A stretch of 64,000 nt of DNA. Source: Vulcanimicrobiota bacterium (lineage in GTDB: Bacteria > Vulcanimicrobiota > Vulcanimicrobiia > Vulcanimicrobiales > Vulcanimicrobiaceae). Numbering within the stretch: position 1 is the first letter of the stretch; every line of letters begins with the position of its first letter. Both the position numbers and the translations under genes were made by a program. Of the stretch, positions 1-64,000 are shown piece after piece. Under the pieces are notes generated by a model. That model made no database searches, was not told the DNA's origin, and saw only the letters and a list, made by a program, of their open reading frames with translations. The DNA is taken from positions 2,018,192 to 2,082,191 of the forward strand of contig PLJL01000004.1 of NCBI GenBank assembly GCA_003140215.1, in the 5' to 3' direction.

Positions 1-69
1 CAGGGCGCCAAGGGCGGGTGGCAGCAGTTCTTTGCGGCCCTGGAGCAGGTATTGGCGCGGATAGATTGA
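1..69 (+). CDS. C-terminal end of an AHSA1/SRPBCC-family protein (5' truncated)
   Basis: Frame 1 is open from the first base and stops at TGA 67-69, giving the last 22 residues of a protein that starts outside the window. The motif GGWQQFFAALEQVL matches the final helix of AHSA1/START-like proteins, where a conserved GW is followed by a leucine-rich amphipathic helix. The complete AHSA1 protein at 46612 ends the same way (GWSQSLDKLDALL). Only the tail is visible, so its ligand and partners cannot be judged. Confidence 0.6.
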   Translation, partial: QGAKGGWQQFFAALEQVLARID

Positions 70-125
70 TGCCGGCAGAATTCAAAAGCTAGAAACGGGA
101 CCAGAATTCGAGGCATAAAGATCCA

Positions 126-545
126 ATGAATCCATCGGAACGTATTGACCAGCTGATCGCAGAACTCACAGACTGGCGTGGCAAAACGTTCGCCGGCATC
201 CGCAAGACCATCCTTGAGGCCGACCAGGAGATAATCGAGGAATGGAAGTGGATGGGAAGCCCGGTGTGGTCTCACGACGGAATAATCGCGGTCGCCAACG
301 CCCACAAAGGGAAGGTGAAGCTTACCTTTGCCCACGGGGCGAGGCTCCCAGATCCTGACAAGCTCTTCAACGCGGGCCTCGAAGGCAGCACGTGGCGAGC
401 GATCGATTTTTTCGAAGGTGCTACGATTAATGCGCGTGCTCTAAAAACGCTCGTCCGTGCCGCTGTTGATTACAATCAGATCAAATTGAAGAAGAAAGCG
501 CCTGCGGGTACTCGAGCGAAAGTACACAAGAGTAAAAAGACCTGA
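126..545 (+). CDS. DUF1801 (YdhG-like) domain protein
   Basis: This 139-residue soluble protein resembles the DUF1801 family: an N-terminal helix, then EEWKWMGSPVWSHDGIIAVANAHKGKVKLTF, which corresponds to the conserved core strand region, and a Lys-rich tail (KLKKKAPAG...KSKKT). Family members are small single-domain proteins; an iron-chaperone-like role has been proposed for some, but the function is not settled. It starts at ATG 126, 56 bases after the stop of the AHSA1-like fragment, and may share its transcript. DUF1801 and AHSA1 genes are often neighbours, which supports both calls. Confidence 0.75.
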   Translation: MNPSERIDQLIAELTDWRGKTFAGIRKTILEADQEIIEEWKWMGSPVWSHDGIIAVANAHKGKVKLTFAHGARLPDPDKLFNAGLEGSTWRAIDFFEGATINARALKTLVRAAVDYNQIKLKKKAPAGTRAKVHKSKKT

Positions 546-743
546 AGCTATACCTTTTCCTCACCGGTGAACCCGCCCCGCGAACGGCCAAAAGCTTGTT
601 CGTGAGTGCCCCTCTTGCGCCGAACTCCCGTCTGCCCGCACATCCTCGCATCCGCTGAGGGCGTCTCGGCTCCGTAGTTTTACGGACGATCTGCGCCGCG
701 CGCCGCTCTACAGTAGGTTCACACTCACTGTGGAGATCGCTCG

Positions 744-1313
744 ATGGACCAACTTTCCTCGATCGTAGTCGATATCGCATCCGTTCCGGCGTGCCTGCTG
801 GCGGTGGACCTCTTAAGCGGGTTCATCCACTGGGCCGAGGACACGTGGACGGCCCCCGGGGCATCGAAGCTGCTCGACCAGTGGGTCGTGCTCGACAACA
901 TCGAGCATCATCGCAAGCCGGGCACGATTCGGGCCGGTCACTATTGGGCCACCAATCGCGTGTGCATCGCGCTCGCGTTGGTGGTCGGGTGCGCGCTGGT
1001 ACTTCTCGGGGTGCATGCATGGCAGGCGTTCGCGATCGTGGCGCTGGCGTCGCAGTCGAATCACGTGCATCTGTGGGCGCACAGCGCCAACCCGCCGCGC
1101 GTCATCGCGTGGTTGCAGCGCTACGGCATTCTCCAGTCGCCGGCGCACCACGGCGAGCACCACAAGCGGCCGTACGCGTCGAGGTTTTGCACGATGACGA
1201 ACTACCTGAACCCGGTGCTCGACGGAATCCACTTTTGGCGCGGCTTGGAACGCGTGATCGAGGGTTGCGGCGCGACGATGTGGCGCGCGAGCGCCGCGCG
1301 GCAGGGCTACTAG
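744..1313 (+). CDS. CarF/TMEM189-type plasmanylethanolamine desaturase homologue
   Basis: A 189-residue integral membrane protein of the Kua/TMEM189 lipid-desaturase family (PF10520). It has the family's His-rich metal-ligand pattern: HWAEDTW near residue 29, EHHRKP near 53, SNHVHLWAH near 101 and SPAHHGEHH near 130, then the conserved MTNYLNPVLD. Two hydrophobic segments flank residues 75-100. In animals and Myxococcus (CarF) the enzyme makes the vinyl-ether bond of plasmalogens. Whether this organism makes ether lipids cannot be seen here. It stands alone and faces a convergent gene 2 bases downstream. The family assignment rests on the histidine pattern and is strong; the substrate is inferred. 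Confidence 0.82.
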   Translation: MDQLSSIVVDIASVPACLLAVDLLSGFIHWAEDTWTAPGASKLLDQWVVLDNIEHHRKPGTIRAGHYWATNRVCIALALVVGCALVLLGVHAWQAFAIVALASQSNHVHLWAHSANPPRVIAWLQRYGILQSPAHHGEHHKRPYASRFCTMTNYLNPVLDGIHFWRGLERVIEGCGATMWRASAARQGY

Positions 1314-1314
1314 G

Positions 1315-2031
1315 TCACCCGGCCAGCTTGGGGTCGCTGGGCGTCGCCGGAAAGCTGAAGCCGCTGTTCGTGGCCTCGGCGGTCGCGGTGACGCGCCCGA
1401 TCCGCAGCGGGGCGTAGAAGGTGTGCGCGTAGACCGCGTGCTTGACCAGCCAATGACCCTCGACGACTTCGTAGTCGCAGCTCAACGAGGTCGTCGGACC
1501 GACGTAGTTCACGCGCGTCGGCAGGTTGCTCGTCGTGTCCACGTAGACGTCATGAATGTAGAAGTCCGAGGAGTTGTTGTTCGTCAGCGCCGGCAACGGG
1601 TCCATGAGGATGTGCGCGATGGCGTCGTTGGAGTCGGGCGCATAGGAGGCCCGGTAGTTGCGCAGCGAGACCACCACCACGTCGGCCTGCGAGCTCGGGG
1701 TCGTGAACGTGATCGGGGGGCCGGGCTCGACGTAGCTCAACAGGTCGCGCCGCACCCCGTTGAACGTGACCCGAAAATACGAGAGCGCGTCGAAGGTTGG
1801 TATGAGCGGAAAACTGTGCGCGTACTGGTGCTGCCCCCGGGGGAGGTCCTGCAACGCTGCAAAGTCGTCCCGGGTCCGCGTTTCGACCGCCCGCGAGATG
1901 ACCTGGTGGCGGCGCATCGACGGCACGTCGACCACGACGTCCGTCTTGTAGGCGAGGTAGGGCGGTGACTGCGCAAACGCCGCCGCGGCCGTGTTGGCGC
2001 TCAGCCGGAACTGGACGTCGGCCGCGATCAC
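1315..2031 (-). CDS. Hypothetical secreted-type protein; start uncertain, possible frameshift in signal peptide
   Basis: I do not recognise the family. The 238-residue product from GTG 2031 has a beta-rich composition and conserved-looking aromatic motifs (YAHSFPLIPTFDALSYFRVTF, shown here only as a landmark; VNYVGPTTSLSCDYEV), like small LolA- or DUF-type periplasmic proteins. Directly upstream a 16-codon stretch (ATG 2078 to TGA 2028) reads MTPLLIVLPALLFELT. It looks like a signal-peptide core but lies in another frame and overlaps the GTG as GTGA. Either a one-base indel separates the signal peptide from the mature protein, or the hydrophobic leader is a coincidence. It is divergent from and overlaps the 5' side of the GlcG-like gene. 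Confidence 0.55.
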   Translation of the reverse strand: MIAADVQFRLSANTAAAAFAQSPPYLAYKTDVVVDVPSMRRHQVISRAVETRTRDDFAALQDLPRGQHQYAHSFPLIPTFDALSYFRVTFNGVRRDLLSYVEPGPPITFTTPSSQADVVVVSLRNYRASYAPDSNDAIAHILMDPLPALTNNNSSDFYIHDVYVDTTSNLPTRVNYVGPTTSLSCDYEVVEGHWLVKHAVYAHTFYAPLRIGRVTATAEATNSGFSFPATPSDPKLAG

Positions 2032-2079
2032 GTGAGCTCGAACAGGAGGGCGGGAAGAACGATCAAAAGCGGGGTCATC

Positions 2080-2511
2080 GTGTCGGACTCTTCGCGAACA
2101 ACGTACTCCGGTACCGCTCCGTTCCTCACCGCCGCGGGCGCGCGTGCCGTGGTCGACGCCGCGCTGGCCGAGGCCGCCCGGCTCGGCGTCCCCCAGTGCG
2201 TCGCCGTGGTCGACTCGGGGGGCCACTTGTTGGCCTTTGCGCGCAGCGACGGCGCGCGGATCGGCTCGATCTCGATCGCATTGACCAAGGCGGTCTCGGC
2301 GGCGACGCGCAAGCGGCCGACCGCGGAGGAAGGCGGCGGCGACCCGATCATGACGATTCGGCTCGCGCTGGCGGCCGAGCGCCTCACCGGGATCGGCGGC
2401 GGCCTGCCGCTCGTGATCGACGGCCACGTCGTAGGCGCGGTCGGGGTGAGCAGCGGCACGGTCGACGAGGACACCACGGTCGCTCGGGCGGGCCTCGCCG
2501 CGCTCGCGTGA
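2080..2511 (+). CDS. GlcG/HbpS-family heme-binding-like protein
   Basis: About 143 residues of the GlcG/HbpS fold. It shows the family start LTAAGARAVVDAALAEAARLGVPQCVAVVDSGG, the SISIALTKAVSAAT segment, the GIGGGLPLVIDGHVVGAVGVSSGT hairpin and the terminal DEDTTVARAGLAAL. Known members bind heme or small ligands as octamers or serve as accessory proteins in glycolate and propanediol loci. GTG 2080 fits the short N-terminus of the family; an in-frame GTG at 2032 is the alternative. Its TGA overlaps the GTG of the next gene by 4 bases, so it opens a translationally coupled operon with the cyclase, methyltransferase and MaoC protein. Confidence 0.75.
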   Translation: MSDSSRTTYSGTAPFLTAAGARAVVDAALAEAARLGVPQCVAVVDSGGHLLAFARSDGARIGSISIALTKAVSAATRKRPTAEEGGGDPIMTIRLALAAERLTGIGGGLPLVIDGHVVGAVGVSSGTVDEDTTVARAGLAALA

Positions 2512-4310
2512 AGCGCTTCGCCGATCGCTACACCTTCGCGTTCGACATTGCTCCCGAGGCGCTCTGGCGCGCCGTCTCCGACACCGACGCGATCAACCGC
2601 GACGCCGGGCTCCCGCCCGTGCACTACACCTACGAGCCTCGGCCCGACGGCAACGGTCAGACGACGATCGCGCACGCGCAGCTCGGCCCGCTCGCAATCG
2701 CCTGGGAGGAGCCGCCGTTCACCTGGGAGGCGCCGTATCGCGTAGCGGTCGAGCGGCGCTTTCGCGGCAGCCCGTTCGCTCGCTTCAGCAGCGACGTGCG
2801 GGTGGTCGCAGACGGTGGGGGAGCCCGCATCGAACACGCGGTCGAGCTCGACGCGCGCGCGGCGCTGGGCGCGCTGCTCGCGCCGGCGGTGTTGGCGCGG
2901 GGTCGCGCCGGGGCGGCCCGCGCCTACGGGCTGGCTGCGCGCCGCGCTCGGGAAAATCCGCCGGCGCGCCCGACGCGACCGGTGCTGCCGGCCGTCCCGG
3001 CCGCCACCATCCAAGGGGTGACGCGCTTCGCCGATGCGCTCGAGATGCTGCGGCCGTACACGGAGTACGAGCCGGAGATCGCGGCGCGCCTCGCGGCACT
3101 CGTCGAGCACGGCGACGACGCGCTCGTCGCGCGCATGCGACCGTACGTCTTCGCCGATGCCTGGCAGCTGCCGCGCGATCGCGTGCTGGCCGCGATGCTC
3201 GCCGCGACGCGGCGTGGCCTGCTCGACCTCTCGTGGAGCATCGTGTGCCCGAGCTGCCGCGGGCAGAAAAACGGCGTCGGCTCGTTGGCGCGGTTGGGTG
3301 GGGCGGTGCATTGCGAGCAGTGCGGCATCGACTACGGGCCCGAGTTCGACCGCAACGTCGAGGTGACGTTCGACGCGCGGCCTTCCGGTCGCGGGATGGC
3401 GGCGCCGGTATTCTGCTTGGCGGGCCCGCAAACCGCGCTTCAAACCGTCGCGCAGTCCGCGGTCGCCCCCAGCGGTACCGCGTCGCTCGACGTGGTGCTC
3501 GAAGCCGGGGCGTACGTCGTGCAGGCGCTCCCCGATCGCGCCACGCGCGTAACGGTCGAGCCGGATGCCGGAGCCTCCATGCTCGCGTTGCGCGTCGAAG
3601 ACTCGCGCGTGAGCGCGGAGACCGCGACGGTGCGTGCCGGCCGGGTTCACCTCGACATCGTCAACGCGTCCGCCCGCGAAGCGCTGGTCCGCGTCACCGA
3701 GGCCGAGCTGTCCGACCAAATCGCGACGGCCGCCGACGTCACGGCGCTGCAAACGTTCCGCGACTTGTTTTCCAGCGAGCTGCTGGCCGAAGGCGTCGAG
3801 CTCGCGATCAGGTCGCTCACCATCGTCTTCACGGATGTGGTCGGTTCGACCAAGATGTACTCCGACGCCGGCGACGCGCGTGCGTTTCGACTCGTGCGCG
3901 AGCATTTCGAAGCGTTGCGGGAGATCATCGCGATCCGTCGCGGCGCGATCGTCAAGACGATCGGCGACGCGGTCATGGCGGTTTTCGTCGACCCGCGCGA
4001 TGCCGTCGAGGCGGCGCTTCTATTCGCCGCCGCCGCCGCCCCGCTGCAGCTGCGGATCGGGATGCATCGCGGACCGTGCATCGCGATGCGCGCGAACGAT
4101 CACCTCGACTACTTCGGCGCGACGGTGAACCTGGCGTCCCGCGTCGGGCACGCCGCGGGGCCGGGCGAGATCCTGCTCACCGCCGCGATCGCCGACGATG
4201 CGCGCGTCACCGACCTCCTGCCCCCGGACGAACGTGGGACGGTGACGCTGCGCGGGATCCGCGACCCGGTCGAGGTGGCGCGCGTGCGCCCTGCGGCAGG
4301 CGTCCGGTGA
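2508..4310 (+). CDS. Class III adenylate cyclase with DUF5939-like N-terminus and zinc ribbon
   Basis: A 600-residue soluble protein. Residues 1-150 look like an SRPBCC/START fold. Residues ~170-430 resemble DUF5939 and contain a probable zinc ribbon, CPSC near residue 247 with CEQC about 27 residues later. Residues ~437-600 form the class III cyclase catalytic domain. It has the metal-binding FTDVVGST and GDAVMAVF, a Lys before IGD and Asp in LDYFG (both typical of ATP specificity), and the NLASR transition-state residues. The product is therefore likely cAMP. It starts at GTG 2508 inside the GlcG stop (GTGA) and overlaps the methyltransferase the same way. No membrane segment is seen, so regulation would be by a soluble ligand on the N-terminal modules. 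Confidence 0.83.
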   Translation: MKRFADRYTFAFDIAPEALWRAVSDTDAINRDAGLPPVHYTYEPRPDGNGQTTIAHAQLGPLAIAWEEPPFTWEAPYRVAVERRFRGSPFARFSSDVRVVADGGGARIEHAVELDARAALGALLAPAVLARGRAGAARAYGLAARRARENPPARPTRPVLPAVPAATIQGVTRFADALEMLRPYTEYEPEIAARLAALVEHGDDALVARMRPYVFADAWQLPRDRVLAAMLAATRRGLLDLSWSIVCPSCRGQKNGVGSLARLGGAVHCEQCGIDYGPEFDRNVEVTFDARPSGRGMAAPVFCLAGPQTALQTVAQSAVAPSGTASLDVVLEAGAYVVQALPDRATRVTVEPDAGASMLALRVEDSRVSAETATVRAGRVHLDIVNASAREALVRVTEAELSDQIATAADVTALQTFRDLFSSELLAEGVELAIRSLTIVFTDVVGSTKMYSDAGDARAFRLVREHFEALREIIAIRRGAIVKTIGDAVMAVFVDPRDAVEAALLFAAAAAPLQLRIGMHRGPCIAMRANDHLDYFGATVNLASRVGHAAGPGEILLTAAIADDARVTDLLPPDERGTVTLRGIRDPVEVARVRPAAGVR

Positions 4311-5017
4311 GCGAGCGCAGTCCGCTCTACGACGATCCGGCACTGGCCCGGGCGTACGCCCGAGTCAGCGCCGCAAACGTGTACAACGCCGCCTACGAGC
4401 GGCCCGCGATGCACGAAGTGCTGGGCGACGTGCATGGCCTCGACGTGCTCGACGCGGGTTGCGCAGCCGGCGAGCACAGCGCTTGGCTCGTGGCGGCCGG
4501 GGCGTGCGTCGTCGCGCTCGATGCGAGCGCGGCCATGGTGGGGCTCGCGAGCGAGCGGCTCGGCGCCGCAGCGCGCGTGCTCGAAGCCGACCTGGCGCAG
4601 CCGTTGGCCTTGCCGGACGCCGCCTTCGACGTGGTCCTGTGCTCGCTCACGTTGCACTATCTCGAGGATTGGCATCCGCCGCTGCGCGAGTTTCGTCGCG
4701 TGCTGCGGTTGGGCGGACGGCTCGTGGTCTCGGTTCACCATCCATTCGTCACGCTCGGGATGGTCGGCGACTACCACGCCGTGCAACGCGTCGACGACGC
4801 GTTCTCGAACTACGCCGAGGAACCCATCCCGGTGCGGTACTACCATCGCTCGCTCGAACGGATCGTGGCCGACCTGCGCGCCGGCGGGTTTGCGATCAGC
4901 GCGTTGCACGAGCCCCGGTTGCAGGCCGATGCCGACGTTCGCGATGCCGAGCTGGCGGCGCGGCTGCGCACGCAGCCATGGTTCTTGATCGTCGAGGCGG
5001 AAGCCGCCGCGCGATGA
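4307..5017 (+). CDS. SAM-dependent class I methyltransferase
   Basis: A 236-residue Rossmann-fold methyltransferase. Motif I is VLDAGCAAGEHS (residues ~45-56), motif II is the acidic end VVALDAS, and motif IV/post I reads FDVVLCSLTLHYLEDW, as in UbiE/Methyltransf_11 enzymes. The FRRVLRLGGRLVVSVHHPF segment is also typical. The substrate cannot be read from the sequence. The GTG start lies in the cyclase stop and the stop overlaps the MaoC ATG (ATGA), so it is translated as part of the four-gene operon. Confidence 0.82.
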   Translation: MSERSPLYDDPALARAYARVSAANVYNAAYERPAMHEVLGDVHGLDVLDAGCAAGEHSAWLVAAGACVVALDASAAMVGLASERLGAAARVLEADLAQPLALPDAAFDVVLCSLTLHYLEDWHPPLREFRRVLRLGGRLVVSVHHPFVTLGMVGDYHAVQRVDDAFSNYAEEPIPVRYYHRSLERIVADLRAGGFAISALHEPRLQADADVRDAELAARLRTQPWFLIVEAEAAAR

Positions 5018-5439
5018 GCTACGAGGCGAAATCGTTCGAGGAGTTCCGGGTCGGTGACACGACCACGTTCTCGAAGACGATCACCGAAGCCGACATCCTG
5101 CTCTTCGCGGCGGTGAGCGGCGACAACTACCCGCTGCATGTCGACGCCGAATATGCCAAGACGACGCGCTTCGGCCGGCGCGCAGCGCACGGGATGCTGA
5201 CCGCGAGCCTGCTGTCGACGGTCGTCGGCCTGATGCTGCAGACGCCGGGCGGGATCTACGTCGAACAGTCGCTCCGTTTTCGGCGGCCGGTGTTCATCGG
5301 GGACACGTTGACCGCGACCGCCGTCGTGACCGAACTGTTCGCGGCCCAGCGGCGTCTGCGCATCCGGACGACGATCGTGAACCAGCACGGTAAGGCCGTC
5401 GTCGAGGGCGACGGGCTCATTCAAAAAGACGAACGCTGA
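5014..5439 (+). CDS. MaoC-like (R)-specific enoyl-CoA hydratase/dehydratase
   Basis: A 141-residue hot-dog-fold protein. The (R)-hydratase signature is clear: SGDNYPLHVDAEYAKTTRFG holds the catalytic Asp and His, and AAHGMLTASLLSTVVG is the following helix. The DTTTFSKTITEADILLFAAVSGD N-terminus is typical of PhaJ-like and MaoC proteins, which hydrate trans-2-enoyl-CoA. It is the last gene of the GlcG-cyclase-methyltransferase operon, joined by a 4-base ATGA overlap, and its 3' end overlaps the convergent SRAP gene by 23 bases. The acyl chain it handles is not evident. Confidence 0.83.
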   Translation: MSYEAKSFEEFRVGDTTTFSKTITEADILLFAAVSGDNYPLHVDAEYAKTTRFGRRAAHGMLTASLLSTVVGLMLQTPGGIYVEQSLRFRRPVFIGDTLTATAVVTELFAAQRRLRIRTTIVNQHGKAVVEGDGLIQKDER

Positions 5440-6094
5440 CCGGCCCGGTGACCGGTTCGATCGCGCGCGGATCGTCGAACGACGTCCGGTTCATCGCCGG
5501 CGTGACTTCGGCCGAGCGCATGCGCGCGGCGTCGTAGGGAACCGTGACGGCGAGTGCGTCGGCGACCTCGCCGTGGAGCCACGGGTCGAGGGCGTCGTCG
5601 GTCAAGATCACCGGCATCCGATCGTGGAAGGCCGTCAGCAACGCGTTGGGCGCACAGGTGACGATCGTGCACGACTCGACCCGCGCGTCACGCGGTCCCC
5701 AGCGTTCCCACAAGCCGGCGAATGCGAACACCCGTCCGTCCTCCACCGTGAACCGGTACGGGGTCCGCTGCGTTTTGGGCCCGGTCCACTCGAAGAAGCC
5801 GTCGGCGAAAATCGCGCAGCGCCGGCTCTGGAGCGCGGCGCGAAATACCGGCTTCTCCGCGAGCGTTTCGGCCCGCGCGTTGATCAGCTTCTGCCCGGCC
5901 GACAGGTCCTTGGCCCAGGGCGGCACCAGCCCCCAGCGCAGCGGGACGATCTCCCCGTCGCCGTCGCCACGCACCGCGAGCACGTCGTCGGTCGGCGCGA
6001 TGTTGTAGCGCCGCGGCCACATTCGGCGCAGCTTGAACTGCGGATACCGCTCGGGGATCCGGGTCGGGTCGGCGAGCGAGAACCGCGCACACAT
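5417..6094 (-). CDS. SRAP domain abasic-site crosslinking protein (YedK/HMCES family)
   Basis: A 225-residue SOS-response-associated peptidase. The start is fixed by MCARFSL: after Met removal Cys2 is the residue that links covalently to abasic sites in single-stranded DNA. Other family marks are RYNIAPTDDVLAVR, RWGLVPPWAKD, INARAETLAEKPVFRAA, FADGFFEW and the FHDRMPVIL segment with the conserved His. It protects abasic DNA during replication. It is transcribed divergently from the response regulator 45 bases away and overlaps maoC tail to tail. No LexA-type box was recognised upstream. Confidence 0.88.
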   Translation of the reverse strand: MCARFSLADPTRIPERYPQFKLRRMWPRRYNIAPTDDVLAVRGDGDGEIVPLRWGLVPPWAKDLSAGQKLINARAETLAEKPVFRAALQSRRCAIFADGFFEWTGPKTQRTPYRFTVEDGRVFAFAGLWERWGPRDARVESCTIVTCAPNALLTAFHDRMPVILTDDALDPWLHGEVADALAVTVPYDAARMRSAEVTPAMNRTSFDDPRAIEPVTGPVSVRLFE

Positions 6095-6139
6095 CGAGTC
6101 GGGTGATTCGGGACGCCCGGGTGGGGCACCGCCCCTGGT

Positions 6140-6829
6140 ATGGCGGTCACGCGCATCGTGGTCGCGGAGGACGACGCGTCGATCCGCGAGCTTCTCGTGC
6201 ATCATCTGGAACGCGAAGGGTTCCGGTGCGAGCAGGCGGCGGATGGACCGGCCGCACTCCGGCTCGCCCGCACCGGCGCCGACGTGCTGGTGCTCGACGT
6301 CGGCCTGCCGGTCGTCGACGGATTCGACATCGTACGCGCGCTGCGGCGCGAGGGGTGCGAGCTGCCGATCCTGGTGCTGACGGCCCGGTCCGAGGAGATC
6401 GACCGCGTGGTCGGCCTGGAGATCGGCGCCGACGACTACGTCGTCAAGCCGTTCTCGCCGCGCGAGGTCGTCGCGCGCATCAAGGCGATCGGACGCCGCG
6501 CCGGGCTGAGGTCGCAGAGCGCGCCGGTCGTGCTGACCTACGACCGGCTCGAGATCGACCAGGCCGCGCGCGAGGCGCGCATCGACGGCGTCGAGCTGGG
6601 CCTCAAGCCGCGCGAGTTCGCACTGCTGCTCGAGCTGGCGGTGAATCCGGGCGTGGCGCTATCGCGAGCCACCCTGCTCGAACGCGTGTGGGGCTTCGAT
6701 TTCGACGGTGATGAACGCACCGTCGACGTGCACGTGCGGCGCGTGCGCCTCAGGCTCGACGAGCGGGCGCGCCTGGCGTCGCTGCTGCAAACGGTCCACG
6801 GCTTCGGCTACAAATTTGCACGAGCCTGA
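6140..6829 (+). CDS. OmpR/PhoB-family DNA-binding response regulator
   Basis: A 229-residue response regulator. The receiver domain (1-115) has the acidic pair E10-D11-D12, phospho-acceptor Asp53 in VLVLDVGLP, and Lys in VVKPFSPRE. The C-terminal winged-helix domain (130-227) contains LKPREFALLLELAVNPG and ERTVDVHVRRVRLRLDE, then the closing GFGYKF. It overlaps the histidine kinase gene by 14 bases, so the two form a cognate pair. The output genes are not identified here. Confidence 0.92.
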   Translation: MAVTRIVVAEDDASIRELLVHHLEREGFRCEQAADGPAALRLARTGADVLVLDVGLPVVDGFDIVRALRREGCELPILVLTARSEEIDRVVGLEIGADDYVVKPFSPREVVARIKAIGRRAGLRSQSAPVVLTYDRLEIDQAAREARIDGVELGLKPREFALLLELAVNPGVALSRATLLERVWGFDFDGDERTVDVHVRRVRLRLDERARLASLLQTVHGFGYKFARA

Positions 6830-7937
6830 GCTGCCGGGGCTGTTGCCGCGCGTCGGCACCTTTGCGCGCCGGCTGTGCGAGCTGGCTCCCCAAGGTCCGC
6901 CGGTCCTCGTCGTGCGTCTGCCGGAGCTGGAGCGAATCGCCTGGCGGCGCGGGCTGCGTGCGGCCCGGGCGCTGGAGCGCCGGGCGGCAGCGGCGTTCTC
7001 TACCGCGGTGTCGCGCGTCTTGCGGACCGACGACCTCGTGGCGCACGACGGCGGGAGCGACGTCTTTCTGGCCGCCCTCGCCGTCCCGACGCGCGACGGC
7101 GGCGCGGTTGCCGCGGCCGTCGACGTGCGGTCCGCGCTGGCCCGCATCGCGGCGGCGCTCGAAGCTTCGACACGGCTCGAAGTGCGAACCGGCTGGACGA
7201 CCTTCGACGGTGCAGATGCCGGCGCAATGGAGGCGCTCGTCGACCGCGCCCTGGTACGCGGCGCGCAGGAACGCGAGCGCTACGCGTTCTTCTCGTCGCT
7301 GGGCCACGAGCTGCGCACGCCGCTCTCCTCGATTCGCGGCTACCTCGAAACGCTGCTGGACGAGGACGTCGACGCCACGACGCGCGGACGTTTCGTGCGC
7401 ATCGCGTACAACGAAGCGTTACGCCTGTCCCGGCTGGTCGAAGGGATGTTCGAGATCTCCCTTTTGGACATGCGCGCGGCGCTACCCGCGCCGGCGAACG
7501 GTTCCTTCGTGCACGCGGTCGACGCCGCGCGCGACGCCTGCAGCGGCAGTGCGGCCGCGCGCGGCGTCTCGGTCGCATTCGACGAGGTTCCGGCGTTACG
7601 GGTGGCGATCGATGCCGACCGTCTCACGCTCGTGCTCGTCAACCTGATCGAGAACGCGATCAAACATGGGCGCCCGGGCGGGGGCGTCTTCGTGGGCATC
7701 CACCTCGATGACGACCGGCTCGTCCGCGTCACCGTCGACGACGACGGGCCGGGGATCGCGCCCGGCGACCGCGAGCGCGTCTTCGTCTTCGGCGACCGCG
7801 GCGTGACCGATGCGACCGGCAACGGCATCGGCCTCGCGCTCGTGCGGCTCATGATCGAGCGCGCCGGCGGCCGCGTCGACCTGGAGACATCCCCGCTCGG
7901 CGGAGCGCGTTTCATCTTAGCGGTGCCGCGCGCGTAA
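6816..7937 (+). CDS. Soluble histidine kinase with degenerate GGDEF-like sensor
   Basis: About 373 residues from TTG 6816. There is no transmembrane segment. Residues ~15-145 look like a worn GGDEF domain: VLVVRLPELERIAWRRG, then RTDDLVAHDGGSDVFLAAL where the signature GG[D/E]EF has become GGSDVF. Next come the HisKA helices with phospho-acceptor His ~163 in LGHELRTPLSS, then HATPase_c with N box NLIENAIKH, G1 DDGPGIAP and G2 GNGIGLAL. The kinase partners the response regulator upstream (14-base overlap). Its ATPase domain is the parent type for three shorter copies at 7966, 8832 and 14411. The start codon is inferred from the frame; TTG 6843 is an alternative. Confidence 0.85.
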   Translation: MHEPELPGLLPRVGTFARRLCELAPQGPPVLVVRLPELERIAWRRGLRAARALERRAAAAFSTAVSRVLRTDDLVAHDGGSDVFLAALAVPTRDGGAVAAAVDVRSALARIAAALEASTRLEVRTGWTTFDGADAGAMEALVDRALVRGAQERERYAFFSSLGHELRTPLSSIRGYLETLLDEDVDATTRGRFVRIAYNEALRLSRLVEGMFEISLLDMRAALPAPANGSFVHAVDAARDACSGSAAARGVSVAFDEVPALRVAIDADRLTLVLVNLIENAIKHGRPGGGVFVGIHLDDDRLVRVTVDDDGPGIAPGDRERVFVFGDRGVTDATGNGIGLALVRLMIERAGGRVDLETSPLGGARFILAVPRA

Positions 7938-7965
7938 CACCGTGATGATAGCTTAGCTTGTGGAG

Positions 7966-8059
7966 CGTGGCTCCTGCCGGAGGGCGCGTCGGTCTCGATG
8001 AGTCGCCGCTCGGCGGACCGCGCTTCGTGGTTAGCCTTCATGATCCGCTTCACAGGTGA
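7966..8059 (+). pseudogene. C-terminal remnant of a histidine kinase ATPase domain
   Basis: In the frame read through GGGCGCGTCGG the sequence gives GGRVGLDESPLGGPRFVVSL followed by a stop at 8057-8059. This is the same tail as the intact kinase (GGRVDLETSPLGGARFILAV), which ends only about 30 bases upstream. The remnant has lost everything before the last ~25 residues, so it is a duplication or deletion scar. It overlaps the stop of the convergent hypothetical gene at 8050 by a few bases. Confidence 0.7.
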
Positions 8060-8292
8060 ACCTGCGCCGCGAGCTTCGCGCACCCGGTATTGGGCGGCCA
8101 ATAGTCCGTGCCGGGCTCTTGCTCTGAACGTCGTGCGACCTCGAAGCGAACGAACGGAAATCCGGGCACGTAGCGGTACAGTGCAACACCGTGGCCATCT
8201 TGCGCGAAGAAACCCCATTCGCGACCTTCGCACGAAACCCCAGGCCGGATTTGCGCTGTGTAGACCGGCGCCTGAACATCATCGAGCATCAC
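8050..8292 (-). CDS. Small hypothetical protein
   Basis: An 80-residue reading frame rich in aromatic and charged residues (REWGFFAQDGHGVALYRYVPGFPFVRFEVARRSEQEPGTDYW shown only to mark its centre in two blocks: GHGVALYRYVPGFPFVRF and EPGTDYWPPN). It resembles no family I can name. It begins 30 bases after the stop of the membrane protein upstream and on the same strand, so the two may be cotranscribed. The composition looks coding, but there is no homology evidence. Confidence 0.4.
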   Translation of the reverse strand: MMLDDVQAPVYTAQIRPGVSCEGREWGFFAQDGHGVALYRYVPGFPFVRFEVARRSEQEPGTDYWPPNTGCAKLAAQVHL

Positions 8293-8322
8293 TGCGCCAA
8301 CGACGAAAAAGGCTATCGGAAA

Positions 8323-8673
8323 TCATCCGATGAGAACGATGAGCGGTGCCCATGCGACCGTACCGGCCGCGATCCCCACGATACGCGGACGGATCGACCA
8401 CGCAGCTGTTGCGAGGATACAGTACCCAACGAACGCGGCGGCCGGGAAGAGAAGGTTCAGCAGCGGCGACGACGTTTGCAGTCCCGTCAGCGTCATCAGC
8501 CCATTGAGCGAGAGTAGCACGGCGGCAAGAGCGCACACGGAGATAAACCAGACACGAGTGCCGCGCCTAGTACTCTGCGCGACCACCGCGAGCGCGATCG
8601 CTCCGGCGCCGACCTGAAAGCATACTTGGAGCACGAAGAGGTGCTCTAAAATCCACCACACAACGGGAAGCAC
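8323..8673 (-). CDS. Small integral membrane protein, unknown function
   Basis: A 116-residue protein from GTG 8673 with four hydrophobic segments, roughly residues 3-28, 40-62, 70-92 and 95-115 (for example LLNLLFPAAAFVGYCILATAAW). No catalytic or transport motif is seen. It is followed closely by the 80-residue gene at 8050-8292. It sits between two duplicated kinase fragments on the opposite strand, so it may be a remnant gene of the accessory zone. Confidence 0.5.
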   Translation of the reverse strand: MLPVVWWILEHLFVLQVCFQVGAGAIALAVVAQSTRRGTRVWFISVCALAAVLLSLNGLMTLTGLQTSSPLLNLLFPAAAFVGYCILATAAWSIRPRIVGIAAGTVAWAPLIVLIG

Positions 8674-8831
8674 GCTGACTTTGTATCACAAAGTATCTCG
8701 GACCGCAAGACTTCCTCACCGAGGATGATGATGATTTTACGGCCGTCGGCGGATCGAGGCGGAGGGTGTCCATAACTACGGCGCATGGCGGAGCCTGACA
8801 TGTCGCACCGAATAGATCGCGCACTGGTTCG

Positions 8832-9329
8832 GTGCTTTGCGAATCGGTTTGCCTTTTGGACCTCGCCGACGGCTCGTCACCGGCGACCGGATCGCTCGTT
8901 CGAGCACTCGAAGCGGCGCACGATGCCAGCGCCGCCAATGCCGCGCTACGCGGAGTTGGGATCGAGGTGGCCGGCAGTCCCGCGGTCGATGTTGCGATTG
9001 ACGCCGACCAGCTCACCCTGGTGCTCGTGAATCTGATCGAGAATGCGGTCAAACACGGGCGCCCCGGCGGCGTCGTCTTCGTCGGCGTCGACGTTTCCGA
9101 CCAGCACGATGTCCGCATCACGGTCGACGACGACGGTCCGGGGATAGCCAGTGGGGACCGTGAGCGTGTCTTCGCGCTGGGCGAGCGCGCCGGGGCATCG
9201 GCGAAGGGGAGCGGCATCGGACTTGCTTTCGTCAGGTTGATACTCGAACGCGCGGGTGGGCGCGTGGAGCTCGAAGACTCGCCGCTCGGCGGCGCACGCT
9301 TTACGATCCGCGTTCCCAAAGCTTCGTGA
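8832..9329 (+). CDS. Truncated histidine-kinase paralogue: stand-alone HATPase domain
   Basis: A 165-residue open frame that is colinear with the kinase at 6816 from its dimerisation-helix end (…LLDL) onward. All ATP-lid motifs are kept: NLIENAVKHGRPGG, VDDDGPGIASGDRERV, GSGIGLAFVRLILERAGGRV and SPLGGARF. The HisKA helix with the phosphorylated His and the whole sensor are missing. There is no convincing ribosome site before GTG 8832. It is either a decaying copy or a stand-alone ATPase. Retention of every nucleotide-binding motif despite sequence drift suggests it diverged while functional. Confidence 0.6.
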   Translation: MLCESVCLLDLADGSSPATGSLVRALEAAHDASAANAALRGVGIEVAGSPAVDVAIDADQLTLVLVNLIENAVKHGRPGGVVFVGVDVSDQHDVRITVDDDGPGIASGDRERVFALGERAGASAKGSGIGLAFVRLILERAGGRVELEDSPLGGARFTIRVPKAS

Positions 9330-9801
9330 CGCGCCCCGTGATATCAACAGTGCGCGCCAACCTGCTTTCAGGATCTGCACGATGTGCCGGTCTTCCAAAT
9401 TGACCAAGGTACTGTGACTGCAGAGCAAATGCGCGAGATCCGCCGCCTTCTAGGAGCTCGTACTGTTGGGACGACGTTCCGTAGAGCACAGTCGAGGCGC
9501 TACGCGAAACGCTAGAAGCTGAGATCGACGAAAGCGCCGTGACACTACTGGACCGGCTGCTTTGCGAGGCAAGGGACTACGAACACCGCGGAGACGGCGA
9601 GTCGGCCTCCGGTATGGCCGTGCTCGCTCGGCGAGATGCCGGTCAGTGGTTCGCGCCGTTCGGCACCATGTCGTCGGCTGCCGCGGTTTCCGGGATAGCG
9701 ACGAGTGTCGTCGACGGGCATCTGCGGCGTCCGCGGCACCTGAGCGTAGTATGCCGTTCGCCGAAGTCAAGTCGCCCCGTATTTAATACCGGTCGGTCTC
9801 A
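9330..9801. other. Gene-poor stretch between kinase fragment and padR
   Basis: About 470 bases without a gene I can defend. Two short protein-like stretches occur in different + frames: VTAEQMREIRRLLGARTVG near 9412-9470 (resembles the start of a helix-turn-helix protein) and ALRETLEAEIDESAVTLLDR near 9490-9550. Both break off, so this may be a degraded gene. No repeat or structured RNA was seen. Confidence 0.35.
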
Positions 9802-10308
9802 TCAGGGTGCGCCGGCCACCTGCGCTGACCCCTCCGTAACTCGTCGGAGCGCATCTGCAGCCCTGAACAGGACGCCGGCCGCGCTCTTAAGCTCCTTCGC
9901 GGTTCCTCGCTCCTTCAAAACGTCGACGACTGCGGCCACTTGAGCCGCCGCCTCCGAGAAATCGGAGGCCTGGACGTTCGGAGGTTCTGGTACGTGGAAA
10001 AGTCGCTCAAAATACGGGTGGGCGGTCGCCCGCAGGTGCTCCTCACCCCTGCTCGTTATCTCGTAGATTTTGCGCCGGCCGCGTTGCTTGCGAGAAAGAA
10101 AACCCTCCGCCAAGAACTTCCCGAGGTAGGGATAGACGGCGCTCGCCGCCGGCCCTCCCGCCCAACCCAAGCTGTCGAAATAGCGAATGAGCTCGTAGCC
10201 ATGGCACGGGCTTTCAGCGATCCGGCGGAGTGCCAGCCATTGCCATAGCCCTGGTGCGGCGTCCCGAAATGAGAGCTCTTCGGGCGTAGGGTCGTTCGGG
10301 TCATCCAT
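9802..10308 (-). CDS. PadR-family transcriptional regulator
   Basis: A 168-residue regulator. The PadR winged helix spans residues ~18-95: WLALRRIAESPCHGYELIRYFDSLG, then AASAVYPYLGKFLAEGFLSRKQRGRRKIYEITSRGEEHL (two halves of one domain), followed by an alpha-helical dimerisation region. PadR proteins usually repress a neighbouring efflux or stress gene and themselves. No such target is adjacent here: the sequence upstream is an IS remnant zone, so the natural target may have been lost. The start at ATG 10308 follows a good promoter. Confidence 0.85.
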   Translation of the reverse strand: MDDPNDPTPEELSFRDAAPGLWQWLALRRIAESPCHGYELIRYFDSLGWAGGPAASAVYPYLGKFLAEGFLSRKQRGRRKIYEITSRGEEHLRATAHPYFERLFHVPEPPNVQASDFSEAAAQVAAVVDVLKERGTAKELKSAAGVLFRAADALRRVTEGSAQVAGAP

Positions 10309-10313
10309 CTATC

Positions 10314-10344
10314 ATATATATCAGTTATATCCGACTCGAGTCAA
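10314..10344 (-). promoter_or_regulatory. Sigma-70-type promoter of the padR gene
   Basis: Read on the minus strand, TTGACT (10344-10339) is followed after 17 bases by ATATAT (10321-10316) and then the padR start at 10308. The AT-rich -10 region lies in a stretch (ATATAACTGATATATATGA) with partial dyad symmetry, a plausible autoregulatory site. The transcript would have a very short leader. Confidence 0.55.
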
Positions 10345-10467
10345 GTTTCCCTAAGCCCTCCCCAACCGCAACCGTATGATCCCCACGGGCGGCGAGCCGC
10401 AGTCGCCGTTAGCGTAAGCGACCGAACCCAGCAGCGATGATCATCTGGCTGATCAGCGCGATGACCC

Positions 10468-10517
10468 GCTGATTGTTAGTCCGCGGGTCGTTGGTTCGAG
10501 TCTAGCTCCGGGAGGCA
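10468..10517 (+). tRNA. tRNA-Asn-like 3' half (remnant, not a functional tRNA)
   Basis: This stretch folds as the 3' part of a tRNA: an anticodon stem GCTGA/TCCGC with one mismatch, the 7-base loop TTGTTAG giving anticodon GTT (Asn), a T stem GTTGG/CTAGC around TTCGAGT, and an acceptor 3' strand TCCGGGA plus discriminator G, ending GCA instead of CCA. No matching 5' acceptor strand (TCCCGGA) or proper D arm is found upstream. It sits directly before a broken transposase, as expected for an integration scar at a tRNA 3' end. Confidence 0.45.
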
Positions 10518-10529
10518 ATCCGCGAGGCT

Positions 10530-11330
10530 GCCACCACGCAATGCCGTGTGCTCGAGGTCTCTCCGAGCGGCTTCTATGCGTGGCTGGCCCAGACTCCGTC
10601 GAAGCATCGACAAGACGACGTTCTGCTCGGCGATCGAATCGAAGCGAAGCGATTCACCGCCGATCGAATCGAAGCGAAGCGATTCACCGCCGATCGCGCT
10701 CAGCGTACGGCCGATCACGTGTCCACGCGGAACTTCGTGCTGATGGCATTGCGATCGGCGCGAAGCGCGTCGGTCGCCTGATGCGTGAAAAAGGCTTACA
10801 GGGCGCGAGCCGGCGCAAAGGCGTGCGCACGACGGTGCGCGATCGCAACGCGCGCCCGGCGCCCGACCTGGTCGAGCGAAACTTCACCGCCGACGTACCA
10901 GATCGGTTCTGGGTCGCCGACATCTCGTACATCCCGGCGCTCGCCTGCTTTCTCTTCCTCGCGGTGGTCGTCGATGCGTTCAGCCGGCGCGTCGTCGGCT
11001 GGGCGATCAAGAATCTATCTGCGAACCGAACTCGTGCTCAAAGCGCTCGAGATGGCGATCTTCCGGCGCCGGCCGGCCGACGTCATTCACCATTCGGACC
11101 AAGGAACCCGGTAAACGTCGATCGCGTTCGGGATGCGGTGTCGCGAGACCGGCGTGCGCCCGTCGATGGGCTCTGTCGACAACTGTTTGGACAACGCAAT
11201 GTGCGAGAGCTTCTTCGCAACGCCGGAATGTGAACTGCTCGAGCGAAACCTCTTCAAGACACAGCACGAGGCGGCGCTTGCGATCTTCGACTTTCACCCC
11301 ACGCCTTCGAGCAGCGCATGATCCGCGGCT
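10530..11330 (+). pseudogene. Degraded IS3-family transposase (orfB)
   Basis: Pieces of one IS3-family OrfB lie in three + frames: LEVSPSGFYAWLAQTPS (~10550), then RVGRLMREKGLQGASRRKGVR and DRFWVADISYIPALACF (10750-11030, first catalytic Asp), then VIHHSDQGT (~11090, second Asp) ending in an in-frame TAA, then DNAMCESFFATPECELLERN (~11185-11250, catalytic Glu). Frame changes, the nonsense codon and a 30-bp internal duplication show it is dead. No orfA or inverted repeats were recognised. It is unlike the intact element at 11848, so it is a separate insertion. Confidence 0.8.
10631..10690 (+). repeat. Perfect 30-bp tandem duplication inside the dead transposase
   Basis: The 30-base unit at 10631-10660, beginning CGATCGAATCGAAGCG, is repeated exactly at 10661-10690. 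It falls where the helix after FYAWLAQ should be in OrfB, so it is an in-place duplication in a pseudogene. Two copies with no spacer exclude a CRISPR array. Confidence 0.85.
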
Positions 11331-11464
11331 TAGTGTCAAATCAAAACCTCGCCACGAAGGCGGGCCAGCTTCAAATAATATCCGGCGAGTGCAAGCGAAC
11401 GCATACCGCGACGATGCGTTTGCGGCGAAGTGGTTTCATGTGTCGAGCAGAATACTCAAATGCA
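11331..11464. other. Lower-GC intergenic stretch, no gene seen
   Basis: Between the dead transposase and the candidate RNA promoter the sequence drops in GC compared with its surroundings and no credible reading frame is present. It is probably part of a formerly mobile segment. After the candidate RNA (11593-11806) there is another ~200 bases with nothing recognisable apart from the ribosome site of the interrupted gene (GAGGGAG at ~11795). Confidence 0.4.
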
Positions 11465-11592
11465 TTGACAAGCCTTTGCTAGACGCATACACTCTGATCG
11501 CGGCGAGATGCACCTACCTTAGTGCATCTCGATCACGCGTTGCAGCGATTCCAATTCAGTCTCACTCAGGTTACTAAACCTGTGATTTCTTG
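11465..11592 (+). ncRNA. Candidate small RNA: promoter, strong hairpin and terminator-like hairpin
   Basis: A textbook sigma-70 promoter is present: TTGACA 11465-11470, 17-base spacer, TACACT 11488-11493. Transcription would begin near 11500. A perfect 10-bp stem (CGAGATGCAC 11504-11513 with GTGCATCTCG 11522-11531, 8-base loop) follows. About 35 bases later a second hairpin, CAGGTT/AACCTG (11567-11572 and 11577-11582), is followed by the T-rich TGATTTCTT. This defines a ~90-nt transcription unit with no reading frame. It matches no RNA family I know and is not attached to a downstream gene. It is a computed-by-eye candidate only. Confidence 0.45.
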
Positions 11593-11864
11593 CGAATCCC
11601 GCTGATCCACAATCCCGCGTCAGGTCAGAAGCGGGGAAGCAACCGCATCGTCGCGCCGAGCACCTCGACCGAGACGTCGCGATGGACAACCTCGCTCAGC
11701 ATGCGCGGACGACGCGCCGGCGCGCGAACGCTTCCAAAGTTGCGCGTCCGGTAGATCGTCTATTAGGTCGCGTTCCCACTCACTTTCTATCTACGAGGGA
11801 GATCCTTTGATCCGAAATCGACTCTACCGGGGAGCCGGTGTAGCCTCTGACGTGTAGCCCTGAG

Positions 11865-12716
11865 TTATGCCGCGGATAGGTGGAGCGTTGGGGTGGTTTG
11901 GAGTTCGCGAACGAACTCCTCGGGAGTACGATTGCCGAGCGACTTGTGTGGACGGACTTCGTTGTAGTCGCGCCGCCAGTCTTCGATGATCAATCGTGCG
12001 TGGGCGAGGGATCGAAATTCGGTTTCGTTGAGGCACTCGTCTCGGAACCGGCCATTGAACGACTCGATGTAGGCGTTCTGGGTGGGCTTCCCTGGGGCGA
12101 TGAAGTGAAGCCGAACTCTGCGATCGCGCGCCCAACAAGCCATAGCAATGCCGGTTAGTTCGGTCCCGTTGTCCATCACGAGGGTTTGTGGGTAGCCGCG
12201 GACGGCGCCGATCGCGTCGAGCACGCGCGCTACTCGTACGCCTGAGAGCGATGTGTCGGCCTCGATCGCCAGGCATTCGCGGGTGAAGTCGTCGACGATG
12301 TTGAGGGTCCGAATTCTCCGTCCCGATTCGAGGCTGTCGTGAACGAAGTCCAAGGACCATCGTTCGTTCATCGCAGTAATAGCGGTAGCTGGGTTCCCCC
12401 GGCCCAGTGCGACGCGCCGGCGGACCCGCTTTCGAACTTGCAGATTCGCCTCCCGATAGACGCGCAGCACGCGCTTGATGTTGACGATCAAGCCGTCACG
12501 GCGAAGCAGAACGGCCAGCCTGCGGAAACCGAAGCGGCGACGCTCCGCTGCAGTTCTTCGAGTCGCGCACGCAGCGGCGCATCGTCCTTGACCAGGCGAA
12601 CGTAACGGACCATACGGCGATTCACTCGCAGGTACCGGCACGCTTGGCGCTCGCTGATGTCGAATTGATCCCGGGCCGCCTGCACGACTCGACGTTTCTG
12701 AGCAGGCGTCAGAATT
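11865..12716 (-). pseudogene. IS3-family transposase OrfB with one-base deletion
   Basis: The product continues from orfA by -1 frameshifting at the A run 12715-12718 (…[20 protein letters not shown]). After [12 protein letters not shown] the frame shifts near CTGCAG 12548-12553, where one base appears to be missing. The rest then reads in another frame: [18 protein letters not shown], the catalytic [18 protein letters not shown] and [17 protein letters not shown] (DDE triad), ending HLSAA at 11865. The rve integrase core is otherwise intact. A sequencing error is the alternative to a real inactivating deletion. Confidence 0.82.
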
Positions 12717-12975
12717 TTCCCGAGGCCGCCATTTTCAGGACGTCAATGTTGAGCACCTGATCGGCTACGATACGCTTGAGGCGTCGGTTTTCGTCCTCGA
12801 GTGCCCTCATCTTGGCGACGTCGCTGACTTCCATGCCGCCGAACTTCGACTTCCAGACGTAAAACGTGGCTGGGCTGACCCCGTGCCTGCGGCAGAGATC
12901 CTTGGTCGGGACGCCGGCCTCGTGTTCCTTGAGGATGGCGACGATCTGCGTCTCGGTGAACCGGGACTTTTTCAC
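12709..12975 (-). CDS. IS3-family transposase OrfA (HTH protein)
   Basis: An 88-residue helix-turn-helix protein, complete: [44 protein letters not shown] is the HTH_Tnp_1 domain (residues ~4-47), followed by a leucine-zipper-like coiled coil ([18 protein letters not shown]). Its TGA (12709-12711) overlaps the -1 frame of orfB. OrfA binds the element's ends, and OrfAB is the transposase. It lies near the right end of the IS, on the strand opposite to the interrupted gene. Confidence 0.92.
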
Positions 12976-13363
12976 GGGTGGTCTCCTTCGAGGCCGGTGG
13001 CCTCAGAATTCTCCACCTATTTCCGGAGCCTTTTTCAGGCTACACGTCACCTCCGCAGTTCTTGCCGCGCTCCTTTACATGACGCCGGCGAGCGCACTTG
13101 TGCTCCAGCCTTGCGCGGCCCAACTGGCTGCGGTTGGGTGGGCACAAGGCTTCTTTGACGCCGCGTCCCGAGCTGTTTCGTACGACTTGTCACACGGCGC
13201 GAGTGCGCAGCAGATCGCGAGAGATACTGCAACCTTGGGATCCGCGGGAGTTGGTCTTGCCCTAGCGCAAGAGTCCCTGGCCAGTTGCCAAGGCGGCGGC
13301 TGATTAAGAACCGACGCGGGAAGGTTTCACCCAGACCTTCCCGTGTTCGTGTTTGGAGCGATC

Positions 13364-14026
13364 GTGGCAGATAGTTCGATAAATTTGAAAACAGCGAGCC
13401 TTACAACCATGTTGGACATTCTGGTGGCTCCTGCTGCCGCCGCGCACAGGATTGCTAGGGATCCGCGATATCTCGCGCCCCTTGTCCTGTGCTTCGTGCT
13501 CCCGCTGGCGGCGAACTTGGCATTGATACAACCGAGGAATTCAGCGGGAAACCACGAGACGATCCTCATGGCGCTTGTGAGCGCGGCCATGCAGGGAATC
13601 GGGGCGGCAGTCTGGATTTTTCTCTGCTTCTTGCTCATTGGCAAGGTTACGAGACAGCAACGAAACCTGCCCGTCGCTTGGTCCTTCGGCGTGAACGGCA
13701 GCATTGTCGCCTCGGGAATTCCAGCCTTGGCGCAAGCGGCAGCTGTGCGCATCGCGGAGGCAGTATCTGGTTCCGTACCCCTCAACATGGCTTCAATCTT
13801 GCCGTCGTTAGGCTGGTTCGAGCCGCAAGGCTCAGTTTCAGCCGCCCTGCTTGCGCCGTTCGACGTGTTTCTCATTTGGCAGGTGGTACTTTTCTCACAG
13901 TTTCTTGTCGCCTTCGGGCTGGCGGGGTGGGCGCGGTGGCTGTTAGGGACGTCGATCGCCGTCATTCCTCCGCTCGTGTTTTGGGCCTTGACAAACTTCA
14001 TGTTGACTATATTTGCGCACAAGTAG
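13364..14026 (+). CDS. Yip1-domain membrane protein
   Basis: A 220-residue protein with about five transmembrane segments in the Yip1/DUF1282 arrangement: an N-terminal LDILVAPAAAAHRIARDPRYLAPLVLCFVLPLAANLAL region, a middle pair around GAAVWIFLCFLLIGKV, and a C-terminal pair around VAFGLAGWARWLLG and VIPPLVFWAL. GTG 13364 is chosen because GGAG lies 6 bases upstream; GTG 13343 is in the same frame. It follows the IS-interrupted secreted-protein gene by 60 bases and may have shared its operon. No enzymatic role is suggested. Confidence 0.65.
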   Translation: MADSSINLKTASLTTMLDILVAPAAAAHRIARDPRYLAPLVLCFVLPLAANLALIQPRNSAGNHETILMALVSAAMQGIGAAVWIFLCFLLIGKVTRQQRNLPVAWSFGVNGSIVASGIPALAQAAAVRIAEAVSGSVPLNMASILPSLGWFEPQGSVSAALLAPFDVFLIWQVVLFSQFLVAFGLAGWARWLLGTSIAVIPPLVFWALTNFMLTIFAHK

Positions 14027-14410
14027 ACTCCCGACCGCGATCGGTTGAGTAATTGCGCACTCCTGGGGAGCCAAAGCGAGGCAGTAACACAAGAGGTCCC
14101 CTGATCCCGCCGCAAACTCACGAGCGAACGTCCGAGTCGAGGTAGGAGTGCATGCGCCGAGCGCCGTCGCACCCACCGCACCGGGGCCTGTTGTTCGCAC
14201 TCGCCGCCGGCGCCAGAGCGGCGCCGCAGCCGCTTGTCGACTCGAGCACGCTCGGAACGTACGCACGCACCGGAAAGTCCGCCACCGGCCGGGCCCGGCA
14301 GCGGCACCGCTCGGCCGGACCTACGCGAACGGCACCGAGCTGATGTTCTTCGCGCGCCTGAACCCGGGTTTGGGTTAGCGACCTACCCGATTTCCAGTGA
14401 GTCGAGGCTT
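14027..14410. other. Intergenic region with a possible broken secreted-protein start
   Basis: No solid gene is present. ATG 14152 follows a good ribosome site (GAGGTAGGAG) and opens a short frame with a signal-like stretch (LLFALAAGARAAP) and then low-complexity Arg-rich sequence ending at 14343. It may be the 5' stub of a lost secreted protein. The homology to the kinase begins at ~14411. Confidence 0.35.
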
Positions 14411-14887
14411 TCACGTCTCGTCGATGAAGCGATCGGCTGTTTCGAGTCTGTCACGGACTATCGGGGGCTCCACGAGTCGACGCGGGCTCGCGCGCCGCTG
14501 CTTGGGGCGCGTGGGGTGGCGATCGAGATCGAGGAGCCACCGGCGTTGGGCGTCGGTATCGATGCAGATCGGCTGGCGCTCATCCTCGTCAACCTGATCG
14601 ACAATGCCGTCAAACACGGACGTGCCGGCGGCGGCGTGTTCGTAAGCGTCGATGCGGCCGATCGGCGGTTCGTGCGCGTCTCCGTGGATGACGACGGGCC
14701 GGGTATCGCTGCGACCGACCGCGACCGCGTTTTCACGTTCGGCGAGCGCGCCCACACGACAGCGGCAGGCACCGGGATCGGCCTGGCCGTTTTGCGGCTG
14801 ATGCTCGAGCGCGCCGGCGGCCGCGTCGAACTCATGCAGTCCCCGTTGGGCGGAGCCCGATTTGTGGTGACGATCCCGCGCGACTGA
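14411..14887 (+). CDS. Truncated histidine-kinase paralogue: HATPase domain, third copy
   Basis: From RLSRLVDEAIG the frame is colinear with the kinase at 6816 (RLSRLVEGMFE), with a short internal gap, and then has a full HATPase_c domain: NLIDNAVKHGRAGGG, VDDDGPGIAATDRDRV, GTGIGLAVLRLMLERAGGRV and SPLGGARFVV. The reading frame is open further upstream to 14234, but that part is not kinase-like. The HisKA phosphorylation helix is absent. Like the copy at 8832 it keeps all ATP-binding motifs. Translation start unknown. Confidence 0.55.
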   Translation, partial: SRLVDEAIGCFESVTDYRGLHESTRARAPLLGARGVAIEIEEPPALGVGIDADRLALILVNLIDNAVKHGRAGGGVFVSVDAADRRFVRVSVDDDGPGIAATDRDRVFTFGERAHTTAAGTGIGLAVLRLMLERAGGRVELMQSPLGGARFVVTIPRD

Positions 14888-14928
14888 AGGGGTCGATGCC
14901 GCGGCTCGATCTGCCTGTGTTGGCGTGC

Positions 14929-15318
14929 CTACCCGCCGGGACAGGGGCTCGGGCAGAGCTTGGCTTGGAACTGCTTGGCGACGGCGAGCGGGATACCGTA
15001 GCGCTTCACCATCATCGACGCGTACGTGACGCCGCCATCTGTTCCCAAGAAGCGCCACGCGCCGTTCTTCAGATGGAGCCACGCGGTCGCCTCGGCGTTG
15101 CCGCCCCCCGTCCCAAAGGAGCATTGCGCCCACGTTTGTACGAGGAAACACGTCGGCTGCTCGATATCGGTTTCCCCGACCGAACGGAAGTGCGCGACCA
15201 TCGCCGCCACCGCGGCCTTTTGCGCCGGGGTCGCGGCGTAGACGGGGACCGCAGCAGACAGCGCCATCATCAGGGCGCACGCGAGAATCCGACTTGCGGA
15301 CGCCGTACGGTTCGACAT
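14929..15318 (-). CDS. Small secreted hypothetical protein with four cysteines
   Basis: A 129-residue protein. Residues 1-29 form a Sec signal peptide (SRILACALMMALSAAVPVYA cleaved before ATPAQ). The mature part has Cys at QPTCFLV, AQCSFG and a final CPSPCPGG pair, which could form two disulfides. It also contains WLHLKNGAWRFLGTDGGVTYASMMVKRYGIP in two blocks typical of small periplasmic DUFs. The start ATG 15318 has the ribosome site GGGGGTAG. It is divergent from chrB and shares its intergenic region. No family recognised. Confidence 0.6.
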   Translation of the reverse strand: MSNRTASASRILACALMMALSAAVPVYAATPAQKAAVAAMVAHFRSVGETDIEQPTCFLVQTWAQCSFGTGGGNAEATAWLHLKNGAWRFLGTDGGVTYASMMVKRYGIPLAVAKQFQAKLCPSPCPGG

Positions 15319-15405
15319 GACTACCCCCAGCTTTCGCGGCTTGCCTCGGGCCACGGTTCGGGTCGGCTTGCAACCGCGCCTCCGCCGCCCGCGGAGCGCT
15401 CGTGC

Positions 15406-15445
15406 TTGCATGATGGTGTAATAGCTGTTACAGTATAAGTAACAC
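15406..15445 (+). promoter_or_regulatory. chrB promoter with overlapping palindromic operator
   Basis: TTGCAT (15406-15411) and TACAGT (15429-15434) are spaced by 17 bases. A dyad GTAATAGCTGTTAC (15418-15431, 12 of 14 symmetric) covers the spacer and -10, and wider half-sites GTGTAAT and AGTAACAC (15416-15422, 15438-15445) flank it. ChrB-type regulators bind such AT-rich palindromes at their own promoter, so this looks like autoregulation relieved by chromate or another signal. Confidence 0.6.
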
Positions 15446-15474
15446 AGAGTACGCTCACGAAAGGAGGTCGCCGA

Positions 15475-16425
15475 GTGGACTGGCTCCTTTTCGTGCACTC
15501 CCTGCCCGGCCAAAACGGAGCTTTGCGGATCAGCGTGTGGCGCAGCCTGCAGGGCCTGGGCGCGGGCAACCTGCGCGACGGCGTCGCCATTTTGCCCGAC
15601 CGGCCCGAGTTCGCCGACGCCTTCGCGGGCTTGCGAGTCAACATTCTGGCGTCGGGCGGCGCGGCGCACGTCCTGCGCGTGCCCAATGCCGGCGACACAT
15701 CCGATGCGGAGCTGCGGTCCCTGTTCGATCGGGCGGAGGACTACGCGGCGTTCGTCGCCGGCGCGGAACGCGCGCACTCAACGCTGGCCGAGTGCTCGGA
15801 ATCCGAGGCTCGGCGTCGCTTGCGCCAACAGTCGCGCGAGCTGAGCCGGATCGAGGCGGTCGATTTTTTCGGGAGTGACGGTCGCGAGCGTGCGCAAACG
15901 CTCGTAGCATCGCTGAGCGACGCCGTCGCAAAGCGGTTTTCGCCCGACGAACCGGTCGCCGTCAGCGCCGCGATCCCGAAGCTCCGGCTCGATGCGTACC
16001 GGGGCCGGCTTTGGGTGACGCGGCAGCACATGTGGGTCGATCGCGTCGCGAGTGCCTGGCTCATCGCCCGGTTCATCGATCCGGAAGCGACGTTCCAATG
16101 GTTGGAGGGGCTCGACGCTCCGCCCGACGCGGTCGGCTTCGACTACGACGGCGCGGCGTTCACCCACGTCGGCGATCTGACGACGTTCGAAGTGCTCGTC
16201 GCCTCTTTCGGCCTGGGTGACGACGCGGCGCTGGGCCGGATCGGCGCGATGGTCCACGCGCTCGATGTCGGCGGTCAGAGCGTCCCCGAAGCGGCCGGTT
16301 TCGAAGCCGTCTTGGCCGGAACGCGCGATCGTGGCGGCGACGATCGCGAGCTGCTCGCGAAAATGCGCGACGTGCTCGACGCGTTCTACGCCGCGTTTGC
16401 GACCGATGTCTCGCCGGCTCGCTGA
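15475..16425 (+). CDS. chrB: ChrB-type chromate-resistance regulator
   Basis: A 316-residue ChrB-family protein. The N-terminal ChrB_N domain (1-~160) starts DWLLFVHSLPGQNGALRISVWRSLQGLGA and includes RAEDYAAFVAGAER. The C-terminal ChrB domain (~170-312) has WVTRQHMWVDRVASAWLIARFIDPEATFQWL and GFDYDGAAFTHVGDLTTFEVL (two landmark blocks). The GTG start is fixed by AGGAGGT 6 bases upstream. ChrB normally senses chromate and controls the efflux pump ChrA, but no chrA follows. The next gene overlaps by 20 bases and encodes a beta-propeller protein. Confidence 0.85.
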   Translation: MDWLLFVHSLPGQNGALRISVWRSLQGLGAGNLRDGVAILPDRPEFADAFAGLRVNILASGGAAHVLRVPNAGDTSDAELRSLFDRAEDYAAFVAGAERAHSTLAECSESEARRRLRQQSRELSRIEAVDFFGSDGRERAQTLVASLSDAVAKRFSPDEPVAVSAAIPKLRLDAYRGRLWVTRQHMWVDRVASAWLIARFIDPEATFQWLEGLDAPPDAVGFDYDGAAFTHVGDLTTFEVLVASFGLGDDAALGRIGAMVHALDVGGQSVPEAAGFEAVLAGTRDRGGDDRELLAKMRDVLDAFYAAFATDVSPAR

Positions 16426-17467
16426 CGGGCGGACGCGCACGCTTCGCGTTTGCCTGACGATGCTCGCGCTGGCGTCGTTCGCGTCGGGCGCCGGCGCTGC
16501 CCCGTCGTTGCCGCTGCGCACCCTCGTGGACGTCCCGCTCGACGGAACCACCCGCAGGTTCGAAGCGCAGAGCCTTGACGCGTCGTCGGGCCTGCTCTAC
16601 ATCGCGGATTCCGCCGCCGGCCGCGTGGTCGTCTTCGACACGAAGCGGAACCGCGTCGTGAAGTTCATTCGGGACCTACCGTCGGCGCATGGCGTCCTCG
16701 CGGTTCCGCAACTCCACCGACTCTATGTCTCAGAACCGGGGTCTTCGGAGATCGCCGTCGTCGACGAGACCACGTCTGAGGTTGTCGCGCGTGTCCCTGG
16801 AGGGCGTTCTCCCGACGCGATGGCGTGGGATCCGGTTCGTCAGAAGCTGTATGTCTCCGATGTCATCGGCCAAGCCGAAACCGTCATCGATACGAAGCAT
16901 AATCGGCGCGTCGCGATGATCCCGCTCGACGGTGAGGTCGGGGACTCGCAATTCGCGCGCGGCGAGAATCTCGTCTATGTGAACGTGAAGACCAAGCCCG
17001 AGCTCGTTGCAATCGATCCCGTGCTCGATGTCGTGGTGGCACGATATCCCCTCGTGGGATGCAGCGACAACGTCGGCTTGATCGTCGATGACGTCAACCG
17101 GTTGGCGTATGTCGCCTGCAGCGGAAATGCGCGGCTGGTAACCTTCGATTTGCGCTCCCACCGCCAGCGGGAAGTGCAGGCGACCGGGCCGGATCCCGTG
17201 TCCCTGGGCTGGGATGCTCGGGGATCGGTCCTGTACGTCGCCTGCGAGCGCGGCGCGGTCTCGATGTTTCTGCTGATGCAGGGTCGGCTCCGAAAAGCGG
17301 CGGAGGGCGTGCTCGCTGAGGATACACGGAGCATCGGCGTCGATGGGACAACGCACCGGCTCTACGCCGCGCTCCCCGACGTCGCCGGCAAGTCGGTGAT
17401 TCGCGTGATGGTTTCGACCGTATCGGCACGTCAGGTGCCGCGAATGGGACGCGTGCCGCGAGTCTAA
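16406..17467 (+). CDS. Secreted YVTN/NHL-type beta-propeller protein
   Basis: 353 residues with a signal peptide (VCLTMLALASFASGAGA). The rest is made of repeats of the form LYIADSAAGRVVVFDTKRN, LYVSEPGSSEIAVVDETT, LYVSDVIGQAETVIDTKHN and LAYVACSGNARLVTFDL, each a propeller blade. Such proteins act as binding scaffolds in the periplasm. It overlaps chrB by 20 bases and so probably lies in the same transcript, an unusual partner for chrB. No catalytic motif is seen. Confidence 0.7.
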   Translation: MSRRLADGRTRTLRVCLTMLALASFASGAGAAPSLPLRTLVDVPLDGTTRRFEAQSLDASSGLLYIADSAAGRVVVFDTKRNRVVKFIRDLPSAHGVLAVPQLHRLYVSEPGSSEIAVVDETTSEVVARVPGGRSPDAMAWDPVRQKLYVSDVIGQAETVIDTKHNRRVAMIPLDGEVGDSQFARGENLVYVNVKTKPELVAIDPVLDVVVARYPLVGCSDNVGLIVDDVNRLAYVACSGNARLVTFDLRSHRQREVQATGPDPVSLGWDARGSVLYVACERGAVSMFLLMQGRLRKAAEGVLAEDTRSIGVDGTTHRLYAALPDVAGKSVIRVMVSTVSARQVPRMGRVPRV

Positions 17468-17507
17468 ACGAGGCCGTGCGGGGAGCGGCGCCCAATGATC
17501 GCTCGGC

Positions 17508-18812
17508 ATGATCGAGGCGCGCACCGAGGACACCTATGCGCTTGTCGGCGCGGGCCCGCTGGGGCTCGCGGTCGCGCGCGCGCTCAAGCAGCACGGGGTT
17601 CCGTACGCACAGCTCGAGGCGGCCGACGCCGTCGGCGGCAACTGGCGCGACGGCGTCTATCAGACCGCACACATCATCTCGTCGCGCAAAACGACCGAGT
17701 TCACCGACTACCCGATGCCGGCGGACTATCCCGACTTCCCCAGCGCCGCGCAAATGCTGGCCTATCTGCAGGACTACGCACGGCACTACGAGCTCGAGCC
17801 GGCTATCGAGTTCGGTGTCACGGTCAGCGAAGCGCGACCGGTCGTGGAGGGCGGCACCGAACGTTGGGACCTGACGCTGGCGAACGGGGAGCGTCGCCGC
17901 TACAAAGGGATCATCGCGTGCGTCGGGCACCACTGGGACCGCCGCTGGCCGTCGTATCCGGGCACCTTCGCCGGCGAGCTGATCCACTCGAAGGACTACA
18001 AATCGCCCGAGCAGCTGCGCGGGAAGCACGTGCTCACGATCGGCGGCGGCAACTCGGCGTGCGACATCGCCGCGGAGGCGGCCCGCGTGGCGCTCTCCTC
18101 GCACCTGAGCACCCGGCGCGGCTACTGGTTTCTGCCCAAGACACTGTTCGGCGTACCGCTGGTCGAGCTCGTGCGGCCGTGGATGCCCTTGTGGCTGCAA
18201 CGCGTGTTTCTGCGGGCTACGCTCGCAGTCGCGGTCGGCGACTACGCGCGTTACGGCCTGCAGCGCCCGGACCATGCGATCTTCGAACACCATCCGACGA
18301 TCAACAGCGAGCTGCTGCACTATGTCAAGCACGGCCGCATCACGCCGCACCCCGACGTCGCGCGCTACGACGGCACCGCGGTCGAGTTCGTCGACGGTAC
18401 GCGGGCCGAGATCGACTTGATCGTCGCGGCGACGGGCTTCCACCAGACGATCCCGTTTCTCGCGGCGGACCTCGTGCCGATCGAGGGCCCGATCGTCAAA
18501 CTCTACGGCTCGATGATGAGTGACCGCTTTCGCAACATGTACGTGTACGGATGGGCCCAGGCGCGCTACGGGTTCGGTCCGATCGTCACGCCCGGCGCCG
18601 ACCTCTTGGCTGAGGTGATCCTCGCGCAGCAGACGATGCACTACCCTGTCGGCGCGGTGCTCAAGAAGCTGGGGGCCAAGTTGCCGACCACGCACCTCGT
18701 CGATCCCCACGCCGCGATTCGTCAGATTCAGCGCGCGCGCCGGCGCCTACCGCTGCTGGTGCGCATGGAAAAACGCGTCATGCGCAACGCACCCGACCCG
18801 GTCGCCGCGTGA
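17508..18812 (+). CDS. FAD/NADPH-dependent flavin-containing monooxygenase
   Basis: 434 residues. The FAD-binding GAGPLGLAVARAL is at the N-terminus (residues ~12-24). A second Rossmann motif, GGGNSACDIA, binds NADPH (~residue 180). Between them the FMO fingerprint FAGELIHSKDYK (FxGxxxHSxxY) is clear, and VAATGFHQTIPFL is the late ATG-like motif. The enzyme would hydroxylate N, S or ketone substrates. It is coupled by a 4-base overlap to an SDR dehydrogenase, an arrangement often seen in steroid or aliphatic ketone/alcohol oxidation. The substrate is unknown. Confidence 0.85.
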   Translation: MIEARTEDTYALVGAGPLGLAVARALKQHGVPYAQLEAADAVGGNWRDGVYQTAHIISSRKTTEFTDYPMPADYPDFPSAAQMLAYLQDYARHYELEPAIEFGVTVSEARPVVEGGTERWDLTLANGERRRYKGIIACVGHHWDRRWPSYPGTFAGELIHSKDYKSPEQLRGKHVLTIGGGNSACDIAAEAARVALSSHLSTRRGYWFLPKTLFGVPLVELVRPWMPLWLQRVFLRATLAVAVGDYARYGLQRPDHAIFEHHPTINSELLHYVKHGRITPHPDVARYDGTAVEFVDGTRAEIDLIVAATGFHQTIPFLAADLVPIEGPIVKLYGSMMSDRFRNMYVYGWAQARYGFGPIVTPGADLLAEVILAQQTMHYPVGAVLKKLGAKLPTTHLVDPHAAIRQIQRARRRLPLLVRMEKRVMRNAPDPVAA

Positions 18813-19648
18813 CCGGAATGCGTGGCGGGGTCGCCGCGATCACCGGAGCCGCTTCGGGGATCGGGCGGGCGCTCGCGCTTGCGCTGGCGCGTGAAGGGAT
18901 GACGCTGGCGCTGGCGGACCGCGACGAAGCCGGCCTGGCCGAGACCGTGCAACGGGTGACCGCCGCCGGCGGCACCGCGACGGCGCACCCGGTCGACGTC
19001 GCAGACGAAGTCGCGGTCAACGCCTTCGCCCACGACGTCCTCGTGCAGTACGGACGAGTGAGCCTGGTCGTGAACAACGCCGGGGTTTCGCTGTACGGCA
19101 CGATCGCGGAGGTGGCGAACGACGAGATCGACTGGCTCATGAAGATCAACTTTTGGGGCGTCGTCTACGGGACCAAAGCGTTTCTGCCCGCGCTACTCGA
19201 GCAGCCCGAGGCGTGCATCGTCAACGTCTCGAGCGTCTTCGGTCTGTGGGCCCCGCCGGGACAAGCCGCCTATGCCGCGAGCAAGTTCGCCGTGCGCGGA
19301 TTCACCGAGTCGCTGCGCGGCGAGCTGGCCGGGACGAACGTGCACGTCGTAACCGTCCATCCCGGCGGCGTGAAGACCGCGATCGCACGGAACACGCGCA
19401 TCGCCCGCGCCGCCGACGCGGTGGAGGCGCAGCGCTCGACGGCCCTGTTCGAGGCGCGCTTGCTGACGACGCCGCCCGAGGATCTTGCAGCCGCGATCGT
19501 CAACGCGATCCGCAAGAACCGCGACCGCGTCGTCGCCGGCAAGGACGCAAACCGAATCGACGCGCTCACGCGGCTGTTCCCGACGCGCGCCTCACGCTGG
19601 TTCACCCGCCGAATCCGCCAAGCCCGCGCGCCCTCACCGCACGGGTAG
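18809..19648 (+). CDS. Short-chain dehydrogenase/reductase
   Basis: 279 residues, classical SDR: TGAASGIGRAL cofactor motif near residue 12, NNAG near 87, catalytic Ser in NVSSVFG, and YAASK (Tyr-x3-Lys) near 156. The DRDEAG acidic residue after the second strand suggests NAD(H). The GTG start overlaps the monooxygenase stop (GTGA). The C-terminal Arg-rich tail is longer than usual. It probably oxidises the alcohol made or used by the monooxygenase. Its 3' end overlaps the convergent signal peptidase gene by 15 bases. Confidence 0.88.
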   Translation: MTGMRGGVAAITGAASGIGRALALALAREGMTLALADRDEAGLAETVQRVTAAGGTATAHPVDVADEVAVNAFAHDVLVQYGRVSLVVNNAGVSLYGTIAEVANDEIDWLMKINFWGVVYGTKAFLPALLEQPEACIVNVSSVFGLWAPPGQAAYAASKFAVRGFTESLRGELAGTNVHVVTVHPGGVKTAIARNTRIARAADAVEAQRSTALFEARLLTTPPEDLAAAIVNAIRKNRDRVVAGKDANRIDALTRLFPTRASRWFTRRIRQARAPSPHG

Positions 19649-20242
19649 GATCAATCGTCCCGAGATCGCCGGTCGAAGTGTGCGATCGAAGGGCGCGGGT
19701 CTGCCGGGGCACAGGAACCCGAACACATGGGAGTCCAACGAGTTATTGCGATTGTCGCCAAAGACGAGATAACAGCCGGGTGGGACGGCGTCGGAAGCAT
19801 GCCATTCACTCGCCGGTGGGATCGTCGCGATCTCGGGGTCGAGCCTGACGCCGTCGACCCAGACGCCGTGGTCGCGGATCGCTAGTTCGTAGTTGATCCT
19901 CTCGCGAACGTACGGCTCCGCGAGGAGTTTCCCGTTGCCCACCGCTGATCCGCCATGAAACGCCAGCCTATCGCCCGGAGCCGCAACAATGCGTTTGATA
20001 AACGAGCCGGTGATCGACGGGATCGGCGCGGTGAAGACGATGACGTCGCCGCGTTGGGGCGGGTGCACGTCGTAAGCGGAGCGGTCGACGATGACCCACT
20101 GGCCCGCGGCTATCGTTGGCTCCATCGCTATCGACGGTACAGTGAGCCACCAAAAGTGTTTCCAGATGTAGGTCAACGCCAGCGCGCCGAGAAATGTGAA
20201 GAGAACGAAGGCGACTGCGACAACGCGCGAGGCGCGGGTCAT
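19634..20242 (-). CDS. lepB: Signal peptidase I
   Basis: 202 residues, S26 family. One N-terminal transmembrane helix (residues ~7-27). Catalytic Ser37 is in PSIAMEPTI, the box-D Lys83 is in FIKRIVAAPGD, and the last box is GDNRNNSLDSHVFG. It removes signal peptides from exported proteins at the outer face of the inner membrane. The start overlaps the stop of the RND gene by 4 bases, so it is translated after it. The short length is within the range of single-helix LepB enzymes. Confidence 0.9.
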   Translation of the reverse strand: MTRASRVVAVAFVLFTFLGALALTYIWKHFWWLTVPSIAMEPTIAAGQWVIVDRSAYDVHPPQRGDVIVFTAPIPSITGSFIKRIVAAPGDRLAFHGGSAVGNGKLLAEPYVRERINYELAIRDHGVWVDGVRLDPEIATIPPASEWHASDAVPPGCYLVFGDNRNNSLDSHVFGFLCPGRPAPFDRTLRPAISGRLILPVR

Positions 20243-23200
20243 TCAGGGATGCTGAGGCGTACCGGGTCGCTGCCGTCGGCGAAGTGCAGCACGATCTCGC
20301 CGTCGGCCATCCGCAGCACCGAGACGGGCACCGAGCCCGGCGGTGCGTGACCGTTGGCGTCGGGAGCCGTACGCTTGCGGCGCGCCAGGCGGTCGCGCAG
20401 CCCGGCCAGCGCGACGTAGACGACCGGCACGACGAACAGGTTGAGCACCGTCGACAAGATCATCCCGCCGAACACCGCGGTCCCCAGCGAGCGGCGGCTC
20501 GCGGCGCCGGCGCCCGTCGCCAGCACCAGCGGCACGGTGGCGAGGATGAACGCTAGCGACGTCATGAGGATCGGTCGAAGCCGCGTCTGCGCGGCGTCGC
20601 GCACGGCGGCGGCCGCGTCGAGGCCTTGGCGCCGGCGCTGGTTGGCGAACTCGACGATGAGGATCGCGTTCTTGCTGGCCAGCGCGATCAGCATGAGGTA
20701 GCCGACCTGCGCGTAGAGGTCGCTGGGCAGCGAGCGCAAGTCGAGCGCCAGGATCGCGCCCAGGATTGCCAGCGGCACCGAGACCAGGATGATGATGGGG
20801 TCGCTGTAGTTCTCGTAGTTGGCGGCCAGCACGAGGAATACGCACAGCAGGCCCAACCCGAAGATCACCAGCGCTTGGCTACCGAACTCGATCTGTTCGA
20901 GCGAGATCCCCGTCCACTCGTACGCGGTCCCCGCCGGCAGGGTCCGCGCCGCGGTCGTCATGGCGGCGAGTGCTTGCCCCGATCCGTAGCCGGGCGCCGG
21001 GCCGCCGTTGATCTCGATCGAGCGCATGAGGTTGTAGTGTTGGATGATCGGAGCGACCCGGTCGATGTGCGTGCGCACGAGCGAGGAGAGCGGGATCGTC
21101 GCCGCGGCGGCATCGGGTCCGGCCGCCCGCACGTAGATGCCGTCGAGCGCGGCGACGCGGTCGCGGAACGGCGTATCGGCTTGCACGTAGACCCGGTAGG
21201 AGCGGTTGAGGTAGTCGAAGTCGTTGACGTACTGCGACCCGAGGTACACCTGCATCGCCGCGAAGACGTCTTGAATCGGGATTCCGAGGGAAGCGATCTT
21301 TTGCCGGTCGACCTCGACGACGAGCTGTGGCGCATCGTCGCGGAACGTCGTGGAGACGTTTTGCAGCGTCCGGTCGTTGCGCGCAACGTCGCGCAAGTTC
21401 TTCGCGTCGTTGGTGAGCGCGGGGATGCCGGCGTCGCCGAGATCCTGGAGCTCGAACTGGAAGCCGGCTAGATTGCCGATGCCGCGGATCGCCGGCGGGT
21501 TGAAGGCCAGCACCGCGGCGTCCTTGATCTGCGCGATTCGTGGCCGCAGGCGCTGAATGACCCCCGTGGCCGAGGAACTCGCGGTCTTGCGATCGTCCCA
21601 CGGCGCGAGGGTGGCGAACATGAGCGCGCGATTGGGGGCGTTGACGCCGAACTGCGTGCCGTTGGGCTCGAAGATGATCTTGATCTCGGGAAAGTCCGCG
21701 AGGATCCCCTCGATGCGGCGCGTGACGGCCTCGGTTTGGGCCAGCGACGAGCCTTCGGGCAGCTGCACCGTGATGTAGAAGTAGCCGACGTCTTCGTCGG
21801 GGAGGAAGCCGGTCGGGATCGTCTGGTACGCGAAGTACGTCGCCACTAGCCCGACGGCGAAGAGCCCGAGCACTACGGCGCGGTAGCGCAGCAGGGCCGG
21901 CAACAGCGCGTGATAGCCGGTGCGCGTCGCGTCGATCGCGCGGTTCACCGCGCCGTAGAAGCCGGTCCGATGGACGGTGTGCTCGCCCAACAGCAGCGCC
22001 GAAAGCGTCGGCGTCAGCGTCAAGGCGTTGAAGAGCGAGATCGAGATCGCGCACGCGATCGTCAGCGCGAACTGCTTGTAGAGTACGCCGGTCGTCCCGG
22101 AGAAGAAAGCCACGGGGATGAACACGGCCAGCAGCACTAGCGAACTGGCGACGACCGCGCTGGTGATCTCCTTCATTGCGGCCGACGCGCCGGCGTAGGG
22201 GTCCATGCGTTTCTCGTTGACGAAGCGGGCGATGTTCTCGATGACCACGATCGCATCGTCGACGACCAACCCGGTCGCCAGGGTGAGCCCGAACAGCGTC
22301 AGGGTGTTGATCGAGAACCCGAGAGCCTTCATCAGCGCGAAGGTGCCGATCAACGAGACCGGGATGGTGATCGCGGGGATGAGCGTGGTGCGCCACGACT
22401 GCAGGAACAAGAAGACCACCGCGATCACGAGCACGATCGAGATCGCCAGCGTCTTGAGGACTTCGCGGATCGATTCGGCGACGAACGGCGTGGCGTCGAA
22501 GCCGAGGCTGTAGTAGACGCCGGCCGGGAAGCGCTCCTCGAGCTTGTTCATCGCGGTGCGCACGTCGGCCGCGACTTGCAGCGCGTTGGCGCTGGGCAGC
22601 GTCAGGACCGCGATGCCGATCGCGTCCTTCCCGGACAGGCGCAGATCCTGGGCATAGCTCTCGGCGCCCAGCTCGACCCGGCCGACGTCCTTCAAGCGCA
22701 CGAAGCCCGCATCGGGGTTCGCTCGCAGGATCAGGTTTCCGAACTCGGCTTGATCGTGCAGGCGCCCCATCGTGCGAATGGAGATCTGATACGGCTGGTC
22801 GCTGCGGATCGGCGCCGAGCCGATCGAGCCCGCGGCGACTTGGACGTTCTGCTGCGTGAGGGCGTTGACGACGTCGCCGGCGGTGAGGTGGCTCTGGTTG
22901 AGCCGCGTCGGATCGAGCCAGAGCCGCATCGCATAGCGGCGCTCGCCGAAGATGCGCACGTCGTTGACGCCTTTGATGCGCTTGAGCACGTCGACGATGT
23001 TGTTGGCGGCGTAGTTGCTCAGGAACACGCGGTCGGAGCGCGCGTCGTGCGACGCCAGCCCCATCGCCAGCACGAACGTTCCACTGTTCTTGGTCACGGT
23101 CACGCCGGTGGCGCGGACCTCCGCCGGCAGCCGGCCGATCGTGTTATTGACCTGGTTTTGAACATCGTTCGCGGCCAGGTCGATGTTGCGGTCGAGGTTG

Positions 23201-23481
23201 AAGGTGCTGACGATCGAGCTCGTACCGTCGCTGGTCGTCGACGATTGGATGTAGCGCAGCCCGTCGACGCCGTTGATCGCCTCTTCGAGCGGCGTCGTCA
23301 CCGACGATTCAGCCGCTTGTGCGTTGGCGCCGATGAACGTGGCGGTTACGGTCACGACGGGCGGGGCGACTTGCGGAAACTGCGCGACCGGTAGCGTGGG
23401 GATCGACACGAGCCCGGCCAAAATGATAAAGAGCGCGCAGACCGACGCGAACACCGGCCGGTGCAGGAAGAAGTCGATCAC
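20239..23481 (-). CDS. RND-family efflux permease (HAE1/AcrB-like)
   Basis: 1080 residues. The start GTG 23481 (IDFFLHRPVFASV) is preceded by GAGG; longer in-frame starts exist at 23493 and upstream. Twelve transmembrane helices are inferred from the family. Landmarks are VAQFPQVAPPVVTVTATFIGANAQ, the proton-relay Asp pair in TLATGLVVDDAIVVIENI, and PIILVSVPLAILGAI. HAE1 pumps export hydrophobic drugs with a periplasmic adaptor and an outer-membrane channel; neither is adjacent, so it must use partners encoded elsewhere. The last ~40 residues (…MADGEIVLHFADGSDPVRL) extend past the usual end. It overlaps lepB by 4 bases. Confidence 0.88.
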   Translation of the reverse strand: MIDFFLHRPVFASVCALFIILAGLVSIPTLPVAQFPQVAPPVVTVTATFIGANAQAAESSVTTPLEEAINGVDGLRYIQSSTTSDGTSSIVSTFNLDRNIDLAANDVQNQVNNTIGRLPAEVRATGVTVTKNSGTFVLAMGLASHDARSDRVFLSNYAANNIVDVLKRIKGVNDVRIFGERRYAMRLWLDPTRLNQSHLTAGDVVNALTQQNVQVAAGSIGSAPIRSDQPYQISIRTMGRLHDQAEFGNLILRANPDAGFVRLKDVGRVELGAESYAQDLRLSGKDAIGIAVLTLPSANALQVAADVRTAMNKLEERFPAGVYYSLGFDATPFVAESIREVLKTLAISIVLVIAVVFLFLQSWRTTLIPAITIPVSLIGTFALMKALGFSINTLTLFGLTLATGLVVDDAIVVIENIARFVNEKRMDPYAGASAAMKEITSAVVASSLVLLAVFIPVAFFSGTTGVLYKQFALTIACAISISLFNALTLTPTLSALLLGEHTVHRTGFYGAVNRAIDATRTGYHALLPALLRYRAVVLGLFAVGLVATYFAYQTIPTGFLPDEDVGYFYITVQLPEGSSLAQTEAVTRRIEGILADFPEIKIIFEPNGTQFGVNAPNRALMFATLAPWDDRKTASSSATGVIQRLRPRIAQIKDAAVLAFNPPAIRGIGNLAGFQFELQDLGDAGIPALTNDAKNLRDVARNDRTLQNVSTTFRDDAPQLVVEVDRQKIASLGIPIQDVFAAMQVYLGSQYVNDFDYLNRSYRVYVQADTPFRDRVAALDGIYVRAAGPDAAAATIPLSSLVRTHIDRVAPIIQHYNLMRSIEINGGPAPGYGSGQALAAMTTAARTLPAGTAYEWTGISLEQIEFGSQALVIFGLGLLCVFLVLAANYENYSDPIIILVSVPLAILGAILALDLRSLPSDLYAQVGYLMLIALASKNAILIVEFANQRRRQGLDAAAAVRDAAQTRLRPILMTSLAFILATVPLVLATGAGAASRRSLGTAVFGGMILSTVLNLFVVPVVYVALAGLRDRLARRKRTAPDANGHAPPGSVPVSVLRMADGEIVLHFADGSDPVRLSIPE

Positions 23482-23579
23482 GAGTGGCCTCACTTCGACC
23501 TTCGCGCCCGCAGCGCCCGTCGCGCCGCGCCCGGCCCATTCTGGCAAAGGGCTGGGACCCGCGCGGCGAACGGGCCGGG

Positions 23580-24125
23580 ATGCAGTCGGTACGGCGGACC
23601 GCGGCGGTCGCCATTGCGATCCTCGCTGCGCCGCCGCACGGCGTCATCTTCATCGAGCGCGCGTCGCACCTGCGCGACCATCCCGGCCAGATTGCATTGC
23701 CGGGCGGTTCGGTCGATGCCGAGGACGGGGGCGATCTGCAGCGCACCGCACTGCGCGAGCTGTGGGAGGAGGTCGGCGTCGCCTCCGAGCGCGTCCGCAT
23801 CGTCGCCCAACTGCCGATGGTGCGCCAAACCCGAGCGAACAACTTCGACGTGACGCCGTTCGTGGCGACGGTCGTGCCGGGCCCGCTGACGATCGACGGC
23901 AACGAGACCGCCGCGGTGTTCACGATCCCGCTGCACGTGATCGTCGAGCGCCTGCAGGCCGGGACGGTCACGGTCGGCGAGCTGAGCGTCGAGACGTACC
24001 TGCTCGACTTCGAGACGCGCCGGGTATGGGGCCTCACCGGCCACATCTTGCGCTCGTTCGTCGACGCATGGAACGACCCGGCGGACCCGCTCCGTGGCGC
24101 GGTCGAAGGCGCGTTCGCGCCGTGA
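23580..24125 (+). CDS. NUDIX hydrolase, CoA pyrophosphatase type (NudL-like)
   Basis: 181 residues. The NudL signature is present: FIERASHLRDHPGQIALPGG precedes a Nudix box, GGSVDAEDGGDLQRTALRELWEEVG (spread over residues ~45-70) with the REWEEVG metal-binding core. MVRQTRANNFDVTPFVATV and PLTIDGNETAAVFTIPL also match. Such enzymes split CoA and acyl-CoAs into phosphopantetheine and 3',5'-ADP. It is divergent from the RND gene, and its stop overlaps the GTG of the aspartyl protease. Confidence 0.82.
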   Translation: MQSVRRTAAVAIAILAAPPHGVIFIERASHLRDHPGQIALPGGSVDAEDGGDLQRTALRELWEEVGVASERVRIVAQLPMVRQTRANNFDVTPFVATVVPGPLTIDGNETAAVFTIPLHVIVERLQAGTVTVGELSVETYLLDFETRRVWGLTGHILRSFVDAWNDPADPLRGAVEGAFAP

Positions 24126-25672
24126 AGAGCCGGCTCGTCCTGGTCGCCGCGCTGGCGGCTGCCGGGCTGTGCGCCCCGGCGTCGGCGGAGTGGCGGCCGC
24201 CCGAACTGCGCGCGACCAAGGCGCTGCTCGCCGACGTGCTGGCGGCTAACGCGAAAGCGGCCGGCGCAGCGCTGCCGCGCTTCGCGCAACGGCACGAGAG
24301 CTGGACGTACGTCAACGGCGAGCGCCGCCTGCTGGTTCGCGTCGCGGTGAAAGGCGCCGATTTCCGTGCTTCGGTCATGCTGGGCAAGGCGGAATACGCC
24401 GGCGGCCGGTCCGACGGCGTGCGCTGGCGCGCCAACGCCAACGGCATCACGCACGCGACGCTCTCCGACGATCAAGGCGATGCGATCGATCGGCTTCCAC
24501 AAAGCATCTTTCCGTTCGCGAGCACCGACTGCGAGCTCGCCGGCGAGTCGAACCGCTTCGGGCCGGCCTGGGTTCTGCTCGACCGCGCGCCGCGCGACAA
24601 GCCCCATTGGTTCTACGTCGACAAAGCGACCGGCCTGATCGCGCACGAGATGACGCGCGAGGGCGCCCGCACCATCGTGACGTCGTTCGACGCGTTCGAC
24701 ACCGCGGCGGGATCGCAGCGGCCACGTCGCTGGCACGTCGCCGACGGCGACGCGTCGCACGACCTCGACGTGCGTGTCGATGCCGTCGTCCCCGAACCGG
24801 TGGACGCGCTGGACGTCGCTATACCGCAGGCACCGCGCTTCTTTGCGGCTGCGAGCCCGCCGTCCGACGGCGTCGTCGCGCTGCCGGCGCACTTCCTCGG
24901 CCGCACGATCGGCATCGACGTCGGCGTCGACGGCCACCGGCTGGGGTTCATCCTCGATACCGGCACGGCGAGCATCACGCTCGATCGCGCGGTCGCGGAG
25001 CAGTACGGCTGGAGAACGGTGCTCGAGCACGCGACGGTGCCCAAGATGACCGTCGGCGGGCTCGCGCTCAACGACGTCTCGACGCTCGCGATTCCGCTCG
25101 ACCTCGGGTACGGAAGCCTCGGCGGCATTCTCGGCTACGACTTCTTCGTCGGCCATGTCGTGCACATCGACTACGAGCACGAACGGGTCGACGTCATGAC
25201 GCCGGCCGCCGCCGCGCCGGTCTTCCACAATCCCCGGATCGCCGTGATCGCCGCCGACGTCGACGAAGGGATGCCGCTCGTCCACGCGTCCTTCGGCGGC
25301 GCTGCGGGCGACCGGTTCGCCCTCGACAGCGGCTCGCCGCACCTCTTCGTGCTCGCGCCGTTCGTTCGGCGCCACCGGACGACGATCGACGCTGAGTGGA
25401 CGCCGTCGACCTTCGCGCGCGGCCGCCGAACGTCGGCGGAGTTCTATCTGGAAGGGTCGATCGTGGTCTCCGCGCGACGGGTCTCCAGCCTGGTGCTCGG
25501 ACCGCAACGGTTCGTCGACCTCACGGTCGGCGTCGAGGAGAGCAATAGCCGGGCCAACGCGATCGACATTCCCATCGACGGGATCATCGGCACCGACCAG
25601 ATGCGGTTTTTCGACTGGTGGTTCGATTATGACAACGGGCGGATCGCCATGCGGCGGAACGGCCTGCACTAG
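24122..25672 (+). CDS. Secreted aspartyl protease-like protein with two catalytic motifs
   Basis: 516 residues with a signal peptide (LVLVAALAAAGLCAPASA). Residues ~30-240 are a beta-rich LolA-like region. Residues ~255-510 are retropepsin-like: ILDTGTASITL is a first Asp-Thr-Gly active-site loop and ALDSGSPHLFV a second Asp-Ser-Gly loop, with GGILGYDFFVGH and GIIGTDQMRFFDWW as the matching hydrophobic-hydrophobic-Gly segments. Two loops in one chain would allow an intramolecular active site, as in pepsin. It probably acts in the periplasm. Coupled to the NUDIX gene by GTGA, which seems functionally unrelated. Confidence 0.72.
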   Translation: MKSRLVLVAALAAAGLCAPASAEWRPPELRATKALLADVLAANAKAAGAALPRFAQRHESWTYVNGERRLLVRVAVKGADFRASVMLGKAEYAGGRSDGVRWRANANGITHATLSDDQGDAIDRLPQSIFPFASTDCELAGESNRFGPAWVLLDRAPRDKPHWFYVDKATGLIAHEMTREGARTIVTSFDAFDTAAGSQRPRRWHVADGDASHDLDVRVDAVVPEPVDALDVAIPQAPRFFAAASPPSDGVVALPAHFLGRTIGIDVGVDGHRLGFILDTGTASITLDRAVAEQYGWRTVLEHATVPKMTVGGLALNDVSTLAIPLDLGYGSLGGILGYDFFVGHVVHIDYEHERVDVMTPAAAAPVFHNPRIAVIAADVDEGMPLVHASFGGAAGDRFALDSGSPHLFVLAPFVRRHRTTIDAEWTPSTFARGRRTSAEFYLEGSIVVSARRVSSLVLGPQRFVDLTVGVEESNSRANAIDIPIDGIIGTDQMRFFDWWFDYDNGRIAMRRNGLH

Positions 25673-25696
25673 GCGCGAAGCACGGGGCGGCCGTGT

Positions 25697-26695
25697 ATGA
25701 ACGAACGCACAACTCTCCCGCGCAGATTGATCGTGGCGGCGACGCTCCTTGTCGCGGTGGTCGCCGTCGGCACGGCGGGCTATGCCGTTCTCGAGGGTTG
25801 GGGCGTCTTCGATTCGTTCTACATGACCGTCACGACCATCACGACGGTCGGCGGGGGCGAGCCGAGCTCGATGGATACGGCCGGCAAGTGGTGGACGATC
25901 GGCGTGGTGGCGTTCGGCTTCGGCGTGCTGACCTACACCGTGCTGGCGCTCGTCGCGTACGTGATCGAGGGGCATCTGGGCGCACAGTTCCTCGAGCGCC
26001 GCATGCGGGGGCGCGTGGCGCGCATGCGTGACCATTTCATCTTGTGCGGCTTCGGACGGGTGGGCGGCGAGATCGCGCGCGACTTCACCACCGAGAAGAT
26101 CCCGTTCGTGGTAATCGACATCAAGCCGGAATCGCTGGAGCGCGCGGCCGCGCAAGGCTTCCCGGTGATGAGCGGCAACGCCGCCGACGTGGGCACCCTG
26201 CAGGCCGCGGGGATCGAGCGCGCGCGTGGTCTGGTTACCGCGATCGACAACGACGCCGACAACATCTACGTCACCCTGTCCGCGCGCGTCCTCAAACCCG
26301 ACTTGTTCATCGTAGCCCGCGCCAATGCCGCGGACGCCGAGCGCAAGTTGGCGCTGGCCGGCGCGAACCGGGTGATCTCACCCTACACCATCGGCGGACG
26401 GCGCATGGCCAGCCTCGCGATGCGCCCGACCGCGGTCGAGTTCGTCGACACCGTCCTCTCGGCCGACAACGGCCAGCTGCTGCTCGAAGACCTGCGCATC
26501 AAGCCCGAATCGTCCTGGATCGGGCGCGCGCTCGTCGAACTGTTCCCCGACGGCGACGAGGCCTTCGTGCTGGCGCTCAAACGCGGTGGCGAGATGCGCT
26601 TCCGACCGGCGTCGGACACGCCCCTCGTCGCCGGCGACGAGCTCGTCGTGGCCGGGCCGCCGCCGGCGATTCAAGCGCTCGAACAGCGCCTCTAG
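25697..26695 (+). CDS. Potassium channel with RCK (TrkA-N/TrkA-C) domains
   Basis: 332 residues: two transmembrane helices (residues ~11-33 and ~70-95) around a pore loop, then TrkA_N (~110-230; LCGFGRVGGEIARDF is the Rossmann motif) and TrkA_C (~245-330). This is the MthK/GsuK plan of ligand-gated K+ channels. The selectivity filter reads TTVGGGEP rather than TVGYGD: the Tyr is Gly and the Asp is Glu. The rest of the pore helix is normal (FYMTVTTITTVGGG). Its ion selectivity may therefore differ. It stands alone, 24 bases after the protease gene. Confidence 0.85.
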   Translation: MNERTTLPRRLIVAATLLVAVVAVGTAGYAVLEGWGVFDSFYMTVTTITTVGGGEPSSMDTAGKWWTIGVVAFGFGVLTYTVLALVAYVIEGHLGAQFLERRMRGRVARMRDHFILCGFGRVGGEIARDFTTEKIPFVVIDIKPESLERAAAQGFPVMSGNAADVGTLQAAGIERARGLVTAIDNDADNIYVTLSARVLKPDLFIVARANAADAERKLALAGANRVISPYTIGGRRMASLAMRPTAVEFVDTVLSADNGQLLLEDLRIKPESSWIGRALVELFPDGDEAFVLALKRGGEMRFRPASDTPLVAGDELVVAGPPPAIQALEQRL

Positions 26696-26704
26696 CGCGC
26701 GGGG

Positions 26705-28372
<1,668 letters not shown>

Positions 28373-28412
28373 CGGGACCTGGAATAGCGACTCGGTCCAG
28401 CGTTTCCTGCGC

Positions 28413-28460
28413 GCTTCGACGGGGCTCACGCCGCAGCGTGACAATCACGTCAGCGTGACA
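28413..28460 (+). repeat. Dispersed intergenic repeat, copy 1
   Basis: This segment, from GCTTCGACGGGGCTCACG to GTCAGCGTGACA, matches 36231-36279 over about 47 bases with scattered changes. Both copies keep a small hairpin CACGC-loop-GCGTG whose loop differs (CGCA here, GAA there), and direct GTGACA motifs. It lies between the sigma-factor stop and the ettA start. Confidence 0.65.
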
Positions 28461-28467
28461 ATGGAAT

Positions 28468-29181
28468 TTATGCCACCCGGCGGCTGAGCTTGCCTAACGC
28501 GCGAGCCAGAAGCTTGGAGACGTGGCTTTGCGACAAGCCGAGGCGTTCGCCCAGTTCGGACTGGGTGAGTCCGGCGCCGTAGGTGCCGATCACGATCATG
28601 CGCTCGCGCTCGGCGAGCTCGTCGACGGCGAGCGTCAGCGCGATGCGTTCCTCGAGCGCGATGCCGGTCACCGGGTCGGCGAGCAGGTCGATCCGTTCGG
28701 GACCGTCGGGCGAGTCGGGCTCGGGTAGCGGCACGTGCTCGATCCGGCGCAGCCCGCGCAGCTCGGCGACCGTCTCGAGGGTCACGCCGAGGGCGGCCGC
28801 GAGCTCGGCGGTGCTCGGTTCGCGCTGGTGCGTGACGGTGAACGCTTCCCAGGCCCGGGCATACCGCTTTTCGAGCACGAGCAGCACGCGCGGTGCTCGC
28901 ACCATGCGCTCGTGATCCCGAACGTAGTGCATGAGCTCGCCGACGATCATGATCCAGGCGTAGGCTTGGAACGGCGTTTGCATCTCGGGCCGGTAGTTCA
29001 TCGCCGCCTTGATCAGTCCCAACGCCGCGACCTGCTCGAGGTCGGCGCGGTCGTTGTGTGCCCGTTTGAACTTTCGCGCGCCGCGCACGCACAGATGGCG
29101 GTGAGCATCGACGACGGCGTTACGCCGTTCGATCGTCCGTTCGGTACAGTAGCGCGCCACGACGGCTTCGCGTGGAGTCAT
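28468..29181 (-). CDS. Sigma-70-family RNA polymerase sigma factor (group 3-like)
   Basis: 237 residues. Region 2 runs ~35-100: RADLEQVAALGLIKAAMNYRPEMQTPFQAYAWIMIVGELMHYVRD (DLxQ...GLIKA...F..YA signature, two landmark blocks). Region 3 is ~115-160 (TAELAAALGVTLETVAEL). Region 4 is ~185-235 and ends with the helix-turn-helix LTQSELGERLGLSQSHVSKLLARALGKL. The layout matches SigB/SigF/FliA-type alternative factors. Its start overlaps the pilC stop by 4 bases, so it is translated as the last gene of the pilus operon. No anti-sigma factor is visible. Confidence 0.87.
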   Translation of the reverse strand: MTPREAVVARYCTERTIERRNAVVDAHRHLCVRGARKFKRAHNDRADLEQVAALGLIKAAMNYRPEMQTPFQAYAWIMIVGELMHYVRDHERMVRAPRVLLVLEKRYARAWEAFTVTHQREPSTAELAAALGVTLETVAELRGLRRIEHVPLPEPDSPDGPERIDLLADPVTGIALEERIALTLAVDELAERERMIVIGTYGAGLTQSELGERLGLSQSHVSKLLARALGKLSRRVA

Positions 29182-30404
29182 TTCGAAACGCTTCCAATCA
29201 ATGAATAGAGGGGGATGAACACCGAGAACACGATGAAGCCGACGACGACGCCGAGCATGCCGATGAGCGCCGGCTCGAGGACCGCGCCCAGCGTCGCGAT
29301 CGCCGCTTCGACGTCGGTCTCGAAGTACGCCGCGATCTTGAGCAGCATCTCGTCAACCAGCCCGGTCTCTTCGCCGACGCGCACCAGCGCGACGAGCAAC
29401 GGGTCGAAGAAGTTCGTCGCGTCCAGCGTCACCGCGAGCGGATCGCCGGCGCGCAGCGACGCGGCCACACTGCCCAGCGCTTCCGCGTAACGCGCGCTTC
29501 CTGCCACCGGGCGCACGACCTCGATCGCGCTGACCAGCTCGATTCCCGAACGCAGCAGCGTCGCGAGCATGCGGGCGATGCGCGCCGTGATCGCCTTGCG
29601 AAGCAGCGGCCCGACGATCGGCAGCCGCAAGCGCACGCCGTCCACCACGACGGCACCGCGCGCCGTCCGCGCCGCTACGATCAGCCCGATGACGAGTGCG
29701 GCCACGGCGGTTGCGCCCGCGATCCAGGTGCCGGGCGCCTGAAGCGCCGCGCCCGCGGCGAGCAGCAGCTGCGTCGACGCCGGCAAATCGATGTGAAACG
29801 CATCGAACATCTGCGCGAACATCGGAACGATCCGTGCGATGAGGAACAGGACCAGCACGAGGGCCGCGCTCACGACGATCGCGGGATATGCCAGGGCGGA
29901 GCGGACCTTCTTGCGCAGATCGGCGTCGCGTTCGAGGAAGGCGGCGAGCCGCTCGAGCACGTCATCGAGGATACCGCCGGCCTCGCCGGCGCGCACCATT
30001 GCGACGTACAGCGGGGCGAACGTGCGCGGGCGACGTGCCAGCGCATCGCTGAGCGCGCTGCCCTGCTCGATCTCGGCCAGGACCGAGCGTAGGGATTCGC
30101 GCAGCACGGCGTCCGCGGCACGTTCGATGGTCACCTCGAGCGCCCGGCGCATCGGCACGCCCGCCCGAATGAGCGTCGAGAACGACCGAAAGAAGGCCAG
30201 CAGCGATCGGCGCGTCGGCGCCCCCAGGCCCAGCGGGCGGCCCAGCGTCCGTGCCAGCGCGGTCTCGCAATCGACCGCGGTGGCGTACAGGGCCCGCGTG
30301 CGCAGGCGCGACAGGACCGCTTCCACCGAAGCTGCCTCCATCGACCCCTGCACGCGTTCCCCGTCGACGGAGCGTGCCGTGTAGCGGTAGACGCCGGCGC
30401 TCAT
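29178..30404 (-). CDS. pilC: Type IV pilus/type II secretion inner-membrane platform protein (PilC/GspF)
   Basis: 408 residues with two T2SSF domains (~70-190 and ~272-395). Landmarks are LLAFFRSFSTLIRAGVPMRRALE, DVLERLAAFLERDADLRKKVRSALAYPAIV (as two blocks) and the second-domain ITARIARMLATLLRSGIEL and ETGLVDEMLLKIAAYFETDVEAAI. Three hydrophobic membrane segments fit the family. PilC anchors the motor ATPases PilB and PilT. Start and stop each overlap neighbours by 4 bases (pilT upstream, sigma factor downstream). Confidence 0.9.
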   Translation of the reverse strand: MSAGVYRYTARSVDGERVQGSMEAASVEAVLSRLRTRALYATAVDCETALARTLGRPLGLGAPTRRSLLAFFRSFSTLIRAGVPMRRALEVTIERAADAVLRESLRSVLAEIEQGSALSDALARRPRTFAPLYVAMVRAGEAGGILDDVLERLAAFLERDADLRKKVRSALAYPAIVVSAALVLVLFLIARIVPMFAQMFDAFHIDLPASTQLLLAAGAALQAPGTWIAGATAVAALVIGLIVAARTARGAVVVDGVRLRLPIVGPLLRKAITARIARMLATLLRSGIELVSAIEVVRPVAGSARYAEALGSVAASLRAGDPLAVTLDATNFFDPLLVALVRVGEETGLVDEMLLKIAAYFETDVEAAIATLGAVLEPALIGMLGVVVGFIVFSVFIPLYSLIGSVSK

Positions 30405-31480
30405 ACCGGCACTCGCTCGAAGGTTCGCACCTCGCTCGGCCGCGTCGTCACCGCTTGGGCATCGACGAGCGAGACCTCGCCGCGCGTCACCAGCTCGCTG
30501 AGATGACCCTCAAGCGTTTGCATGCCCGCCGCGCGGCCGGTGACGATCGTATTGCGCAGCTGGTGCGTCTTGCCCTCGCGGATCAGTGCGCGCACGGCAT
30601 CCGTACCGACCATGATCTCGGCGGCCGCGCGGCGCCCGGGTTCGCCGCGGCGCGGCAGTAGCCGGAGCGCGACGATCGCGACGAGCACCGAGGCGAGCTG
30701 CGAGCGCACCTGAGCGTGCGCGTCGGCCGGAAAGGCGTCGACGATGCGGTCCACCGTCTGGGCCGCGTCGTTGGTGTGGAGCGTCGCGAGCACGAGATGC
30801 CCGGTCTCGGCGGCCGTCAGCGCCGCGCCCATCGTGGCTCGGTCGCGCATCTCGCCGACGAGGATGACGTCGGGGTCCGCGCGCAAGAAGCCGCGTAGCG
30901 CCTCCGCATAGTCCGCCACGTCGCGACCGATCTCGCAATGCGTTACCAGCGAACGGGCCGGGGCGTGCACGTACTCGACGGGATCCTCGACGGTGACCAC
31001 GTTGCGTTCGCTGCAGCGGTTGATCCGGTCGACGAGCGCCGCCAGCGCGGTCGTCTTCCCGCTCCCGGTCGGACCCGTGAAGAGGACCAGGCCGGCCGGG
31101 CGCTGAGCGAACACCTCGAGACTGCTTGGCAAAGCCAACTCGTCAAGGGTGGGGACGCGCTCGGCGAGCAACCTGATCGCGACGCGAATGCCGCCGCCGT
31201 GGCGATACGCGTGCACGCGATAGGGCGCGCCCTCGGCGTTGCGCTCGGCGGTACCATCGGCAGCCCCGCGCGCGTCGAGCCGTGCGGTCTGCTCGGCGCC
31301 CAGGACGCGCGCGAGAAACGCGCGTACGGCCAAAGGGTCGGGCGGAGGTACGTCGAGCGCTGCAAGGCGGCCGTCGATCCGCAGTGCCGGGCGATCCGCG
31401 CCGCCGAAATGGAGGTCCGTCGCGCCGCGCCCGCGAGCGCACCGGACGAGGTCGTCGATCCGAACGGCGTCGAGGTTCAT
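30401..31480 (-). CDS. pilT: Type IV pilus twitching ATPase PilT
   Basis: 359 residues. Walker A GPTGSGKTTALAAL (near residue 140), Asp box VEDPVEYVH, Walker B RADPDVILVGEMRD, and a His box HLVLATLHTNDA are all present. The C-terminal ALIREGKTHQL corresponds to the AIRNLIRE motif of retraction ATPases, which identifies it as PilT rather than PilB. It powers pilus retraction. It overlaps pilB and pilC by 4 bases each. Confidence 0.9.
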   Translation of the reverse strand: MNLDAVRIDDLVRCARGRGATDLHFGGADRPALRIDGRLAALDVPPPDPLAVRAFLARVLGAEQTARLDARGAADGTAERNAEGAPYRVHAYRHGGGIRVAIRLLAERVPTLDELALPSSLEVFAQRPAGLVLFTGPTGSGKTTALAALVDRINRCSERNVVTVEDPVEYVHAPARSLVTHCEIGRDVADYAEALRGFLRADPDVILVGEMRDRATMGAALTAAETGHLVLATLHTNDAAQTVDRIVDAFPADAHAQVRSQLASVLVAIVALRLLPRRGEPGRRAAAEIMVGTDAVRALIREGKTHQLRNTIVTGRAAGMQTLEGHLSELVTRGEVSLVDAQAVTTRPSEVRTFERVPV

Positions 31481-32907
31481 CGCTCGGGCGTCCAGGCGAC
31501 CGTTCGGGTCAACTCGTCGAACGACGTCACCCCAGCGAGGACCTTGTCGACGGCGTCGTAGCGCATCGGACGGTAGACGCCACGTGTCGCGTGCTGCGCG
31601 ACGTTCACGCTCGACGCACCGGTCGCGATCATGTCGCGCGCCGCATCGTCGATTTCCATGATTTCATAGACCCCGGTGCGGCCGAGGTATCCGGTCCCCG
31701 CGCACGCGCCACAGCCGACGGCCGCGAACCACTCGTCCTGCGCGGTCCGCAGGGCCTCGCGCAGCCGCCCGGGGATGTGCGTGCGAACGCGGCACTGCTC
31801 GCACAAAGCTCGCACGAGCCGCTGCGAAACGACCGCGGTGAGCGCGGCCGCGAGGGAGTGGCGCGCGACGCCGAGCTCGACGAGCCGGTCGATGGTGCGG
31901 GGCGCGTCGTTGGCGTGCAGCGTCGCGAACACGGTTTGTCCGGCCAGCGCTGCGGACACGGCAACCGCCGCGGTCTCTCCATCGCGCAGTTCGCCGACCA
32001 TAACGACGTTGGGGTCCTGGCGCATGAATGCGCGCAACACCAGCGGGAAGGTCAAACCGGCGCGCGGGTTCACCTGTACCTGCGAGACGCCGCTCAATCG
32101 CATCTCGACCGGATCCTCGACCGAGCACACGTTGCGCGAGCGCGCGTCGAGCTCGGCGACCGAGGCGTAGAGGGTCGTGGTCTTGCCGCTTCCCGTCGGG
32201 CCCGAAACCAACGTGAAGCCCCACGGCGCGTGGACGGCGGCACGATAGCGTTCCAGGACCGGCGCCGGCATCCCCAGCGTGTTCAGACTCGGCGTTGCGC
32301 CGTACCGGTCGAGCAGGCGGATCACGAGCTTCTCGCCGTCGAGCGTCGGCACCGACGCGACGCGCGCGTCGATCTCGCGCCCTTCGAACGGAATGCCGCA
32401 ACGCCCGTCCTGGGGTTGACGGCGATCGGCGATGTCCATCCCAGCGAGCAGCTTCACGCGCGAAGCGAAGGCTGCGAAGAGCTCGGCCGGGATGGGCTCG
32501 AGGTCGCGCAAGATGCCATCGACGCGCAGCCGCACCCGCCCGCCTCCGCGCGGACTTGGCTCGATGTGGATGTCGCTTGCATGCGCAGCGACGGCGCGGG
32601 CAAAGGTTAGGTCGACCGCGCGAACCGCGGGCTGGTCGCCGTTCCGATCCGCGGCATCGCGCGCTGCCGGTGCTCCGCCGTACGCGACGCGGAGGTTCTG
32701 CCGGATCGCCTCGCGCCCCATGGGGAGCGGACGGACCCGCATGTGTGTCGCGGCGCAGACGGTGTCGATCACCGTCGCGTCGCTAGGATCGCTCAGCGCC
32801 ACCGCCAGGACACCGTCGGCGATGCTCAGCGGCAAGACGTCGTAGCGGAACGCGATGGCGCGCGGCACGCGCGCGATCGCTTCGGGATTGGGAGCAAAGG
32901 TCGCCAT
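31477..32907 (-). CDS. pilB: Type IV pilus extension ATPase PilB (GspE family)
   Basis: 476 residues. A short N-terminal T2SSE_N region (FRYDVLPLSIADGVLAVALSDP) is followed by the motor: FARAVAAHASDIHIEPSPRG, Walker A GPTGSGKTTTLYA, VEDPVEMRLSGVSQVQVNPRAGLTF in two blocks, MRQDPNVVMVGELRDGETA (Walker B) and the His box FATLHANDAP. A zinc-binding CEQC...CGAC pair lies near residues 370-415, as in PilB/GspE. It drives pilus assembly and opens the pilB-pilT-pilC-sigma operon. The N-terminal domain is shorter than in many PilB proteins. Confidence 0.92.
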   Translation of the reverse strand: MATFAPNPEAIARVPRAIAFRYDVLPLSIADGVLAVALSDPSDATVIDTVCAATHMRVRPLPMGREAIRQNLRVAYGGAPAARDAADRNGDQPAVRAVDLTFARAVAAHASDIHIEPSPRGGGRVRLRVDGILRDLEPIPAELFAAFASRVKLLAGMDIADRRQPQDGRCGIPFEGREIDARVASVPTLDGEKLVIRLLDRYGATPSLNTLGMPAPVLERYRAAVHAPWGFTLVSGPTGSGKTTTLYASVAELDARSRNVCSVEDPVEMRLSGVSQVQVNPRAGLTFPLVLRAFMRQDPNVVMVGELRDGETAAVAVSAALAGQTVFATLHANDAPRTIDRLVELGVARHSLAAALTAVVSQRLVRALCEQCRVRTHIPGRLREALRTAQDEWFAAVGCGACAGTGYLGRTGVYEIMEIDDAARDMIATGASSVNVAQHATRGVYRPMRYDAVDKVLAGVTSFDELTRTVAWTPER

Positions 32908-32953
32908 GCGTGACGGATCGCCAAATCCGACGCCGAAAAAGAGGCAATATTTC

Positions 32954-32985
32954 GGGAGCTAGCTTAAGCTTTCTTAAGGGCTCCC
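32954..32985 (-). terminator. Hairpin downstream of the lipoprotein pair, upstream of pilB
   Basis: GGGAGC (32954-32959) pairs with GCTCCC (32980-32985), with an inner CTTAAG on each side. There is no strong U run, so it may terminate inefficiently or act as an operator in the pilB promoter region. It lies about 75 bases past the stop of the lipoprotein gene at 33060. Confidence 0.45.
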
Positions 32986-33059
32986 GTTACGGCCGCGGTT
33001 GCCGACGCACGACCCGCAGCGTGCTGCAAAACACTGCTGTCACTGCGTCTTGCGCGCGT

Positions 33060-34661
33060 TTACGGTGGGCCGGCGCTCGTTACGGCGCTCGGATCGACGG
33101 CCACCCCGGTGAAAATGCTGTGGTTGCCGGAGTCGACGGGGACGGCCCCCACCTGCCGTGCGTCGCCGGTCGCAGTCGGGGCGAAGCTCTGTAATCCTGC
33201 CGAGCAGCAGACGTAGATAAAGCCCGTGGCATCGACCGCGATGAGCGGAGTGCCGACGTTCGCAGTCGGGCCGCTGATGATTCGGCTCGGCGACGCCGCT
33301 CCTTGAGCGGTCGGCGGGTAAACCAAGATCGCGTTTTGCGTGAACAGCGTCCCGGTCACGTAAATGTTGTTGGCCGAGTCGGCCGAGACGCCGCCGCTGA
33401 ACGTGATGCCGGAGGCAGGCGTGATCGTCCGCGTCGGCGTGACCGCCCCGGATGATTTGGGCGGATAGACGGAGATCGTCGACGAGTTGAGCGAGATCAC
33501 CTCACCCAGCGCATCGACGAAGATGACGGTCTGGTTCGTCCCCGCAACGTTCATCACGCGCAGCGGCGGCGTGGGGTCCGTCGCGCCGGGCGGGTACACC
33601 GAGATGTTCGCCGCGGTCGAGACGTAAACGTTTCCTCCGCCGTCCGTCGCGAGGGACGTCGGATTCGTGTTGGGATCGAACGAGCGCAGGAAGGTCAAGT
33701 CGCGCGCGAATGCGTTCACGTGTTCGCCGGTGTAGAACGTGCCGTCCGGCGCGACAGCGGCTGAGTAGAGGTCGTGCCCACCGCTGCCGACGACTCGCTG
33801 CGGCGCTTGCACGACGCCGTTTTGGGCGAAGAATTGTTGGAGTTTCGGGTAGAGGCCCTGTAGACTGCTGTCCGTAACGTACACGAACGTTCCCGTCAGG
33901 ATCGGAATCGAGGCGCTGTCGATCTTCGCCGCCGGGATCCCCGTAGCTGTTGCGGTGATCGTCACGGCGCTCGGCGCGGATGTCGACCCAGTGTAGCTTA
34001 CCGTTACGGGAGGCTGCGAAGCCGCCGTGACCTGCGTCGTCGAGAGCGTTACGGAACCCGTCGTGTCCGAATTCATCAGCGTGATCGGGCTCGGGTACGC
34101 GGCCGGCGGACCGACGATGACGTTGTTGTCGGCGTCGACCTCGGTGACCGTCAGTTGGATCGTGTCCTTCAGACCCCGCTGGAAAAAGGTGGGTGAGGCG
34201 CTCATCTTGATCGCGGCGGGGACCCCGACGAACGTGAGCGCCACCAGATTCAGCTGACCCTGAACGATCGTGAACGTTGTCGAGCCGCTCGAGAGAATGT
34301 TTCCGGTCCCATTCGGAGCATCGTAGAGGTTGACGGTGAAGGTGTCCGCGCCGACCGGTGCGTCGACCGTCGTCGTGCACGTGTTGGTTCCCGATTGACT
34401 GTTCAGCGCGCAATTGGCCGTCGAACTCGCGCTGCCGCCGCTACCTTGCGACGAAACGCTGACGATCATCGACTGCGTCGACGGGGAAACGTACCGCGGA
34501 TTGCGTCCGGTCGACTGCGTGCCGCTGGGTACGATGACGGTAACGGTCGCCTTGACGGTCTCGACGGGGAGCGGCGCGCGCGGGGCGGGTGCCGACGAGC
34601 CGCCGCCGGAGCATGCGGACAGTACGAGGCAACAGAAAAGTGCTCTCAAGCGCATGCTCAT
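33060..34661 (-). CDS. Secreted lipoprotein with Ig-like and propeller-like repeats
   Basis: 533 residues. A lipobox (LVLSACSGGG, lipidated Cys17) directs it to the membrane. Residues ~30-270 contain Ser/Thr-rich beta-sandwich-like repeats with cysteines (NCALNSQSGTNTCTTTV). Residues ~280-520 have SMP-30/NHL-like blades: YSAAVAPDGTFYTGE, SLATDGGGNVYVSTAAN, ISVYPPGATDPTPP and AILVYPPTAQGAASPSRI. The recurring VYPP...R motif is characteristic. Function unknown; probably surface-located. Its start overlaps the stop of the next lipoprotein by 4 bases. Confidence 0.65.
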   Translation of the reverse strand: MSMRLRALFCCLVLSACSGGGSSAPAPRAPLPVETVKATVTVIVPSGTQSTGRNPRYVSPSTQSMIVSVSSQGSGGSASSTANCALNSQSGTNTCTTTVDAPVGADTFTVNLYDAPNGTGNILSSGSTTFTIVQGQLNLVALTFVGVPAAIKMSASPTFFQRGLKDTIQLTVTEVDADNNVIVGPPAAYPSPITLMNSDTTGSVTLSTTQVTAASQPPVTVSYTGSTSAPSAVTITATATGIPAAKIDSASIPILTGTFVYVTDSSLQGLYPKLQQFFAQNGVVQAPQRVVGSGGHDLYSAAVAPDGTFYTGEHVNAFARDLTFLRSFDPNTNPTSLATDGGGNVYVSTAANISVYPPGATDPTPPLRVMNVAGTNQTVIFVDALGEVISLNSSTISVYPPKSSGAVTPTRTITPASGITFSGGVSADSANNIYVTGTLFTQNAILVYPPTAQGAASPSRIISGPTANVGTPLIAVDATGFIYVCCSAGLQSFAPTATGDARQVGAVPVDSGNHSIFTGVAVDPSAVTSAGPP

Positions 34662-35647
34662 TGTCCTCCGACCTGCGTTACCGTCACAGACGTCGCGACC
34701 GAGGCGGTGTGGTTGCTGCTGTCGACGATCTTGAGCGTGCAGCTACCGGTTCCGTTCGGGGTTACCGTGAAGGACGTTCCCATCGCCGGCGAGACGCTGA
34801 CGACCGCCGCGCAGTCATTGATCTGCGCGGTGAAGACGCCGGAGTATCCGGTCTCGGAAACCGTCAGCTGTTGCGCGTGCGAGGCACCCGTGCCCAGGAA
34901 GGACAAGCTGCAGGGCGCCACGGTGATGGTGCTTTGCGTGCACGGCGTCGGCGTCGCCGTCGGAGTCGGAGTGGGCGACGCCGTAGGCGTGGGCGACGGC
35001 GTGGGGGAAGGCGACGGTGTCGGTGTCGGTGACGGGGTCGGCAGAACCGCGCCCGCGTAGAGGGCGAAGTACACGGGCTGGTTCGCGGTGAGCACGATCG
35101 AGCTGGTGGCCGGCGCAAAAGTCACCGTCTGGCCTGCGACCGAGCCCGGCCCGGCGAACGTCTGCCACGAACCGTTTTGATAGAACGCGAGATAGAACGA
35201 CTGGCTCGGGCTGACGCTCGCCGGAAGGGTGATGGTGAATCCGGGGATCCCATTGAGCGTGACCGTCGCGGCGGGGACGAACGTGAAATAAAGCAGCGGC
35301 GAGTTGACGGCGAGCGGACGGCGCAGGGTGCTGCTCAGCGCCGTGATCCCCGCCGGCGTCTGTGTCGACGTGGTGACACTTGCCGTCGTGCTTGGCGACG
35401 CACTCGGGAGCTGGACGCTGGCCGTATAGCCGCCGGCGCTGGGCAACGCGGCGGTCGAGGCCGTGGTGCCAAGGGCGATGGTGCCACTGGCGGTGATCGG
35501 ATTGCACGCCGGCGCGACGCCCGTAAATCCCGCTGGGCACGGCGTTGGGCCGCCTCCACCCGGTGCCGCGCCTCCGCCGCCTCCACCGCAAGCCGAAACG
35601 GCAAGCGCTAGGCCGACGAGATACGGGAAGAAGCGCAGCAGCGTCAC
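34658..35647 (-). CDS. Secreted lipoprotein with Pro/Thr/Ser-repeat linker
   Basis: 329 residues. Lipobox AVSACGGGGG (Cys20). An N-terminal beta-domain (~30-200; LYFTFVPAATVTLNGIPGFTITL, FYLAFYQNGSWQTF) is joined by a (P[ST])n linker of about 35 residues to a C-terminal Ig-like domain (~245-325; LSFLGTGASHAQQLTVSETGYSG, GSCTLKIVDSSNHTASV). It heads a two-gene lipoprotein operon (4-base overlap). The linker looks like a cell-wall or surface spacer. No known family is certain. Confidence 0.65.
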   Translation of the reverse strand: MTLLRFFPYLVGLALAVSACGGGGGGAAPGGGGPTPCPAGFTGVAPACNPITASGTIALGTTASTAALPSAGGYTASVQLPSASPSTTASVTTSTQTPAGITALSSTLRRPLAVNSPLLYFTFVPAATVTLNGIPGFTITLPASVSPSQSFYLAFYQNGSWQTFAGPGSVAGQTVTFAPATSSIVLTANQPVYFALYAGAVLPTPSPTPTPSPSPTPSPTPTASPTPTPTATPTPCTQSTITVAPCSLSFLGTGASHAQQLTVSETGYSGVFTAQINDCAAVVSVSPAMGTSFTVTPNGTGSCTLKIVDSSNHTASVATSVTVTQVGGQ

Positions 35648-35807
35648 GAGCGCCCTTCGGTGTACGGCATTTGGGCGTCGCCTTCGCTGCGACCCCGGAT
35701 AGCCTTGTCAACCTTGTGCCGTATGGTTCGTTTCTCATCAAACGGCAACCGAGCCGCGATGCCACCCGCGCGCAGACCTCGTGGGGGCGCCGTCGAACGA
35801 CGCCGCG

Positions 35808-36260
35808 ATGGCCGAGCTGACGACGTATACCGACTACCTTACGATTACCACCGCGTCGCGCTATGAGATTCGCGACATCACCGACCGCGTCGAGCGCGTG
35901 CGCACGGAGTCGGGCCTGTACGATGGCACGATCCTGGTCAGCACGATGCACATCACGTCGAGCGTGTTCGTCAACGACCACGAGCCCGGTTTGTGGAGCG
36001 ACATCCTGGAGTGGGTCGAGAAGCTCGCGCCCGCGGGCTTGGACTACGCGCACCATCAAACCGGCGAGGACAACGGAGACGCGCACCTCAAACGCATGCT
36101 GCTCGGCCATCAGGTGATCGTCCCGGTCACCGGGGGACGCCTCGACCTCGGGCCGTGGGAACGCGTGCACTACGGCGAGTTCGACGGGATGCGCCCCAAG
36201 CGCGTGCTCTTCAAAGCGTTCGGAGTGCGGGCCCCTTCGACAAGCTCACGCGAAGCGTGA
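35808..36260 (+). CDS. YjbQ/UPF0047 protein (thiamine-phosphate synthase-like)
   Basis: 150 residues from ATG 35808 (GTG 35781 is in frame). The family core is intact: STMHITSSVFVNDHEPGLWSDILEWVEKLAP, DYAHHQTGEDNGDAHLKRMLLG with conserved His/Asp/Glu, and VPVTGGRLDLGPWERVHYGEFDGMRPKRVLFKAFG (landmark blocks). Some members can replace ThiE in vivo, but the real role is unsettled. The last residues (APSTSSREA) are encoded by a dispersed repeat, so the natural C-terminus was probably altered by its insertion. Confidence 0.85.
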   Translation: MAELTTYTDYLTITTASRYEIRDITDRVERVRTESGLYDGTILVSTMHITSSVFVNDHEPGLWSDILEWVEKLAPAGLDYAHHQTGEDNGDAHLKRMLLGHQVIVPVTGGRLDLGPWERVHYGEFDGMRPKRVLFKAFGVRAPSTSSREA

Positions 36261-36279
36261 CAATCAGGTCAGGGTGACA
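36231..36279 (+). repeat. Dispersed intergenic repeat, copy 2, overlapping the yjbQ 3' end
   Basis: Starts GCCCCTTCGACAAGCTCACG and ends GGTCAGGGTGACA. It matches the copy at 28413-28460, including the CACGC/GCGTG hairpin. It supplies the yjbQ stop codon and its last nine or so codons, and continues into the gap before the dioxygenase gene. It resembles widespread CTTCGACAAGCTCA-type intergenic repeats. Confidence 0.65.
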
Positions 36280-36285
36280 TCACCA

Positions 36286-37065
36286 TTACCCGACGCGCAC
36301 GCTCAGCATCGAGATCGAACCGCCGTCGCCGCCCTCGACGGGGTAGCTGGTGCGTTCGCCCTGCTGCTGCGCGCCGAGAACGTAGAGCAGCGGCAGGTAG
36401 TGCTCGGGCGTGGGCACCGACAAGAGCGCGTCGTCCCCGAGGGCTTCGTAGTCGACCAGCGGAGCGTGCTCGCCGGCATCCATGAGCGCGCGCGCCTGTT
36501 GCTCGAAGCGCGTCGCCCAGTCGAACTGCTGCGCGGGATGGCGTCCCCAGGCGTAGGCGTGCAGGTTGTGCACGATGTTGCCGCTCCCGGCGATGAGGAT
36601 GCCTTCGTCGCGCAAGGGCGCGAGCCGTTGGCCCAGCGCGTAGTGGAACGCCGGCGGCTGCGTCTCGTCGATCGACAGCTGCACCACCGGGACGTCCGCG
36701 GCCGGGTACACGTGGGTGAGCACCGACCAGGTGCCGTGATCGAGGCCCCATCCGGTGTCGCCGGCGACGGCGAGCGGTGCCAGCAGCTCCTGCACGCGCT
36801 CGGCCAGCGCCGCATCGCCGGGCGCGGGATACTCGACCTCGTAGAGCTCGCGCGGGAAACCGCCGAAGTCGTGGATCGTGCGCGGATGCGCCGCCGCGGT
36901 GACGAGCGTTGCGGGGACGTACCAATGCGCGGAGATGGCGAGCACTGCGCGCGGTCGCGGCAGCTCCGTGCCCAGCGCGGACCAGCGCTCCGTGTACGCG
37001 TTGCGCTCCAGAGCATTCATCGGGTTGCCGTGCCCGAAGAAGACGGCGGGGAGACGGTGCGACAC
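36286..37065 (-). CDS. DODA-type extradiol ring-cleavage dioxygenase (YgiD/LigB family)
   Basis: 259 residues. The GTG 37065 start (SHRLPAVFFGHGNPMNALERN) is fixed by GGAGGT 6 bases upstream. Family residues include the metal-ligand HGNPM, AISAHWYVP, DFGGFPRELYEVEYPAPG, GLDHGTWSVLTHVYP and GSGNIVHNL. YgiD enzymes are zinc-dependent DOPA-type extradiol dioxygenases of uncertain physiological substrate. It starts 2 bases after the stop of the luciferase-like oxidoreductase gene, so the pair is cotranscribed. Confidence 0.88.
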   Translation of the reverse strand: MSHRLPAVFFGHGNPMNALERNAYTERWSALGTELPRPRAVLAISAHWYVPATLVTAAAHPRTIHDFGGFPRELYEVEYPAPGDAALAERVQELLAPLAVAGDTGWGLDHGTWSVLTHVYPAADVPVVQLSIDETQPPAFHYALGQRLAPLRDEGILIAGSGNIVHNLHAYAWGRHPAQQFDWATRFEQQARALMDAGEHAPLVDYEALGDDALLSVPTPEHYLPLLYVLGAQQQGERTSYPVEGGDGGSISMLSVRVG

Positions 37066-37067
37066 GG

Positions 37068-38078
37068 TCAGACCTCCGAAAGCACCGGCGCAAGAGCGAA
37101 TGCGGTCGCGAGCAGCTCGTAGGAGTGCGCGCGCGACGCATAGTCGGGCGTGATGGTGAGCAGCATCGCCTCGTCGGCCTCGTGCGCGCCGGCAAGCGTT
37201 TCGACTCGTTCGCGTACACCGCGTCCCGTGCCTAAAGCGAGCCGGCGCCGGTTGTAGGCGATCTCCTCGCGCTCGTGTTCGTCGTACCGGTACTCCTGCG
37301 CATCGCGCAACGACGGCACCGGCAGATCGATGCCGCGCCGGATGCGCAGCCGCCACAGGTCGATCGTCGCTGCGAACCGCTCCGCTTCTTCGACCGTCTC
37401 GGCGGCGAGCGCGGCGACGCACAGGATGACGCGTGGTTCGCCGGCCCGAGCCGAAGGCTGGAAGTGCCGCCGGTAGGTTCGCGTGACCTCGGTCGCGTCG
37501 CCGCTGATGAAATGCGCGAAGGCGAACGGCAGCCCGAGCTGGGCGGCGAGCGACGCGCTGTAGTCCGAAGAACCCAGCAGCCAGACCTCCGGCGAGGAGT
37601 CGCCGCTGGGCATCGCGATGAGCTTGGCGAACGGATGCTGCTCGGGAAGCGCGCCGTCGAGGAAGCCGAGCAGGTCGAGCACCTGGCGCGGAAAGTCGCG
37701 GATCTCCGCCGATTCGAGCGCCATCGAAACGCGCTGTGAGCCGCCCGGCGCGCGGCCGATCCCCAGGTCGATGCGTCCGGGCGCGAGCGCTTCGAGCATC
37801 CGGAACTGTTCGGCCACCTTGAGCGCCGCGTAGTGCGGCAGCAGCACGCCGCCGGTACCCACGCGCATCGACGTCGTCTCGGCGGCGATGCGCGCGAGCA
37901 GGATCTCCGGAGCCGGATCGGCGAGCCCGCGCATCGCGTGGTGCTCGGCGAGCCAGTAGCGAGCATACCCGAGCCGCTCGGCTTCGCGCGCCAGCGCGAT
38001 CGTCGCGAGCACGGCCTCACGCGGCGACGTCCCGGCGAGGACGGGCGACTGATCGAGGATGCCGACGGGGAGAGCCAT
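37068..38078 (-). CDS. Luciferase-like (LLM class) flavin-dependent oxidoreductase
   Basis: 336 residues of the bacterial-luciferase TIM-barrel family, close to the MsnO8/YhbW type: SPVLAGTSPREAVLATIALAREAERLGYARYWLAEHH at the N-terminus (two blocks), TSMRVGTGGVLLPHYAALKVAEQFRML, RIDLGIGRAPGGSQRV and VWLLGSSDYSASLAAQLGLPFAFAHFIS. It uses reduced FMN or F420, which the sequence does not tell apart. Cotranscribed with the dioxygenase gene. Substrate unknown. Confidence 0.87.
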   Translation of the reverse strand: MALPVGILDQSPVLAGTSPREAVLATIALAREAERLGYARYWLAEHHAMRGLADPAPEILLARIAAETTSMRVGTGGVLLPHYAALKVAEQFRMLEALAPGRIDLGIGRAPGGSQRVSMALESAEIRDFPRQVLDLLGFLDGALPEQHPFAKLIAMPSGDSSPEVWLLGSSDYSASLAAQLGLPFAFAHFISGDATEVTRTYRRHFQPSARAGEPRVILCVAALAAETVEEAERFAATIDLWRLRIRRGIDLPVPSLRDAQEYRYDEHEREEIAYNRRRLALGTGRGVRERVETLAGAHEADEAMLLTITPDYASRAHSYELLATAFALAPVLSEV

Positions 38079-38171
38079 ACCTGCATATCAGAAGGCCCCG
38101 CCGTCTCGGTCGGATGCACCGACGGGTTCGACGGACACCAGGGCGCCGGCGCGTGAGGTGCGGCCGAGCCG

Positions 38172-39797
<1,626 letters not shown>

Positions 39798-39800
<3 letters not shown>

Positions 39801-39813
39801 GAGCGTGCTCCTC
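39798..39813 (-). promoter_or_regulatory. Ribosome site and apparent AUU start of pckA
   Basis: On the minus strand GAGGAG (39813-39808) lies 7 bases before ATT (39800-39798), with no ATG, GTG or TTG between it and GTG 39725. The codons between encode sequence that belongs to PckA proteins, so AUU is the likely start. Confidence 0.5.
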
Positions 39814-39909
39814 GGTGACCGGCCGGGGGAAAAGGAATGAAAATTCGTTGCGGCTGAGCGGTCGCCTCGTCAGACCGCCCGCGGCGGGCGAACGGTCCGA
39901 AGGACCATA

Positions 39910-41172
39910 GTGCAAGAACTCTTCACGGTCTTGCCGCCGGCCGAGGCATTTGCGACTCTTGCGCGCGCTTGTTCCCCGATGCCGGGGGTGGAAACCGTTC
40001 CCTTGGATGCGGCGCTGGGCCGGGTTCTGGCTTCCGATGTGCGGGCGGCGGAGACGCTGCCGGGCTTCCCGCGCGCCACGATGGACGGCTACGCGTTGCG
40101 CGCGGCCGACTCGGCGGGCGCCTCCGAGCAATCTCCGGCCTACCTGCGCGTGACCGGCGACGTGCACACCGGCGTCGTTCCCGAGGTCCGCGTCGGGGCG
40201 GGCGAGGCGGTGCGGATCCATACCGGTGCGATGCTGCCCCAAGGGGCCGACGCGGTGATCATGGTCGAGCAGACGAACCTGCACGCCGCGACCGCCGCGC
40301 GCCCAGCGGAGGTCGAGGTGCTCGCGGCCGCCGCCGGCGGCGAAAACGTGCTCGCGATCGGGGAAGATGTGCGCACCGGCGCGATCGCGGTCCCGGCCGG
40401 CCGGCGCTTGCGCCCCGCCGACGCCGGCGGACTGGCCGCATTGGGGATCGTGCGGGTTCCGGTGCGCGTGCGCCCGCGGATCGCGATCCTCTCGACCGGC
40501 GACGAGGTCGTGGCGACCGGTGCGCAGCCCGCGCCGGCGCAGGTCCGCGACGTCAACGCGACCACCGTGGCGGCCGTGGTAACGCAGGCCGGAGGGATCC
40601 CCGTAGCGTGCGGCATCGCACCCGACGACAGCGTCCAGCTCGAGCGCGCCCTGCGCGCGGCGCTCGCCGGGGCCGACGCGGTCGTCCTCTCGGCCGGGTC
40701 GTCGGTCTCGGTGCGCGACCTCACGGCCGGCGTGGTGGCGCAGCTGGGCGCGCCCGGCGTGCTGGTGCACGGGATCGCGATCAAGCCGGGAAAGCCGACG
40801 GTGCTGGCGGTCTGCGACGGCAAACCCGTCGTCGGCCTCCCGGGAAACCCCGCCAGCGCGCTGGTCGTGGCCTGGCGCATCGTGCGCCCGCTGGTGCGCC
40901 TGCTCGGCGGCGAGCGGGTCGACGCGGACGGGTTGGACGACGAGCGCGAGCGCAGCGCGATCCTCGACGTTCCGCTGCCGTCGCGGCCGGGCCGTGAGGA
41001 CTACGTGCCCTGCGCGTTGGCGCGCGACGCCGACGGCGCACTGCACGCGACGCCGCTGTTCGGCGCGTCCAACCTCATCTTCACGCTGGTCCGTGCGGAC
41101 GGCCTCATCGCCGTACCGCTCGACCGCAGCGGGCTCGACGCGGGCGAGCGTGTCCGGGTGATCGTGCCGTGA
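39910..41172 (+). CDS. moeA: Molybdopterin molybdotransferase MoeA
   Basis: 420 residues with the full MoeA layout: domains III/I (PRATMDGYALRAADS, HTGAMLPQGADAVIMVEQTN, RTGAIAVPAGRRLRPADAG), the MPT-binding domain III (ILSTGDEVV...DVNATTVAAVVTQAGG, AGSSVSVRDLTAGV, HGIAIKPGKPTVLA, GLPGNPASALV) and a C-terminal domain IV. MoeA inserts molybdenum into adenylated molybdopterin. GTG 39910 has AAGGA upstream. It is followed 10 bases later by a second, longer MoeA, so the two may serve different molybdoenzymes. Confidence 0.92.
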   Translation: MQELFTVLPPAEAFATLARACSPMPGVETVPLDAALGRVLASDVRAAETLPGFPRATMDGYALRAADSAGASEQSPAYLRVTGDVHTGVVPEVRVGAGEAVRIHTGAMLPQGADAVIMVEQTNLHAATAARPAEVEVLAAAAGGENVLAIGEDVRTGAIAVPAGRRLRPADAGGLAALGIVRVPVRVRPRIAILSTGDEVVATGAQPAPAQVRDVNATTVAAVVTQAGGIPVACGIAPDDSVQLERALRAALAGADAVVLSAGSSVSVRDLTAGVVAQLGAPGVLVHGIAIKPGKPTVLAVCDGKPVVGLPGNPASALVVAWRIVRPLVRLLGGERVDADGLDDERERSAILDVPLPSRPGREDYVPCALARDADGALHATPLFGASNLIFTLVRADGLIAVPLDRSGLDAGERVRVIVP

Positions 41173-41182
41173 AGAGGGTGCG

Positions 41183-43126
41183 ATGAGGCAGATGTTCTTG
41201 CACGACGTCCCCCTCGAAGCGGCGCGGGCGCGCTTCGATGCGGCGCTCGAAGCGGCCGGCGTGACGATCGGTGCGACGCAGACGCTCGAGCTCGACGACG
41301 CGCTCGACCGGGTGACGGCGCGGCCGGTGATCGCCCGGGTGTCCTCGCCGCACTACCATGCGTGCGCCATGGACGGCATCGCCGTAGCCTCGGCCCGAAC
41401 GGTTGCGGCGCGCGAGACCGCACCGCTCGAGCTTGACGCCGGCGAAGCAATCGTCGTCGACACGGGCGATCCGCTCCCCGACGGCTGCGACGCGGTGATT
41501 CCGATTGAAGAGGTCGAGCCGCGAGCGAACGGACGCGTCGCGATTCGCGCCGCGGTCGCGCCGTTCGAGCATGTTCGCGCGATCGGCGAAGACATCGTCG
41601 CCAGTGAGGTGGTCGTCCCGGCGCTGCGGCGCCTGGTGAGCGCCGATCTGGCGGCGTGCGCTGCCGCCGGCGTGCTGCGCGTCGAGGTCGTTGCGCGGCC
41701 GCGTGTTGCCGTCATCACCACCGGCGACGAGCTCGTCGACGTCGGCACCGAAGCGCCGGCGCCGGGTGCGATCTTGGACTCGAACGGGGTTTTGTTGCGC
41801 GCCTGCGCGCGCACGTACGGCGCCGAGGTCGTCTTCGCACGCCGCGTCCGCGACGACGAGGCGGAGCTGCTCGCGGCGGTGGAGCACGCGATCGCCGCCG
41901 CCGATGTGGTCGTCGTCAACGCGGGTTCGTCGGCCGGTCGCGACGACTACACGGCGCGCACGTTTGCCCGCTTCGGCGAGGTCGTCGTTCACGGTGTCGC
42001 GATCCGCCCCGGCCACCCGCTCGTTCTCGCGGTCGCGAGCGGCTCGGGGCGGGCTGTTCCGCTGCTGGGAATCCCGGGCTATCCGGTCAGCGCGGCGATC
42101 TGCGCCGAGTTGTTCTTGCGACCGCTCCTCGAGCGGCTGGGCCGGCGCGACGGGCCCGACGCGCGCGACATCGAGGTCGAGCTGACTCGCAAGCTGTTCT
42201 CGCCGTTGGGCGAGGACGACTACGTGCGCGCCGTTGCCGCGCGCGTCGACGGACGTCTCGTCGCGACGCCGCTGCGCCGCGGGGCCGGTGCGATTACCTC
42301 GCTCTCGCGCGCCAACGTGATCCTCACCATCCCGCGCTTCAGCGAGGGTGCGCACCCCGGGACGCGCCTGCTCGCGCGCGCACTGCGGCCGCTCGCGCAG
42401 ATCGAGCGCACGTTGCTGGCGGTCGGGAGCCACGACGTCGCACTGGATTTGCTTGCGGGAAGGCTGGCGAGCGGCGGCACCGAGCTGGTGTCAGCGCACG
42501 TCGGGAGCATCGCGGGGCTCGTAGCGCTACGCGAACGCTCGGCCCACCTGGCCGGTACCCATGTGCTCGAGCCGCGCACCGGTACGTACAACGAGGATGC
42601 CGTGCGGCGGTACGGACCCAACGAGCCGGTCGCACTGATCCGGCTCGCGGATCGCGAACAAGGCATCCTGGTGGCGCCCGGAAATCCGTTGGCGATCGCG
42701 TCACTGGCGGACGTCGTGCGGACGCGCGCGCGCTACGTCAACCGCCAGAAAGACGCTGGGACGCGGATTCTGCTCGACGCGCTGCTCGCATCCGCAGGCA
42801 TTGCGGCGGAATCCGTCACCGGCTACGAACGGATCGAGTTCTCGCATCTCGCCGTCGCGCAGCTCGTCGCCGCCGGCAACGCCGATGCCGGTCTGGCGAT
42901 CGGCGCGGCGGCGCGGGCGTTCGGTCTAGACTTCATCCCGGTCGCGTGGGAACCGTACGAGCTGGCGCTCCCGGCGCGAACGCTCGACGAGCCGCGCATC
43001 GCCGCGCTGGTCGCAATCCTGCGTGGCGCCGCGTTCCGGAGCGAGGTCGAGGCGTTGGGCGGCTACCGCTGCGCCCGCGCCGGAGAGATCCGAGTCGTCG
43101 AGCCGCTCGCCCTGGAGGTTCCGTGA
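41183..43126 (+). CDS. MoeA fused to a periplasmic-binding-protein-like domain
   Basis: 647 residues. Residues 1-~405 are MoeA: SSPHYHACAMDGIAVAS, DTGDPLPDGCDAVIPIEE, VITTGDELVDVG, NAGSSAGRDDYTART, HGVAIRPGHPLVLAVA and GIPGYPVSAAICAELF. Residues ~415-640 are a PBP-like domain (LLAVGSHDVALDLLAGRL, AHVGSIAGLVALRERSAHLAGTHVL, LADREQGILVAPGNPLAI and GNADAGLAIGAAARAFGLDF), as in the fused molybdopterin-biosynthesis proteins of some archaea and clostridia. The PBP part may sense molybdate or a cofactor intermediate. It overlaps the peptidase gene by 4 bases (GTGA). Confidence 0.88.
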   Translation: MRQMFLHDVPLEAARARFDAALEAAGVTIGATQTLELDDALDRVTARPVIARVSSPHYHACAMDGIAVASARTVAARETAPLELDAGEAIVVDTGDPLPDGCDAVIPIEEVEPRANGRVAIRAAVAPFEHVRAIGEDIVASEVVVPALRRLVSADLAACAAAGVLRVEVVARPRVAVITTGDELVDVGTEAPAPGAILDSNGVLLRACARTYGAEVVFARRVRDDEAELLAAVEHAIAAADVVVVNAGSSAGRDDYTARTFARFGEVVVHGVAIRPGHPLVLAVASGSGRAVPLLGIPGYPVSAAICAELFLRPLLERLGRRDGPDARDIEVELTRKLFSPLGEDDYVRAVAARVDGRLVATPLRRGAGAITSLSRANVILTIPRFSEGAHPGTRLLARALRPLAQIERTLLAVGSHDVALDLLAGRLASGGTELVSAHVGSIAGLVALRERSAHLAGTHVLEPRTGTYNEDAVRRYGPNEPVALIRLADREQGILVAPGNPLAIASLADVVRTRARYVNRQKDAGTRILLDALLASAGIAAESVTGYERIEFSHLAVAQLVAAGNADAGLAIGAAARAFGLDFIPVAWEPYELALPARTLDEPRIAALVAILRGAAFRSEVEALGGYRCARAGEIRVVEPLALEVP

Positions 43127-44259
43127 AGCTACGCCGACCGTTCGCGCTCGCGCTGGTGCTGGCGTGCAGCGCTGTCCCCGCCGCCGCCCGCACGCCCGTG
43201 CCGATCGGCAGCTTCGCCGCCGGGCCGCTGGACGGGATCACCGACGTCGCCGGGATCCGCGTCGCGCACGTCACCAAGGTCGAAGGTACCAGCGTACGCA
43301 CCGGTGCGACCGCGATCGTGCCGAACGACGACATCTGGAACCAGCGCGTCGCCGCCGCGACCTTCGACCTCAACGGCAACGGCGAGCTCAGCGGCGCGCA
43401 CTGGGTCGATCAGTCGGGCTTTCTCGAGGTGCCGATCGTCCTCACCGACACGCTCGACGTGGGGCGCGCTGCCGACGGGGTCGTGTCGTGGCTGATCTCC
43501 AAGCACCCGCAGATCGGCGTGCGCGAAGACGTTCCGCTGCCGGTCGTTGCCGAATGCGACGATCAAGGCATCAACGACATCGCGGGCCGTCACGTGCACC
43601 CCGAAGACATCGTCGCGATGCTCGACGCTGCCAAGCCGGGCGACTTCCCACGCGGCAACGTCGGCGCCGGAACCGGGATGCGCGCCTTCGGCTTCGCGGC
43701 CGGGATCGGGTCGGCGTCGCGCCTGCTGCCCAAGAACCTCGGCGGCTACACCGTGGGCGTGCTGGTCAACGCGAATACCGGCTCCCGCGGCGAGCTGCGC
43801 ATCGACGGCGTCCCGGTCGGCCGCGCGTTCGCGCACGAGCTGCTGCCGGTGTATCCGCGCTCGGCGGGATATACCGCACCGACCCGCGGTCGCGCGGCCG
43901 ACGGGAGCATCATTATCGTCGTAGCGACCGACGCGCCGCTCGATCATAACCGTTTGCACGACATCGCGAAGCGGGCCGGGATGGGTCTGGCCCGCGCCGG
44001 CGCAACCTCGCACGTCTCGAGCGGCGACCTGTTCATCGCGTTCTCGACGACGCACCGCTACCCGCGCGCCGGCGGGATCAGCGGCCCGGGCGTCGAGTCG
44101 GACGATGACCGCGTCGACGCGCTCTTCGCGGCCACCGTGGACGCCACCGAGGCGGCGATCGACGACGCCCTCTTCAGCGCGCATACGGTGAGCGGCCGCA
44201 ACGGCGTGACCTACTACAACCTCCCCTACGACCGCGTGCGCCCGCTGCTGGCGCGCTGA
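43123..44259 (+). CDS. P1-family (DmpA-like, S58) aminopeptidase, secreted
   Basis: 378 residues with a signal peptide (FALALVLACSAVPAAA). The fold is DmpA/BapA-like: PLDGITDVAGIRVAHVT, QSGFLEVPIVLTDTLDVG, NVGAGTGMRAFGFAAGIGSASR, GVLVNANTGSRGELRIDGVPVG and DGSIIIVVATDAPLDHNRL. The Gly-Ser in DGSII is the autocleavage site, after which Ser becomes the N-terminal nucleophile. Such enzymes release N-terminal D- or beta-amino acids. GTG 43123 overlaps the MoeA-fusion stop. Coupling to molybdenum-cofactor genes is unexplained. Confidence 0.85.
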   Translation: MKLRRPFALALVLACSAVPAAARTPVPIGSFAAGPLDGITDVAGIRVAHVTKVEGTSVRTGATAIVPNDDIWNQRVAAATFDLNGNGELSGAHWVDQSGFLEVPIVLTDTLDVGRAADGVVSWLISKHPQIGVREDVPLPVVAECDDQGINDIAGRHVHPEDIVAMLDAAKPGDFPRGNVGAGTGMRAFGFAAGIGSASRLLPKNLGGYTVGVLVNANTGSRGELRIDGVPVGRAFAHELLPVYPRSAGYTAPTRGRAADGSIIIVVATDAPLDHNRLHDIAKRAGMGLARAGATSHVSSGDLFIAFSTTHRYPRAGGISGPGVESDDDRVDALFAATVDATEAAIDDALFSAHTVSGRNGVTYYNLPYDRVRPLLAR

Positions 44260-44269
44260 ACGGCGCGGA

Positions 44270-46156
44270 TCAGGTCCAGTTCGACGCGCGGGCCGGCACC
44301 CCGGCCGCGGCGGCCGCGGTCGCGGCGCGCAGCGCGCCCAGTTCCTTTTCGCCGGCCAAGTCGGCGGCGCGGTCGTAGACCGGCGCCGTCGCGGTCACGA
44401 AGCTCTGTCGCTGCGCGTCGTCTTGTTCGGTGACCTGCATGCGGCGGCGCAGCTCGGCCAGCGCCTCGGCATCGAACTTCGCGGCATACTCGCGCTGCCA
44501 GGCGATCGCGCGTCGCGCCGCTTCCTCGACGAGTCGGCGCCGCGGGCCGAGCGCGGCCAGCAACTCGGGATTGGCGATGAAGATCTGCGGCGTGTACGTG
44601 TGCGCGGTGATGGTCAGGTAGCGCTGGTGCTCGTAGAACTTGGAGGCAACGATCGAGGGCAGCGGGCTGTCCTGTCCGTCAACGCGCTTTTCGCGCAACG
44701 CGTCCCCGAGCTTGACCAGCGGCATCGGAACGGGCGTCACCTGGAGCGCGCCGGCGACGTAAAGATGGATCGGCCCCTCGAGGGTGCGCATCCGCAGGTC
44801 GCGGATGTCTTCGGCGACGCGCAGGTCGCGCACGTCGTTGGTGTAGTGGCGCACGCCGTTCTCGCTGTAGCCCAGAAACGCCAGCTCCACGCTGGCGCCG
44901 CGCGCCAGCAGCGCGCGGCCGTAGGCGCCGTCGAAGGTCGCAAAGGCGTGTTTCCGGGAGCGGAACAGGTACGGCAGCTCGAGCAGCTGCAGCGCCGGAA
45001 GCAGGCTGCCGATCAGCGACGAGTTCACCGGCGCCAGCGCGAGGTCGCCGGTGCGCAGGTCGATCAGCAGTTGCGTCTGGCGCTTCTCGTACGGGATGAC
45101 GAGCTCGACGCGCAGCGCCCCGTCCGACAACGCCTCCAACTCGCGCTTGAACTCGCCGAGCATGCGCGCCGGCAGCGATTGCGGCGCCGCGGCGACGCCC
45201 ACGCGCAGCGCGCGGGTGGGAACGTGAACCGCCGGCGTCGCGGCGCGCTCCAGCGCGAGCTGCTCGTGGCTCTGGAACTCCAGGTTGCCGATCCATTGTT
45301 GCGTCTCGGCCGTGTCGGCGAAATGCTCGCGCACGCTGCGCAGCAGCGATCCGGCCGCCGAGCCGTATTGATCGCCGGCGGCGATCTCGCTGTCGATGAG
45401 GCGCTCGACCTCGGCGAACGTCGCCACCACTTCGGCGACGGCGCTCGAGATCGCGTCGAGAGCGGTGCGCGCGCCGCCGGCCGAGCTTTCGCTGCCTGCC
45501 ACGGCGGCGTCGAGCGAATCTCCGAACGCGCTCGTCGATGCACCGCGCTCGGCGATCTGCCGCAGCAACTCATCCATGTCGCGGGTGGCCTCGCGCGTGG
45601 ACTCGGCGAGTTTGCGGACCTCGCCGGCGACGACGGCGAATCCGCGGCCGTGCTCGCCCGCACGAGCGGCCTCGATCGAGGCGTTGAGCGCAAGGAGGTT
45701 CGTCCGTTCCGAGACTTCGCGCACGAAGTCGACGATGCCGTCGATCTTCTGGGTGAGCGCGAGCAGTTCGCCGATCGATCCGAGCGCGCTCTTCGTCACC
45801 CCGGCGAGCTCACCCGAGGCCGTGGTCAACTCCTCGATGCGGCGCCCGGCCGAACGCAACTGCTCGTCGGCTTCGGTGGTGCGAACACGCGCGTTGGCGA
45901 CCGTGCGTCCCGCGCCGCGAACGCGCTCCGCCGACGCCAGGGCCGCGCGCGCGATCTCCACGATGGCCGTCGTTTGGGCGATCCCATTCGCAGTGAGGCG
46001 GCCCGAGGCGGATCGCAGGCGTCCGATGGCGGCGCCCGTCTGCGTGCCAACTTCGCGCACGCGCGCCGAACGCACGGAATCCTCGGGCTGGTCACCCCGG
46101 CCGGCGCCGGTGGCGTCGGCCTCGGTACTCAAACTGAGCCTCCTCGGACGAGCCAC
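44270..46156 (-). CDS. Soluble methyl-accepting receptor fused to a TRAP-type DctP binding domain
   Basis: 628 residues from GTG 46156. Residues ~45-290 are a chemoreceptor signalling domain with the hairpin tip [20 protein letters not shown] and [17 protein letters not shown] (residues ~149-187). Residues ~316-620 form a DctP domain: [29 protein letters not shown] (two blocks), [10 protein letters not shown] (432-441), DLRMRTLEG with the ligand Arg, and [19 protein letters not shown]. There is no transmembrane segment or signal peptide, so both parts should be cytoplasmic. DctP normally is a periplasmic organic-acid receptor of TRAP transporters. No TRAP permease or che gene is adjacent. The order, receptor first and sensor last, is the reverse of usual MCPs. 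Confidence 0.85.
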
Positions 46157-46215
46157 GTGGCTACGCTCGTCCTGCTCACCGGCCCGTTCCGTTCGAGCGA
46201 CGCGCGGCCCTGGGC

Positions 46216-46257
46216 TTGACGCGAGCCGACTCGGCGCGTATTATACCGCTAGGTTAT
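46216..46257 (+). promoter_or_regulatory. Promoter and operator of the ArsR/AHSA1 operon
   Basis: TTGACG (46216-46221) and TATTAT (46239-46244) are 17 bases apart. An imperfect dyad ATACCGCTAGGTTAT (46243-46257) overlaps and follows the -10, just upstream of the ArsR start. This is the usual position for autorepression by a small ArsR protein. Confidence 0.6.
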
Positions 46258-46265
46258 TTAACGAG

Positions 46266-46619
46266 ATGGTTTCACACATGGCACCAGAACCTCTCAGCAC
46301 GACCCTCGCGGCGCTCGCCGACCCGACGCGGCGCGCGATCCTGGCTCGCCTCGTCCAGGGCGAAACCTCGGTGACCGAACTGGCCAAGCCGTTCCGCATG
46401 AGCCTTCCGGCCGTGTCCAAGCACCTCAAAGTGCTCGAACGCGCCGGCTTGATCGCGCGCGGCCGTGCGGCGCAATGGCGGCCGTGCCGGCTCGACGCCG
46501 GCCCGCTGCGCGAGGTCGCGGAGTGGGTCGACGGCTATCGCCGCTTCTGGGACGAGCGCCTCGGGCGCCTCGACGACTATCTCAGCGAATTGCAGACGAA
46601 GGAGAAGAACCATGGCTGA
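46266..46619 (+). CDS. ArsR-family transcriptional regulator
   Basis: 117 residues. Winged-helix: LAALADPTRRAILARLVQGETSVTELAKPFRMSLPAVSKHLKVLERAGLI (two landmark halves), then ARGRAAQWRPCRLDAGPLREVAEWVDGY. It lacks the CxC metal site of ArsR/SmtB, so it belongs to the stand-alone subgroup that pairs with AHSA1 proteins. ATG 46266 is used; ATG 46278 is in frame. It overlaps the AHSA1 gene by 8 bases and probably represses the pair through the dyad at 46243. Confidence 0.9.
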   Translation: MVSHMAPEPLSTTLAALADPTRRAILARLVQGETSVTELAKPFRMSLPAVSKHLKVLERAGLIARGRAAQWRPCRLDAGPLREVAEWVDGYRRFWDERLGRLDDYLSELQTKEKNHG

Positions 46620-47085
46620 ACGCGATACCGCGCGCAGCGCGCGCCCCGACATGACGATCGTGCGCGTGTTCGACGCCCCGCGGCAGCTGGTCTGGAAGGC
46701 CTGGACCCCACCGCAGCACCTTGCGCGGTGGTTCGGCCCGCGGGACTTCACGAATCCGGTCTGCGAGGCCGACGTGCGCCCCGGCGGCACGTTGCGCATC
46801 ACCATGCAGGGTCCCGACGGCACGCTGTATCCGATGGTGGCGGTCTACGACGAGGTCGTCGAACCGGAACGATTGGTGTGGACCACCGACGTCGAGCACG
46901 ACGGCAACGTTTCGTTCGAGATCCGTCAGGTCACGACGTTCGCCGAACGCGACGGCAAGACGGAGCTGACGCTCCATGCCTTCGTTGTGCGCTCGACGCC
47001 GGAATCGGCCGATGCGCTCGGCGGGATGGAGCAAGGCTGGAGCCAGAGCCTGGACAAGCTCGACGCACTACTCGCTCGCGGCTAG
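46612..47085 (+). CDS. AHSA1/SRPBCC-family protein
   Basis: 157 residues. Family motifs are VFDAPRQLVWKAWTPPQHLARWFGPRDF at the N-terminus (two blocks), DVRPGGTLRITMQGPDG, LVWTTDVEHDG and GGMEQGWSQSLDKLDALL at the C-terminus. The fold holds a hydrophobic ligand or acts as a co-chaperone-like module. It is translated from the ArsR transcript (8-base overlap). This is the standard ArsR-AHSA1 pair found in many bacteria; the ligand is unknown. Confidence 0.9.
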   Translation: MAERDTARSARPDMTIVRVFDAPRQLVWKAWTPPQHLARWFGPRDFTNPVCEADVRPGGTLRITMQGPDGTLYPMVAVYDEVVEPERLVWTTDVEHDGNVSFEIRQVTTFAERDGKTELTLHAFVVRSTPESADALGGMEQGWSQSLDKLDALLARG

Positions 47086-47196
47086 CGCAGAGCGGTCGGG
47101 GCCGGTAAGCGCGCCGTAAGCCCATCGTTCTACGCTATCGGGTGGCTGGTTTGCCGGGAAATCGCGAACCGGCCGACTCTGACGAGGGAGATTGCC

Positions 47197-47628
47197 ATGA
47201 TCCATTCTGTTCGCCGCGGGCTCATCGGGGCGCTTGCGCTTTTGGTCGCCGGTGCGCTGCCGGCGCCTGCTCAGACGCGGCTGAAGTTGTCCGACACGAT
47301 AACGTTACGTGACGGCGCGTGCTGGCTCGTCTCCGACGCGACCGACATCGAAAAGCCCCCGGAGCCTAAGGGCCCGCAGCACTGCATCTTCGCCGACTCG
47401 CCGAGCTCGCTGGCGCGTGTGTCGGTGCCCGGCAATACCGACGAAACCACCGTGTTCGAGTACACGATTGCGGCGGACGGCACGATCACCGGCAAGGGGC
47501 GTGAAGGCCTCAACCAAGCCGCCTATCCGTGCACCATCACCGGCAAGACCCGGCCGGGAACCAAGCACGGCGCCCTGCTCAAAGCCGGCGCGGTCATCCG
47601 GATCTGGGAGCTCCCCAGCGCGCCGTAA
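47197..47628 (+). CDS. Small secreted hypothetical protein
   Basis: 143 residues with a signal peptide (LIGALALLVAGALPAPAQ). The mature part is beta-rich with three cysteines (DGACWLVSD, QHCIFAD, YPCTITG). It has the pattern GKGREGLNQAAYPCTITGKTRPGTKHGAL in two blocks. I recognise no family. It stands alone before the tRNA-Ser gene, which is on the other strand. The start ATG 47197 has GAGGGAG upstream. Confidence 0.6.
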   Translation: MIHSVRRGLIGALALLVAGALPAPAQTRLKLSDTITLRDGACWLVSDATDIEKPPEPKGPQHCIFADSPSSLARVSVPGNTDETTVFEYTIAADGTITGKGREGLNQAAYPCTITGKTRPGTKHGALLKAGAVIRIWELPSAP

Positions 47629-47660
47629 CGCATCACGGCGGCACGACCCGGGACGGAAAT

Positions 47661-47747
47661 CGGAGAGGGTGGGATTTGAACCCACGGAACCCTTGCGAGT
47701 TCGCCGCCTTTCCAAGACGGTGCCATAAGCCGCTCGACCACCTCTCC
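47661..47747 (-). tRNA. tRNA-Ser (anticodon GGA)
   Basis: An 87-nt class II tRNA on the minus strand. The acceptor stem is GGAGAGG/CCTCTCC with discriminator G. The anticodon stem CCGTC/GGCGG holds the loop TTGGAAA (anticodon GGA). A long variable arm (CGAACTCGCAAGGGTTCCG) marks tRNA-Ser. The T arm is GTGGG-TTCAAAT-CCCAC. The 3' CCA is not encoded. Confidence 0.95.
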
Positions 47748-47824
47748 AAGCGATCCCGAGTCCCTCAGTCGCCCCGGACGGCCCTAATCTCTTCACGCCG
47801 CGCCGGACGAACGCCTCGCAGCGA

Positions 47825-48688
47825 TCAGATGCCGGCGGGGTGCCAGATCGTCTTGAGTTCGGTGAACGCGAGCACGCGCTCCAAGTCGTCGAAGCCGCCG
47901 GCGAACCACTCCTCGCGCGGCGGCGCGTCCTCGAAGTGCGCGCGCTTGACGTTCTCGGCCGCGAGCTCTCCAAGGCGCTTTTCAGCGGCGCCGTCGAGCC
48001 CGAACGCGCCAAGCGCGTTGACGTTCATGTGGCCGGCGAGCACCGGCGCGAGCTCGGCGCGCGTCCCGGTGAGCACGTTGCACGCGCCTGCGGGCAGATC
48101 GCTCGTCGCCAGACACTCCGCGAACACGACGGCGCTGCGCGGATCGCGTTCGCCGGCGACGACAACGACCGCGTTTCCGCTCACGAGTACCGGCACGACG
48201 GCGGTGACGAGGCCCAGCAGCGCGGGCTCATCGGGGGCGAGCACGGCGACGATCCCGGTCGGCTCGGGCGTGGAGAAGTTGAAATGCGGGCCGGCGACCG
48301 GATTGCGCGTCGACGCGAGCGCGAGGTACTTGTCGCACCAGCCGGCATACCAAACGGTGCGGTCGATCGCGGCGGTTACTTCGCGCTCGGCCTCGGCTAC
48401 GTCGACCGTGCCACCGACCACCAGCTGCGCGGCCAGCTCGGCCCGGCGCGCCTCCATCATCTCGGCCAGGCGATACAGCACCAGGCCGCGCAGCGCCGGC
48501 GGATGCGCAGCCCACTTCTCGTGGGCGGCGCGCGCCGCGACAACGGCATCTCGCACGTCCTTGCGCGACGCGTGGGCGACGTTCTCGCCGCCGATCTGGT
48601 CGCTACGGCCCGATTCGCTGCGCGCGAACGCGCCGTTGATGAAGAGCTTGTACATCTTACGGATCGCGACGCGCCCGTTGCCTTCCAT
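47825..48688 (-). CDS. Short aldehyde dehydrogenase-like protein lacking the catalytic Cys
   Basis: 287 residues from ATG 48688. The start MYKLFINGAFARSESGR, AARAAHEKWAAHPPALRGLVLYRLAEMME, WYAGWCDKYLALAS, PEPTGIVAVLAPDEPALLGLV and the end FTELKTIWHPAG place it in the NAD-dependent aldehyde dehydrogenase superfamily. It stops before the position of the catalytic Cys loop, and neither of its three Cys (WCDK, AECLA, GACNV) fits it. Short Cys-less ALDH proteins of this kind exist in actinobacteria next to a full enzyme. No full partner is adjacent here. Likely a pseudoenzyme or subunit. Confidence 0.75.
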   Translation of the reverse strand: MEGNGRVAIRKMYKLFINGAFARSESGRSDQIGGENVAHASRKDVRDAVVAARAAHEKWAAHPPALRGLVLYRLAEMMEARRAELAAQLVVGGTVDVAEAEREVTAAIDRTVWYAGWCDKYLALASTRNPVAGPHFNFSTPEPTGIVAVLAPDEPALLGLVTAVVPVLVSGNAVVVVAGERDPRSAVVFAECLATSDLPAGACNVLTGTRAELAPVLAGHMNVNALGAFGLDGAAEKRLGELAAENVKRAHFEDAPPREEWFAGGFDDLERVLAFTELKTIWHPAGI

Positions 48689-48772
48689 CCCGGGAGTGTT
48701 CCGGTGCGGCGCTGCGGCTCCTCGGCGCCGGAGCCTCGCGGAAGGAGCGCGCGCCGGGGCGAACGCGGCGGG

Positions 48773-49381
48773 ATGGAGCTTCTCTGCGTCCGGCATGGGC
48801 GGACCGCTTGGAACGCGGAAAAGCGGTTTCAAGGGCACACCGACGTGGCGCTCGACGACGAAGGCCTAGCGCAAGCCCGCGCGCTCGCCGCGCTGCTGGC
48901 CGGCGAGCGGATCGACGCCGCGGCGTCGAGCGATCTAGCACGCGCTGTCGAGACGGCCCGGATCGTTTTGGGCCCGCGGAAGGTCGAGTTGCAGCTCGAC
49001 CCCGATTGGCGCGAGATGCGGTTCGGCGAGTGGGAGGGGCTGACGTGGGATCAAATTCGCGCCGCCAATCCTCAGCTCGACCCCGCGGCGCACGCCTCGG
49101 TCAAGGCCTACGCACCACGCGGCGGCGAGACGTTCGCCGAGCTGTGCACCCGCATCGCGCGCGCGGTCGAGCGGAGCGTCGCCGCGGTGCCCGACGACGG
49201 CGTGGCCCTGATCGCGACGCACGCCGGACCGCTGCACGCGTTGCTCGAGGTGCTGCTCGGTGAGTCCGAGCGCGCGGCGCTTAAGGTGCGTTTTCTGACC
49301 GCGTCGATCACGCGCTTTCGGCGGGCCAACGGCGTGTGGACGTTGGCGCGCTTGAATCAAACCGCGCGCACGGCGACCTAG
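48773..49381 (+). CDS. Histidine-phosphatase (phosphoglycerate mutase-like) protein
   Basis: 202 residues. The RHG motif CVRHGRTAWNAEKRFQGHTDVAL at the N-terminus has the phospho-acceptor His, SSDLARAVETARIV follows, the EMRFGEWEG core is present, and a second His is in ATHAGPL. Close to CobC/GpmB-type phosphatases, which act on alpha-ribazole phosphate or sugar phosphates. It is convergent with the DUF167 gene, overlapping by 4 bases. A cobalamin link is possible, since a BtuF-like protein follows on the other strand. Confidence 0.87.
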   Translation: MELLCVRHGRTAWNAEKRFQGHTDVALDDEGLAQARALAALLAGERIDAAASSDLARAVETARIVLGPRKVELQLDPDWREMRFGEWEGLTWDQIRAANPQLDPAAHASVKAYAPRGGETFAELCTRIARAVERSVAAVPDDGVALIATHAGPLHALLEVLLGESERAALKVRFLTASITRFRRANGVWTLARLNQTARTAT

Positions 49382-49656
49382 CCGCCCGGCGCGTCGATCA
49401 GCGCGACGCGTTCGCGCAACGCGGCGTCGTCGACGCCGTCGATTGCCAGCAGCTTGCGCCGGCCGCTGCCGCCATGGACGAGCTGGACGCGGCTCGCCGC
49501 AACCTCGAGCCAGGCCGCGACGGCGCGCACGATCGCGTCGTTCGCTTTGCCGCCGAGCGCGCGTTCGCGCACCGCGACGACCACGTCGCCGCCGCGCCGC
49601 GAGAGACCCGGTGTGCGTGAGCCGGGCCTGGCGACGATCTCCAGCCGCGCGCTCAC
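49378..49656 (-). CDS. DUF167 (YggU-like) protein
   Basis: 92 residues, full domain: RLEIVARPGSRTPGLS, VVVAVRERALGGKANDAIVRAVAAWLEV and QLVHGGSGRRKLLAIDG match DUF167. The family is small and conserved, with no firmly known function. Its start overlaps the stop of the BtuF-like gene by 4 bases, so it is cotranscribed with it. Confidence 0.85.
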   Translation of the reverse strand: MSARLEIVARPGSRTPGLSRRGGDVVVAVRERALGGKANDAIVRAVAAWLEVAASRVQLVHGGSGRRKLLAIDGVDDAALRERVALIDAPGG

Positions 49657-50582
49657 GCGCCGATCCCGTAGGGCGCGACGCCCGCCTGAGCTAGCGCGGC
49701 ACCGTCGTTCGAAACGTCGCCGGGGATCGCGGCAGCGAAGAGTTCCGCCGTGTCGACCAGGCGCGGGCCGGGGCGGTTGACGTAGGCGTTGCCGTCCATG
49801 GCGTAGGCGCGCCCGCCGCGGACGGCGCGCAGGGACGCGAACGCGCGCGCCGCATCGGCGGGGAGCGCGCCGATCTCGTGCTGCGTACGCGCCAAGTCGA
49901 AGCCGCAGGGCGCGACGATGACGACGTCGGGATCAGCCGCGGCGATCTCGTCCCAGCCGATCGCGCGACTGTTGGCGCCCGGATTCCCGAGCACAGCCTC
50001 GGCGCCGGCGAGCTCGACCAAACCCGGTGTCCAGTGGCCCGCGCTCATCGGCGGGTCGGTCCATTCCAGCACCAGCACGCGCTCGCGTGGGCGCGGGGCG
50101 ACGTGCTCGCGCAGTTCGTCGACACGCGCGCGCAACGCTTCGAGCAGCCGCGCCGCGCCGGCTTGCGCGTTGGTCAGGCTGCCGAGAAACGCGATGGTGG
50201 AGAAGACGTCTTCGAGCGATGACGGTTCGAGCGAAACCACTCGGGGGTCACCACGCAATCGCTTGGCGGCGCGGTCGACGATCTCGTAGGAGACCGCGCA
50301 CACCGCGCACAGTTCTTGGGTGACGATAAGATCGGGTTCGAGCGCGGCGAGCTTCACGTCGTCGAGCCCGTAGAGCGAGGAGCCCGCATGCACGCTCGCG
50401 CGAACGTGCCGATCGATTCCGGCGGCATCGAGCTCGTGCGGCAGCAGCGACGAGGTGAGTGCCGGACGCGTCCGCGCCTCGGCCGGGTAGTCGCACTCGT
50501 GGGTGACGCCGACGACCTGGTCGCCGGCGCCGATGCCGAACAGGATCTCCGTCGCGGAGGGCAAGAGGCTCACGACGCGCAT
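49653..50582 (-). CDS. BtuF/TroA-type binding protein without signal peptide
   Basis: 309 residues. The fold is clear: VVSLLPSATEILFGIGAGDQVVGVTHECDYPAEA at the N-terminus (two blocks), LAALEPDLIVTQELCAVCAVSY, TNAQAGAARLLEALRAR, VLVLEWTDPPMSAGHWTPGLVELAGAEAV and DPDVVIVAPCGFDL. These match cobalamin/iron-siderophore ABC binding proteins. It has no signal peptide or lipobox, so it appears cytoplasmic. Similar cytosolic BtuF-like proteins exist in several phyla and may bind a corrinoid. No permease genes are adjacent. Confidence 0.82.
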   Translation of the reverse strand: MRVVSLLPSATEILFGIGAGDQVVGVTHECDYPAEARTRPALTSSLLPHELDAAGIDRHVRASVHAGSSLYGLDDVKLAALEPDLIVTQELCAVCAVSYEIVDRAAKRLRGDPRVVSLEPSSLEDVFSTIAFLGSLTNAQAGAARLLEALRARVDELREHVAPRPRERVLVLEWTDPPMSAGHWTPGLVELAGAEAVLGNPGANSRAIGWDEIAAADPDVVIVAPCGFDLARTQHEIGALPADAARAFASLRAVRGGRAYAMDGNAYVNRPGPRLVDTAELFAAAIPGDVSNDGAALAQAGVAPYGIGA

Positions 50583-50632
50583 GCTGCGCGGCTTCGGCTA
50601 CCGTGATCTCCCGCCCGCCGCGACGGTGCGGA

Positions 50633-51043
50633 TTAGGCGGCGGCCGTCTCCGCGGGTGTCCCCCAGCCGACGTAGGCGGCGACGATCGCCGACAGCGCGT
50701 GCAGCCAGATGTCGTAGCCGAACAGCGGCGCGAGCCCGAACAGGGTGTTGAGCCCGGGGAAGAACCCGGCGACCGCGAGGAGGCCGTAGAGCACGGCGAT
50801 CGAGCGCGCGTAGGTACGGGCGGTCGCGAACGAGCCCGCCGACGTGACGCCCCAGATGCCGATCGCCAGATGCACGACGTTGTGAACGGCGTTGACCGGG
50901 AACAGCCCCAGCAAGTGGCCGTACGACGTGCCGGCGGTGACGCCCATCTCCGGCATGCTCATGACGTTGATGCCGGGGATGAAGCCGACGATCCCGACCA
51001 GGATGTAGATGATCCCGAACCAGCGGGCGAATTGACGAGCCAT
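50633..51043 (-). CDS. DUF4383-like small membrane protein
   Basis: 136 residues with four transmembrane segments (residues ~7-24, 50-70, 82-102, 107-128). Motifs WFGIIYILVGIVGFIPG, NAVHNVVHLAIGIWGV, VLYGLLAVAGFFPGLNTLFGL and HALSAIVAAYVGW match DUF4383. The ATG start follows GAGGGG. Function unknown. It faces away from icd; the hairpin-rich leader of icd lies between them. Confidence 0.85.
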   Translation of the reverse strand: MARQFARWFGIIYILVGIVGFIPGINVMSMPEMGVTAGTSYGHLLGLFPVNAVHNVVHLAIGIWGVTSAGSFATARTYARSIAVLYGLLAVAGFFPGLNTLFGLAPLFGYDIWLHALSAIVAAYVGWGTPAETAAA

Positions 51044-51078
51044 TGGCCCCTCCTGTTGGTACGAGTGACGCCAAAAAA

Positions 51079-51197
51079 GTGCCGGCCCCGATGTGGCTGG
51101 CCGGTACGACATCCGTGATCCGGGCTCGAACCTCCTCGCCCTGACGAGGGGAGCGAGCCCGCACCGCCGCCGAGCCGCCGGGGACGAGGCCCCGGCG
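51079..51197 (+). promoter_or_regulatory. Three-hairpin leader upstream of icd
   Basis: Three stem-loops follow each other: A 51079-51107 (GTGCCGGCC with GGCCGGTAC), B 51122-51160 (GGGCTCG with CGAGCCC, plus inner CTCCTCG/CGAGG), and C 51176-51197 (CGCCGGGG with CCCCGGCG). Stem C ends 45 bases before the icd start. No known riboswitch was recognised. The first could terminate the minus-strand DUF4383 transcript region, and the set could regulate icd. Confidence 0.45.
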
Positions 51198-51242
51198 CGC
51201 TGAACCTTGCGCCTTGCGCCTCTGCCCGCAGGAGTATCCTCC

Positions 51243-52481
51243 CTGAACAAGATCACCGTCCGCAACCCGATCGTCGAGCTCGACGGCGACGAGATGACGC
51301 GCATCATCTGGCACTTCATCAAAGACAAGCTCATCCTGCCCTATCTCGACGTCGAGCTGAAGTACTACGATTTGAGCGTCGAGAACCGCGACGCGACCGA
51401 CGACGGGGTGACGCTCGACGCGGCGCGGGCGATCAAGCAGTACGGCGTCGGGGTGAAGTGCGCGACGATCACGCCCGACGAAGCGCGCGTCGAAGAGTTC
51501 AAGCTCAAGAAGATGTGGCGCTCGCCCAACGGGACGATCCGCAACGAGCTCGACGGCACGGTATTTCGCGAGCCGATCATCTGCCGCAACGTGCCGCGTC
51601 TGGTCCCCGGCTGGACGCAGCCGATCGTGATCGGCCGCCACGCGTTCGGCGACCAGTATCGCGCGACGGACTTCGTCGTGCCGGGGCCTGGTGCGTTGAC
51701 GCTGACGTTTGCCCCGCGCAACGGCGGCGAGCCGATCACGCGCGAGGTCTACCAGTTCGAGGGCCCCGGCGTGGCGCTCGCGATGTACAACCTCGACGAG
51801 TCGATCCGGGGCTTCGCGCGCGCGAGCCTGAACTACGGGCTGCAGCGCCACTATCCGGTCTATCTCTCGACCAAGAATACGATCCTCAAGGCCTATGACG
51901 GCCGCTTCAAGGACATCTTCCAAGAAGTCTACGATGCGGAGTTTCGCGCCGACTTCGAAGACCGCGGCCTGACCTACGAGCACCGCCTCATCGACGACAT
52001 GGTCGCGGCCGCGCTCAAGTGGTCCGGCGCGTTCGTCTGGGCGTGTAAGAACTACGACGGCGACGTGCAGTCCGACACCGTTGCGCAGGGGTTCGGTTCG
52101 CTCGGCCTCATGACGTCGGTGTTGATGACGCCCGACGGGAAAACCATCGAAGCCGAAGCGGCCCACGGAACGGTCACGCGGCACTACCGCGAGCACCAGA
52201 AGGGCCGCGCGACCTCGACCAACCCGATCGCCTCGATCTTCGCCTGGACGCGCGGGCTCGCGCACCGCGGCAAGGTCGATCGCACGCCCGAGGTCACGCA
52301 GTTCGCGCAGACCCTTGAAACGGTGTGCGTCGACGTGGTCGAGGCGGGGAAGATGACCAAGGATTTGGCGATCTTGATCGGCCCCGACCAGCCCTGGCTG
52401 ACCACCACGGGGTTCCTCGACGCGCTCGACGCAGAACTGCGCACGCGGATGGGAGCCGCACCCACGCCCGCGGCGGTCTGA
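51243..52481 (+). CDS. icd: NADP-dependent isocitrate dehydrogenase (eukaryote-like type)
   Basis: Isocitrate + NADP+ to 2-oxoglutarate + CO2 + NADPH. The protein is of the dimeric, eukaryote-like class: [107 protein letters not shown] and [11 protein letters not shown]. Homologues begin near the Met corresponding to CTG 51243, which has AGGAG 8 bases before it; TTG 51207 is the first ordinary in-frame start but has no ribosome site. The PPi-type phosphofructokinase gene follows 7 bases after its stop. Confidence 0.92.
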
Positions 52482-52487
52482 CCGCAG

Positions 52488-53753
52488 ATGCTCAACACAG
52501 AGGAAACGCTCGCGATCCTCGTCGGGGGCGGCCCGGCCCCCGGGATCAACGGCGTGATCGCGTCGGCGACGATCGAAGCCCGCAACCACGGCCTGCGGGT
52601 GCTGGGCATCTACGAAGGCTATCGGCACCTCGTGCTAGGCGATACGTCGCACGTCGCCGAGCTGCAGATCGACGACGTCTCGCGGATGCACTTCACCGGC
52701 GGCTCGATGCTGCGCACGTCGCGCACCAACCCCGCCAGCGATCCGGAGTCGCTGCGCCGCTGTATTCGTTCGCTCACGATGTTGGGAGTGCGCTACCTCA
52801 TCACGATCGGCGGGGACGACACGACCTTCGGCGCGACGCGCATCGCCGCCGCGACAAAAGGGCGCATCGGCGTGGCGACGGTGCCCAAGACGATCGACAA
52901 CGATCTCCCGCTGCCCGACAACGCTCCCACCTTCGGCTTCGAAACGGCGCGCTCGGTCGGCTCGGCGATCGTCGAGAACCTCATGGAGGACGCGCGCACC
53001 GCGTCGCGCTGGTACTTGGCGATCACCATGGGGCGCAAGTCGGGCGCGCTCGCCCTGGGCATCTGCAAGGCCGCGGGCGCGACCTTGGCCGTGATCCCCG
53101 AAGAGTTCCCCGGCGACCAGATCGCCCTCGACGACGTCGTCGACACGATCGTCGGCTCGATCGTCAAGCGGCTCGCGTCGGGTCAGGACCACGGCGTCGC
53201 CGTGATCGCCGAAGGGCTGGCCGAGCGGATCGCCCCCGAAGAGTTGGCCGCAGTATCGACGGCGACGCGCGACGCCTATGGGCACGTGCGCTTGGCCGAC
53301 GTCCCGCTGGGGATGGTGCTGCGCGACGCGATCCGCGCCCGGCTCAAGCAGCTGGGCATCGACGAGACCGTCGTTCCCAAGGACATCGGCTACGAGCTGC
53401 GCAGCGCCAAGCCGATCCCCTTCGACGCCGAGTACACGCGCACGCTGGGCTACGGGGCGGTGCGGTATCTGCTGGGCGGCGGCAGCGGCGCGCTTATCGC
53501 GCTCGCCGGCGGGCGCATCGTGCCGGTGACCCTCGAGGAGATGCTCGACCCTGCGACCGGACGCATTCGCGTCCGCCTGGTCGACGTCACGACCGAGTCG
53601 TACGAGGTCGCTCGCAAGTACATGATCCGGCTCGAGGAGACCGACCTGACCGAGCCCAGGCTCTCGCGTCTCGCCACGCAGACCAACTTGGACCCCGAGG
53701 CCTTCGAACAGCATTTCCGGCACCTGTTCGCCCACGCCGCGCCGCCCGGCTAA
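52488..53753 (+). CDS. PPi-type 6-phosphofructokinase
   Basis: 421 residues. The Gly-rich GGGPAPGINGVI opens the phosphate-binding loop. GGDDTTFGA has Asp where ATP enzymes have Gly, and PKTIDNDLPL has Lys: both mark the PPi-dependent class. MGRKSGALAL and EEFPG also match. The reaction, fructose 6-phosphate + PPi to fructose 1,6-bisphosphate, is reversible and so works in glycolysis and gluconeogenesis. Together with icd and pckA it gives a central-carbon block. A hairpin 4 bases after the stop probably ends the transcript. Confidence 0.88.
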   Translation: MLNTEETLAILVGGGPAPGINGVIASATIEARNHGLRVLGIYEGYRHLVLGDTSHVAELQIDDVSRMHFTGGSMLRTSRTNPASDPESLRRCIRSLTMLGVRYLITIGGDDTTFGATRIAAATKGRIGVATVPKTIDNDLPLPDNAPTFGFETARSVGSAIVENLMEDARTASRWYLAITMGRKSGALALGICKAAGATLAVIPEEFPGDQIALDDVVDTIVGSIVKRLASGQDHGVAVIAEGLAERIAPEELAAVSTATRDAYGHVRLADVPLGMVLRDAIRARLKQLGIDETVVPKDIGYELRSAKPIPFDAEYTRTLGYGAVRYLLGGGSGALIALAGGRIVPVTLEEMLDPATGRIRVRLVDVTTESYEVARKYMIRLEETDLTEPRLSRLATQTNLDPEAFEQHFRHLFAHAAPPG

Positions 53754-53756
53754 GTC

Positions 53757-53779
53757 CCCAGGTGGTGGTGTCACCTGGG
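53757..53779 (+). terminator. Hairpin after the phosphofructokinase gene
   Basis: CCCAGGTG (53757-53764) pairs perfectly with CACCTGGG (53772-53779) around a 7-base loop. No U run follows, but its position right behind the stop codon suggests a terminator or RNA 3' end. Confidence 0.6.
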
Positions 53780-53818
53780 AAGGAAATCCCGCTGGGGCGC
53801 CGCAATCCCGCGCTCTGG

Positions 53819-53836
53819 TATATTGTATGCAAAATA
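53819..53836 (+). promoter_or_regulatory. GntR promoter with overlapping dyad operator
   Basis: TGG-TATATT (53816-53824) is an extended -10 element. Overlapping it, TATTGTATGCAAAATA (53821-53836) has dyad symmetry in its outer bases, as expected for a FadR-class GntR site. The regulator starts 20 bases downstream, so autoregulation is likely. Confidence 0.5.
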
Positions 53837-53855
53837 CGAACCCGGGCCGAGGCCG

Positions 53856-54539
53856 ATGGCCGCTCTAGCGCTCGCCGCCCTCCGCTCCGACGTCAGCCTT
53901 TCGGTTCAGGTCTACGAGGGGATCCGAGCGGCGATCACGGCGACGAACCTGTACGAGATCGACGAGGCCAACCTACGTCTCGACGAGCGCGAGCTCGCCG
54001 CGCGCTTGGGCGTGAGCCGAACCCCGATCCGCGAGGCTCTGGTGCGGCTCGAGCACGAGGGTCTGGTGACCAGTATTCCCCGGCGCGGCTACTATATCGC
54101 ACGTAAGAGCAAAACCGAGCTGCTCGAGATCATCGTCGTCTGGGCCGCGCTCGAGAGCATGGCGGCGCGCCTGACCGCGCTGCAGGCTTCCGATGAGGCG
54201 ATCGCCTCGTTGCGCACCATCTTCGCCACATTCGATGGCGAGCGAATCGCCGCCAAGCTCGATGAGTACTCCGACGCCAACATCCGCTTCCACCAGCGGA
54301 TCATCGAGCTGTCCGGCTGCGAGCAGTTGCGCCGCACCGCCGGCAGCATCTTCATTCACGTGCGCTCGATCCGCCACCGCACGATCGCGGAGAACCAGCG
54401 CTTCGAACGGTCGATCGTCGACCACCTGCAGATCATCGAGTCACTCGAAGCGCGCGACGCCGACCTGGCGGAGCGGCTGGTTCGCGACCACGCGCTGGCG
54501 CTCGCCGCGCATGTCAACGCGAACGACAACGACCTCTAG
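53856..54539 (+). CDS. GntR-family (FadR/VanR class) transcriptional regulator
   Basis: 227 residues. The winged helix (~10-80) includes LDERELAARLGVSRTPIREALVRLEHEGLVTSIPRRGYYIA (two blocks). An FCD effector domain (~90-215) has LLEIIVVWAALESMAARLTA, a metal-binding set DANIRFHQRIIELSG and DHLQIIESLEARDADLAERLVRDHALALAAHV. FCD proteins sense carboxylic acids, often with a bound metal. ATG 53856 is preferred over TTG 53823. It lies just before the oxalate-type genes in the same direction and is their probable regulator. Confidence 0.9.
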   Translation: MAALALAALRSDVSLSVQVYEGIRAAITATNLYEIDEANLRLDERELAARLGVSRTPIREALVRLEHEGLVTSIPRRGYYIARKSKTELLEIIVVWAALESMAARLTALQASDEAIASLRTIFATFDGERIAAKLDEYSDANIRFHQRIIELSGCEQLRRTAGSIFIHVRSIRHRTIAENQRFERSIVDHLQIIESLEARDADLAERLVRDHALALAAHVNANDNDL

Positions 54540-54570
54540 TATCACCGGCGACCGCGCGAGGGGACAGGCT

Positions 54571-56292
54571 ATGGCACAAGCAGCATCGGCCACGACCGAT
54601 CTACCGAAACTCGACGCCGACCAGCCGGTGCAGACCGTGTCCGGTGGGCACCTCGTCGCCAAAGCGTTGAAGAACGAAGGCATCGAGGTGATCTTCACGC
54701 TGTGCGGTGGCCACATCATCGACATCTACGATGGCTGCATGGACGAGGGGATCAAGATCATCGACGTGCGCCACGAGCAAGTCGCGGCGCATGCCGCCGA
54801 CGGCTACGCGCGGGTCACCGGGCGGCCGGGCTGCGCCGTCGTCACCGCTGGTCCGGGCACGACCAACGCGACCACCGGCGTCGCCAACGCGTTTCGCGCC
54901 GAGAGCCCGTTTCTGCTCATCGGCGGCCAAGGCGCGCTCAACCAGCACAAGATGGGCTCACTGCAAGACCTTCCGCACGTCGAGATCATGCGGCCGATCA
55001 CCAAGTTCGCTTCGAGCGTGGTGACGACCGAGCGCGTCGCCGATATGGTCGCAATGGCGTTCCGCGAGAGCCACAACGGCACGTTCGGCCCGTCGTACCT
55101 GGAGATCGGGCGCGACATCCTCGACGCCAAGGTCCCGCTCGACAAAGCGGTCATCCCGGCTCCGGGCCATTACCGCGCCTCGACGAAGTCGATCGGCGAC
55201 CCCAACGACATCGAAAAGCTGGCCGACATCTTGGCCAAGGCCGAGCGTCCGGCAGTGCTGTTCGGACAGCAGACGTGGACGTGTCGCGCGACCGACGCCG
55301 CGCACGAGTTCGCGCGCCGGTTCAACATTCCGGCGTTCATGAACGGCGCCGGGCGCGGCACTTTCCAGCCCGACGACCCGCATGGCTTCCAGCTCACGCG
55401 CGGCTACGCGTTCGGCAAGGCTGACGTCATCGTGATCGTCGGGACGCCGTTCGACTTCCGCATGAGCTACGGCAAACGCCTCAAGGCGCCGACCGTCGTT
55501 CAGATCGACATGGGCTACGGAACCGTCGGCAAGAACCGCGACATCTCGCTGGGGCTCGTCGGCGACGTCGGCGCGATCCTGCGCGCGGTAACACAGGCTG
55601 CCTCGGGGCGGCTGCAGGACGGCGCGCGCGGACGCCAGCCGTGGATCGACGAGCTGCGGGCCGAAGAGAAGAAGCTCTACGACGCACGGTTGCCCAAAAT
55701 CAAAAATGATGCGACGCCGATCCACCCGTTGCGCCTCGGCTACGAGATCAACGAGTTCCTCACCGCGAACACGCGCTTCATCGGTGACGGCGGCGACGTC
55801 GTCACGGCGGCCGGCGGCATCGTGTGGCCCAAGGGACCCGGACTCTGGATGGACCCCGGGCCGCTGGGCACGTTGGGCGTCGGCGTCTCGTTCGCAATGG
55901 CCTCGAAGTTCGCGGAGCCCGACAAGGAGGTCGTCTGCCTGTTCGGCGACGGCACGTTCGGCATGACGGGCTGGGACATGCAGACCGCGATGCGTTTCGG
56001 GCTGCCGTTCATCGGGATCGTCGGCAACAACTCATACATGAACCAGATCCGCGCCGGGCAGATCATGAAGTACGGCAAAGAGAAGGGCGACATCGGCAAC
56101 TACCTCGGCGACGTCGACTTCGAGAAGTTCGCGCAGATGCTCGGCGGCTACGGCGAAGCGGTGCGGGACCCGAAGCAGATCCGCCCCGCGCTCGAGCGCG
56201 CGCGCGAGTCCGGAAAGTGCGCCCTCATCAACGTCTGGATCGACCCGAACGAGTTCGCTCCGGGCACGATGAACCAGACGATGTACAAGTAG
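54571..56292 (+). CDS. ThDP-dependent acyl-CoA lyase/decarboxylase (oxalyl-CoA decarboxylase / 2-hydroxyacyl-CoA lyase branch)
   Basis: 573 residues in the three-domain ThDP fold. The catalytic Glu69 is in DVRHEQVAAHAADGYARVTGRPG; the PP domain has the GDGTFGMTGWDM...GNNSYMNQ cofactor motif from ~residue 458. The neighbours Frc, an OxlT-like antiporter and an acyl-CoA ligase point to oxalyl-CoA decarboxylation to formyl-CoA + CO2. However, the N-terminal half differs from Oxalobacter Oxc, and the tail PGTMNQTMYK resembles what I recall of 2-hydroxyacyl-CoA lyases. I assign the family with confidence and the substrate as inference. It is the first structural gene after GntR. Confidence 0.72.
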   Translation: MAQAASATTDLPKLDADQPVQTVSGGHLVAKALKNEGIEVIFTLCGGHIIDIYDGCMDEGIKIIDVRHEQVAAHAADGYARVTGRPGCAVVTAGPGTTNATTGVANAFRAESPFLLIGGQGALNQHKMGSLQDLPHVEIMRPITKFASSVVTTERVADMVAMAFRESHNGTFGPSYLEIGRDILDAKVPLDKAVIPAPGHYRASTKSIGDPNDIEKLADILAKAERPAVLFGQQTWTCRATDAAHEFARRFNIPAFMNGAGRGTFQPDDPHGFQLTRGYAFGKADVIVIVGTPFDFRMSYGKRLKAPTVVQIDMGYGTVGKNRDISLGLVGDVGAILRAVTQAASGRLQDGARGRQPWIDELRAEEKKLYDARLPKIKNDATPIHPLRLGYEINEFLTANTRFIGDGGDVVTAAGGIVWPKGPGLWMDPGPLGTLGVGVSFAMASKFAEPDKEVVCLFGDGTFGMTGWDMQTAMRFGLPFIGIVGNNSYMNQIRAGQIMKYGKEKGDIGNYLGDVDFEKFAQMLGGYGEAVRDPKQIRPALERARESGKCALINVWIDPNEFAPGTMNQTMYK

Positions 56293-56298
56293 CGGAAC

Positions 56299-57573
56299 AT
56301 GAGCGGCAACGGAGCTTCCTGCGACGGTTCGGCCGGCGGCCCGGTTCGCAAGGCCCTCGACGGGGTCAAGGTCCTGGACATGACGCATGTCCAGGCGGGT
56401 CCGTCGTGCACGCAGATCCTCGCCTGGCTCGGCGCCGACGTCATCAAGGTCGAGCTGCCGGGCCGCGGCGACATCACGCGCGGTCAGTTGCAAGACATCC
56501 CCGACGTGGACAGCCTCTACTTCACGATGCTGAACTGCAACAAGCGCAGCATCACGCTCAACACGAAAACGCCCGACGGGAAAGCGATCTTCGAGCGCCT
56601 GATTCAGCACTGCGACGTCCTGGTCGAGAACTTCGGCCCGGGCGTGCTCGATCGACAGGGCTTCACCTGGGATCGCATCCGCGAGCTCAACCCGCGCATC
56701 TCCTATGCCTCGATCAAGGGCTTCGGCCCCGGCAAGTACGAGGACTTCAAGGCGTACGAGACGGTGGCGCAGGCGATGGGCGGCGGGATGAGCACGACCG
56801 GGTGGCCCGACGGTCCGCCGACGAGTAGCGGCCCGCAGATCGGCGATTCCGGCAGTGGGATTCACATGGTCGCCGCGATCCTCGCGGCGCTCTTCCAGCG
56901 CACGCACACCGGACGCGGCCAACGCGTCTCGGTCGCGATGCAAGACTCGGTGCTGAACCTGATTCGCGTGAAGATTCGCGATCAGCAGCGCTTGGCGCAC
57001 GGACCGCTGCGCGAGTATCCCAACAAGACGTTCACCGACTACGTCCCGCGCTCGGGGAACGCGTCGGGCGGTGGACAGCCCGGCAGTGCGCTGCGCTGCG
57101 CGCCCGGCGGGGAGAACGACTACGTCTACGTGATCATCCAGCCGCAGGTCTGGGCGCCGCTGGCGCAGCTGATCGGCCGGCCGGACCTAGTGGACGATCC
57201 CGCCTTCGCGACGCCGGCGGCGCGCCTCAAGCGCTTGGACGACGTGTTTGGCGCCGTCGAAGCGTGGACGAAGGGGCGCACGAAATTCGAGGTGCTCGAC
57301 GCGCTCAACGAGATCGACGTGCCGTGCGGACCGATCCTGAGCACCAAGGACCTGATCGAAGACGAGTCGCTCCGCGCGCGCGGGATGATCGCAGACGTCC
57401 ACCATCCCGAACGCGGCACGTTCAAGAACGTCGGCTGCCCACTCGTACTTTCGGATACGCCCGTCGAGATAAAGACCTCGCCGCTGCTGGGCGAGCACAA
57501 CGAAGAAATTCTCAAAGAGATCGGCTGGAACGGTAAGGACGCGAAGGCGCTCCACGCCGCCGGCGTGCTGTAG
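56299..57573 (+). CDS. frc: Formyl-CoA:oxalate CoA-transferase (family III)
   Basis: 424 residues, close to Oxalobacter Frc throughout: [74 protein letters not shown] and RGNAS...[11 protein letters not shown]-like sequence. Catalytic Asp183 is in [11 protein letters not shown], and the GGGQPG Gly-rich loop after the active site is present. It moves CoA between formyl-CoA and oxalate, feeding the ThDP enzyme upstream (6-base gap). Strong call by alignment from memory; the acceptor specificity is inferred. Confidence 0.9.
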
Positions 57574-57589
57574 GAAAAGGAAGCCAGAC

Positions 57590-59737
57590 ATGCTGCTCGA
57601 GCGCCAGACCATCGACCAGGCCGCGGTGCGCGCGGTCCTCGAACGCGTCAAAGCCGACAACCGCAGCGCGCTGAGCGCGCCCGAGGCCAAAGAGGTCGCC
57701 GACGCGTACGGCCTGCCCGTTCCGCAAGAGGGTCTGGCGACGTCGGCCGACGACGCGGCTCGGCTGGCCGAGAAGATCGGCTTCCCGGTCGTGCTCAAGA
57801 TCGTCTCGCCCGACATCCTCCACAAGACCGAGGCCGGCGGCGTTTTGGTCGGGGTCGAGAACGCGCAAGCCGTCCGCAGCGGCTACGATACGATCGTCGC
57901 CAACGCGCGTACGTATCAAAGCGACGCCAAGATCAGCGGCGTCCAAGTCCAGCAGATGCTGCCGACCGGTGCGCAGGAAGTCATCGTCGGCGCGGTCACC
58001 GACCCGAGCTTCGGCAAGCTGGTCGCGTTCGGTCTGGGCGGCGTGCTGGTCGAAGTCCTCAAGGACATCACCTTCCGCCTCGCGCCGGCGTCGCGCGAGG
58101 ACGCGCTCTCGATGCTCGACGGCATTCAGGCCGCCGAGATGCTCAAGGGCGTACGCGGCTCCCAACCGGTCGACCGTGAGGCCCTCGCGACCATCATCGA
58201 GCGCGTCTCGCAGCTGGTGAGCGATTTCCCCGAGATCAGCGAGGTCGACCTCAACCCGGTGTTCGCGACCCCGCGCGGCGCGACCGCGGTCGACGTGCGC
58301 ATCCTAGTCGACTTCAACCCGCCGCCGCAACGCTATCGTCCGTCGCAAGACGAGATCGTGCGAGCGATGAACCGGATCATGCGGCCCGATTCGGTCGCCG
58401 TGATCGGTGCGTCGAGTGAAGACGGAAAAATCGGCAACTCGGTGATGAAGAACCTCATCAACGGCGGCTACAAGGGCCAGATCTATCCGATCAATCCGAA
58501 AGCCAACGAGATCCTGGGCTACAAGGCGTACGCGTCGGTCAAGGACGTTCCGGGCGACGTCGACGTGGCAGTGTTCGCGATCCCGGCAAAATTCGTCGCC
58601 GCCGCCTTGATCGAATGCGGTGAGAAGAAGGTCCCCGGAGCGGTGTTGATTCCGTCGGGCTTCGCCGAAACGGGCAACGAAGAAGGGCAGCGCGAGATCC
58701 AGGTGATCGGGCGCAAGTACAACGTGCGCATGATGGGGCCGAACATCTACGGCTTCTACTACACGCCCAAAGATCTGTGCGCGACCTTCTGCACGCCCTA
58801 CGACGTGAAAGGCAGCGTCGCACTGTCGTCGCAGAGCGGCGGCGTCGGGATGGCGATCATCGGCTTCAGCCGCTCGGCGAAGATGGGCGTCTCGGCGATC
58901 GTCGGCTTAGGAAACAAAGCCGACATCGACGAGGACGACCTGCTGACGTTCTTCGAGCAAGACGACGCGACGCAGGCGATCGCGATGCACATGGAAGACC
59001 TCAAGGACGGCCGCTCGTTCGCCGACGTCGCCAAGCGCGTCTCGAAGAAGAAGCCGATCTTGGTGCTCAAGGCCGGCCGTACCGCGCTCGGCGCGCGGGC
59101 TGCCAGCTCGCACACCGGGGCGCTGGCCGGCAACGACAAAGTGTACGACGACGTGCTGCGGCAGAGCGGCGTGATTCGTGCGCGCGGGCTCAACGAGCTG
59201 CTGCAGTTCGCCCGCGCGGTGCCGATCCTCCCGACCCCCAAGGGCGAGAACGTCGTGATCATCACCGGAGCGGGAGGCTCGGGCGTCCTGCTCTCCGATT
59301 CGGTGGTCGACGCGGGGCTGACGCTGATGAAGTTCGAGCCCGACCTCGACGAGGCGTTCAAGAAGTTCATCCCGCCGTTCGGCGCGTCGGGAAACCCGGT
59401 CGACATCACGGGCGGCGAACCGCCCAAGACCTACCAGAACACGATCCGTCTGGGGCTCGAGGACGACCGCATCCACGCGCTCATCCTGGGCTACTGGCAC
59501 ACGATCGTGACCCCGCCGATGGGCTTCGCGCGGCTCGTCGTCGAAGTCGTCGAGGAGTTCCGCGCCAGGGGCATCGACAAGCCCGTCGTCGCGTCGCTGG
59601 CCGGCGACGTCGAAGTCGAAGAGGCCAGCGAGTACCTCTTCGACCACAAAATCCCGGCGTATCCGTACAACACCGAGACCATGGTCGCGGCGATGGGCGC
59701 GAAGTACCGCTGGGCTCGCGGAGCCGGACTGCTCTAG
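57590..59737 (+). CDS. ADP-forming acyl-CoA synthetase (acetate-CoA ligase family)
   Basis: 715 residues: an N-terminal ATP-grasp domain (~20-235; EKIGFPVVLKIVSPDILHKTEAGGV) followed by a CoA-binding domain (~260-385; DSVAVIGASSEDGKIGNSVMKNLINGGYKGQIYPINPKA in two blocks) and succinyl-CoA-ligase-like domains. The active-site His ~507 is in SSHTGALAGND. This beta-alpha order is found in several bacterial ADP-forming acyl-CoA synthetases. In this operon it could recycle formyl-CoA or activate the substrate acid with ATP. ATG 57590 has AAGGAAG upstream. Confidence 0.85.
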   Translation: MLLERQTIDQAAVRAVLERVKADNRSALSAPEAKEVADAYGLPVPQEGLATSADDAARLAEKIGFPVVLKIVSPDILHKTEAGGVLVGVENAQAVRSGYDTIVANARTYQSDAKISGVQVQQMLPTGAQEVIVGAVTDPSFGKLVAFGLGGVLVEVLKDITFRLAPASREDALSMLDGIQAAEMLKGVRGSQPVDREALATIIERVSQLVSDFPEISEVDLNPVFATPRGATAVDVRILVDFNPPPQRYRPSQDEIVRAMNRIMRPDSVAVIGASSEDGKIGNSVMKNLINGGYKGQIYPINPKANEILGYKAYASVKDVPGDVDVAVFAIPAKFVAAALIECGEKKVPGAVLIPSGFAETGNEEGQREIQVIGRKYNVRMMGPNIYGFYYTPKDLCATFCTPYDVKGSVALSSQSGGVGMAIIGFSRSAKMGVSAIVGLGNKADIDEDDLLTFFEQDDATQAIAMHMEDLKDGRSFADVAKRVSKKKPILVLKAGRTALGARAASSHTGALAGNDKVYDDVLRQSGVIRARGLNELLQFARAVPILPTPKGENVVIITGAGGSGVLLSDSVVDAGLTLMKFEPDLDEAFKKFIPPFGASGNPVDITGGEPPKTYQNTIRLGLEDDRIHALILGYWHTIVTPPMGFARLVVEVVEEFRARGIDKPVVASLAGDVEVEEASEYLFDHKIPAYPYNTETMVAAMGAKYRWARGAGLL

Positions 59738-59829
59738 GGCCTCCGGCTGCCCTCTCCCCATGAAAGAAGATTCCTCCGCACCGTCGCCATAAGACACCGT
59801 AGCACCCCGCCTGTCCATAAGGGGATTCT

Positions 59830-61146
59830 ATGACCGCTTCGATGGCCCTAACGCCCGGGAGTGGGCTCCGGAACCGTTGGGTTCAGCTGATCATCGGCAT
59901 CCTGGCCATGGTCTGCACTGCGAACCTGCAATACGGCTGGACGCTCTTCGTCATCCCGATCACCGATCACACCGGCTGGTCGCGAGCGGCGGTCCAAGTC
60001 GCCTTCACGACATTCATCTTCGTCGAGACGTGGTTGGTGCCGCTCGAAGGCTATCTCATCGATCGCTTCGGCCCCAGCCGGATCACGGTCGTCGGAGGCG
60101 TGCTCGTCGGCATCTCCTGGGTCATGTATTCGATGGCAACGTGGGTGTGGACGTTCTACATCGGAGCGGTGATCGGCGGGATCGGCGCCGGCATCGTCTA
60201 CGGCTGCACCGTCGGGCAGGCCCTGAAGTGGTTTCCCGATCGCCGCGGACTCGCTGCAGGGCTCACGGCGGCCGGCTTCGGCGCCGGTTCGGCGCTGACG
60301 ATCGTTCCGATCGCGCAGATGATCAAGGCGAGCGGCTACCAGCACACCTTTCTGGTGTTCGGGATCGTGCAAGGCGTCATCATCTTCCTGCTCGGATTCC
60401 TGCTCCGCGCACCGCGCCCCGGCGAAGTGCCGGCGGTGGTCGCCTCGACGGCGCTCAAGCAGACCGCGCGTGACTTCTCGCCACGGGAGATGCTCCGGAC
60501 ACCGCTGTTCTACGTCATGTACATCGCGATGCTGTGCGTCGCGATCGGCGGTAACATGGCGACCGCGCAGCTCGGCCCCATATCGCGGGACTATGCCGTC
60601 GACGACTATCCGGTCGTGATCTTGTTTCTCATGCTTCCGGCCCTCCAATGGGCGCTCGTACTCGACCGCATTCTGAACGGCTTGGCGCGGCCGGTGTTCG
60701 GTTGGATCTCGGATCAAATCGGGCGCGAAAACACGATGTTCATCGCGTTCGGCGGACAGGCGCTCATCGTCCTGGCGTTCATCAAGGTCGCGGCCAACCC
60801 GTATTTATTCGTCATGTTTTCCGCGCTCGTCTACTTCACGTACGGCGAAATCTTCAGCCTCTTCCCCTCGCTCAACGCCGATACGTACGGGCGCAAGTTC
60901 GCGACGACGAACTACGGCTTTCTCTACACGGCAAAGGGAACGGCCGTGCTCCTGGTTCCGTTCGGCAATATCTTGCAGGAGCACTACCACACCTGGGTGC
61001 CGATCTTTTACGCGGTTGCTGCGTTGAACGTATGCGCGGCGCTTCTAGCAATGTTCGTCATCAAGCCGATGCGCGCCCGAAAGTCGAGAGATGAGGGCAA
61101 TCTCACCGGCGGACCCGACATGACCCCAGCCCCCGCCATTTCGTAA
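59830..61146 (+). CDS. OxlT-like oxalate/formate antiporter (MFS, OFA family)
   Basis: 438 residues with about 12 membrane helices. The OFA pattern is strong: NRWVQLIIGILAMVCTANLQYGWTLFVIPI, AAVQVAFTTFIFVETWLVPLEGYLIDRFGP (in two blocks each), GIGAGIVYGCTVGQALKWFPDRRGLAAGLTAAGFG and YGRKFATTNYGFLYTAKG. OxlT exchanges oxalate for formate across the inner membrane. ATG 59830 has AAGGGG upstream. With Frc and the ThDP enzyme it would form an oxalate-in, formate-out cycle. The substrate is inferred from the family. Confidence 0.86.
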   Translation: MTASMALTPGSGLRNRWVQLIIGILAMVCTANLQYGWTLFVIPITDHTGWSRAAVQVAFTTFIFVETWLVPLEGYLIDRFGPSRITVVGGVLVGISWVMYSMATWVWTFYIGAVIGGIGAGIVYGCTVGQALKWFPDRRGLAAGLTAAGFGAGSALTIVPIAQMIKASGYQHTFLVFGIVQGVIIFLLGFLLRAPRPGEVPAVVASTALKQTARDFSPREMLRTPLFYVMYIAMLCVAIGGNMATAQLGPISRDYAVDDYPVVILFLMLPALQWALVLDRILNGLARPVFGWISDQIGRENTMFIAFGGQALIVLAFIKVAANPYLFVMFSALVYFTYGEIFSLFPSLNADTYGRKFATTNYGFLYTAKGTAVLLVPFGNILQEHYHTWVPIFYAVAALNVCAALLAMFVIKPMRARKSRDEGNLTGGPDMTPAPAIS

Positions 61147-61162
61147 AGAAGAGGTATTGTAT

Positions 61163-61969
61163 ATGAAGTTGCTCTTACGCGCTGCGGTTCTCGCATCGGC
61201 GTGCGCCCTGGGGCTGACGACGATGCCGGCACCGGCCGCCGACAAGGTTCTCAATGCTGAAGTCGCCTCGAGCGTGAGGCCACCGTTCGAACAGTTCGCC
61301 AAGATTTACGAAAGCAAGCACAAAGGCACGACGATCGCGGCCAAGTATCTCGGCGGCGGCGTCATCCAAGCCGACGTCGAGGCCGACGGTCCGATCGACA
61401 TCGTCGTCGTCGGTAAGAACCAGGTCGACAAGCTGACCTCGCACATGAACACGCCGGTCGCGGTGCTGACCAACCGCGAGGCGCTCATCGTTCGGCGCGG
61501 CGAGACCAAGATCAAGAGCCTCAAAGACCTGGCGAATCCGGGCATCAAAGTGGGGATGGCAAACGGCAGCGGTTCTGCGGTGGGTACCCTGGCGCGGCAA
61601 TTGCTCAAGAACGCCGCCGCCGACTACGGCGCGGATTTTCCGCTGAAGGTTCGCCAGAACTCACCCGACTATTTCACGACGCTGCAGTCGGAAGACGACG
61701 TGCTGACGGGCCTCGAAAAGGGCCAGGCCGACGTGATGATCGGGTTCGTCTCCTCGATCGACCCGTCGAAGTTCCAATCGATCCCGATCCCCGATAAGTA
61801 CAACATCGACTCCGTGTACTACATCTTCGTCCCCAAGTCGGCGAAGAATCCCAAGGAAGCCGGCGACATGGTGACGCTGATGACCAACGCGCAGGGCCAA
61901 GCGATCTTGCACAGCCATCGCTACCTGCCGGCGCCTAAGGGCGCTTACGTCCCGCCGCCCAAACCCTGA
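61163..61969 (+). CDS. Periplasmic ModA-like/organic-anion substrate-binding protein
   Basis: 268 residues with a signal peptide (AAVLASACALGLTTMPAPAA). The PBP fold resembles ModA/WtpA: LNAEVASSVRPPFEQFAKIYESKHKGT, GGGVIQADVEADGPIDIVVVG, REALIVRRGETKIKSLKDLANPGIKVGMAN and GFVSSIDPSKF. The usual ModA pattern for molybdate is present in outline but is not complete enough for the ligand. No permease or ATPase follows. It begins 16 bases after the antiporter stop, so it belongs to the oxalate operon and may deliver or sense that substrate. Confidence 0.75.
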   Translation: MKLLLRAAVLASACALGLTTMPAPAADKVLNAEVASSVRPPFEQFAKIYESKHKGTTIAAKYLGGGVIQADVEADGPIDIVVVGKNQVDKLTSHMNTPVAVLTNREALIVRRGETKIKSLKDLANPGIKVGMANGSGSAVGTLARQLLKNAAADYGADFPLKVRQNSPDYFTTLQSEDDVLTGLEKGQADVMIGFVSSIDPSKFQSIPIPDKYNIDSVYYIFVPKSAKNPKEAGDMVTLMTNAQGQAILHSHRYLPAPKGAYVPPPKP

Positions 61970-62072
61970 TCGGTTCGAACGCGGCAACCGCGAACGGCGC
62001 GCTCACCTCACGGTGACGCGCCTTTCTCGTTGCCGGTAGGCGCTTTCATGAGGCACGCCGCATTCGGGCGGC

Positions 62073-63032
62073 ATGCGGACGTTGCCGGTCGCGGTCGCAT
62101 TTGCGTTCATCCTTGCCGTTCGGGCGAGCCTCGGCAGCGGCGCGCCGGCCCCGCCGAGCGCGCTTGAACCCACGGCCGCGCCGATCCCGATCTCGCCACC
62201 GCCGATCGAACGACCCACCCGCTGGTCGCGCGACGTGCATGCCGGGATCGGATTCGTCGGCGGTTGGCCGGGCGAAGAGGCGTCGGTCGAAGCATATTCC
62301 ATCGGCTTTTCCGGCGAAGTCGAACCGTTCCGCGTCGACACGGCAAAGGTCCACGTCGACCGCGCCGGCGCCGACGGCCGGATCGAGGGTCGCGACGTCG
62401 GGCGCGTCGGGCGGATCGTATACTGGTCGTCGGATTACACGACGCGCGCGCAGCAGGCGGTCATCGTTCCGCGCGCGATTCTCCGGCCTGGGCTGCAGCG
62501 ACTCGTCCTGCGATTGGATCCCGGCGCCGTGACCCGCGACGGGGCGACGCAGACGCTCTCGGCGGACGACGAGGCGCACGGCCGCCGTTTCGTGCGCGTG
62601 TACGTGCCGCAGCCCGATGCCGACTCCGCGGTGCCGGCCGATCTTATCGGGGCGGAGGTCGCGCCGCGCGCTCCCCTGACGTTGTACTGCCCGCTGCCCG
62701 CAGGCGTCGTCGCGAGGTTCGAAATCAAGCCCCACGCGCGGTTCCGGATCGCCAAGATCACGCGCGCAGCCGGTCACGCGTTCCTGCGGGCGGACGTGGA
62801 TGCGGGCCCCTCGCGGAACTCGTCGGTGTACAAAGCCGTCGACCCGATTCAGATCACGCTCGACGAGGCGCAGCGCCCGGCGCTTGGACACGCATGGGTG
62901 ATGGTGCGCCATTTCCCAGCTCCCGATCCGCCGGCGCCCCGCGCGACGGGGATCGACTACGACCGTTGCGCGCCACTCGAATTCTACGCCGCCGACCGTA
63001 CGGATCTCGCGCGGATCGTTACGTTTCCTTAG
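62073..63032 (+). CDS. Secreted hypothetical protein
   Basis: 319 residues with a signal peptide (LPVAVAFAFILAVRASLG) and a Pro-rich linker (~30-50). The mature region is beta-rich with the motifs VEAYSIGFSGEVEPFRVDTAKVHV, VYWSSDYTTRAQQAVIVPRAIL and TLYCPLPAGVVARFEIKPHARFRI as landmarks. No family is recognised. It overlaps the EgtB-like gene on the other strand by 4 bases at the 3' ends. Confidence 0.6.
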   Translation: MRTLPVAVAFAFILAVRASLGSGAPAPPSALEPTAAPIPISPPPIERPTRWSRDVHAGIGFVGGWPGEEASVEAYSIGFSGEVEPFRVDTAKVHVDRAGADGRIEGRDVGRVGRIVYWSSDYTTRAQQAVIVPRAILRPGLQRLVLRLDPGAVTRDGATQTLSADDEAHGRRFVRVYVPQPDADSAVPADLIGAEVAPRAPLTLYCPLPAGVVARFEIKPHARFRIAKITRAAGHAFLRADVDAGPSRNSSVYKAVDPIQITLDEAQRPALGHAWVMVRHFPAPDPPAPRATGIDYDRCAPLEFYAADRTDLARIVTFP

Positions 63033-64000
63033 CGGTCGTAAGCCCGGCGGAAGGTCGTGTAGACATAGGGGTAGTCGAAATAGAACCAGTTGCGGAACGA
63101 GCGACGGATCATCGTCGGCGCGGTGACCGGCGAAGCCCCCTTCATCACGTAGTGCATCCCATCGAAGAAGTCGGCGGAGTAGCGCGGGTAGGACGCCATC
63201 GGCGCGAAGCCGTCGAACGGCGCGAACGGCGTCGCCGTCCACTCCCAACCGTTGCCGACAAGGTCGTGCACCCCGAACGCGCTGGCGCCCTGCGGCGACG
63301 AGCCGGCGGGCTCGGGGTCGAAGCGGCGCCAGCCGAAGTTGCCGTGGCGCTCGGGGTCGGGCGCGGCGTCGCCCCACGGCTGCGCGCGCTCGTCGCCGCC
63401 CGGCGTGCCGTACGCCGCGCGGTGGTACTCCGGCTCGGTCAACAAGCGCGCGCCGCTCCACCGCGCGAACGCCGCGGCCTGCTCCTGCGTGCAGTACACC
63501 GGCCACGACGCGGGGAGCGGCAGATCCTCGAAGCATCCCAGCAGCATGAACTCGCCGTCGCGCTCGAACCAGAACGCGGGGACCGGCCCGCCGGCTCGCA
63601 CGAACTCGAGGTACTCGGCGTTGGTGACGTCGTATGCATCGACCCCGAACGCGGCGACGTCGACGACGTGCTCGTCGAACTCGTTGTCCCAGCCGAACGC
63701 GAGCGCGTCGCGGCGCGCGCCGAGCGTCGCGGCTCCGCCCGGGATCGCGACCGGGTCGCGGCGCGGCGGGGTGACGTCGCGGTGCACGCCGCGCGGGCCG
63801 CGTTGCTTCGCGCGCGCCAGCCGGTGAATGATGTAGGTCAGCGTCTCGTGGTGCATCTCCTCGTGCTCGAGGATGTTGTGGGCGGCTTGCGCGTGCACCA
63901 GGCGCGGGTTCGACGGATCGTCGAGCTGCGCTTGGGCAAACGCGTCGAGAACCGCCGCGTCGCAAGCGGCGCCGAAGGCCTGCACGCCGGAGCGATCCGG
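63029..64000 (-). CDS. EgtB/SUMF1-type iron sulfoxide synthase-like protein (5' truncated)
   Basis: 324 residues are visible; the N-terminus lies beyond the window. A DinB-like part carries HNILEHEEMHHETL, the H-x3-H-x-E iron-ligand motif of EgtB-type enzymes. The C-terminal FGE-sulfatase domain (~110-320) has AFGWDNEFDEHVVDV, YDVTNAEYLEFV, WPVYCTQEQAAAFARWSGARLLTEPEYHRAAYG and NGWEWTATPFAPFDGF. It joins Cys or gamma-Glu-Cys to hercynine, or selenosugar to it in the SenA branch. The HHETLTY spacing after the motif differs from typical EgtB. Which thiol or selenol it uses cannot be told without the rest. Confidence 0.78.
   Translation of the reverse strand, partial: PDRSGVQAFGAACDAAVLDAFAQAQLDDPSNPRLVHAQAAHNILEHEEMHHETLTYIIHRLARAKQRGPRGVHRDVTPPRRDPVAIPGGAATLGARRDALAFGWDNEFDEHVVDVAAFGVDAYDVTNAEYLEFVRAGGPVPAFWFERDGEFMLLGCFEDLPLPASWPVYCTQEQAAAFARWSGARLLTEPEYHRAAYGTPGGDERAQPWGDAAPDPERHGNFGWRRFDPEPAGSSPQGASAFGVHDLVGNGWEWTATPFAPFDGFAPMASYPRYSADFFDGMHYVMKGASPVTAPTMIRRSFRNWFYFDYPYVYTTFRRAYDR

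Follow-up and report, generated by a model that had tools for sequence, protein, structure and literature searches.

A probably soluble chemoreceptor carrying a TRAP-type DctP domain in Candidatus Eremiobacterota: a candidate intracellular carboxylate sensor

What would a solute-binding fold, whose relatives usually serve transport outside the cytoplasm, do behind the signalling hairpin of a chemoreceptor? The question is raised by a minus-strand open reading frame at 44270-46156 of the window (the whole stretch of 64,000 nucleotides analysed here), in which a single chain carries an MCP signalling hairpin and then a complete TRAP solute-binding (DctP) fold. We consider it likely that the product is a soluble cytoplasmic chemoreceptor, in which a carboxylate-binding DctP clamshell drives the MCP tip and CheA, and that its sensor belongs to a DctP lineage of Eremiobacterota that lacks export and has spread over three outputs.

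In this reading, the clamshell would sit at the base of the hairpin, where membrane receptors have their HAMP and transmembrane part. It would take up a small carboxylate in the cytoplasm and then close, and closure would shift the helix ends, altering the packing of the coiled coil and hence the tip, which would raise or lower CheA activity and so the flagellar bias. We infer the binding step, the type of ligand, the direction of signalling and the coupling to CheA. The lineage itself would have lost its export signal once within Eremiobacterota, giving rise to MCP-DctP, MCP-DctP-MCP and MarR-DctP proteins.

Architecture and cellular location

The features on which the analysis is built are as follows; residue numbers refer throughout to the 628-aa (GTG) reading.

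44270..46156, minus strand: MCP-DctP fusion ORF (stop codon 44270-44272; longest reading from a GTG start, 628 aa; Pfam)
46139..46144, minus strand: Shine-Dalgarno-like AGGAGG (sequence)
46130..46132, minus strand: likelier start codon TTG, residue 9 of the long reading, giving a 620-aa protein
45245..46090, minus strand: MCP cytoplasmic hairpin, residues 23-304, two long helices (AlphaFold2 model; Pfam MCPsignal)
45596..45712, minus strand: kinase-control tip, residues 149-187 (alignment; matches to solved MCP sequences)
44303..45211, minus strand: DctP (TRAP solute-binding, family 7) domain, residues 316-618 (Pfam; AlphaFold2; Foldseek)
44786..44794, minus strand: R-M-R, residues 455-457, presumed carboxylate-binding, both arginines invariant in 15/15 fused DctP domains

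The TTG at 46132 is probably the start of the gene, and the GTG at 46156 probably is not, since AGGAGG lies 6 nt upstream of the TTG and the resulting length of 620 aa matches that of the relatives (621 and 620 aa).

The earlier note on this DNA had placed an MCP signalling tip at about residues 149-187 and a complete DctP-type domain at about 316-620 of the same chain, and both assignments hold. Pfam MCPsignal (PF00015) matches residues 113-256 (E 9.3e-28; 97.7 bits against a curated cut-off of 34.6) and Pfam DctP (PF03480) residues 330-596 (E 1.8e-45; 155.9 bits against a curated cut-off of 23.4), while a TetR_C_24 match (E 0.46) stays far below its cut-off. Additionally, the protein matches the NCBIfam TRAP substrate-binding subfamily NF037995 (109.1 bits, cut-off 50) and does not reach the cut-off of TIGR00787 (138.4 against 175.05). 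The AlphaFold2 model, built on 17 sequences (mean pLDDT 80.9, pTM 0.65), shows a disordered start, two very long helices (residues 23-165 and 171-304) that form the MCP hairpin, and a two-lobe fold at 316-618 with pLDDT values of 86-97 across the ten-residue blocks from 321 to 620. The DctP domain is joined by a short linker to the second helix of the modelled hairpin, at the end opposite the tip.

The best Foldseek matches of the model are TRAP solute-binding proteins, with TM(target) values of 0.89 for 4pdh, 0.90 for 7bbr and 0.91 for 7bco at identities of 29-30%, the last two being titled sugar acid binding protein DctPAm; at least 74 distinct PDB sequences are matched by the domain at E ≤ 1e-20. 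The window domain thus has the family and the predicted fold of the DctP-type (family 7) proteins, of which 4pdh (Bpro_1871), 4p9k, 4p47 and 7bbr (the sugar-acid binder DctPAm) are the nearest solved. These proteins are exported, made of a single domain and partnered by a TRAP permease, whereas the window domain is predicted to be intracellular and is fused to a signalling module. In this regard, the available part of one report describes DctP and TAXI solute-binding proteins as consisting invariably of two lobes and a hinge alone (PMC12344293). No TRAP permease gene (DctQ/DctM) was found among the ten neighbouring ORFs scanned, which are part of those between window positions 37071 and 52478.

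The earlier note had also claimed that the protein lacks a membrane segment and an export signal, and we recognised neither by hydropathy or by reading of the sequence. Its highest 19-residue hydropathy is 1.37 (residues 380-398, within the DctP fold), compared with maxima of 2.95 and 2.34 in two transmembrane MCPs of the same genome that served as controls. Within residues 1-60 the maximum is 1.05 (residues 58-76, within the hairpin), and six exported DctPs of the same genomes span 0.99-1.75 over their first 60 residues; because these values overlap, hydropathy alone fails to separate the window protein from exported DctPs, and the absence of a signal rests also on the reading of the sequence. 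Outside the DctP domain, hydropathy stays at or below 1.66 in 63 MCP-DctP-type ORFs, many of which are one gene fetched twice, and one fusion (L012) reaches 2.07 inside the domain. The unfused DctPs inspected by eye from these genomes carry a Tat-like or Sec-like signal at their start, and in the scan of species' genomes described below 26 of 27 unfused DctPs begin with a hydrophobic stretch (1.24-2.88, a range that overlaps that of the fusions where signals are weak), the 27th starting outside the available DNA. MCP-DctP-type fusions should, on this sequence evidence, remain in the cytoplasm.

Descent and conservation of the putative sensor domain

The descent of the domain was followed in a maximum-likelihood tree of 85 DctP domains, drawn from 90 distinct ones (identical sequences counted once) after five short sequences had been dropped (L011, L030, L067, L105, L112). 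All 35 fused domains, from the three architectures, form one clade (bootstrap/SH-aLRT 100/100), set apart by a branch of length 0.94. Inside it the four MarR forms (100/99) and the two-hairpin forms (100/99) make clades of their own, and L073, coded as a one-hairpin form and interrupted by a contig end, groups with the latter. The 50 unfused DctPs fall outside; 24 of them belong to the same phylum, and the other 26, from outside it, were fetched with motifs taken from the fusions and so are near relatives by choice. One loss of export followed by spread across three outputs would be the simplest account of this tree.

When four unfused DctPs (L160-L163) of f16, a distant family of the phylum, were added, they were placed nearest to the fused clade (95/85) on a long branch, and the fused clade itself was kept at 100/99; long branches meet in both trees, as the tool warned. 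These four are not fusions; three show an N-terminal membrane anchor, and in the fourth, L161, a base close to the start is undetermined. At L162, the f16 locus whose neighbourhood was scanned, the DctP gene and the last part of a GAF-GGDEF gene overlap, and close by is a hybrid histidine kinase that contains sCache_3_2. The anchored f16 DctPs are possibly another signalling use of DctP.

Among the 15 fused DctP domains that were aligned, whose identities go down to 32%, both arginines of the R-M-R motif are invariant (R455 and R457, or R143 and R145 of the domain), and we take the arginine of R-x-R in the DctP family to be the residue that holds the carboxylate of the ligand. Invariant as well are E432, G434, H437, T439, Q495, H519, Y521 and Q524, while the nearly invariant N of a QENPL motif is S497 in the window protein (QDSPL). 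The DctP part appears to be under selection, because its Nei-Gojobori dN/dS is about 0.34 against both relatives (0.212/0.63 and 0.195/0.57), a rough value, as codon bias in a GC-rich genome depresses dS. From the fold and the conserved residues, the window protein would report an internal organic acid.

The same data bear on the idea that the DctP part has lost ligand binding and acts as a structural element instead, either a head that spaces or stacks the receptors of a cytoplasmic array or a docking surface for another protein. Cytoplasmic arrays are described in the available part of PMC3964821 as double layers in which the far ends of the receptors meet mid-way, and the DctP part does diverge faster than the tip, with 71-72% identity to the relatives compared with 91 and 93% for the tip region (residues 131-200) to L060 and L061. 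However, the arginines and clamshell positions are kept in all 15 sequences, whose domain identities fall as low as 32%, and MarR regulators that adjoin transporter and catabolic genes carry a domain of the same clade, a setting expected of a ligand sensor, not of a spacer in an array. We therefore regard the structural role as improbable and retain the ligand sensor as the preferred reading.

Chemosensory context and distribution of the fusions

The MCP-DctP gene appears to stand alone in the window. Its neighbours are functionally unrelated: a peptidase S58, an AHSA1 protein and an ArsR-type regulator are encoded there, along with two moeA genes, of which one includes a PBP_like domain. The moeA gene with the PBP_like domain (PF12727), at window positions 41183-43123 on the plus strand, lies two genes from the MCP-DctP gene; PF12727 is another binding-protein-like domain used intracellularly, and a 77% relative of this MoeA is also encoded near the MCP-DctP gene of L060.

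Whether the receptor would steer flagella can be approached through the gene content of 60 relatives, the window genome (G000) counted. CheW (PF01584) is found in 39 of them and flagellin in 25. The 12 other genomes with an MCP-DctP fusion (G002, G004, G006, G007, G008, G018, G019, G020, G022, G033, G036 and G040) all have both, compared with 27 (CheW) and 12 (flagellin) of the remaining 47, as raw counts uncorrected for kinship. The window draft genome, 86.68% complete, yielded three flagellin matches and several MCPs, and neither CheW (PF01584) nor the CheA dimerisation domain (PF02895) was found in it; comparison with the che region of G008 did not locate its che genes. These genes probably lie in the missing part of the draft, given its completeness and the presence of CheW in all eight other flagellin-bearing members of the genus, which has nine such members.

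It could be argued, alternatively, that the receptor senses a metabolite without steering flagella, its output being another chemosensory one such as type IV pili or gene regulation. In addition to the missing CheA and CheW of the draft, a genome of the same genus (G005) points this way, having CheW and no flagellin that we could find. It is probably that of Vulcanimicrobium alpinum WC8-2, a species described in the available part of PMC9758169 as lacking flagellin and moving by type IV pili. Against this, G005 has a MarR-DctP protein only, with no MCP-DctP match, and flagellin accompanies the fusion in every one of the 12 genomes listed above. A non-flagellar output thus seems rather unlikely, slightly more so than the structural role, and control of flagellar bias by an internal carboxylate is kept as the preferred output.

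The window protein has full-length relatives, aligned over nearly the whole length, in G006 (75%) and G008 (73%), a 70% relative in G002 that is interrupted by a contig end, and more distant ones in further genomes. A fusion of two adjacent genes by assembly or sequencing error can be set aside with near certainty, since full-length copies in two other assemblies and many more distant fusions contradict it.

Across the phylum, 32 of 149 Candidatus Eremiobacterota genomes have a match at E ≤ 1e-30, of which 28 are matched through both domains, two are seen in part where contigs end (G040, and G097, the latter being L105) and two (G005, G111) carry a different fusion. MCP-DctP fusions therefore recur in 30 of 149 genomes, the two partial ones included. 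Three architectures are present. MCP-DctP exists as the window type and as two that diverge further, MCP-DctP-MCP chains measure about 880-900 aa, and MarR-DctP is the third. Among the 30 fusion genomes, 23 have a whole MCP-DctP-MCP and two a cut one (G098, G097), seven have MCP-DctP (G000, G002, G004, G006, G007, G008 and, in part, G040), and G002 and G004 have both. In line with this, Pfam on ten representatives gave four MCP-DctP proteins (L012, L013, L061, L062), three with MCP stretches flanking DctP on both sides (L066, L068, L075) and three MarR-DctP proteins (L002, L021, L041).

Beyond the phylum, contigs of 84,980 species' genomes were scanned with two short motifs, the query being the 15-sequence DctP alignment. 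The 54 loci obtained divide into 27 single DctPs and 27 fusions, the latter comprising 20 with hairpins on both sides, two more of this type truncated where their contigs end (L073, L105), three whole MCP-DctP (L060, L061, L062) and two cut ones (L063, L067). All the fusions are titled Candidatus Eremiobacterota (NCBI phylum name Vulcanimicrobiota) or unnamed bacterium MAG, except L067, so that in this single two-motif scan, which divergent fusions elsewhere would escape, the fusions are confined to the phylum.

L067 (contig JAFALA010000085.1, labelled Burkholderiaceae) was rejected as a fusion from outside. Its flank is matched by every one of the 11 genomes of the window's genus, the ones with which it was compared (76-79% over about 1.1 kb in nine, 75% over 0.7 kb in G009 and 80% over 0.2 kb in G010), and the contig is probably mislabelled, likely mis-binned from that genus. 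Nine long DctP frames that ORF length alone suggested as further fusions (L024, L025, L027, L037, L042-L044, L047, L051) were rejected as well, because each reads as an exported DctP whose signal sequence is preceded by a spurious 5' extension. A short frame in G003 (C323; L030 1501-1854) is an isolated C-terminal piece, 53% identical to residues 510-622 of the window protein, and is possibly the remnant of a lost copy.

Related architectures and known systems

MarR-DctP proteins, found at L002 952-2433 (G000:C4:479674-481152), L021, L041 and L133/L139, are whole in G000, G004, G005 and G111, and the copy in G129 is truncated at the end of its contig, as obtained by a search with the MarR form; the window genome thus has both MCP-DctP and MarR-DctP. 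In G000, the MarR-DctP stop codon and the start codon of a Peripla_BP_6 solute-binding gene overlap. Further along the same strand come two BPD_transp_2 permeases, an ABC ATPase and a hydantoinase/oxoprolinase A, with hydantoinase B and a protein of the D-glutamate cyclase family (PF07286) beyond them. Hydantoinase A lies near all four MarR-DctP loci with enough DNA (G129 having too little), a LIV-type solute-binding gene lies directly downstream in three of the four (not in G005), hydantoinase B was found at the one locus tested, and the cyclase at both loci tested. An intracellular ligand is the natural reading for regulators placed beside transporter and 5-oxoprolinase-type genes, and this context supports an intracellular sensor role for the DctP lineage.

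5-Oxoprolinase and D-glutamate cyclase both handle 5-oxoproline. The structures 2pfy and 2pfz, which we take to be those of pyroglutamate-binding DctPs from Bordetella, are not among the matches listed for the DctP domain, so that the hint of pyroglutamate comes from the gene neighbours only. Since genes of these two kinds adjoin, and since a pyroglutamate-binding DctP subfamily is known in Bordetella according to the available part of PMC12344293, MarR-DctP may be a pyroglutamate-responsive local regulator. The hint is restricted to the MarR branch and does not extend to the window protein, which counts a sugar-acid binder among its nearest solved relatives.

Cytoplasmic binding-protein-like sensors occur in several kinds of regulators, among them LysR (PF03466), the LacI type and PBP_like (PF12727), all of which use a clamshell resembling that of solute-binding proteins as an intracellular ligand sensor, as is proposed for the window DctP. 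To our knowledge none of these belongs to the DctP family, and the MarR-DctP proteins are their nearest analogue. More generally, the kind is already known, as Pfam families of solute-binding proteins also serve as sensor domains in cytosolic signalling proteins, according to the available part of PMC9602780.

The earlier note knew of no described system with this domain order, a claim that stands in part. Helicobacter pylori TlpD (PAS-MA-CZB), as presented in the available part of a preprint (PMC12871147), is likewise soluble with its sensor after the MCP hairpin, so that a C-terminal sensor on a soluble receptor is already known. The sensor of TlpD is a zinc-binding CZB and that of the window protein a TRAP-type solute-binding fold, and TlpD differs also from those relatives of the window protein that carry hairpins on both sides of the sensor. 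In the openly licensed literature, judged mostly from listings and the opening lines of abstracts, we recognised no DctP domain in a chemoreceptor or a MarR regulator; the new element is DctP as the sensor.

If the proposed function is true, a binding-protein family with many solved relatives joins the intracellular sensors of bacteria, and chemotaxis may respond to an acid that is already present inside the cell. One sensor lineage on one-hairpin receptors, two-hairpin receptors and a DNA-binding regulator would amount to a natural experiment on the outputs of a clamshell, and one congener that carries the MarR form, by inference V. alpinum, is probably in culture.

The two-hairpin form, MCP-DctP-MCP, occurs at L066 5113-7776 and at 19 further loci. 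Its model (mean pLDDT 73.7, pTM 0.51, with low confidence in the DctP part at 416-501) shows hairpins of near-equal length, with helices 12-146 and 152-285 (break at 270) in the first and 616-753 and 755-887 in the second. As the hairpins are nearly equal, a single chain could supply all four helices of the bundle for which two chains are normally required. In 17 aligned sequences GLGF and EVGRLAK are invariant at the first tip, and the second tip reads G[RK]GF and EVR, resembling GRGF and EVR of the window protein. This suggests that the two tips may divide labour, the first being specialised and the second being like the window protein's own.

More tentatively, and at less than even odds in our judgement, a TRAP-fold lineage taken out of transport may have become a portable intracellular sensor with at least three outputs in one phylum, the hairpins of MCP-DctP-MCP pairing as a single-chain 'dimer' with one clamshell, one specialised tip and one kinase-controlling tip. 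Should the two-hairpin form fold in this manner, the number of ligand events needed per receptor dimer would be directly testable.

At one two-hairpin locus of G002 (L068 5131-8963), the start codon of a Peripla_BP_6 gene (7830-8963) overlaps the MCP-DctP-MCP stop codon, which suggests that the two genes are translated together and connected with ABC-type uptake.
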